In this document: positions 1-32,048 of the stretch, one piece after another
Layout: each line of letters opens with the position of its first letter
Position numbering within the stretch: the stretch's first letter is position 1
Origin: Sulfurimonas sp.
GTDB lineage: Bacteria; Campylobacterota; Campylobacteria; Campylobacterales; Sulfurimonadaceae
Reading direction: 5' to 3'
Length of the DNA stretch: 32,048 nt
Assembly (NCBI GenBank): GCA_030247515.1
Contig: JAOTSA010000011.1
Location: 1 to 32,048 of the forward strand
Made by a program: the position numbers and the translations under genes
The notes under the pieces: model-generated
Told to the model about the DNA's origin: nothing
Databases searched by the model: none
What the model saw: the letters and a program-made list of their open reading frames with translations, nothing else

Positions 1-154
1 CTAATATATATAGTTCTAATACAGCTTCAAATTCTTTTATATTAGAGGGCTGCTCCCTCTTTAATACTTTGAAAAGCTCTATATATTTATCATATATAAG
101 ATATGCCATAGGATGAAGAGTATGGTAATCTGATAATTTTTCATGAATATTCAT
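1..154 (-). CDS. 5' part of an unidentified gene, cut by the window edge
   Basis: An open frame of 51 codons starts at the ATG at 154-152 and runs off the left edge without a stop. Its ATG overlaps the TGA stop of the upstream integrase gene in an ATGA, which is typical of translational coupling. The visible residues begin MNIHEKLSDYHTLHP and are rich in Leu, Ile, Tyr and Lys, with no motif I recognise. It should be part of the same integrated element as the integrase, perhaps an excisionase or regulator partner, but that is only position-based inference. Most of the gene may lie outside the window. Confidence 0.55.
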   Translation of the reverse strand, partial: MNIHEKLSDYHTLHPMAYLIYDKYIELFKVLKREQPSNIKEFEAVLELYIL

Positions 155-1239
155 CCCAACAACCTTTTACTAGCATCAAGCGTATGCACCGAAGAACTCT
201 CTCGTTGTAGTGACAAGTATTGTTTCACTGTTGCAGTGTCCGTATGCCCTAGCATGGCACTCAAGTGAATAGCTTCAACTCCCATGGATGACAACGCCGA
301 TACAGATAGATTACGCATCCAGTGGAAGTTGTACTCTGGTACCGTCACCGCTCTAATCTTATCTACATGTTCTCGTATCTCTGATATTGGTTTAGACGGG
401 TCTCTGTCACTTGCAAATATGTAGCTACTAAAGTGCTCACATTGTAGTAAAGCTGCTTTTACATCAGGCGGAAGCTTGAAGCTCATGTCAGTATTGATTT
501 TACTATTTGCACCTCTGATGGTATAGCTCTCATTCTTGAAATCAATATCACTCCATTTTAGATGCAGTGTCTCCGTTTTTCGTCTGCCATAAAATCCAAA
601 TAAGAATAACGCTCTGATTTTATGATTATCTGCGAACACATCGTTTATAGCTTTGTAAACTTCTCTATATTTAGTTTCTGCATTGCTAATTACTTTCTTC
701 TCTTCAAGTTGCTTTCTTTTAATCTTGTGGATGTGCTTAACAGGTGTAAATTGTATCAGCTCTTCATCTATTGCCAGTCTAAATATAGGAACTAAAATAG
801 CTGTACTCTTTTGTCTTGTAGAGTTGGCTAGATGTTTTGTGAGGGCTGTAATGGTTGATATATGTATCGGTGTAACACTCGTTATCTTCAGCTTGCCAAT
901 AGTAGGTTTGATGTATCTCTCGTAATGAAGCTTGTAAGCTTTTTGTGTTTCTTCATTCCGCTCTGTCATCAGCTGCAGTCTGTCAAAGTATTCATCGACT
1001 GTGGCTACTAAGTTGGCTCCAGACGATTCTACCCTAACCTTTGCACCTTTGAGTTCTTCTAACTTCATGTATGCTGTTTTTAGTTTATCCGCTTTTGTAT
1101 GTGCAGGGTTAGCATTGAACACTTGCCGTGTAGCCTTGCCGTTTATTCTAAAATTAAACAAAAATTTGCTAGAATCGCTTTTATGAATAAACAAGCCTTT
1201 ATGCTTTGTATCTAAGTAGTCACTGAGTAAAATAGCCAT
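151..1239 (-). CDS. int: Phage/island-type tyrosine recombinase (integrase)
   Basis: This is a site-specific DNA recombinase of 362 residues, the usual size for an integrase with an arm-binding N-terminus, a SAM-like core-binding domain and a C-terminal catalytic domain. The catalytic set is visible: Arg in GRRKTETLHLKW, the HWMRN box (H-x-x-R), the LGHTDT histidine and the nucleophile Tyr in VKQYL. The ATG at 1239 is preceded by an AGAGGTG ribosome site. About 160 bases upstream lies a tRNA 3' fragment (1397-1422), the expected attachment site. The gene reads away from that site into the element, and its stop overlaps the next gene. The catalytic domain looks intact, so the enzyme may still be active. 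Confidence 0.93.
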   Translation of the reverse strand: MAILLSDYLDTKHKGLFIHKSDSSKFLFNFRINGKATRQVFNANPAHTKADKLKTAYMKLEELKGAKVRVESSGANLVATVDEYFDRLQLMTERNEETQKAYKLHYERYIKPTIGKLKITSVTPIHISTITALTKHLANSTRQKSTAILVPIFRLAIDEELIQFTPVKHIHKIKRKQLEEKKVISNAETKYREVYKAINDVFADNHKIRALFLFGFYGRRKTETLHLKWSDIDFKNESYTIRGANSKINTDMSFKLPPDVKAALLQCEHFSSYIFASDRDPSKPISEIREHVDKIRAVTVPEYNFHWMRNLSVSALSSMGVEAIHLSAMLGHTDTATVKQYLSLQRESSSVHTLDASKRLLG

Positions 1240-1292
1240 TGGGTCACACCTCTTGTATTTTTATCTCTACGGGGTCATCGTTTGGGTCACAC
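1239..1292. repeat. Direct repeats upstream of the integrase (possible recombinase or Xis sites)
   Basis: The 11-mer ttgggtcacac occurs at 1239-1249 and again at 1282-1292, 43 bases apart. Between them, 1264-1277 (tctctacggggtca) matches 12 of 14 bases of the tRNA-derived sequence at 1406-1419. Repeated short sites beside an integrase gene are typical of arm-type sites or of accretion of attachment cores. That role is inferred. Confidence 0.4.
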
Positions 1293-1396
1293 TTACAATG
1301 TGATTAGATAACATTCATAGATATTGATAAGTTTTAAAGATTGTAGCTACAGCGTGCTTAGATATAAATAAATTCTTTAAGATATAGAATCAATAC

Positions 1397-1422
1397 GAGT
1401 TCGATTCTCCTCGGGGTCACCA
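1397..1422 (+). other. tRNA 3' end fragment, probable attachment site (attR-like) of the element
   Basis: The sequence holds a T-loop (ttcgatt), a 3' T-stem strand, a seven-base acceptor strand cggggtc and a terminal ACCA ending at 1422. The upstream T-stem half does not pair fully (one c-c mismatch), and no D arm, anticodon arm or 5' acceptor strand is visible in 1293-1396. It is therefore a duplicated tRNA tail, not a tRNA gene. The intact tRNA should begin with a strand complementary to cggggtc and should lie at the other end of the element, left of this window. I cannot name the isoacceptor safely. Confidence 0.7.
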
Positions 1423-1501
1423 ACTTTCACACTCTAATCACACCAACAATCAAACATTCGTTAAATAGCAAAGTCAAATTCGATATCTAATTTGGTAGTT
1501 T

Positions 1502-1527
1502 TTACGCACTTTTTTAAAAGTGCGTAA
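1502..1527 (-). terminator. 12-bp perfect hairpin just downstream of glnS
   Basis: ttacgcactttt (1502-1513) and aaaagtgcgtaa (1516-1527) form a perfect inverted repeat about 11 bases after the glnS stop. No T-tract follows on the glnS strand, where the sequence continues with AAAAC, so it is a weak intrinsic terminator at best. It may instead be a palindromic repeat: its outer bases also occur, inverted, at 3825-3834 on the other side of glnS. Confidence 0.5.
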
Positions 1528-1538
1528 CCCCTGCTCTT

Positions 1539-3800
1539 TTACTTGTTTAGTTTCTGTGTAACAAGTTCATTTACTACACTTGGATTTGCTTTGCCGCCTG
1601 TCATTTTTAGTACTTGACCTACAAAAAAGCCAAGCAGGTTGGTATTTCCTGCTTTAAACTTGGCAACATTATCTTGATTTTTTGCAATTACTTCATCGAT
1701 AATAGGCTCAATTACGCTCGTGTCGCTTATCTGAATAAGTCCTTTAGCTTGAACTATCAGTATAGGGTCTTCTCCGCTTGTAGCCATCTCTTCAAACACT
1801 GACTTGGCGATTTTGTTTGAGATAGTACCATCATCAATCATTTTAACAAGTTCGGCTATCTGGGATGGAGTAAACTTTAGTTCACTGGATTGTTTCTCTT
1901 TGAGTTCTCTTGCTACTTCATTTGCTACGATGTTAGCGATAGTTATAGGGGAGTTGTGAAGCGAGAGAGTATCTTCATAGAAAGATGAGAGTTTTTCATC
2001 TCTGGCTAAAATATCAGCAAGCATACTGTTTAGTCCAAGTTCATTGGTGTATCTGTTAAACAGCGACTGCTCTGTTTCACTCATAGCTTCAGTTTTACCG
2101 TCAATCTGAACTTTTTTATCTTCGACTCTCTCTGTCTTTGCGCTACTTTTTTCTAAGTTGTTTTTTTTGCCCCAAGACTCTTTAAGCCCTACGATTTTGT
2201 TAAAAACTGGTTTTGCATCTGTATAGTCAATGGAATCAGCGTAAAAATATCCATGTCTTTCAAACTGAAATCTAACATCAGGCTTCTCTGTTACAACAGC
2301 AGGTTCAATAAGCGCATTTTTTATGATTTTTAAAGAGTCAGGATTGAGATCTTCTATGTTTTGTGGGTTTTCACAAGCATAGAGCCTCTCATAGAGTCTT
2401 ACCTCTACTTGCTTGGCAGACGCAGCGTCAACCCATTGGATAGCACTTTTGACTTTTATGCCGCTTGTGTCTTGTCCGCTTTTAGAGTTGGGATGGTACT
2501 CTGCTATTATCTCGGTTATATTGCCACTCTCATCTTTTTTAACCTCTTTGCACATGATGATATAGGCATGTTTAAGACGCACAGGCTGCTCGGATGTAAG
2601 ACGGAAGTAGCCTTTTGGAGGGTTTTCATCAAAATCATCACGCTCAATATATATCTCTTTAGAAAAAGGAATCTTTCTTGACCCCTCTTTTGGTATATCA
2701 TCAGGAAAGTATGAGGCGTCAAGCTCTTCACTGCCCTCATAGTTCTCTATAGTTACTTTTAGAGGGTCAAGTACACTCATCACACGAGGTACTTTTGTGT
2801 TGAGATCATCTCTGATACAAAACTCAAGTTGCGAGACATCAACAGTGGAGTTTGCTTTTGCTATGCCGATTTGATCACAAAAGTTTAAAATGGATTCGGG
2901 TGTATAACCTCTTCTTCTAAGCCCCGCAATAGTAGGAAGGCGTGGGTCATCCCATCCGCTTACTCTTTTTTCATTGACCAACTCCAGAAGTTTTCTTTTG
3001 CTCATAACGGTATAGTTGATTCCAAGTCTTGCAAACTCATGTTGGTAAGGGCGGGGCGGTTGGAGTCCAAGCGTCTCTAGTACCCAGTCATAGATATCAC
3101 GGTTATTTTCAAACTCTAACGTACAGATAGAGTGAGTAATACCTTCAATATAATCAGAGAGACAGTGACCAAAGTCATACATAGGATAAATCGCCCACTT
3201 GTCCCCTGCTCTATAGTGATGTGCATGGCGTATGCGGTACAAAAGCGGATCACGCATCTTCATATTTGCAGCGGACATATCTATCTTGGCACGAAGAACA
3301 TGCGCACCGTCTGGAAACTCGCCGTTTTTCATTCTCTCTAAAAGGTCTAGGTTCTCTTCTACGCTGCGATTTGCATATTCACTGCAACGCCCAGCTTCTG
3401 TAACAGTACCACGGTACTCTCTCATCGTCTCTTCATCCAAACTGTCAACATAAGCTTTGCCCATCTTGACAAGCTCTACAGCATACTCGTAAAGTTTGTC
3501 GAAATAATCAGATGTATAGCGCACATCGCCATCCCACTTAAATCCAAGCCACTCAACAGCATCTTTAAGTGCTTCAACATATCTTGTGTCCTCTGTAGTC
3601 GGGTTCGTATCGTCCATCCTAAGGTTACAGTGACCGTTATAATCACGAGCAATACCGAAATTGATAGCGATAGATTTGGCGTGTCCGATGTGAGGAAAGC
3701 CGTTTGGCTCAGGAGGAAATCTTGTGATAATATTTTTGTATTTGCCTGCTTTTAGGTCTTTTTCAACTATTGTGCGTAAAAAATCTTTGTGTTCACTCAT
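1539..3800 (-). CDS. glnS: Glutaminyl-tRNA synthetase fused to a GatB/YqeY tail domain
   Basis: The enzyme charges tRNA-Gln with glutamine in the cytosol. The class I HIGH motif is at residues 37-40 (FPPEPNGFPHIGH), and the KMSKS equivalent is VMSKRK near residue 268. The anticodon-binding beta-barrels run to about residue 555. A charged linker follows, then a tail from about 585 to 753 that matches the GatB C-terminal/YqeY domain (DDGTISNKIAKSVFEEM, GFFVGQVLKMTGGKANP). The total of 753 residues compares with about 550 for ordinary GlnRS. Such fusions are known, for example in Deinococcus, and the tail is thought to help hold tRNA-Gln. Many Campylobacterota lack GlnRS and use GluRS2 plus GatCAB, so this gene was probably acquired. 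The ATG at 3800 has an AAAGG site 12 bases upstream. Confidence 0.95.
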   Translation of the reverse strand: MSEHKDFLRTIVEKDLKAGKYKNIITRFPPEPNGFPHIGHAKSIAINFGIARDYNGHCNLRMDDTNPTTEDTRYVEALKDAVEWLGFKWDGDVRYTSDYFDKLYEYAVELVKMGKAYVDSLDEETMREYRGTVTEAGRCSEYANRSVEENLDLLERMKNGEFPDGAHVLRAKIDMSAANMKMRDPLLYRIRHAHHYRAGDKWAIYPMYDFGHCLSDYIEGITHSICTLEFENNRDIYDWVLETLGLQPPRPYQHEFARLGINYTVMSKRKLLELVNEKRVSGWDDPRLPTIAGLRRRGYTPESILNFCDQIGIAKANSTVDVSQLEFCIRDDLNTKVPRVMSVLDPLKVTIENYEGSEELDASYFPDDIPKEGSRKIPFSKEIYIERDDFDENPPKGYFRLTSEQPVRLKHAYIIMCKEVKKDESGNITEIIAEYHPNSKSGQDTSGIKVKSAIQWVDAASAKQVEVRLYERLYACENPQNIEDLNPDSLKIIKNALIEPAVVTEKPDVRFQFERHGYFYADSIDYTDAKPVFNKIVGLKESWGKKNNLEKSSAKTERVEDKKVQIDGKTEAMSETEQSLFNRYTNELGLNSMLADILARDEKLSSFYEDTLSLHNSPITIANIVANEVARELKEKQSSELKFTPSQIAELVKMIDDGTISNKIAKSVFEEMATSGEDPILIVQAKGLIQISDTSVIEPIIDEVIAKNQDNVAKFKAGNTNLLGFFVGQVLKMTGGKANPSVVNELVTQKLNK

Positions 3801-3830
3801 TGTTTGTCAAACCTTTTTATTGATGTTACG

Positions 3831-3858
3831 CACTAAAACGAACTCGTCCGTTTTAGTG
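3831..3858. repeat. 10-bp inverted repeat in the glnS leader region
   Basis: cactaaaacg (3831-3840) pairs with cgttttagtg (3849-3858) around an 8-base loop. It is one of three hairpins in a row in the space between the two synthetase genes. The sequence has the look of a dispersed palindromic element, though no second copy lies in this window. Confidence 0.6.
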
Positions 3859-3860
3859 GC

Positions 3861-3876
3861 AGGGACTAAAGTCCCT
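3861..3876. repeat. 6-bp hairpin in the glnS leader region
   Basis: agggac and gtccct pair around the loop taaa. It sits 2 bases from the preceding hairpin, so the two together look like a single composite palindromic element. Confidence 0.5.
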
Positions 3877-3893
3877 ACAACCCCCTAAAGCTA

Positions 3894-3911
3894 CGAAAAA
3901 CAAGTTTTTCG
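3894..3911. repeat. 8-bp hairpin in the glnS leader region
   Basis: cgaaaaac (3894-3901) and gtttttcg (3904-3911) form a perfect short stem with a 2-base centre. On the + strand the T-run lies inside the stem, not after it, so it is not a standard terminator. Confidence 0.5.
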
Positions 3912-3946
3912 AGATTTATAGAGTCAGCTTTTTAATTTTAAATAGT

Positions 3947-3986
3947 ATTCTATCAAATCAGAGCTTTAGCTAAAACTTGATAGAAT
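3947..3986. promoter_or_regulatory. Symmetric palindrome carrying back-to-back -10-like boxes
   Basis: attctatcaa (3947-3956) and ttgatagaat (3977-3986) are a perfect 10-bp inverted repeat around a 20-base centre that itself contains agctttagct. Each arm ends in TAGAAT reading outward: the right arm is a -10 candidate for the GluRS2-like gene, giving a start near 3993, and the left arm is one for glnS. A closer glnS alternative is TATAAA on the minus strand at 3920-3915. The arrangement would suit a divergent promoter pair under one symmetric operator. That function is inferred. Confidence 0.4.
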
Positions 3987-4014
3987 CGCGAAATCAGATT
4001 ATACAGGAATAGAA

Positions 4015-5235
4015 ATGCTAAGATTTGCGTTTAGTCCAAATGGCGATATGAGCATTGGCGATTTAAGAGTTGCCCTACTTAATTATATTGTCTCAAAGCA
4101 GAGAAGTGAAGGCTTAATTGTTCGCATAGAAGATTTGGATAAAGAGAGAAGTATAGAGCAAAAAGAGCAAGAGATGCTTGGCATTTTGGGACTTTTTGGC
4201 ATTGAATACTCTCATGTTGTCCATCAAAGCCAAAATTTCCGTTTTCATGCAGCGATGGCACTACAGCTTTTGCTTGAAAAGAGAGCTTTCAACTGTTTTT
4301 GCTCACATGAATGGCTTGAAAAAAAAAGAGAAGAAGCCAAAAGCAACAACGAACTATACAGATATGATGATGCATGTGCTTCCTTGCCTGATGAACTTGT
4401 AATCGACAACGAAAATCCATTTACTGTGAGAATAAAAAAGTCGCAAGAGCCTAATGCAGAGAGTTTTACCATAATGACTGAGGATAAGAGACCAACTTAC
4501 AGCTTTGCCTGCGGGATTGATGATATGCTCGGCGATATATCTTTAGTCATCCGTGATGAAGAGCATATAGACGATGCACCGAAAGAGGATTGGATTCGAA
4601 CATCGCTTGGATATGAAAAGAAAATCGAATATGCCCATCTTCCTGCTATGCAAGATGGTACTTCAAGCGTAAAGTGGCTTCTTGAAGAGGGATTTTTACC
4701 ATCAGCAATTGCAAATTATTTAATATCAACTACCAATAAGCCACCAAAAGAGATATTTACCATGCAAGAAGCCGTAGAGTGGTTTAGCTTGGAAAATATA
4801 TCCAAATCCCCTGCCCGCTTTGATATCGACATACTCAAACATATTAACAGAGAACATCTCATGATGCTTGACGCCAAAGAGCTATCACGCTATGTAGGTT
4901 TTGCAGATGTTGAGATAGGAGAGCTTGCAAAAGTCTATCTTAAAGAGGCGAGTACAACAAAAGAGCTTAGAAGCAAGGTGGGTGCTATTTTTGCACCAAA
5001 AGAGATTCCAGAGGAACTCAAAGAGTCTGCAACGGTGATTGCTTCTATCATCAAAAAAGCACCCTACTTTGATAGATATGAAGAGTTTGAAAATCATATC
5101 ATGCAGGAGTCTGGTATCAAAGGTGAAAATCTTTTAAAATCACTTAGGCTTCTTTTGATGGGCGTGGAAGATGGTTCAGATATCGTTGCTGTTTATAAGT
5201 GCATCAAAAATTATATAGGAGAGATTGTAAAATGA
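4015..5235 (+). CDS. GluRS2-like protein lacking the HIGH and KMSKS motifs
   Basis: The 406 residues align by eye with the Helicobacter/Campylobacter GluRS2 type, which normally attaches Glu to tRNA-Gln. Recognisable segments are MLRFAFSPNGDM, LIVRIEDLDKERS, RPTYSFACGIDD, ISLVIRDEEHIDD and SSVKWLLEEGFLPSAIANYL. Both ATP-binding signatures are gone. The HIGH position reads S13-I-G-D16. The KMSKS loop is deleted: LPAMQDG (209-215) runs straight into TSSVKW (216-221). Glu-pocket elements (RIED, VIR) and the helical anticodon-binding domain remain. The frame is intact, with an AGGA ribosome site and an ATGA-coupled downstream gene, so it is expressed as a protein. It probably does not aminoacylate. 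It may be a decaying relic made redundant by the neighbouring GlnRS, or a re-used tRNA-binding protein. Confidence 0.85.
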   Translation: MLRFAFSPNGDMSIGDLRVALLNYIVSKQRSEGLIVRIEDLDKERSIEQKEQEMLGILGLFGIEYSHVVHQSQNFRFHAAMALQLLLEKRAFNCFCSHEWLEKKREEAKSNNELYRYDDACASLPDELVIDNENPFTVRIKKSQEPNAESFTIMTEDKRPTYSFACGIDDMLGDISLVIRDEEHIDDAPKEDWIRTSLGYEKKIEYAHLPAMQDGTSSVKWLLEEGFLPSAIANYLISTTNKPPKEIFTMQEAVEWFSLENISKSPARFDIDILKHINREHLMMLDAKELSRYVGFADVEIGELAKVYLKEASTTKELRSKVGAIFAPKEIPEELKESATVIASIIKKAPYFDRYEEFENHIMQESGIKGENLLKSLRLLLMGVEDGSDIVAVYKCIKNYIGEIVK

Positions 5236-5519
5236 GCATCTTAGTGGAAATCATACAAGGGCTAGGCTCTATAGTTCTTAGCATTATCAATGTTTATATA
5301 TGGGTGATTATCATAGCGGCACTGCTTAGTTTTGTAAACCCAGACCCGTTCAATCCTATAGTTCAGTTTTTATACAGAATCACAAACCCTGCCTACACGC
5401 TTGTCAGAAGATTTGTGAGAACGAACTTTAATGGTTTGGATTTGGCACCGCTTATCATAGTTGTGGTGCTTCAGGTAGTTGTGGTCGTTTTTGGTGCTTT
5501 TTTGCGTGCTTTAAATTAG
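5232..5519 (+). CDS. YggT family integral membrane protein
   Basis: The protein has 95 residues with the YggT layout: a hydrophobic segment at about 10-32, a PDPFNPIVQFLYRITNP loop, an LVRRFVR basic patch and a second hydrophobic segment near the C-terminus. Members of this family sit in the inner membrane and have been linked to osmotic and potassium homeostasis and, in some lineages, to division or thylakoid biogenesis. I infer nothing more specific here. The ATG at 5232 overlaps the upstream stop in an ATGA and has AGGAG at 5217-5221, so I prefer it to the upstream in-frame start at 5199. It is translationally coupled to the GluRS2-like gene. Confidence 0.85.
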   Translation: MSILVEIIQGLGSIVLSIINVYIWVIIIAALLSFVNPDPFNPIVQFLYRITNPAYTLVRRFVRTNFNGLDLAPLIIVVVLQVVVVVFGAFLRALN

Positions 5520-6007
5520 TCCTCTTTTTTATATCTCAAAGTAGTAGCAGCCGCAGAGTGTTCATCTTTTAAAAAAAGTGTGAGTTTTTCTGTAGGCTCA
5601 AATGTAACAAGATAACAATCACTCCACTCATTTTTTCTCTCAGTAAACTTTGAAAACTGGTTCTCTTTTGGCAATTTTTCTACTTTTATGGGTAGCTTAG
5701 AGTTTAAAGTTAACTGTAAATCGCTTGCTGTTGGATTTTTAGGATTGTAAAGTTCTTTAGCGTCTTTGAGATATAAAAAGATAAGAAAATACTCATCTCC
5801 GCCAAAAGATTGTGGTTCAACTTCATTAAGATATATTGCCGAAAAAAAACCTTTTACATCACTCTCTTTTGAGATGATTTTGCTACTTTGAAGACTTGAT
5901 GCACTTAGTTCTTGTGTTTGCTCCATACCAAACGCAAAAAAGGCATTTTTCTTTGAACATCCAGTAAAAAACAGTAAAAAAATTAAAAATAGTAAGATTT
6001 TTTTCAT
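5516..6007 (-). CDS. Small lipoprotein of unknown function
   Basis: The product has 163 residues, starting with a short lipoprotein signal (MKKILLFLIFLLFFTGC) whose lipidated Cys is residue 17, so the mature protein is a periplasmic lipoprotein. The mature part resembles no family I know. It is mixed alpha/beta in character with one further Cys (DCYLVTF) and no obvious catalytic motif. The ATG has AGAGGAATAAAG in front and a TATAAT box at 6038-6033. The gene is convergent with yggT and the two stop codons interlock in TTAG (5516-5519), leaving no room for a terminator between them. Confidence 0.8.
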   Translation of the reverse strand: MKKILLFLIFLLFFTGCSKKNAFFAFGMEQTQELSASSLQSSKIISKESDVKGFFSAIYLNEVEPQSFGGDEYFLIFLYLKDAKELYNPKNPTASDLQLTLNSKLPIKVEKLPKENQFSKFTERKNEWSDCYLVTFEPTEKLTLFLKDEHSAAATTLRYKKED

Positions 6008-6032
6008 CTTTATTCCTCTAAATAGTCAAAGA

Positions 6033-6038
6033 ATTATA
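6033..6038 (-). promoter_or_regulatory. -10 box for the lipoprotein gene
   Basis: TATAAT reads on the minus strand. Transcription would start about 19 bases before the ATG at 6007, leaving room for the AGAGGA ribosome site. No clear -35 is seen, which is usual for Campylobacterota sigma-70 promoters. Confidence 0.6.
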
Positions 6039-6070
6039 GCTTATTAAACAACCTTTTAACGACTATTTTG

Positions 6071-6076
6071 TATAAT
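6071..6076 (+). promoter_or_regulatory. -10 box for the mobB-fbp-metG block
   Basis: tataat follows ttttg (extended -10) and lies 28 bases upstream of the mobB start codon. It is the only good promoter seen before the six co-directional genes that run to 11727. Confidence 0.6.
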
Positions 6077-6103
6077 CACTCAAATTTTGACAAAGTATAA
6101 CCA

Positions 6104-6607
6104 TTGAAAAAAAGATTAGCAGTTGCATTTACTGGTCCTTCAAATAGCGGTAAAACGACACTTATATTGAAAATCGCCAGAAAACTTATTCATGACTATA
6201 AAAAAGAGGTCGCTATCATAAAGCATGACCCAAAAGATAAGGCTCGTTTTGATGTTGAAGGCAAAGACAGCTACAAACTCTCAGATACAGGTGCAGAGGT
6301 TATAGTAACTTCTCCAAATCGCACAACATACTTTTCTCAGAAACATAAAGATTTGGATGAGATGATAAGACTTTTTGATAAGTTTGATATTTTGCTTGTA
6401 GAGGGTCTCAAAAATCTCCCTCTTCCACGCATTAGCGTCTTTAGAAACTCTTTGGATACTGACTATTTTCCATATATGGACGCCCTTGCAACAGACGGAA
6501 GCATAGATATGAGCAGATATGATTTTCCAAAAGATGTTGCTATTTTGAACCTGAACAATTGTGAAGATGTGATAGAGTGGATATTTAAAAATGCAAAGGA
6601 AGTATAA
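6104..6607 (+). CDS. mobB: MobB-like P-loop GTPase (molybdopterin-guanine dinucleotide synthesis adapter)
   Basis: The protein has 167 residues, with a Walker A loop GPSNSGKTT at 11-19 and the MobB pattern that follows: [20 protein letters not shown], then [13 protein letters not shown] and [15 protein letters not shown]. MobB binds GTP and assists MobA in attaching GMP to the molybdenum cofactor used by nitrate, formate and related reductases. The start is TTG at 6104. No strong ribosome site is visible, but the next ATG is too far downstream to keep the P-loop. fbp begins 2 bases after the stop. No mobA or moa genes are in view. Confidence 0.9.
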
Positions 6608-6609
6608 AA

Positions 6610-7449
6610 ATGACTGATATATTTAGTGCGATACAAAGAAGTGCCATACGCATAAAAGATGCGATAGATACGAAAGATATAGGCTATTCACAGCAGGAAA
6701 ACAGCTCTGGCGAGACACAACTTCAGCTTGATATCAAGTGCGATATGATTATCGAGGAGGAGTTTTCAAATGTTGCTTCTATCCATACGATAGCTAGTGA
6801 AGAGAAAGAACATGAGGTGATGTTGCATGAAAATGGCAAATACTTCATCGCTTATGACCCGCTTGACGGCTCATCGCTAATCGATGTAAACCTAAGCGTT
6901 GGTTCTATCTTTGGGATTTATGAGAACGCATTTGGCGCAAAAAATATGGTTGCTTCATGTTATGTGGTTTTTGGTCCTCGTGTCGAGATGGTTTTTGCTC
7001 ACAACAAGGTAAAACTCCATCTGCTTCAAGGCAAAGATTTTGAGTTTGTAAAAGAGATTCGCTTAAATGAAAAAGGCAAACTCAACGCTCCTGGTGGAAC
7101 ACAGCAAAACTGGAAACCTTACCATAAAGAGTTAGTGGATAGCTTCTTTGCGGATGGATATCGCCTAAGATATTCTGGCGGAATGGTTCCAGACTTGCAT
7201 CAGATTCTTCTAAAAGGCGGTGGACTTTTTAGTTACCCTGCTACATCTGACAAGCCAAATGGCAAACTGCGCAAGCTTTTTGAGGTCTTCCCTTTTGCCT
7301 TTATCTTTAAAAAAGCTGGCGGAGAGGCGATTGATGGAGAAAAAGATTTGATGGAGCTCTCACATGCCAACATTCATGACACTTCTGCATGTTTTTTTGG
7401 CTCACACTATGAAGTACAAAGAGTAAAAGAAGTATATGCAAACAACTGA
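6610..7449 (+). CDS. fbp: Class I fructose-1,6-bisphosphatase
   Basis: The enzyme hydrolyses fructose-1,6-bisphosphate to fructose-6-phosphate, the committed step of gluconeogenesis. The metal/substrate motif DPLDGSS is at residues 83-89, after the ASEEKEHE acidic metal site. Later come [13 protein letters not shown] and the sugar-phosphate loop around [23 protein letters not shown]. At 279 residues it is a compact member of the class (E. coli Fbp is about 330). It overlaps the next gene by 14 bases. In an autotroph it would carry carbon fixed by the reductive TCA cycle towards hexoses, an inference from likely lifestyle. Confidence 0.94.
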
Positions 7450-7642
7450 TGCGCAAACGCTTGACAAGTTTGAACTCCATCTTGATGAGATGATAGAAAA
7501 ACTTCAGAGTTGTCAAAGAGCCAAAGAGGTAAAGAGTTGCAGTAGTTGCCCACTTTACTTTGAGTGCGAGTTAAGAAGTAGTTATGTCAAAGCGGTTTAC
7601 AACAGTATGTCTAAAGGTGATACTGGTGGATTTGAATTTTAA
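7436..7642 (+). CDS. Small four-cysteine protein, unknown function
   Basis: A 68-residue protein that overlaps fbp by 14 bases and ends 9 bases before metG. It has a helical N-terminal half ([15 protein letters not shown]) and four cysteines at 26, 35, 38 and 44 ([20 protein letters not shown]), a spacing that would suit one zinc or iron-sulfur site. The start ATG at 7436 has AAAGAAG upstream. Its fixed position between fbp and metG, and the absence of other frames with comparable sense, support it as a real gene. I do not recognise a named family. Confidence 0.75.
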
Positions 7643-7651
7643 GGAGAAAAA

Positions 7652-9586
7652 TTGAGTAAATATATAACAACCCCTATCTATTATGTAAACGGCGAAGCAC
7701 ATATCGGACATGCATATACGACTTTTATCGCCGACAGTGTGGCAAGATATGAGAAGTTAAAAGGCGAGGATACCTACTTTTTAACAGGCACGGATGAACA
7801 TGGACAAAAGATAGAAGAGTCAGCTCAAAAAAACGGCAAAGCTACTCAAGCGTTTGCAGACGAGATAAGTGCAACTTTTAAAAATCTTTGGGATGAATTT
7901 GATATAGGTTATGACAAATTTATCCGTACAACAGATGAAGAGCATAAAAAAGGTGTTCAGAGAGCCTTTGAAGTGATGTTTGCAAAGGGTGATATATATA
8001 AAGATTTTTACGAAGGTCACTACTGCGTAAGCTGTGAGACTTTTTTCACCGAAACTCAGCTAGTTGATGGCGAATTTTGTCCTGATTGCGGCAGAAGCAC
8101 AAATATCATCAAAGAGGAGAGCTACTTTTTTAGACTCTCAAAATATGAGAATGCGCTTTTAAAACATTATTCGGACAACCCTGATTTTATCATGCCTAAA
8201 TCTCGTGCAAATGAGGTTATCAATTTTGTAAAAGGCGGTTTGCGTGACCTTTCAGTTACGAGAACATCTTTTACATGGGGTGTTAAAATGCCTGAATCCA
8301 TCAAAGACGACAAGCATGTCATGTATGTTTGGCTTGATGCTCTTATGAACTATATAACCGCTCTTGGATACGGGACAACTGAAGAAAATATGCGTTATTG
8401 GCCAGCAAGCGTTCAGTTTGTTGGTAAAGATATACTTCGTTTTCATGCCATCTACTGGCCTGCGTTTTTGATGAGTCTTGACCTTCCTCTTCCAAAGCAC
8501 ATCGGTGCTCACGGCTGGTGGACGAGAGACGGAGAGAAGATGAGCAAATCAAAAGGCAATGTAATCTCTCCAAAACAGGTTTCAGATGCTTATGGTGTTG
8601 AAAATCTGAGATATTTTATGCTTAGAGAAGTTCCTTTTGGGCAAGACGGCGATTTTTCTCAAAGAGCTTTTATCGATAGAATTAACTCTGAGCTTAGCAA
8701 CGATTTGGGAAATCTTCTTAACCGTATCATCGGTATGAGCGGTAAATATTCCGATTTTGAGATAGACAGTGTGGATGTACTTAAGTACCATCAAAAAGAG
8801 ATTGATGCTATGAATGTTGTTTTAGATTCACTTGATACTTATATGCAAAATCTACAGACACATAGATATCTTGAAGAGTTATGGAGACTTTTTTCCATCG
8901 GAAACAAAGCCATAGAAGAGCATGCTCCGTGGGTTAAAATGAAAGAAGAGAGAAAAGATGAGGCACTTGCAACGGTAGCACTTGTTGCAAATATACTTGC
9001 AAAAGCTGCGATTATGCTTCATCCTATTATGCCAAAGACGACAAATATTATTGCCGATACGCTTGATTTTAAGATAGAGAGTGCAAGCTACAAAGAGCTC
9101 GTTCTTGAGAAAAAATTACTAAAACTATTTAATATCAAACAGACTCCGCCACTCTTCCCTCGCATCGAAGAGCCTTTGATGCCTGAAGCTCCTCTTGCTC
9201 ATCCAAATGCTGCTAAAGAGGAGACTAAAGCGGTTAAAGAGTGTGCAAAAGAGCAGGACAACCTTATAGAAATCGGTCAGTTTTTCCAAACTTCTCTTAA
9301 AGTCGGTATCGTCATTGAGGCTGAGATTGTTCCAAAGAGCAGCAAGCTTTTAAAACTTAAAGTTGATTTGGGTGAAGAGAATCCAAGACAGGTTGTAGCA
9401 GGAATAAGAGAGTTTTACACTCCAGAATCCCTCATCAACACTCATGTCTGCGTCGTTGCAAACCTAAAACCTGCAAAACTTATGGGTATGCTCTCAGAGG
9501 GGATGCTTCTTGCGGCAAAAGATGAAGAGGGTTTATGTTTGATTAGACCTGAAAAACCTAAAAAAGCAGGCACGCCTATTGGATGA
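7652..9586 (+). CDS. metG: Methionyl-tRNA synthetase with C-terminal tRNA-binding domain
   Basis: A class I synthetase of 644 residues that charges tRNA-Met in the cytosol. HIGH is at 17-20 (AHIGHAYTT) and KMSKS at 296-300 (KMSKSKGN). A single zinc knuckle is formed by C125, C128, C143 and C146. The anticodon-binding helices follow. From about 540 to the end lies an OB-fold tRNA-binding domain (IGQFFQTSLKVGIVIEAE, KLMGMLSEGMLLAA), the Arc1p/EMAPII-like dimerisation module. The start is TTG with AAGGAG 7 bases upstream. The stop overlaps the next gene in an ATGA. Confidence 0.97.
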   Translation: MSKYITTPIYYVNGEAHIGHAYTTFIADSVARYEKLKGEDTYFLTGTDEHGQKIEESAQKNGKATQAFADEISATFKNLWDEFDIGYDKFIRTTDEEHKKGVQRAFEVMFAKGDIYKDFYEGHYCVSCETFFTETQLVDGEFCPDCGRSTNIIKEESYFFRLSKYENALLKHYSDNPDFIMPKSRANEVINFVKGGLRDLSVTRTSFTWGVKMPESIKDDKHVMYVWLDALMNYITALGYGTTEENMRYWPASVQFVGKDILRFHAIYWPAFLMSLDLPLPKHIGAHGWWTRDGEKMSKSKGNVISPKQVSDAYGVENLRYFMLREVPFGQDGDFSQRAFIDRINSELSNDLGNLLNRIIGMSGKYSDFEIDSVDVLKYHQKEIDAMNVVLDSLDTYMQNLQTHRYLEELWRLFSIGNKAIEEHAPWVKMKEERKDEALATVALVANILAKAAIMLHPIMPKTTNIIADTLDFKIESASYKELVLEKKLLKLFNIKQTPPLFPRIEEPLMPEAPLAHPNAAKEETKAVKECAKEQDNLIEIGQFFQTSLKVGIVIEAEIVPKSSKLLKLKVDLGEENPRQVVAGIREFYTPESLINTHVCVVANLKPAKLMGMLSEGMLLAAKDEEGLCLIRPEKPKKAGTPIG

Positions 9587-10578
9587 GACTTGAGAATTTT
9601 TTAGCACTCACGCAAGCCGCTCTTATCAATGAACCGTGTGTACACAGCTTTGAAAATATTGTTTTTGAAGCACACAAGGTAAAGAGAGGCGATCTTTTTT
9701 TTGCTTATAACAACGAAGAGATTGCGGTGGCGGTTGCAAACGGTGCATACGGGGTTGTTTTTGACAAGCCCACACAGATAAGCGACGATGAAATCGCTTG
9801 GATAAAAGCAAATAGCCTCGATGAGGCACTAAAAAAACTGATTCGTTTTAAGAGCATAGAAAAAGAGATAGCGGCGTATGAGTGCCATGAAATCATCTTC
9901 AAACTCTCTTTGCAAATCATCACTCCCTCCAACTTTTTGACTGTTTTTGGAGATTTAAAGTCGATTTTTAAAACTCTTTTAGAGGCTGGAGATAGAACAA
10001 TCATCCTTTTTTGCCCTGCCCTTGTGAATAAAGAGATATTTGCAGTTGTCAAAAAAATGCCACACCCGCCCCACCTCCCAATCCAAATCATGGAGCAGAC
10101 GCTTTTTGAAACATCTTTTATCTATGATAATATTTTTTACGAAAGACAGCTTATCTCTCCTCTTTTTATTCCCTACCTTGAAGAGCTTTTGCATCTCTAC
10201 AAAACACTCAATATAGAGTATAAACTAAGAAAATTCACTCCGATTGACCATTTTGAACCAGTTTTTGTCAATAAAAAATTTGAGATAAAGAGCTTTGGTT
10301 CAAGCGATAAAGTAGTTATATTTGAGACAAATAGTGAACTTCTGGATGTAGAGGTCCTATTTTTAGAGCGTTATGCTCCATGGGCAAACACTATTTTTAT
10401 ACTTCCTGCGCATATCAAAATAGAAAAAAGTGAAAAAACTTTCAGTTATAAAAATGAGAAAGATATTATTAGTATCTTAAGAGAAAACAGATTTAACTTT
10501 GCTCTTGTTGTCGGTGTGGATAAATTGATTTTAGACAAACCTTTATCGAGCCAAAAACAGCTTACGATGGATTTTTAG
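9583..10578 (+). CDS. Protein with Mur-ligase N-terminal-like domain, function unknown
   Basis: The product has 331 residues, coupled to metG by an ATGA overlap. The first 95 or so resemble the N-terminal UDP-binding domain of MurE/MurF: HKVKRGDLFFAYN, then VAVANGAYGVVFDKPTQI and a Leu-rich helix after it. The rest does not continue as a Mur ligase. There is no GTNGKT-type ATP loop and no C-terminal ligase domain; instead there are two alternating beta/alpha stretches without a motif I recognise. It has no signal peptide. It may be a diverged or re-used Mur-like protein. Its position behind metG is all that the context offers. Confidence 0.7.
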   Translation: MRLENFLALTQAALINEPCVHSFENIVFEAHKVKRGDLFFAYNNEEIAVAVANGAYGVVFDKPTQISDDEIAWIKANSLDEALKKLIRFKSIEKEIAAYECHEIIFKLSLQIITPSNFLTVFGDLKSIFKTLLEAGDRTIILFCPALVNKEIFAVVKKMPHPPHLPIQIMEQTLFETSFIYDNIFYERQLISPLFIPYLEELLHLYKTLNIEYKLRKFTPIDHFEPVFVNKKFEIKSFGSSDKVVIFETNSELLDVEVLFLERYAPWANTIFILPAHIKIEKSEKTFSYKNEKDIISILRENRFNFALVVGVDKLILDKPLSSQKQLTMDF

Positions 10579-10593
10579 GATGGTAAAAAAGAG

Positions 10594-11727
10594 ATGAACA
10601 GAAGAGATTTTTTAGTAGCAACAACGACTTCGTCTGCGGCTTTAGCACTTGGCGGATGTAATGAGAGTGATAGAAAAGCGATTGATTATTCAAAGCATCC
10701 AGAGCCAAAAGAGAGCAGCGAAAAGCATGTAAATATCAACAAAAACAAAAAGAGCGTTATAAAACTTGCAACAAGCTGGCCGGGGAGTTTTCCCATCATG
10801 GGTACGGGGGTAGAGAAGTTTGCGCAAAGGGTCAAAGATATTAGCGGCGGCTCTTTGGAGGTGAAAATCTACCCAAAAAATACACTTGTACCTGATTTGG
10901 CGGTTTTTGATGCATGTTCTAGCGGTCAAATAGATGCGTTTCACTCCGGACCTTACTACTGGAAAGGGAAAAATAGTGCGTTTTCGCTCTACAGCGGCAT
11001 CCCTTTTGGTTTTAGTGCGGAAGAGATAAACTCATGGATGCTCTTTGGCGGCGGACTTGAACTTTGGAGAGCGCAATATGAAAAATATAATCTTCACCCT
11101 TTTATGGGCGGCAATACAAATATCCAGATGGGCGGCTGGTTTAGAGAAGAGATAAAATCACTCTCAGACATGAACGGGCTTAAGATGCGCATCCCAGGGC
11201 TTGGCGGAGAGGTCTTCTCAAAGATGGGAATAAACTCTGTACTGCTTCCTGCCGGAGAGATTTATACCTCTTTGGAGCGTGGTGTTATCGATGCGACAGA
11301 GTGGGTCGGTCCTGCACTTGATATTAAGATGGGATTTTACAAAGTTGCACCATTTTACTACTCTGGATGGCATGAACCTGGCTCTATCCTTGAGGTTACA
11401 TTTAACAAACAGTTTTGGAACAAGCTCTCTAGCGAGCATCAAGGCATGATAGAAGTAGCCGCAAACGAGATGAACTCTAACATGACTTATGAGTTTCACT
11501 ATGAAAACATCCATGCGCTTAAAAAACTCAAAGAGCTTGACATCAAGATTAGACAGTTTCCACAAGATGTGGTGGAGGCAGGAAAAAAAGCACTTCAAGA
11601 GGTGCTTGATGAGTTTAGCCAAAAAAACAGTGATTTTGAAGTTGTTTACAAATCCATACAAAACCATCTTGAACTCTCAAAAGAGTGGAGCGATACAAGT
11701 TTGAGATATTTTTTAAATGCAAGATAA
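10594..11727 (+). CDS. TakP/DctP-type TRAP substrate-binding protein with Tat/lipoprotein signal
   Basis: The 377-residue product begins with a twin-arginine motif (NRRDFL, R3-R4), a hydrophobic stretch and a lipobox-like LGGC with Cys22, so it is probably exported folded and perhaps lipidated. The mature part is a TRAP periplasmic binding protein: KMRIPGLGGEVFSKMG contains the conserved carboxylate-binding Arg, followed by LPAGEIYTSLERGVIDATEWVGP, which is typical of the TakP branch that binds 2-oxo or related organic acids. A charged linker (about 23-55) tethers it. The dctQ and dctM permease genes are not adjacent on either side. It may serve a transporter elsewhere or a signalling role. 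Confidence 0.88.
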   Translation: MNRRDFLVATTTSSAALALGGCNESDRKAIDYSKHPEPKESSEKHVNINKNKKSVIKLATSWPGSFPIMGTGVEKFAQRVKDISGGSLEVKIYPKNTLVPDLAVFDACSSGQIDAFHSGPYYWKGKNSAFSLYSGIPFGFSAEEINSWMLFGGGLELWRAQYEKYNLHPFMGGNTNIQMGGWFREEIKSLSDMNGLKMRIPGLGGEVFSKMGINSVLLPAGEIYTSLERGVIDATEWVGPALDIKMGFYKVAPFYYSGWHEPGSILEVTFNKQFWNKLSSEHQGMIEVAANEMNSNMTYEFHYENIHALKKLKELDIKIRQFPQDVVEAGKKALQEVLDEFSQKNSDFEVVYKSIQNHLELSKEWSDTSLRYFLNAR

Positions 11728-12432
11728 TCAGACAAACTGGTAGCTATGAACCATTTTTAGTTTTTGATTTAATGTTTTTGCATCATGGATGTAGCTATGG
11801 ACAAGCGAATGAAACTCTTTAGAGTGATTCATATGTTTGAGGTGTGAGAGTTCATGTACAACGATAAAATCAATGAGTTTTTTATCTAGTTTTATCAGTT
11901 CCGTATTGAATGTAATAACACCTTTTGAACTGCAACTTCCCCATCTGCTACGCATCTTTTTAAATTTCAAATCACTGTAGTGAAGTTGCATGACCTGTGC
12001 AAAATGTGCTGCTCTTTGCGTGATGTAGGAGAGTGCGTAATTTTTATAAAATCTCTCATAACATCGAATGACGCTATCTTTATTTGAGATTTTTACTTTT
12101 TGCAACAACTCTCTTAACTCTTTTGCCTCATCGACATCAATGCTAAAAATCTCTCCAAAAAGCAAAATCTCATCCTCCAAAACTACACTAAGTGTTTGCA
12201 AAGAAGATACTTTTTGAAGTTGATTTCTTATCCAAGGCTCTCTTTGCAAAAGAAGCCTTTGTATAAAATCATCAGATACTTTTGGTGTTTTAAGGATTAT
12301 TTCAGCGTTTTTTTTAACGCTTATATAACTGTTTTTAAGCTCTGGCTTTCGCAGATGCAAGATTTGCAAATCACGAAATATGATTTTACTGATACTCAAT
12401 GGGGTCTTTAACTCCCGCAAGTTTGAAACCAT
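11728..12432 (-). CDS. YgjP/M48-type zinc metalloprotease (DUF45)
   Basis: A cytosolic protein of up to 234 residues. The family signature is clear: KMRSRWGSCSSKGVITFNTEL, then the zinc site HELSH in FIVVHELSHLKHMNHSKEFH, with a further His downstream. Family members are predicted metallopeptidases or SprT/WSS1-like proteins; substrates are mostly unknown. The open frame from the ATG at 12432 overlaps queC by 47 bases. A TTG at 12399 with GGGAG upstream would shorten the overlap to 14 bases and may be the true start. The stop directly abuts that of the TRAP binding-protein gene (convergent). Confidence 0.85.
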   Translation of the reverse strand: MVSNLRELKTPLSISKIIFRDLQILHLRKPELKNSYISVKKNAEIILKTPKVSDDFIQRLLLQREPWIRNQLQKVSSLQTLSVVLEDEILLFGEIFSIDVDEAKELRELLQKVKISNKDSVIRCYERFYKNYALSYITQRAAHFAQVMQLHYSDLKFKKMRSRWGSCSSKGVITFNTELIKLDKKLIDFIVVHELSHLKHMNHSKEFHSLVHSYIHDAKTLNQKLKMVHSYQFV

Positions 12433-13060
12433 TTAGACGCAGACGGCAACTGTCACAAACGCCGCATGCCCTCTCCTCATCCTTGTAGCAGCTCCAAGTA
12501 TGCTCAAGCGGAACTTCAAGCTCCAACGCATTTTGTACGATTTGTGATTTTTTGAGGTGAACAAGGGGCATATAGATTTGAATCTTTGTATCCTCTTTTG
12601 TGCCGAGGTTGATACTCTGCTCAATGCTTTTGATGAAAGACTCCCGACAGTCTGGATAACCGCTACTATCTTCTTCCACCACACCTATAGAGACAATCTC
12701 CGCTCCCTCTTTTTCCGCCAAAGCTCCGGCGATACTTAAAAATATGCCGTTTCTAAAAGGGACATAGGTTACGGGTACACCCTCTTCTACCCCTCCGATA
12801 GGCACTTCTATGCTCTTGTCTATAAGTGCCGAAGCTCCTATTTGCGAAAAGAAGTCCAAATCCAAAACATAGCGGTTTAAAACGCCAAGGTCGTCGCAAA
12901 TCTTCTCAAAACACAAAAGTTCTTTTTGTTGCGTTCTCTGTCCATAGTTGAAGTGCAGAGCTATAACCTCATAGCCCATTTCCTTTACCATGTAGGCACC
13001 GAGTGTGGAGTCCATACCGCCGCTCATAATACATATTGCTTTTTTATTTTCTAAATTCAT
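12386..13060 (-). CDS. queC: 7-cyano-7-deazaguanine synthase
   Basis: The enzyme converts 7-carboxy-7-deazaguanine to preQ0, using ATP and ammonia, in queuosine synthesis. The PP-loop is SGGMDST at residues 13-19, followed by ALHFNYGQRTQQKE. The C-terminal zinc site is a four-Cys cluster (TWSCYKDEERACGVCDSC). At 224 residues it has the normal length. A TAGAAT box lies on the minus strand only 6 bases before the ATG, so the mRNA may have almost no leader. queD, queE and queF are not in the window. Confidence 0.95.
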   Translation of the reverse strand: MNLENKKAICIMSGGMDSTLGAYMVKEMGYEVIALHFNYGQRTQQKELLCFEKICDDLGVLNRYVLDLDFFSQIGASALIDKSIEVPIGGVEEGVPVTYVPFRNGIFLSIAGALAEKEGAEIVSIGVVEEDSSGYPDCRESFIKSIEQSINLGTKEDTKIQIYMPLVHLKKSQIVQNALELEVPLEHTWSCYKDEERACGVCDSCRLRLNGFKLAGVKDPIEYQ

Positions 13061-13066
13061 AAAGTA

Positions 13067-13072
13067 ATTCTA
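13067..13072 (-). promoter_or_regulatory. -10-like box directly upstream of queC
   Basis: TAGAAT on the minus strand, 6 bases from the ATG at 13060. Transcription from it would begin at or next to the start codon, implying a leaderless mRNA. Confidence 0.45.
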
Positions 13073-13092
13073 ACATATTCAAATTAATTTGA

Positions 13093-13098
13093 TACAAT
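13093..13098 (+). promoter_or_regulatory. -10-like box directly upstream of ybeY
   Basis: tacaat, 7 bases before the ATG at 13106, in the 45-base divergent gap with queC. There is no purine-rich ribosome site in the cgcaccc spacer, so a leaderless transcript is likely. Confidence 0.5.
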
Positions 13099-13105
13099 CG
13101 CACCC

Positions 13106-13525
13106 ATGATTGAATTTGATAACAGAACCACATTACAACTCCGCACAGATATAGTTGAGGCAATCGCCGGTTTGCTTACAAAAAAAGAGATAGAACTTAT
13201 CGTTACAGATGCCAAAGAGATGCAAGAGATAAACAAAGAGCATCGTGGCATTGACAAAGCTACAGATGTCCTAAGTTTTCCTTATGAAGAGATGCCTATG
13301 AGTCCGCTTGGAAGTATCGTTGTTTGCTCTGAGTATGTTGTGCAAAAAGCCAAAGAGTTTGGACATACGGATGATGATGAGTTTGCACTTCTTTTTATCC
13401 ATGGAGTGTTACACCTTCTGGGTTATGACCATGAGGTTGACAACGGCGAGATGCGTCAAGAAGAAGCAAGACTAATCCAAAAGTTTCATCTGCCGGATAG
13501 TCTTATCATCAGAAATGAAGAGTAG
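13106..13525 (+). CDS. ybeY: rRNA maturation endoribonuclease YbeY
   Basis: A 139-residue zinc endoribonuclease that helps mature 16S rRNA and in 70S quality control. The signature H99-G-V-L-H103-L-L-G-Y-D-H109 supplies the three zinc histidines. Upstream, GIDKATDVLSFPYEE is the conserved substrate-groove segment with the family Arg just before it. The N-terminus is short, as in other Campylobacterota. It is a single gene under its own promoter, divergent from queC and convergent with the ankyrin gene. Confidence 0.95.
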   Translation: MIEFDNRTTLQLRTDIVEAIAGLLTKKEIELIVTDAKEMQEINKEHRGIDKATDVLSFPYEEMPMSPLGSIVVCSEYVVQKAKEFGHTDDDEFALLFIHGVLHLLGYDHEVDNGEMRQEEARLIQKFHLPDSLIIRNEE

Positions 13526-13532
13526 CTAAAAA

Positions 13533-14036
13533 TCACCTTGCGTAGTTTCTATTGATGGGACTATTTTCGTCAAAATGAAGTATCTTGAGGATGGTTTTTT
13601 TGTTCATCTTTCTTGCAAAATCCATAACACTTATCCCCTTTGCATCCACAGCGTTGGGATTTGCACCATGTTCTAACAAAAGTTTTACCATCTCCACTCT
13701 ACCATAACAAACCGCCGCCATAAGAGGGGTAAAACGGCTTCTTCTTTTCGTCTCATCAACATTAAAGCCTTTTGAGATTATATACTTTACTATATCAAAG
13801 TTATCGTAAGTAACCGCCATATCAAAAATGGTTACTCCCTCTTCATCAAAATCATATACATCCGCACCGCTCTCAATCAAGAACATGACGATGTCACTAT
13901 CACATCTATATCTGAGCGATGATGCCAAAACAGACTCTCCGCTCTCGCTTGATTCATTGATGTCAGCACCATCGTCAACATACTTTTTAACACCAAAAAA
14001 ATCGTTATTTTTTAAAAGTTCCATCCATTTATTCAT
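13533..14036 (-). CDS. Ankyrin-repeat protein
   Basis: The product has 167 residues made almost entirely of ankyrin repeats, about four to five, visible as VKKYVDDGADIN, IVMFLIESGADVYDFDEEGV, IVKYIISKGFNVDE and RFTPLMAAVCYGRVEMVKLLL. It has no signal peptide, so a cytosolic protein-protein scaffold is likely; the partner is unknown. The TATACT box at 14048-14043 lies 6 bases from the ATG, another leaderless candidate. It stands alone between the convergent ybeY and the divergent dapD, so context gives no role. Confidence 0.88.
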   Translation of the reverse strand: MNKWMELLKNNDFFGVKKYVDDGADINESSESGESVLASSLRYRCDSDIVMFLIESGADVYDFDEEGVTIFDMAVTYDNFDIVKYIISKGFNVDETKRRSRFTPLMAAVCYGRVEMVKLLLEHGANPNAVDAKGISVMDFARKMNKKTILKILHFDENSPINRNYAR

Positions 14037-14042
14037 GCGAGA

Positions 14043-14048
14043 AGTATA
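14043..14048 (-). promoter_or_regulatory. -10-like box directly upstream of the ankyrin gene
   Basis: TATACT on the minus strand, 6 bases before the ATG at 14036, with tctcgc between. This again implies little or no 5' leader. Confidence 0.45.
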
Positions 14049-14071
14049 TACTAAATGTAATAATGTTTAAG

Positions 14072-14077
14072 TATAAT
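14072..14077 (+). promoter_or_regulatory. -10 box for dapD
   Basis: tataat preceded by ttaag, 32 bases upstream of the dapD ATG. It probably drives dapD-speA-cysE. Confidence 0.6.
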
Positions 14078-14109
14078 TCAAAAAATAAATTATACAGAAG
14101 CGAGAACTC

Positions 14110-15306
14110 ATGGAGATTATTCAAACAGCAGATGCTTTTAAAGCATTGGTTCAAGAGATAAAAACAACAACAAAAGGGTACAAAGACCCTTTGGCGTTTG
14201 GTATTTGTAGAGTAGATTTGGGGCAGTTAAATCTCTCAAAAACACTTCAAGCTACCTATCCTGTAGTAAATTGGAATGAAAATTTTGGAAGTGCGGCTAT
14301 TTTTATCAGAGCATTGGCAGAACAAGGAGTTGAAGTTGATTTTACACAAAGCGAAGTTGTTTGTGATATTAACGCTGCTTTTTTGAAAAATTGTCTTAAC
14401 GCATTTACTCCATATTCAGATGAAGCTTATGGGGATGCACACAAAAACATCCAAGTTGTCTCTGCACTCTACAACCAAGTTGTGACAAGCGGCTCAAAAG
14501 AGGGAGAGTTTAAAGTAGTTTTCATTTTTGCTGATGAGCCTCTTAAGAGTGTAGAAGCGGCATATCTCAAACTTTACGCCCTCTCCTTGGCAAAAGTTGC
14601 CATAAGAAGTATAAATCTAAATGGTGCTTTTGGCGCACTGCCAAATGTTGCATGGTCAAATGGCAAACCTATCGAACTTGAGTATCTGCGTGAATACGAA
14701 ATAGAGCTTAAGCTCTCTGGCGAATATCCTCATGTTGATTTTGTAGATAAATTCCCAAGATTTTTACAACACATTATCCCAGCAGACAACACTCGTATCC
14801 TCGATACATCAAAAGTGCGTTTCGGTGCGCAACTTGCAGCAGGAACTACTGTTATGCCAGGGGCTTCATACATTAACTTCAATGCAGGAACAACAGGTCC
14901 TGTTATGGTTGAGGGACGCATCTCAAGCTCGGCGGTTGTAGGTGCAGGAAGTGACGTAGGCGGCGGTGCTTCTATCCTTGGTGTACTTAGCGGAACAGAC
15001 GGAAATCCTATCACTATCGGAAAAAACACGCTTTTGGGCGCAAACTCAACTTGCGGTATCCCTCTTGGAGACGGGTGTATCCTTGATGGCGGTTTGGCGA
15101 TTTTTGCAGGAACAAAGTTTCATATCAACGATGAAGAACTTTCCGAGATACAAGCGGTAAACCCTGATGCAAAACTTGACACTATCATGAAAGGCAAGGA
15201 GCTTGCAGGGATGAATGGGCTTCATTTTAGACAAAATTCTCTCACTGGAGAGTGTGTGGTTCAAAGAAGTACGAGAGAAGTAAAGTTAAACGCTGATTTA
15301 CATTAA
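14110..15306 (+). CDS. dapD: Tetrahydrodipicolinate N-succinyltransferase (long form)
   Basis: This enzyme transfers succinyl from succinyl-CoA to tetrahydrodipicolinate in the lysine/diaminopimelate pathway. At 398 residues it is the long Campylobacterota form; E. coli DapD is about 274. The left-handed beta-helix is in the C-terminal half, with hexapeptide turns through VRFGAQLAAGTTVMPGASY, GGGASILGVLSGTDG and ITIGKNTLLGANSTCGIPLG. The N-terminal 200 residues form the extra domain of this type. speA follows after 29 bases. Confidence 0.93.
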   Translation: MEIIQTADAFKALVQEIKTTTKGYKDPLAFGICRVDLGQLNLSKTLQATYPVVNWNENFGSAAIFIRALAEQGVEVDFTQSEVVCDINAAFLKNCLNAFTPYSDEAYGDAHKNIQVVSALYNQVVTSGSKEGEFKVVFIFADEPLKSVEAAYLKLYALSLAKVAIRSINLNGAFGALPNVAWSNGKPIELEYLREYEIELKLSGEYPHVDFVDKFPRFLQHIIPADNTRILDTSKVRFGAQLAAGTTVMPGASYINFNAGTTGPVMVEGRISSSAVVGAGSDVGGGASILGVLSGTDGNPITIGKNTLLGANSTCGIPLGDGCILDGGLAIFAGTKFHINDEELSEIQAVNPDAKLDTIMKGKELAGMNGLHFRQNSLTGECVVQRSTREVKLNADLH

Positions 15307-15335
15307 ATTTTAGTTTTTAAAAAAAAAGGGGTGAT

Positions 15336-17165
15336 ATGAAAAATTTTGGTATTGATATTTGGGGAAATAAGAACTTCATTATTGAAGATGGTCAGATAAA
15401 GCTGAACTATAAGTGTATGCCGTCACTTTTGCAGATAGTAGAAGACATACGCTCTGAAGATGTCAGAGGACCGATTTTGCTGAGATTTCCACATCTTATC
15501 AAAAGTCAGATACGCACACTTTACTCCTATTTTGATAAAGCAATTGAGCAAAACAACTATCAGGGTGCTTTTAATGCTGTTTTTCCACTCAAAGTAAATC
15601 AATTTCCTCATGCCGTAGAAGCCGTAACATCACAAGGAGCGCAGTATAACTATGGTCTTGAAGCGGGTTCTAAGGCAGAGCTTATCCTTGCTATGAGCAA
15701 AACGCCTAGCGGTGCAAATATCACAGTCAATGGCTTTAAAGATAAAGAGATGATTACACTTGGCTTTATTGCGGCGCAAAGTGGACACAACATTACCATT
15801 ACGATTGAGGGTTTGGGCGAACTTGAGACTATCATCGAAGTTGCAAAAGAGTGTAACTTAAAAGTGCCAAACATCGGCATAAGAGTAAGACTTCATAGTG
15901 CGGGAAGTGGTATCTGGGCAAAAAGCGGAGGTATGGATGCAAAATTTGGTCTAACTTCTACAGAGATAATTGAGGCTATCACACTGCTTAGAGAAGCGGA
16001 GCTTTTGGACTATTTGAGCATGATTCACTTTCATATCGGCTCTCAAATGTCCGATATCGCACCGCTCAAAAAAGCACTCCGTGAAGCTGGAAATATCTAT
16101 GCAGAGCTTAAAAAGATGGGAGCAAACAAGCTTGATAGCATCAATATCGGTGGTGGTTTGGCGGTAGAGTACGACCAACACACACACTCAAACTCTCGCA
16201 ACTACTCCATCGATGAGTTTTCAAGCAGCGTTGTCTTCTTGCTTGGCGAGATTATGAATGCAAAAAATGTTGCCCATCCAAATATCTTTACAGAATCAGG
16301 CAGATTTATTGTTGCTTCTCATGCCGTGCTTATCACTCCTGTTTTAGAGCTTTTCACGCAAGATTTTCAAGAGAAGCTGCTCAATTTCAAACCTGCCAAT
16401 CCGCCGCTTATCGAAGAGCTTATAGAGCTTAACAAACTTCTCAACAACACAAACTGTATTGAGTACCTTCACGATGCGCTTGACCATATGGAGTCAGTTC
16501 TTACGCTTTTTGATTTGGGTTACATCGACCTTCAAGACCGCTCAAATGCTGAGATTTTGGTACACAATGTCATCAAAAGAGCGCTTTATCTCAAATCATC
16601 CAACCCGACTGATGAGCTTGCGCAACTTCAGGTAAAACTTCAAGAACGCTATCTTATCAACGCTTCTATCTTTCAAAGTTTGCCAGACTATTGGGGGCTT
16701 GGACAACATTTCCCTGTTATGCCACTGCACCATCTCAACACAACGCCTCTGCGTGCCGCTTCACTTTGGGATATCACTTGTGACAGTGATGGTGAAATCG
16801 GTTTCAACCCAGATAAGCCGCTCTATCTGCATGATGTCAACCTTGATGAAGAGGAGTACTTTTTGGGCTTTTTCAATGTCGGCGCATATCAAGAGACGCT
16901 TGGGATGAACCACAACCTCTTTACGCACCCCAGTGAATATACTATTATTATCGATGAGTATAACTATGAGATAAAAAATGCCGTTGAATCAAAAAGCATT
17001 TTAGATATCTTGGACACGCTTGGTTATGATGCAGTAAAAGTTTCTAAAAAACTTAAAGATGACCTTTCAAACTCCATTTTTATAACAGAGAAAGAAAAAA
17101 ATGATACACTTGCAAAATTAGAGCTGTTTTTACAACAAAATGGTTATTTAAGAACCACGAACTAG
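15336..17165 (+). CDS. speA: Biosynthetic arginine decarboxylase
   Basis: A PLP enzyme that makes agmatine from arginine, the first step towards spermidine and other polyamines by the agmatine route. The Schiff-base Lys is K86 in [20 protein letters not shown] and the glycine loop [11 protein letters not shown] bind the cofactor, and the conserved CDSDG motif near residue 483 supplies the second-subunit active-site Cys. The 609-residue length is typical of SpeA (about 630). A strong AAGGGGTG ribosome site precedes the ATG. It sits between dapD and cysE, in what looks like one transcript of amino-acid-derived functions. Confidence 0.96.
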
Positions 17166-17175
17166 GAGTTTATCT

Positions 17176-17877
17176 TTGGGACTTTTTGCTGAAATCAGAG
17201 AAGATTTTTCAAATGCTTACAACAACGATCCAGCACTCAACTCAAAATTTGATTTTCTCTTCAACTACCCAGGTGTCTGGGCGGTTGCATGGTACAGAGT
17301 GGCACACAGACTTTACAAGGCAAACTTTAAAAGTCTCGCAAGAATCATTATGGGGTTCAACCAAATCCTTACCAACATAGACATCCACCCAGGTGCCGTC
17401 ATCGGAAAAAGAGTTTTTATAGACCACGGTACTGGTGTGGTTATCGGTCAGACAACCATCATAGAAGATGATGTTCTTATTTATCAGGGCGTAACGCTTG
17501 GCGGTGTTTCACTCACACAAGGCAAAAGACACCCTACTGTAAAAAAAGGTGCTGTTATTGGTGCGGGTGCTAAAGTGCTTGGCAATATTATCATCGGAGA
17601 GAACGCAAAAATCGGTGCAAACTCCGTTGTTGTCAAACCTGTTCCTGATAACGCAACTGCCATTGGCATTCCAGCTCATGTGATAGAAAAAGGAAGATGC
17701 AAAGAGCCTCTTATGCACAACTTGCTTCCCGACATCAACAAAGAGATGTTTGAGTATCTGCTTAAACGTGTTGCTGTTTTAGAACATATTTTGGTTGAAG
17801 ACAACAAAGAGCTTTTAGAGCAAGATTTGGCACTTGAAAATATTTATGAATCCTTTATCAGAGCAATGAAAAATTAG
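17176..17877 (+). CDS. cysE: Serine O-acetyltransferase
   Basis: Acetylates serine with acetyl-CoA to give O-acetylserine, the entry to cysteine synthesis. The 233 residues show the N-terminal helical part ([13 protein letters not shown]) and the hexapeptide beta-helix. The catalytic His lies in [13 protein letters not shown], followed by [12 protein letters not shown] and AIGIPAHVI. The start is TTG at 17176 with AGGAG at 17164-17168, a normal spacing. It is 10 bases after speA. The variable C-terminal tail lacks the terminal Ile that mediates CysK binding in enteric bacteria. Confidence 0.95.
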
Positions 17878-17888
17878 GTTTTTTTTAG

Positions 17889-17894
17889 TATAAT
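17889..17894 (+). promoter_or_regulatory. -10 box for aspC
   Basis: tataat preceded by a T-run, 32 bases before the aspC ATG; aaaggg just upstream of the ATG is the ribosome site. Confidence 0.65.
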
Positions 17895-17926
17895 TCGCCC
17901 AATATTTCAAAGAAAAAGGGTTTCTT

Positions 17927-19099
17927 ATGCTAAGTAATCGCGTAAATACTTTAACTGAATCAATTACGATTGCTATTTCAACGCTTGCTGGTGAGCTTAA
18001 AGCTCAAGGTAAAGACATACTTAGTTTCTCTGCTGGAGAACCTGATTTTGACACGCCTCAAGTTATCAAAGATGCTGCAATTGCCGCAATCAATGAGGGC
18101 TTTACAAAATACACCGCCGTTGAGGGTATCCCAGCACTCAAAACTGCCATCGCTAACAAACTCAAAAGAGACAATGGCTTAACATACGCTCCAAACCAAA
18201 TCATCACAAACAACGGTGCAAAGCACTCTTTATTTAACCTTTTTGCAGCAGTTATTCAAAAGGGAGACGAGGTAATTATCCCTGCTCCTTACTGGGTTAC
18301 ATATCCTGAACTTGTCCTCTATCATGGCGGAACGGTTGTAGAGATTGAGACAAATGATGAAAGTGCATTTAAAATCACTCCTGAACAGTTAAAAAATGCT
18401 CTTACTCCAAAAACAAAGATGATAGTTCTTACAAGTCCGTCTAACCCGACAGGTTCTGTTTACTCAAAAGCGGAACTGACCGCTCTGGGTAAAGTTTTAG
18501 AGGGAACTGATGTTCTTGTTGCAAGCGATGAGATGTACGAAAAACTTATCTATGATGGTGAGTTTACATCTGCGGCGGCTGTGAGTGAAGATATGTTTAA
18601 GAGAACTATCACCATCAATGGTCTTAGCAAATCTGTTGCTATGACGGGTTGGAGATTTGGTTATATGGCGGCTCATCAAACAGAGATTATTCAAGCGACT
18701 AAAAAACTTCAAAGCCAAAGTACATCTAACATCAACTCTATCACTCAAAAAGCCGCAATTGTTGGTTTAAACGGTGATGCAGATGCGGATATCGAGAAGA
18801 TGAGAGTGGCATTTAAAGAGCGTCGTGATGAAGCGGTAAATCTTATAAACGCAATTGATGGCTTAAGTGTTTATAAGCCTGATGGTGCTTTTTACCTCTT
18901 CATCAACATCAAAAAAGTATCCAATGATTCTATGGAATTTTGTAAGCAGCTTTTAGAGAAAAAAGGCGTAGCTTTAGTTCCAGGTGTAGGTTTTGGAAGT
19001 GAGGGTTATGCAAGATTTAGTTTTGCTACTGACATTGAAAGTATCCGCAAAGGCATCAAAAGAATCGAAGAGTTTGTAAAAGAGACTCACTCTAAATAA
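17927..19099 (+). CDS. aspC: Aspartate aminotransferase (class I/II, Ibeta type)
   Basis: A PLP aminotransferase exchanging amino groups between aspartate/glutamate and 2-oxo acids. The 390 residues carry the type Ibeta features: SAGEPDFDTP near the N-terminus, NNGAKHSLFN, SPSNPTGSVYS, SDEMYEKLIYDG and the PLP Lys235 in NGLSKSVAMTGWRFGYM. The C-terminal ARFSF holds the conserved substrate Arg. Related enzymes can also act on prephenate or other substrates, so exact specificity is not proved. It has its own promoter and ends before a bidirectional hairpin. Confidence 0.93.
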   Translation: MLSNRVNTLTESITIAISTLAGELKAQGKDILSFSAGEPDFDTPQVIKDAAIAAINEGFTKYTAVEGIPALKTAIANKLKRDNGLTYAPNQIITNNGAKHSLFNLFAAVIQKGDEVIIPAPYWVTYPELVLYHGGTVVEIETNDESAFKITPEQLKNALTPKTKMIVLTSPSNPTGSVYSKAELTALGKVLEGTDVLVASDEMYEKLIYDGEFTSAAAVSEDMFKRTITINGLSKSVAMTGWRFGYMAAHQTEIIQATKKLQSQSTSNINSITQKAAIVGLNGDADADIEKMRVAFKERRDEAVNLINAIDGLSVYKPDGAFYLFINIKKVSNDSMEFCKQLLEKKGVALVPGVGFGSEGYARFSFATDIESIRKGIKRIEEFVKETHSK

Positions 19100-19116
19100 C
19101 AAATTTCTCTAAAACA

Positions 19117-19142
19117 GGCAATTTCTTTAAGTTGAAATTGCC
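19117..19142. terminator. Bidirectional terminator hairpin between aspC and rpoN
   Basis: ggcaatttc (19117-19125) and gaaattgcc (19134-19142) form a 9-bp perfect stem with an 8-base loop. GTTTA follows on the + side and TGTTTT on the - side. It sits between convergent genes, the expected place for a shared terminator. Confidence 0.7.
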
Positions 19143-19157
19143 GTTTAAAAGCTGTTG

Positions 19158-20426
19158 TCAATGCAGATGATAAAGCTTTTTCCTCTCACTTGAACCTGCT
19201 ATATTTAACTGTTTTCTATACTTGGCAATGGTACGTCTTACCATCTCCACTTTAAATTTATCTTGGATGAGTTCTAAGAGTTTCATATCGCTTAGCGGTT
19301 TTTTTCTATTTTCTTGTTTTACCAGATTTACTACAAACTCTTTTATAGCGGCGTTTGAGACGTCCTCGTCTATGGCGGTCGTGAAAAAATCTTTCATGGC
19401 AAATACGCCTCTGTTGCAGGCTATGTATTTGTTCGCTATGGCACGTGAAATAGTTGAGGGGTTATGTCCAAACTCATCGGCTAAAGTCTTAAGCGTAAGG
19501 GGCATAATCGCTCCGCCTGTGAAAAACTCATACTGATACTCGACTATCATCAACCCGACTTTATAAAGTGTTGCTTTTCTCATATCAAGAGCATCTACTA
19601 AACCTTTTGCCTCTTTGATTTTTTGAGAAACATACTCATGTTCAACACCGTAATTTGTGTTGATATTTATAGTTGGGTAGTAAGCATCGTTGAGTTTTAC
19701 CTCAATTGAGTTGTCATCATTAAAGTAAATCATCAAATCTGGGATTACTTGCGATGACTCTTCTAGGTATTCTATGGCGGGTGGGTTTTTAAAAGTACCT
19801 AAAGCCCGCATAACCTCTGCAAAGTTTTTCTCATTTGAGTAAGCATAGATGTTTTCCAAATCGTTGATAACTTTAATGGTCAGTGCGTACGCTTCATCGC
19901 TTACATCGGAGCTATCAAGCTGAAACAAGAATGATTCTTGAAGATTTTTTGCGGCGATTCCGACAGGCTCTATATGTGCAAAACGCAGACGGATTTTTTC
20001 AAACTCTTCAAGCGTCATACCATTTTGATTGCAAAAAAGTTCACTCTCTCCCTCATAGTAGCCGTTTTCATCAAGGTTTGAGACGATAAAGTATGCCGCC
20101 TCTTTTGATTTGGGTGTGGGAAAAAGGCTTGAGTCTATCTGCTCATCAAGTACATCAAAAAGAGAACGGTGCTGGATGGTGAGTGCTTCTATCTGCTCTG
20201 TACGAGAGTTTGCCACAGAAGAAGAGATGATTTTTTTGGGTAAGAATCTCTCAAAATCCTCTTCAAACCCAGATTTTATCTCTACAACTGGATTTGCCTC
20301 CACAAAAGGCATCATTGCTTCGCCCAAATCACTAAGGCTTGAGTGCAAAATCGGTAGCCAATTGCGCAGGGTGTTGGAGAGTTTGTGCTTGTTTTCTACG
20401 CTCTGTGTCTGCCTTAGTTGCGCCAT
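19158..20426 (-). CDS. rpoN: RNA polymerase sigma-54 factor
   Basis: Sigma-54 directs RNA polymerase to -24/-12 promoters; in Campylobacterota the known regulon includes mid-class flagellar genes. The 422 residues show a short region I, the core-binding domain (SKEAAYFIVSNLDENGYYEG, IEPVGIAAKNLQESF), the helix-turn-helix (LADEFGHNPSTISRAIANKY) and the RpoN box VRRTIAKYRKQLNI near the C-terminus. It is the last gene of the operon, 14 bases after lptB. lptB-rpoN adjacency is widely conserved in Proteobacteria. Confidence 0.95.
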   Translation of the reverse strand: MAQLRQTQSVENKHKLSNTLRNWLPILHSSLSDLGEAMMPFVEANPVVEIKSGFEEDFERFLPKKIISSSVANSRTEQIEALTIQHRSLFDVLDEQIDSSLFPTPKSKEAAYFIVSNLDENGYYEGESELFCNQNGMTLEEFEKIRLRFAHIEPVGIAAKNLQESFLFQLDSSDVSDEAYALTIKVINDLENIYAYSNEKNFAEVMRALGTFKNPPAIEYLEESSQVIPDLMIYFNDDNSIEVKLNDAYYPTININTNYGVEHEYVSQKIKEAKGLVDALDMRKATLYKVGLMIVEYQYEFFTGGAIMPLTLKTLADEFGHNPSTISRAIANKYIACNRGVFAMKDFFTTAIDEDVSNAAIKEFVVNLVKQENRKKPLSDMKLLELIQDKFKVEMVRRTIAKYRKQLNIAGSSERKKLYHLH

Positions 20427-20440
20427 GGTTACTAAGCCTC

Positions 20441-21163
20441 TTAAAGCTTAAACTCCTCGCCCAAATAGTGTTTGCGAACATCCGCATTTTGTCCTATCTC
20501 TTTGCTTGTGCCGCTTGCTAAAAGCGAGCCTGATTTTATGACATAGGCTCTATCGCAAACATCCAAAGTTTCACGAACATTATGGTCGGTTATGAGTACG
20601 CCGATACCATAAGAGACAAGCTGTTTTATAACTGTTTGGATATCCATAACCGCTATGGGGTCAACTCCCGCAAAAGGCTCATCAAGAAGCAAAAACTTCG
20701 GTTTGTTGACTAAAGCACGGGCGATTTCAACACGGCGACGTTCTCCACCGCTGAGGCTTACTCCCTTGCGGTAGCGAATCGGCTCTATGTTAAACATATC
20801 GAGAAGCTCCAAAATCCTCTTCTCTTGCGCCTCTTTGTCTTTTATCTTTACCTCTGCAGCGATAAGAAGGTTCTCTTCAACGCTCAAATCTTTAAAGATA
20901 GAAGCCTCTTGCGGTAGATAACCGATACCTTTCAATGCTCTTTCATGCAGTGGCATGCCTGAGAGATTTTCATCATCAAAAAACACATCGCCACCACTTG
21001 CTTCTACAAGTCCGCAAATCATGTAAAAAGTAGTGGTTTTCCCCGCTCCGTTTGGTCCTAAAAGCCCAACAACCTCGCCGCTTTTGACTTCAAGGCTCAT
21101 CCCTTTTACTATCTCTAAATCTTTTATCTTTTTCTTTAAGTCAACCGCTTTTAGTATGTGCAT
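20441..21163 (-). CDS. lptB: LPS export ABC transporter ATPase LptB
   Basis: The cytosolic ATPase of the LptB2FG complex that extracts LPS from the inner membrane. At 240 residues it has the standard length. Walker A is GPNGAGKTT (36-44), the Q-loop region is YLPQEASIFKDLSVEEN, the signature is SLSGGERRRVEIARAL, Walker B is FLLLDEPFAGVDPIA and the switch His is in LITDHNVRETL. It overlaps tsaE by 13 bases. lptF, lptG, lptA and lptC are elsewhere. Confidence 0.96.
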   Translation of the reverse strand: MHILKAVDLKKKIKDLEIVKGMSLEVKSGEVVGLLGPNGAGKTTTFYMICGLVEASGGDVFFDDENLSGMPLHERALKGIGYLPQEASIFKDLSVEENLLIAAEVKIKDKEAQEKRILELLDMFNIEPIRYRKGVSLSGGERRRVEIARALVNKPKFLLLDEPFAGVDPIAVMDIQTVIKQLVSYGIGVLITDHNVRETLDVCDRAYVIKSGSLLASGTSKEIGQNADVRKHYLGEEFKL

Positions 21164-21564
21164 ACTCTGTACTCTCTCTTCTCATCCGAAATTTTTTCTA
21201 TGTCAACACTCATTACGTTGATATCTGCTTCCCTTAGCAGTGACACCAAAGCATCATCACCCCACTCTATAAAGTGAAGCCCCTCACGCTCAAGCTCCTC
21301 AAGCATCCCCAAAGCCATAAAATGCTCCAGCCCATGATTGTAAATATCATAGTGAAAAACTTTCTCTGCATAGGCATGTTGGAGTGAAAAAGTAGGCGAT
21401 GTCACATCCTCGTCTATCCCCAGATGTGCTACTATCTTTTTGACAAGCGTTGTTTTTCCAGATGCCAAATCGCCACGTAAGATGACCACGCCGCTTTGAA
21501 AATGGGATGCGACATCGCTTACAACTTCATCCATGTCATCTAAAGAGAGGATATATTTTTTCAT
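21151..21564 (-). CDS. tsaE: tRNA t6A37 synthesis ATPase TsaE
   Basis: TsaE works with TsaB and TsaD in making threonylcarbamoyl-adenosine at position 37 of ANN-decoding tRNAs. The 137 residues have Walker A GDLASGKTT from residue 31, the DVTSPTFSLQHAYAEK strand with conserved ThrSerProThrPhe, FHYDIYNH and FIEWGDD, all family hallmarks. Its ATG overlaps the trpD stop in an ATGA and its end overlaps lptB, so it is embedded in a coupled operon. Confidence 0.95.
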   Translation of the reverse strand: MKKYILSLDDMDEVVSDVASHFQSGVVILRGDLASGKTTLVKKIVAHLGIDEDVTSPTFSLQHAYAEKVFHYDIYNHGLEHFMALGMLEELEREGLHFIEWGDDALVSLLREADINVMSVDIEKISDEKREYRVCTY

Positions 21565-22547
21565 AGTTTGTTTGAAATCTCAATGATTTGCTGAAGTTTT
21601 GCTTTGGCATTTCCGCTTTTAATCGCCTCATGCGTCATCGCCAAGCCGTCTTGCAAGTCACGTGCCAAACCATCCACCATAAGTGCCGCTGCCGCATTTA
21701 TCATCACTATATCTCTTTGCGCATCCGTTGCGTTTGAGGTAAAGATGTTGTGAAGTATCTGTGCGTTTTCTCTACCGTCTCCGCCCACGATAGCTTCAAT
21801 CGGCGCTCTTTTTATCCCATGCTCTTGCGGGTCGATAACAAACTCATGGACAACACCATCTTTTAGTTGCGAAGCGTAAGAGAGTGCGCTGATACTTATC
21901 TCATCCATCCCCTCCTCAGAGCTTACTACAAGTGTTGAAGTCGCACCGTTTATCTTAAGAGCTTTCGCCATCTTTGGAACAAAGGATTTGTGAAACACGC
22001 CAAGAAGCGACTTTTTCGCTCCTGCTGGGTTTGTAAGCGGTCCTAAGATGTTAAAGATGGTCTTCTCAGAGATAGTTTTGCGTACAGGCATGATAAAGCG
22101 CATAGCAGGATGATGATTCCCAGCAAACATAAAGGTAAATCCGCTCTCTTCAAGCAGTCTCGCACTCTTATCTATCTCCAAATCAAGCCGCATTCCAAGT
22201 GCTTCAAACATATCTGCACTTCCCGATTTGGATGTAACAGAGCGGCTTCCATGTTTTGCTACCATACTGCCGCATGATGCGCAGAGGATGGCAACGGTAG
22301 AAGAGATGTTAAAACTCCCTATTTTGTCACCGCCCGTACCGACAATGTCGATGACTTTTGTGCGCAAAACTTCAGATATAGGAAGAGGAATCGCAAAAGA
22401 ACGCATCACTGCCGCCGCCGCCGCAATCGTCTCTACCGAGGTGTTTGCATCAAGTGTAAGAGAGAGTAAAAACTCTCGCATCTCCTCATCGTTCATCTCA
22501 TGCAAAAAGAGTGATGTAAACGCTTTTTTTGCTTCATCGTAACTCAT
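21561..22547 (-). CDS. trpD: Anthranilate phosphoribosyltransferase
   Basis: The second enzyme of tryptophan synthesis, joining anthranilate and PRPP. The 328 residues carry the glycine loop GTGGD (70-74), NISSTVAILCAS, the PRPP site AKHGSRSVTSKSGSAD, HPAMRFIMPVR and TIFNILGPLTNPA. These exact motifs favour true TrpD over the TrpD2/YbiB paralog group. No other trp gene is nearby. It is coupled by ATGA overlaps both to the S4 gene upstream and to tsaE downstream. Confidence 0.93.
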   Translation of the reverse strand: MSYDEAKKAFTSLFLHEMNDEEMREFLLSLTLDANTSVETIAAAAAVMRSFAIPLPISEVLRTKVIDIVGTGGDKIGSFNISSTVAILCASCGSMVAKHGSRSVTSKSGSADMFEALGMRLDLEIDKSARLLEESGFTFMFAGNHHPAMRFIMPVRKTISEKTIFNILGPLTNPAGAKKSLLGVFHKSFVPKMAKALKINGATSTLVVSSEEGMDEISISALSYASQLKDGVVHEFVIDPQEHGIKRAPIEAIVGGDGRENAQILHNIFTSNATDAQRDIVMINAAAALMVDGLARDLQDGLAMTHEAIKSGNAKAKLQQIIEISNKL

Positions 22548-22792
22548 GCTATCTCCTCAATATACTCGCTTTGCAAACTTTTTGGCGTTGATTTGGCTGT
22601 TGGGATTTGAAGCACTCGGTACTTTTTTGGTGCTTCAAGGTAGTTGATGGTTATGATAGAACCAACTTCCACATTTTTACTAGCCTTTGCAACTACGCCA
22701 TTGACGAGTACAACACCGTTTTCTATCATATCTTGCGAAACAGAGCGTCTTTTTGTAATGTTTACACTGTTTAAAAATTTATCTACTCTCAT
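22544..22792 (-). CDS. Small S4-domain RNA-binding protein (HslR/RqcP-like)
   Basis: From ATG 22792 the protein has 82 residues consisting of one S4 fold: MRVDKFLNSVNITKRRS, then DMIENGVVLVNGVVAKASKNVEVGSIITI. Relatives bind structured RNA; HslR and RqcP act on stalled 50S-peptidyl-tRNA complexes. The longer frame begins with TTG at 22804 and adds MWVW; I prefer ATG 22792 because family members start at the R-x-D-K-F/W-L motif. It is the first gene of the trpD-tsaE-lptB-rpoN operon and ends in an ATGA overlap with trpD. Confidence 0.88.
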   Translation of the reverse strand: MRVDKFLNSVNITKRRSVSQDMIENGVVLVNGVVAKASKNVEVGSIITINYLEAPKKYRVLQIPTAKSTPKSLQSEYIEEIA

Positions 22793-22818
22793 CCATACCC
22801 ACAAAACTTTTTTTGTGT

Positions 22819-22824
22819 ATTGTA
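22819..22824 (-). promoter_or_regulatory. -10 box for the S4-trpD-tsaE-lptB-rpoN operon
   Basis: TACAAT on the minus strand, about 26 bases upstream of the ATG at 22792, between divergent operons. Confidence 0.5.
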
Positions 22825-22906
22825 GAGTATTGAAACTGAAAAGAATGTAATAGTTGGAACATTTTTTGCGTCATGTAAAAAAACAGTAAATAAAAACAAT
22901 TTATGT

Positions 22907-22912
22907 TATACT
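22907..22912 (+). promoter_or_regulatory. -10 box for the haem-sensor EAL gene
   Basis: tatact following ttatgt, 31 bases before the TTG start at 22944. Confidence 0.55.
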
Positions 22913-22943
22913 AAACGCAAACTTTTTCTAAAGGGTGCTTAGG

Positions 22944-25520
22944 TTGCTAAAATTTCACCTCAATAAAAAACTTTTTTGGGTTATTGCTCTTCTTATCATT
23001 GTTGCCAATTTCTTTTTGACACTTTATGTTTACGACCATACACAAAAAGCGATTGAAGTAAGGGCATTTGCGAGAGGCGAATCACTCAAAGAGTACCTCC
23101 TCTCCATGCGTTATGTTTACCATCAGCAGTTTTTAAAAAGCGGCTTAGATATCAACGAAACAACTGTTGGTTTTCTGCCCGCACACGCTTCAACACGTAT
23201 TAACGACAAATTTGCCCAACTCTCAAAAGATGGTATAACTATTAGAAATGTTACAGACAAGCCGAGAAACCCAAAGAATACGGCAGATGCTTTTGAACTT
23301 GAAGCTATAGAGTACTTTAAAAAGACAAAAAGCGACAAAGCGCAAATCAAAAAAATCATCCAAAACAATCAAGAGATTTTGCACTACACCTCACCGCTTA
23401 TAATAGAGAAGTACTGCATCTCTTGCCATGGAAAAAAAGAGGAGGTTCTTCCATCTATCTTAAAGATGTACGATACCGCTTATGACTATAAAGAGGGAGA
23501 TATTCGTGGGATTACAAGTATCAAAATTCCTGTTAAGAACCTAGAAAAAGAAGCTCTCAAGAGCTTCTTTCAAACTGCATTTTTTACATGGAGTACTATT
23601 TTACTACTGCTTATCGTCGTCTATTTTGCCATCAACAAACTCACAAAACAAGAAGTAACACAAAAAGCACTTCTTCAAAAAGAGGTGGAAGAAAAAACTG
23701 CGGATTTGAGTGAGAAAAAAGAGAAACTTGAAGTTGCCTATACCCAGCAAAAACATCTCTTCTCCATTCTTAGAACCGTGGCAGACTGTAACCAAATCCT
23801 CATAACAGCGCAAAGCGTGGAAGAGCTTATCCACAAAACTGCTCTCTCTATGCATGACAACACAACATTTGCAAGTGTAAAAATCTCTCTTGTTGAGGGA
23901 GAAAAACTTGTCGTAAAAGTCTCTGCGGGGCTTGATGAAGACTTGCATCTTTTTCCTATTGAAGAGGATGTATGGAAGAGTAACGCACATCTTCACATCA
24001 AGCATGACAGCAACAAACTAGCCCTAGCTTGTAAAGAGCGCATACAAAAATACAATCTAAATGAGGTATATGGGGTACCGCTCAAAAAAGATTACCATGC
24101 GAATGACTCTTTTGGTGTTTTGTTGATTTGTACCGCACAAGAAGATGGTCTTAGTAAAGAAGAGTTAGATATGATTGATGAGTTGGCGGGCGATATCGGT
24201 TTTGCTATCAACTCTTTTAACCAAAAAGAGGCAATCAACCAACTCTCTTACTATGATACGCTGACTTACATCCCAAACCAAAGGCTCTTTGAAGGGCATC
24301 TTGCACAGGCTCTTGTAAGCAGTGATAAACATCTCAATTATGGTGCGCTTCTCTTTTTGGATTTCGATGACTTTAGAAATATTAACGATTTGACAGACAA
24401 GAACACTGGGGATACTATTTTACAAGAGATAGCACAAAGGCTGAGTGTTATGACACATCAGGAGTTTTTTGTGGCGAGACACAGTGGGGATAAATTTCTC
24501 ATTTTACTCGAAAATCTCTCAAGCATCGAAAATGAAGCTGCTATTTTAGCAAAAAACGGTGCGCAAAAAATTCAAGAGAGTATCAATGTACCTTTTATGG
24601 TGGAAGAAAAAGCTCTCTATCTTACTTGCAGTATAGGCATAGTCCTCTTTTTAGACCACAAAGAGAGCGTAAATAAACTTCTAAATGAAGCAGAATATGC
24701 GATGAGGACTGCAAAAAATGAGGGAAAAAACACTATCCGTTTTTATAATGAATCATTGCAAGGTATGACAAAATCTCGTCTTGAGATGCTTCAACGCCTC
24801 AAAGAAGCAGTTGTAGAGAAGCATCTGATGCTCTATTTTCAAAAACAGTTTGACAAAGAGCGTAATGTCATAGGTGCAGAGGCACTTTTGCGCTGGAGAT
24901 GCTCTGTTCTTGGATTTGTCTCGCCTGCTGAGTTTATCCCTCTTTCAGAAGAGTCTGGGCTTATCAAAGAGATTGGGGAATTTGTGCTTGAGAGTGCGAC
25001 AGATGTACTTTTACTTTGGAGCAAAGAGGATGCAACAAAAGAGTGGCGTATGTCGGTCAATGTAAGCCCGATACAGTTTAGGGGGGAGCATTTTGTATCA
25101 AATATAAAAGCACTTGTAAAGAGAAAAAACATCGAACCATCCCTACTTAGAATCGAACTTACAGAGGGTGTTTTGGTGGCAAATCAACAAGAGGCAATGC
25201 AAAAAATCCTAGAACTTAAAGAGTTTGGATTTTCTATATCCATAGATGATTTTGGTACTGGATACTCTAGTCTTGTTTACCTCAAAAATCTCAAAATTGA
25301 CGAACTTAAAATCGACCAATCTTTTGTATTTGGACTAGAAAAAAACAACTCTGACGCAACCATCATCAAAACAATTATCATGATGGGAAATGCACTTGGT
25401 TTTGAAGTTATCGCTGAGGGAGTGGAGAGTGAGGAGCAGTTTGACATCCTCTCATCGCTTGGATGCAACCATTTTCAGGGATATTTACTGGCAAGACCTT
25501 GCCCGTTGGAGGAGTTGTGA
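22944..25520 (+). CDS. Membrane haem-sensor c-di-GMP phosphodiesterase (DUF3365-GAF-GGDEF*-EAL)
   Basis: Residue numbers count from a GTG at 22935; I prefer the TTG at 22944 because AAAGGG lies 8 bases before it, giving 858 residues. One membrane segment (about 13-33) leads to a periplasmic DUF3365/Tll0287-like domain with a c-type haem site C161-I-S-C-H165. A second membrane segment (about 212-236), a coiled coil and a GAF-like domain (about 280-430) follow. The GGDEF domain reads SGDKF at 517-521, losing the catalytic Glu, so cyclase activity is unlikely. The EAL domain looks complete: EAL 649-651, VNVSPIQF, ELTEG, DDFGTGYSS at 771-779 and AEGVES. Predicted output is c-di-GMP hydrolysis set by a periplasmic redox or gas cue. 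Confidence 0.9.
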   Translation: MLKFHLNKKLFWVIALLIIVANFFLTLYVYDHTQKAIEVRAFARGESLKEYLLSMRYVYHQQFLKSGLDINETTVGFLPAHASTRINDKFAQLSKDGITIRNVTDKPRNPKNTADAFELEAIEYFKKTKSDKAQIKKIIQNNQEILHYTSPLIIEKYCISCHGKKEEVLPSILKMYDTAYDYKEGDIRGITSIKIPVKNLEKEALKSFFQTAFFTWSTILLLLIVVYFAINKLTKQEVTQKALLQKEVEEKTADLSEKKEKLEVAYTQQKHLFSILRTVADCNQILITAQSVEELIHKTALSMHDNTTFASVKISLVEGEKLVVKVSAGLDEDLHLFPIEEDVWKSNAHLHIKHDSNKLALACKERIQKYNLNEVYGVPLKKDYHANDSFGVLLICTAQEDGLSKEELDMIDELAGDIGFAINSFNQKEAINQLSYYDTLTYIPNQRLFEGHLAQALVSSDKHLNYGALLFLDFDDFRNINDLTDKNTGDTILQEIAQRLSVMTHQEFFVARHSGDKFLILLENLSSIENEAAILAKNGAQKIQESINVPFMVEEKALYLTCSIGIVLFLDHKESVNKLLNEAEYAMRTAKNEGKNTIRFYNESLQGMTKSRLEMLQRLKEAVVEKHLMLYFQKQFDKERNVIGAEALLRWRCSVLGFVSPAEFIPLSEESGLIKEIGEFVLESATDVLLLWSKEDATKEWRMSVNVSPIQFRGEHFVSNIKALVKRKNIEPSLLRIELTEGVLVANQQEAMQKILELKEFGFSISIDDFGTGYSSLVYLKNLKIDELKIDQSFVFGLEKNNSDATIIKTIIMMGNALGFEVIAEGVESEEQFDILSSLGCNHFQGYLLARPCPLEEL

Positions 25521-25530
25521 TTACTCGGAA

Positions 25531-25548
25531 GTGGGGCTTTAGCCCCGC
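25531..25548. terminator. GC-rich hairpin between the EAL gene and ppaC
   Basis: ggggct (25533-25538) and agcccc (25541-25546) pair around tt, with two more pairs outside (one a G-T wobble). It lies in the 45-base gap between convergent genes. No T-run follows on the + side, so it may be a dispersed palindrome or a shared weak terminator. Confidence 0.5.
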
Positions 25549-25565
25549 CCCTCTGATGAAGATTC

Positions 25566-26483
25566 TTAAAACTGTGGTTGAAGAAACGGAATAACCTGCT
25601 TTTTACGGCTAAGCACGCCATCAAGCCACGCTTGGTTTTCTTGAAGTTTAGTTTTAAATGCGGTTTCTACTTTGCTAGCGTCATCACTCAAACAGAGAAG
25701 CTGTGACCCCTCTTTCATGATATCTGTTAAAAGAATGATGATAGTATGAAGCCCATCTTCCTCTTTCATCAGTTGCATATCTGCGAAAAGTTCTGGGATT
25801 CTGCTCTCTAAAACAGAGATATCCACCATCTCAAGCTGCCCTACTCCCACACGTGTACCGTTCATATCAAAGGCTTTGTAGTCTCTTGTGTTTAAGTTTC
25901 TAGCACTTGCACCATCAACAGCCGATTTTGCGATAAACATCTCCATCGCAAGAGTTTTATAATCCTCTATACCACAAATCTCTGCAAGCTCTTTTACCGC
26001 TTTTGTGTCCGCTTTTGTACATGTTGGAGATTTGAAGATAACCGTGTCGCTAAGTATGGCACACATCATCATCCCTGCGATATCTTTTGGAACAGCAACT
26101 TTGTGGTAGTCGTACATCTCTTTAATAACTGTGTTAGAACATCCTATCGGGCGAATCCAGCACTCTAAAGGTGTATCTGTCGTGATGTCGCCGAGTTTGT
26201 GGTGGTCAACGATACCCAAAATAGTCGCTTCTTTGATGTCACTAGGAGCTTGTGCAAGGTCTGAAAAATCAACCAAATAGACTTTTTCGCCCGCATAAGA
26301 AGTTTTGAGTTCAGGTGCAGTCATGCCAAACTTTTCAAGGATAAACTCAGTCTCAGGAGAGATGTCGCCTTGACGAGTAGCGATACACTCCTCACCGATT
26401 TGGTTTTTAAGATATGCTAAAGAAATAGCACCTACGATAGAGTCAGAGTCTGGGTTTGTGTGACCAAAAATATATGTTGCCAT
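25566..26483 (-). CDS. ppaC: Manganese-dependent inorganic pyrophosphatase (family II)
   Basis: Hydrolyses pyrophosphate to phosphate. It is a DHH-family phosphoesterase of 305 residues: FGHTNPDSDS at the start supplies metal ligands H8, D12 and D14, VDFSDLAQ and the DHHKLGD motif follow, and the C-terminal DHHA2 domain ends with RKKQVIPFLQPQF, which carries the substrate-binding RKK. I chose the ATG at 26483: the longer frame starts at 26510, inside the -10 box (26515-26510), whereas 26483 has AAAGG 9 bases upstream and begins at the conserved N-terminus. Confidence 0.95.
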   Translation of the reverse strand: MATYIFGHTNPDSDSIVGAISLAYLKNQIGEECIATRQGDISPETEFILEKFGMTAPELKTSYAGEKVYLVDFSDLAQAPSDIKEATILGIVDHHKLGDITTDTPLECWIRPIGCSNTVIKEMYDYHKVAVPKDIAGMMMCAILSDTVIFKSPTCTKADTKAVKELAEICGIEDYKTLAMEMFIAKSAVDGASARNLNTRDYKAFDMNGTRVGVGQLEMVDISVLESRIPELFADMQLMKEEDGLHTIIILLTDIMKEGSQLLCLSDDASKVETAFKTKLQENQAWLDGVLSRKKQVIPFLQPQF

Positions 26484-26509
26484 AAGAGAAAGCCTTTGTT
26501 TTTTTTGCA

Positions 26510-26515
26510 ATTATA
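26510..26515 (-). promoter_or_regulatory. -10 box for ppaC
   Basis: TATAAT on the minus strand (GGTATAATTGC), giving a start near 26503 and a 20-base leader with AAAGG. Confidence 0.65.
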
Positions 26516-26539
26516 CCAAAGAGTGTTAACAAAAAACTT

Positions 26540-26640
26540 CTTATTAGATTCCAAATCGAGTTTGGAATGACGAGATTTATGAGGTTTCGTCATCCAGAAA
26601 CACAAATCGTCATCCTGAACTTGATTCAGGATCTAGATTA
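26540..26640. repeat. Inverted pair of related palindromic repeat elements
   Basis: Unit 1 contains attccaaa (26548-26555), tcgag, tttggaat (26561-26568). Unit 2 contains atcctgaa (26612-26619), cttga, ttcaggat (26625-26632). Read on the minus strand, unit 1 begins cgtcattccaaactcg; unit 2 on the plus strand begins cgtcatcctgaacttg, so they are the same element in opposite orientations. The stem differences between them are compensated on both sides. A third partial cgtcatcc lies at 26588-26595. This is a REP-like dispersed element between divergent ppaC and cls. Confidence 0.8.
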
Positions 26641-26665
26641 TGAAAAGAACTTTAGTGAAAAATGC

Positions 26666-26671
26666 TATAAT
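26666..26671 (+). promoter_or_regulatory. -10 box immediately upstream of cls
   Basis: tataat 6 bases before the ATG at 26678, with no ribosome site in ttttga. Transcription would start at about the start codon, a leaderless candidate. Confidence 0.55.
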
Positions 26672-26677
26672 TTTTGA

Positions 26678-28024
26678 ATGAACGAAACACTAAGTGCGCA
26701 AAGCACAAATCTTCTTTTTTATCATAGTTTTATAGCCTTTGGCGCATTGCTCGCTCTAGTTATGCTTGTACATATGCTCTACCATAGACGCACGCCCAGT
26801 GCCATCATAGCGTGGATTTTATCTCTTATCCTTATCCCATACATTGCAATGCCTCTTTACTTTATCATTGGGCTTAGAAAAAGAAAGAACAGATATAAAA
26901 AGAGTGCACTCTTTAAAAGCCAGACATTTACGCACCGCATGAGTAACGAAACATTTACGCTTTATACTGATGGTGTTGCGTTTTACGAGGCATTTATGAA
27001 CTGTATCAAAGAGGCGAAACACTCCATCTCCATCAGTGCTTATATCTTTGAGTATGACAAAACAACCAAAGAGATTATTAAAGCGTTGGTGCAGAGAGCA
27101 GATGATGGCGTGGAGATAAAGATACTCCTTGACTCTCTAGGCTCTATCCTCCTCTACTTCACGTGGTACAGACTGGGAGTGCTTAAAAATGCAGGCGTGA
27201 AAGTGAGGTTTTTTATGCCCATTTTTCAAATGCCACTAAGAAATTACATCAACCTCCGCAACCATAGAAAAATCTATATTTTTGACAATGAAAAAGTTTT
27301 AAGCGGCGGAGCAAATCTCTCGGATGCCTATCTGGGAGCCCTGCACCAAAAAGAACGTTGGGAAGATATCATGTTTTTGGTTGAGGGGGCATCGGTGAGA
27401 GATTACTTTGATATCTTTGCCTCTGACTGGTTCTATGCTTCTGGTGAAAAGATGCACTTTACGCATAAAAAGCAGGAAGCTCATGGCGAAAATCTTTTAC
27501 AGGTTATCCCATCTGGTCCAGATGTAAATCAAGATATTTTATACGAGATGCTTCTCTCTGGTATCTACCAAGCGCATAAGAAAATCACTATCATAACGCC
27601 CTACTTTATCCCAAACAGCTCTCTTATGGAAGCACTTATCATCGCCCATCATAGAGGAGTTGATGTCAAACTCATTACCCCAAAAGAGGCAAATCACACT
27701 ATCGTAAACCTCGCAAGAAGCTCCTACATGCGAGAGCTTGAAGAGGCGGGGATAAAAATCTATCTCTATAATGGCGCAATGCTTCATGCAAAAGCGATTC
27801 TTTTTGACGAGGAGAGCGTTTTGCTCGGGAGTGTCAACTTTGACAACAGAAGTCTTTTTCTCAACTACGAGGTAGCAACGTTTGTCTATAGCCCAAAAAT
27901 CATTCGAGAGATTGAGATTTGGAGTGATGGACTTATGGCAAACGCATCATTTGGAACGAAAAATGTCTCCACACTCAAAAGAGTTTTTGAAAATCTTATG
28001 CGCATTATCGCACCGCAACTCTAA
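26678..28024 (+). CDS. cls: Cardiolipin synthase (phospholipase D type)
   Basis: Makes cardiolipin from two phosphatidylglycerols at the inner membrane. Two N-terminal membrane segments (about 13-33 and 43-64) end in a basic GLRKRKNRYKK stretch. Two HKD motifs give the active site: HRKIYIFDNEKVLSGGANLSD in the first half and HAKAILFDEESVLLGSVNFDNRS in the second. The 448 residues are slightly shorter than the usual 480-510. The EEP-family gene begins 4 bases after its stop, so the two are probably co-transcribed. Confidence 0.95.
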   Translation: MNETLSAQSTNLLFYHSFIAFGALLALVMLVHMLYHRRTPSAIIAWILSLILIPYIAMPLYFIIGLRKRKNRYKKSALFKSQTFTHRMSNETFTLYTDGVAFYEAFMNCIKEAKHSISISAYIFEYDKTTKEIIKALVQRADDGVEIKILLDSLGSILLYFTWYRLGVLKNAGVKVRFFMPIFQMPLRNYINLRNHRKIYIFDNEKVLSGGANLSDAYLGALHQKERWEDIMFLVEGASVRDYFDIFASDWFYASGEKMHFTHKKQEAHGENLLQVIPSGPDVNQDILYEMLLSGIYQAHKKITIITPYFIPNSSLMEALIIAHHRGVDVKLITPKEANHTIVNLARSSYMRELEEAGIKIYLYNGAMLHAKAILFDEESVLLGSVNFDNRSLFLNYEVATFVYSPKIIREIEIWSDGLMANASFGTKNVSTLKRVFENLMRIIAPQL

Positions 28025-28028
28025 AAAA

Positions 28029-28763
28029 ATGTTTCTTCCAAACAGCCTTATAAAATCACTCAAACATCAAGAGAACCATCTTGAAAAAGAGTTTTCTCTT
28101 TTATGCTGGAATGTCGCAAAATTGACACTAAAAAGTCACTATAAAGAGTTTTTAAACACTCTTGTAGAGGGCTATAAACTAGATATTTTGCTTCTTCAAG
28201 AGGTTAAAAAAAGCCTCTCGCATGAGCTTGAGCTTCATGATTACTCTTATATTTTATCGCCAAATATCGAGACTAAAAACCATATTTTCGGTGTTTTGAG
28301 CGCATTTAAGAGTTCATGTCATGGCGAACTCTCTTTGCTTACAAAAAAGCGTGAACTGCGATGCGCAACACACAAAACAACACTCCTCACACACCACAAA
28401 ATCTCTGAGCATACAACGCTTCTCATAGTAAATCTCCACGCCATAAACTTTGTACATAACAGTGACTTTAAAAATGAACTTAGAGAGATTTACGAGGCTA
28501 TAAAAATGCACAACGGAGCGATGATAGTGGCGGGAGATTTTAACACTTGGAATCTAAAAAGAGTTCACTACTTGGAGGAGTTCAGCAACGATTTGGAGCT
28601 GAAAAAGGTAGCTTTTGAGAGCGAGAAAGATATCAAGAAAGTTTTTTCCAACTCGCTTGATTATATCTTTTACAGAGGTTTGGAAGTCACTTTTGCAACC
28701 GTGGTTGACAGCAAAAAAATCTCCGACCATAACCCTATCATTGCAAAGTTTTGTACTGTTTGA
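28029..28763 (+). CDS. Endonuclease/exonuclease/phosphatase (EEP) family hydrolase
   Basis: From the ATG at 28029 the protein has 244 residues. It has the EEP active-site order: LLCWNVAKL (metal Asn), ILLLQEV (metal Glu), LLIVNLHAINF (catalytic His), VAGDFNTW (Asp/Asn pair) and KISDHNPIIAKF (terminal Asp-His). EEP proteins cut DNA, RNA, sphingomyelin or inositol phosphates; the substrate cannot be told here. There is no signal peptide, so it is cytosolic. An upstream in-frame start at 27882 would overlap cls by 143 bases and adds no conserved sequence. Pairing with a lipid enzyme hints at, but does not prove, a phospholipid or nucleotide role. Confidence 0.87.
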   Translation: MFLPNSLIKSLKHQENHLEKEFSLLCWNVAKLTLKSHYKEFLNTLVEGYKLDILLLQEVKKSLSHELELHDYSYILSPNIETKNHIFGVLSAFKSSCHGELSLLTKKRELRCATHKTTLLTHHKISEHTTLLIVNLHAINFVHNSDFKNELREIYEAIKMHNGAMIVAGDFNTWNLKRVHYLEEFSNDLELKKVAFESEKDIKKVFSNSLDYIFYRGLEVTFATVVDSKKISDHNPIIAKFCTV

Positions 28764-28779
28764 GACGATTATATTTAGA

Positions 28780-28785
28780 TACAAT
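28780..28785 (+). promoter_or_regulatory. -10-like box upstream of the 26-codon gene
   Basis: tacaat after tatatttaga, 49 bases before the ATG at 28835. With the hairpin at 28915-28949 it would define a transcript of roughly 160 bases. Confidence 0.45.
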
Positions 28786-28834
28786 TATGGAGTGAAAGCA
28801 GAAATGTGAGTAGCAGAAACCAAAAGGAGATAAG

Positions 28835-28915
28835 ATGAAAAGGGATTTCATCGATACGCTCTTAAAGGTTTTGAAAGCTATCTATCTGATACTTCAAATC
28901 CTAAAAGAGTTTTGA
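28835..28915 (+). CDS. 26-residue amphipathic hydrophobic peptide
   Basis: The frame starts at ATG 28835 behind a near-perfect ribosome site (aaaaggagataag) and stops with TGA at 28913-28915. The peptide begins MKRDFIDTLLKVLKAIY and continues with a Leu/Ile-rich end plus KEF, so Lys residues repeat at helical spacing along a hydrophobic helix. The stop codon abuts a terminator hairpin and a promoter-like box lies upstream, so it looks like a self-contained small gene. Candidate roles are a type I toxin-like or membrane-active peptide (such short peptides, e.g. AapA, are known in Campylobacterota) or a regulatory small membrane protein. No antisense promoter is obvious. Confidence 0.6.
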   Translation: MKRDFIDTLLKVLKAIYLILQILKEF

Positions 28916-28949
28916 GAGAGGGGGACTGCAACCCCTCCTCTATCCTTTT
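28915..28949 (+). terminator. Terminator of the 26-codon gene
   Basis: agagag plus ggggg pairs with cccctc and, past one bulged c, tct, around the loop gactgcaa; atccttttg follows. The stem starts at the TGA stop, a compact layout typical of small-RNA-size messages. Confidence 0.6.
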
Positions 28950-28983
28950 GTGACAAAATCATACCATAAAACAAGGAAATGCA

Positions 28984-29109
28984 ATGTTAGAGTTTATAAA
29001 ATCCATAGATACCGAAATCATTTTAGCTCTTATAGTTATAATTCAAGGCTACATGCATAGCAACCTTGTAAAAAGAGTAAAAGCACTTGAAGATGAAAAA
29101 GTGCATTGA
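28984..29109 (+). CDS. 41-residue single-span membrane protein
   Basis: An ATG at 28984 with AAGGA 6 bases upstream opens a 41-codon frame that stops at 29107-29109. The peptide is MLEFIKSIDTEIIL at the start, a single membrane segment (about 11-24), then a charged helical tail (NLVKRVKALEDEKVH). It is separated from the 26-codon gene by a terminator, so it would need its own promoter; only weak AT-rich candidates are seen in 28950-28972. It ends 11 bases from the convergent nitroreductase gene. Function unknown. Confidence 0.5.
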   Translation: MLEFIKSIDTEIILALIVIIQGYMHSNLVKRVKALEDEKVH

Positions 29110-29120
29110 ACATTTAGAGT

Positions 29121-29750
29121 TTACTCTATAAACTCCACAACTTCATCAAAAGAGAGCCGTAACTGTGGTGATTGTTCATTGACTCTGTATCCAAAAGGAA
29201 TGATGAGTGAGAGCTGATATGCTTTAGTATCAAGCTCTAAAATCTCCTCCACACGCTCTTTTTCAAACCCCTCTATCGGGCAGCTGTCGATGCCTAGCGT
29301 TGCGGCGCATGTCATCATATTTGCAGCGGCGATATAGGTCTGTCTTGCACTCCAGCAGAGCGTATTTGTGTCACTCTCAAGTGTTGTTTTGAGATGTTTT
29401 GCGTACAAATCTATATAAAAATCAAACTTCTCTTTTGGCATCTCTCTTCTTTGAAACCTCTTTGCAGGCACGCCAGACTCCACTCGCAAACTCTCAATCG
29501 CCACCAAGATAACCACCAAATGCGAACAGGTCGTGATTTGTGGCTGATTCCAACAAAACGGTCTTAGTTTGGCTTTTAGCTCCTCATTTGTGATAACCAA
29601 AAACCTCCACGGCTCCATCCCAAAAGAGGACGGCGACTTTCGCCCCGCTTCAAGTATCTCTCTTATCTCTTTGTCAGATATCTTTTTGCTCTCATCAAAA
29701 ATCTTGCACGCATGCCTAAAATCCATCGCTTGGCTAAATGTTTTGCGCAT
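29121..29750 (-). CDS. FMN-dependent nitroreductase family protein (RdxA/FrxA-like)
   Basis: A 209-residue cytosolic flavoprotein. The N-terminal FRHACKIFD (Arg-phosphate contact), the GRKSPSSFGMEPWRFLVI loop and the C-terminal GIDSCPIEGFEKERV and SLIIPFGYR are typical of NAD(P)H nitroreductases. In Helicobacter the relatives RdxA and FrxA reduce nitroaromatics and activate metronidazole. The physiological substrate here is not known. AAGAGG precedes the ATG and TATAAT sits at 29781-29776. Confidence 0.9.
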   Translation of the reverse strand: MRKTFSQAMDFRHACKIFDESKKISDKEIREILEAGRKSPSSFGMEPWRFLVITNEELKAKLRPFCWNQPQITTCSHLVVILVAIESLRVESGVPAKRFQRREMPKEKFDFYIDLYAKHLKTTLESDTNTLCWSARQTYIAAANMMTCAATLGIDSCPIEGFEKERVEEILELDTKAYQLSLIIPFGYRVNEQSPQLRLSFDEVVEFIE

Positions 29751-29775
29751 CTTTTACCTCTTTTTATTTTCCAAA

Positions 29776-29781
29776 ATTATA
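29776..29781 (-). promoter_or_regulatory. -10 box for the nitroreductase gene
   Basis: TATAAT on the minus strand (AGTATATAATTTTGG). It shares bases with the opposite -10 box for the AEC gene at 29780-29785. Confidence 0.6.
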
Positions 29782-29785
29782 TACT
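29780..29785 (+). promoter_or_regulatory. -10 box for the AEC transporter gene
   Basis: tatact, 26 bases upstream of the TTG start at 29812, overlapping the divergent nitroreductase -10 by two bases. Confidence 0.5.
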
Positions 29786-29811
29786 TCCAAATTAAATAAC
29801 AAGGGAACTTC

Positions 29812-30711
29812 TTGGAAAATTTCGCACTTATTTTTGTAGCCATTTTTCTTGGGTATGTTATGGGGAGAATGGGGGCTTTTTCTGGGGAAGCACCGCTTGT
29901 TTTAAACAAGTTTATCCTCTACATCTCCGCTCCTGCGCTTGTTTTGCAACAGATTCCAAAACTTACCCTCTCGCTTGAAGTTTTGATACCTGTTTTTCTT
30001 GCTTGGAGCGTTATGAGCATAAGCGCCGTGGCTATCTTTTTTTTCTCTAAGTTTTTCAAATTTTCCAAAGAGGTGACTGGCTCACTTATGCTTGTGGCAG
30101 TTTTGGGAAACAGTTCTTATCTTGGCATCCCTATCGTGAGTGCCTATTTTGGGGATGGGGCACTCGGTTATGTGCTTATGTACGACCAACTAGGTACGTT
30201 TATAGCACTCTCGACTTATGGAACTTTTGTCTCTATCTACTACGCAAGCGCAAAAGAGATACACATTCGGCTGCTTTTGCTTAAAATCATCTCTTTTCCC
30301 CCTTTTTTGGCACTCCTTGCGGCACTATTTTTGATGGGTACTGCTTTTCCTCCCATCGTAGAGAGTGTGCTTGTTTCGCTCTCAAGTACCATCATTCCAC
30401 TCGCACTTGTTGCAGTTGGGCTTGGACTGCGCTTTAAACTTCCAAAAGAGGAGATACTGCCCTTTAGCGTAGCACTTGTTGTGAAACTCATCTTTGCACC
30501 CATCATTGCCATCGCTCTTTGTGCTCTTTTTGGCTGGAACTCTTTGGCGGCAAATGTTTCCATCATGGAAGCATCCATGGCACCTATGATAACAGCCGCC
30601 GCCGTTGCCTCTATGGCGGGTCTCGCTCCTCGTCTTAGTTCTGCCATCGTTGGGTATGGCATCATCCTCTCGCTTGGAACTACATGGGTAGTGCATTATT
30701 TGATAACTTAG
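29812..30711 (+). CDS. AEC (auxin efflux carrier) family permease
   Basis: The product has 299 residues forming about ten membrane spans in two five-helix halves, typical of the bacterial AEC family. Landmarks are GYVMGRMGAFS in the first span region, VAVLGNSSYLGIPIV with the crossover Asn-Ser/Pro, and ASMAPMITAAAVASMAGL in the eighth to ninth spans. Relatives export or import organic acids such as malate or malonate; specificity is unknown. The start is TTG at 29812 with AAGGGA upstream. It is divergent from the nitroreductase and is followed 8 bases later by the YchJ gene. Confidence 0.9.
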   Translation: MENFALIFVAIFLGYVMGRMGAFSGEAPLVLNKFILYISAPALVLQQIPKLTLSLEVLIPVFLAWSVMSISAVAIFFFSKFFKFSKEVTGSLMLVAVLGNSSYLGIPIVSAYFGDGALGYVLMYDQLGTFIALSTYGTFVSIYYASAKEIHIRLLLLKIISFPPFLALLAALFLMGTAFPPIVESVLVSLSSTIIPLALVAVGLGLRFKLPKEEILPFSVALVVKLIFAPIIAIALCALFGWNSLAANVSIMEASMAPMITAAAVASMAGLAPRLSSAIVGYGIILSLGTTWVVHYLIT

Positions 30712-30719
30712 GAGATTTT

Positions 30720-31172
30720 ATGGAGTGTTATTGCGGCAGTAAAAAACATTTTAGTGCGTGTTGTGAGCCTTTTTTGGATGGTAAAGAGTTGCCTGCAACA
30801 CCTGAAGAGCTTATGCGTAGCAGATATAGTGCTTATGTGGCTGGTAACGGTGCTTATATCGTGGCTACATCCGTCAAAGAAAACCGCTTTGAGGAGGATA
30901 TCTCGCTTATAGAGGAGTATGCAAGAAGCATAGAGTGGCTTGGGCTTGAAGTGCTTACGGCAAAAGAGAAAACAGTGGAGTTTAAAGCCTACTACAAAGA
31001 TAGCGATGGCATAAAAGTGCAGCATGAAAAGAGCAATTTTGTTTATGAAGATGGTATGTGGCTCTATCAGGACGGAAAAATCTTCAACTCTAAGATAGAG
31101 CGCAATGCGCCATGTCCATGCAAAAGCGGCAAAAAATATAAAAAGTGTTGTGAAATAAAAAAATTAATATAG
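30720..31172 (+). CDS. YchJ family protein with two SEC-C motifs
   Basis: A 150-residue protein with zinc-binding SEC-C motifs at both ends, CYCGSKKHFSACC at the start and CPCKSGKKYKKCC at the end, and a UPF0225/NTF2-like middle (PEELMRSRYSAYVAGN, then WLGLEV and VEFKAYYKD). Zinc-knuckle ends of this type resemble the SecA tail that contacts SecB and ribosomes; the role of YchJ itself is not established. ATG 30720 with AGGAG 5 bases upstream is preferred over the longer frame from 30684, which would overlap the AEC gene. It is co-transcribed with that gene. Confidence 0.92.
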   Translation: MECYCGSKKHFSACCEPFLDGKELPATPEELMRSRYSAYVAGNGAYIVATSVKENRFEEDISLIEEYARSIEWLGLEVLTAKEKTVEFKAYYKDSDGIKVQHEKSNFVYEDGMWLYQDGKIFNSKIERNAPCPCKSGKKYKKCCEIKKLI

Positions 31173-31214
31173 TTTTTGATATGATATAAAGATTTGATAG
31201 ATGGGATAGCAGTT

Positions 31215-32048
31215 GTGTATGTGTTAAAAATATTTTTTTTACTCTTTTTCTTTATTTACCCTCTTTACGGTTCACAAAAAGCAAAAATCTTTGTTTTGCA
31301 CTCCTATTCGCAGGAGTATGAGTGGACAAAAAACCAACACTCCTCTTTTGTATCGACACTTGAAAAAAGCACCCAAGAGGTTGAGGTTTACAGTGAGTAC
31401 CTTGACACAAAACGGGTAAATTTTACCCCAGAGTATCAAAACAAATTTATCGAATATCTAAAAACAAAATACGCTGATGCAACCCCAAACCTTATATATG
31501 TTTCAGATGACAATGCCCTAAAATTTATCCATGAGCATTATGAAGAGCTGTTTCAAAACAGTACAAACAAAATACCTGTATTTTTTTCTGGCATCAACGA
31601 TTTGAGTATGCATGAAAAACTCCCAAGCGATATTTACGCAGGAGTGTATGAGCTAAAAGAGATAAAACCAAATATAGAGCTTATAAAGCAGTTTTCTCCA
31701 CAAACAAGGGATGTTTACATTGTTGGTGACAACTCAAATACCTATGAGTTTATAAAAAAAGAGATTCAAACCCAAGAGGCTGTTTTTGCAAATTTGAAAT
31801 TTCACTATATTGGAGATGATGAGATTTCAAAGATTGAGAAGCAGTTGCCAAACAAACCTAGAAGTTTTGTTATCTTGACAACCATCGGCAATATAAAAGA
31901 TGAAAAAAAGAGTCTGCTTTTGCCAAAAGAGTCTATACAGAGGATGAAACAAAATAGAGAGCTTATCATCCTTAGCATGGAAGATGCCTATATGCACAAG
32001 GGTGTTGTTGGCGGATATGTAACAAGCGGCTTGCGACAAGGTGAGGGG
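31215..32048 (+). CDS. 5' part of a periplasmic ABC-type binding-protein sensor, cut by the window edge
   Basis: An open frame without stop runs from GTG 31215 (or GTG 31221) to the end of the window, 278 codons. A signal peptide (LKIFFLLFFFIYPLYGS) is followed by an ABC substrate-binding-like domain: KIFVLHSYSQEYEWTKNQ, LIYVSDDNALKF, IPVFFSGIND, AGVYELKEIKPNIEL and DVYIVGDNSNTY. In Campylobacterota and other Proteobacteria this domain usually forms the periplasmic sensor of a histidine kinase or a GGDEF/EAL protein, so the missing C-terminus is probably a transmitter module. That is inference. A tatgat/tataaa stretch at 31180-31190 could be its -10. Confidence 0.82.
   Translation, partial: MYVLKIFFLLFFFIYPLYGSQKAKIFVLHSYSQEYEWTKNQHSSFVSTLEKSTQEVEVYSEYLDTKRVNFTPEYQNKFIEYLKTKYADATPNLIYVSDDNALKFIHEHYEELFQNSTNKIPVFFSGINDLSMHEKLPSDIYAGVYELKEIKPNIELIKQFSPQTRDVYIVGDNSNTYEFIKKEIQTQEAVFANLKFHYIGDDEISKIEKQLPNKPRSFVILTTIGNIKDEKKSLLLPKESIQRMKQNRELIILSMEDAYMHKGVVGGYVTSGLRQGEG

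Follow-up and report, generated by a model that had tools for sequence, protein, structure and literature searches.

A GluRS2 without HIGH and KMSKS motifs beside GlnRS in Sulfurimonas, probably retained as a non-catalytic protein

The window analysed here, 32,048 nt of a contig from Sulfurimonas sp., contains a gene for a second glutamyl-tRNA synthetase (GluRS2) which lacks both catalytic motifs and lies beside the gene for an intact GlnRS. Comparison of the sequences suggests that this GluRS2 probably no longer aminoacylates and that selection maintains it as a protein without catalysis. Copies without functional motifs are called dead in the following; we infer the absence of activity from the sequence. 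The motifs appear to have been lost many times while the gene stays intact and selected in most species, and therefore the dead GluRS2 probably has a second role.

The dead GluRS2 gene and its neighbours

The dead gene (psGluRS2; 4015..5235, + strand) codes for 406 aa and is open from an ATG start to a TGA stop, with AGGA upstream of the start, which agrees with the first-pass annotation of a whole frame with a ribosome site. The annotation as a GluRS2-type synthetase from end to end also holds: TIGR00464 (gltX_bact) matches residues 2-398 with 278 bits, slightly below its 290-bit cut-off, PF00749 matches with 1.5e-41, and the profile search gave no family fitting better than bacterial GluRS. 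An AlphaFold2 model (mean pLDDT 90) has the GluRS fold, and its top PDB matches in Foldseek are all GluRS with TM about 0.8. The protein thus has the full-length homology and the fold of a bacterial GluRS and lacks the HIGH and KMSKS motifs. The closest named record is from Sulfurimonas sp. UBA6792 (89% identical). It should be noted, as a warning for annotation, that dead GluRS2 genes score near the models for glutamate--tRNA ligase and yet are without catalytic motifs.

At the HIGH position (4051..4062, + strand) an alignment to Sulfurimonas GluRS2 confirms the reading S13-I-G-D16, where the norm in the genus is H-I-G-N; the change of N16 to D recurs among GlnRS-carrying species. The KMSKS loop is deleted as had been claimed, but where it had first been placed between residues 215 and 216, the alignment puts the gap between P210 and S217, around Q213/D214 (4642..4665, + strand), where ten residues containing KKMSKR are gone. 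The deletion is no sequencing error, because the identical ten residues are missing in G094, G039 and G151, whose copies are 84-89% identical to this one. The acceptor-binding (connective) domain (4225..4476, + strand), for which we assume the naming used for E. coli YadB/GluRS, conserves the zinc ligands C94, C96, Y117 and C121, which correspond to the Cys-Cys-Tyr-Cys site for zinc in E. coli YadB. Along with the helices that come later it is the best conserved region of the protein, and a helical segment, residues 281-324 (ELSRYVGFAD...; 4855..4986, + strand), is conserved to an equal degree.

Upstream, across an intergenic region (3801..4014), a divergent gene codes for a GlnRS-YqeY fusion of 753 aa (1539..3800, - strand) with its catalytic motifs PHIGH and MSKR intact. 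A promoter scan found no more than in shuffled sequences, and an Rfam search had no hit. In G267, G066 and G378 (L297, L298, L300) and their relatives of family f20 the GlnRS gene lies directly before the dead GluRS2, a few nt apart and in the same orientation, an arrangement that looks like an operon. Downstream, the start of yggT (5232..5519, + strand) overlaps the gltX2 stop in ATGA (5232..5235), the coupling noticed earlier, and yggT follows gltX2 directly in every Sulfurimonas genome read that has downstream sequence. Because it adjoins intact and dead copies alike, the coupling is ancestral.

The first-pass annotation proposed a search for a second, complete GluRS and for gatCAB. In this genome there is a single complete GluRS1, its motifs intact, and one copy of GatB, the subunit of GatCAB that was searched. 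A profile search of the same genome gave no AsnRS over the cut-off, and since AsnRS is missing, Asn-tRNAAsn presumably still depends on GatCAB.

Motif loss and GlnRS in Sulfurimonas

A total of 135 Sulfurimonas genomes was searched for GluRS2 and GlnRS, and 110 GluRS2 loci were read. GlnRS is present in 84 of the 135. Where it was not detected, 33 of 36 GluRS2 copies have both HIGN and KMSK and are 432 aa long. The three loop-less exceptions (G018, G107, G029) are all in fragmented genomes, in which G018 and G107 break at a contig end beside the gene and G029 is 79% complete; absence of GlnRS from a draft genome can be a gap. Where GlnRS is present, KMSKS is lost or broken in 70 of 74 genomes. 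KMSK is still present in the other four, which are G164, with both GluRS2 motifs intact and GlnRS on another contig, G119, with HIGD, G142, which reads KMSKVD, and G041. Damaged but undeleted loops are found in G047, G083, G150 and G153, and the loop is gone altogether in about 94% of dead copies.

In phylogenetically independent pairs the motif loss goes with GlnRS in 8 cases and against it in none (median p 0.008). With the tree of a single gene, GluRS1, in place of a species tree, at least 17 changes in GlnRS presence and 15 in the GluRS2 state are counted. If all dead copies are made to descend from one origin the log-likelihood is 75 lower, but the AU test does not reject this (p 0.134). 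The differently damaged, undeleted loops in separate lineages, together with the GluRS1 tree and the independent pairs, indicate that motif loss has been repeated, with intermediates still living.

This supports the earlier proposal that the direct route to Gln-tRNAGln replaces the indirect one, and the loss of motifs recurs across Sulfurimonas and other families and is thus broader than first supposed. The switch of route can be seen in stages, from both enzymes intact (G164) through damaged loops (G047, G083, G150, G153) to loop deletion, and provides a large set of parallel cases in nature in which the use of a synthetase without charging can be studied. The proposal that an active GluRS2 is harmful beside GlnRS finds no support here: in G164, G119 and G041 GlnRS occurs together with a KMSKR-bearing GluRS2, and because GatB remains, Glu-tRNAGln could still be amidated.

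One GlnRS-carrying Sulfurimonas, G116 (L266), has an unrelated ORF before mobB and neither GluRS2 nor YggT was found there, possibly a true loss by rearrangement. A co-loss of GluRS2 and yggT in G025 and G160 was discarded, as their contigs end at the locus.

Selection on the dead copies

dN/dS was estimated with the simple NG86 method. The closest dead sister pairs in Sulfurimonas have values of 0.11-0.32, and over 25 disjoint dead pairs the value is 0.205, versus 0.086 over 14 pairs of intact copies. No internal stop occurs in any of the listed Sulfurimonas copies, where simulated neutral evolution produces about two stops by 0.05 changes per site and about eight by 0.2. Since dead sisters are at 0.11-0.32 compared with about 0.09 in active copies, most dead copies do not appear to be decaying. 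The first-pass annotation had named dN/dS near 1 with frequent frameshifts as the sign of simple decay; what is found is an intact frame under purifying selection. The dead Sulfurimonas copies are in this respect unlike pseudogenes and like a non-catalytic synthetase paralogue, with motifs absent and the sequence under selection.

The constraint is unevenly distributed. In the catalytic halves dN/dS is 0.19-0.20 in dead versus 0.04-0.06 in intact copies, a three- to fivefold rise, whereas the rise is only 1.3- to 1.5-fold in the acceptor-binding domain (0.144 versus 0.093) and in the helices of residues 307-350 in G152 numbering (0.140 versus 0.104). C94, C96, Y117 and C121 are invariant in dead copies. 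The C-terminal part, on the anticodon side, is relaxed most (0.278, a twofold rise), which weakens a role specific for tRNA-Gln. The catalytic core has thus lost its constraint, whereas the acceptor-binding domain and the helices that follow have retained theirs.

A conserved stretch of 18 nt

Within the dead gene the 18 nt at 4711..4728 (+ strand; codons 259-264 in G152 numbering) are conserved at the nucleotide level. The consensus in dead Sulfurimonas copies is TCAAATTATTTAATATCA, and the window reads GCAAATTATTTAATATCA; the consensus is matched in full by 38 of 72 dead copies and within two mismatches by 61 of 72. By parsimony L264 has changed to Ser about 15 times, and each of the 60 Ser codons is TCA, against a background of 24%; intact copies have a close version of the stretch with TTA. 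No further occurrence was found in 586 kb of the same loci or in other families, and no pairing partner above shuffles inside the same gene. A DNA or RNA signal overlapping gltX2 is likely at this place, and that part of the conservation lies in the nucleotides counts against explaining it by a role of the protein.

GluRS2 outside the genus

In a wider sample of 299 Campylobacterales genomes GlnRS of the same type occurs in 93, from 29 of 81 genera. About 50 more GluRS2 copies from GlnRS-carrying genomes of several families, a set biased by being chosen mostly for low score with about ten higher-scoring copies left out, include none with KMSKR intact, and nearly all their frames are open. Dead copies in these families have dN/dS of 0.10-0.33.

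In 17 GlnRS-carrying genomes of other genera only a GluRS1-like match was obtained, and GluRS2 has apparently been lost. G170 (L333), which has GlnRS, carries a GluRS2 with one internal TAG and one TAA and is at a true pseudogene stage. Loss and decay of GluRS2 thus also occur outside Sulfurimonas, and from these 17 genomes and the broken copy it follows that the role of the dead GluRS2 is dispensable. Two further loci may be mentioned. G172 (L334), where no GlnRS was found, has an intact HIGN and its GluRS2 in two overlapping frames with one TAG, either a frameshift error or a real break. In G277 (L352) and G400 (L353) GluRS2 is shortened to about 279 aa and most of the anticodon-binding part is gone; dN/dS of this pair is 0.136.

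Recombination and a model for the conversion

For the most part the GluRS2 of G039 shares 86-93% identity with the dead copies of G000 and G151, and from the gltX2/yggT border onward its locus is 86-95% identical to that of G152, which has no GlnRS, an intact GluRS2 and a GluRS1 96% identical to that of G039. G004 has a breakpoint inside gltX2 at about nt 750, with the upstream part like the dead copies of G005 and G012 and the downstream part like the intact copy of G102. (The breakpoint loci are L037/L066 in G039 and L039/L069 in G004.) Because of these switches in identity we conclude from the alignments that in two species GlnRS was imported over the resident locus jointly with a dead gltX2, of which at least the 5' part came along. 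We infer the direction of import from G152, which groups with other intact species in both trees.

The model which we propose assumes that the Sulfurimonas ancestor made Gln-tRNAGln with GluRS2 and GatCAB. A GlnRS-YqeY gene would then arrive, here just upstream of gltX2 and divergent from it, and the active site of GluRS2 would be lost by point changes such as N16D, by damage to KMSKS and finally by deletion of the loop. Purifying selection would persist, now acting chiefly on the domain that binds the acceptor and on the later helices, and the dead GluRS2 would therefore most likely go on binding a tRNA, or else a partner to which tRNA is bound, for example GatCAB. The block of glnS and dead gltX2 would move between species by homologous recombination, and its import would install GlnRS and overwrite the active gltX2 in one step. 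That the dead protein still binds tRNA is perhaps so; a role for its N-terminal half, plausibly in binding the tRNA acceptor, would fit the regional constraint, the invariant zinc ligands and the constrained, truncated copies of G277 and G400. The most far-reaching form of the model, with repeated parallel conversions to a non-catalytic tRNA-binding factor and a spreading block that switches the tRNA-Gln route in a single recombination, is put forward tentatively. If true, a new factor has arisen several times over, both inside one genus and elsewhere among the families of Campylobacterales.

Alternative explanations

Slow decay postulates a relic gene that has no present function and is gradually being lost. 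The internal stops of G170, the 17 genomes without GluRS2 and a constraint 2-3 times weaker than in active copies agree with this, but pairs in which both members are already motif-less are still at 0.11-0.32, the Sulfurimonas copies listed have no stops, conservation is concentrated in particular domains and even the 279-aa copies are constrained; we consider slow decay quite unlikely. That the frame is kept for reasons in cis, either translational coupling to yggT or the putative signal at 4711..4728, has in its favour the ATGA overlap, the constant position before yggT, and the 18-nt conservation with its recurrent L264S, always TCA. Coupling requires an open frame and not conserved amino acids, however, the constraint on the protein spans several domains, and dead copies of other families are constrained without the 18-nt stretch, which makes this explanation an unlikely one. 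Retention of a non-catalytic protein is preferred to both.

Residual chemistry without HIGH and KMSKS, or activity in trans with GluRS1 or GlnRS, could be suggested by R3, S7 and E39 of the glutamate pocket, which remain in most copies, and by Y162 and R180, also present in the window; we take the assignment of these residues from T. thermophilus GluRS. It is very unlikely, since dead copies lack H13, N16 and H200 of the ATP side or vary at these positions, the whole KMSKS loop is missing and R196 is kept in only 48%. The published view is the reverse of ours: a survey of ten genomes found GlnRS scattered and GluRS2 in all, and suggested that the epsilonproteobacterial GlnRS, as the newcomer, is possibly non-functional because GluRS2 is always present and would still serve tRNAGln (PMC3927822). 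A literature search on dead GluRS2 in GlnRS-carrying epsilonproteobacteria found only this paper, and the passages of it considered here do not mention motif loss in GluRS2. We give it hardly any credence, as GlnRS has HIGH and MSKR intact in 64 of 64 sequences examined and is under strong selection (dN/dS 0.04-0.18), and the GluRS2 motifs are lost or broken in 70 of 74 GlnRS-carrying genomes. The intact motifs reverse the published guess, and GlnRS is predicted to be the working enzyme in these species.

Comparison with known systems

The dead GluRS2 is of the same epsilonproteobacterial type as the tRNAGln-specific GluRS2 of Helicobacter pylori, and its active relatives carry HIGN, the motif of that type (PMC3927822). 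It differs in having no HIGH or KMSKS and in standing beside GlnRS, so that charging of tRNAGln is not expected. The second GluRS of Thermotoga maritima is likewise described as inactive; in the account of PMC3927822 it came from a duplication of the catalytic domain, keeps HIGG and is non-functional. PDB titles list T. maritima GluRS with a glutamyl-AMP analogue and in the glutamine transamidosome (3afh, 3al0). HisZ, a HisRS paralogue without adenylation activity which is a regulatory subunit of HisG (PMC9437257), is a precedent for a synthetase relative kept for regulation; the likeness is in the way of working, as HisZ is class II with a known partner whereas the dead GluRS2 is class I with many parallel origins. 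GluQ-RS (YadB) is an active GluRS paralogue without an anticodon domain, whereas the dead GluRS2 has kept its C-terminal domain and lost the motifs, and scores 93 bits against the 277-bit cut-off of the NCBIfam model for GluQ-RS. The two have the Cys-Cys-Tyr-Cys zinc pattern in common.
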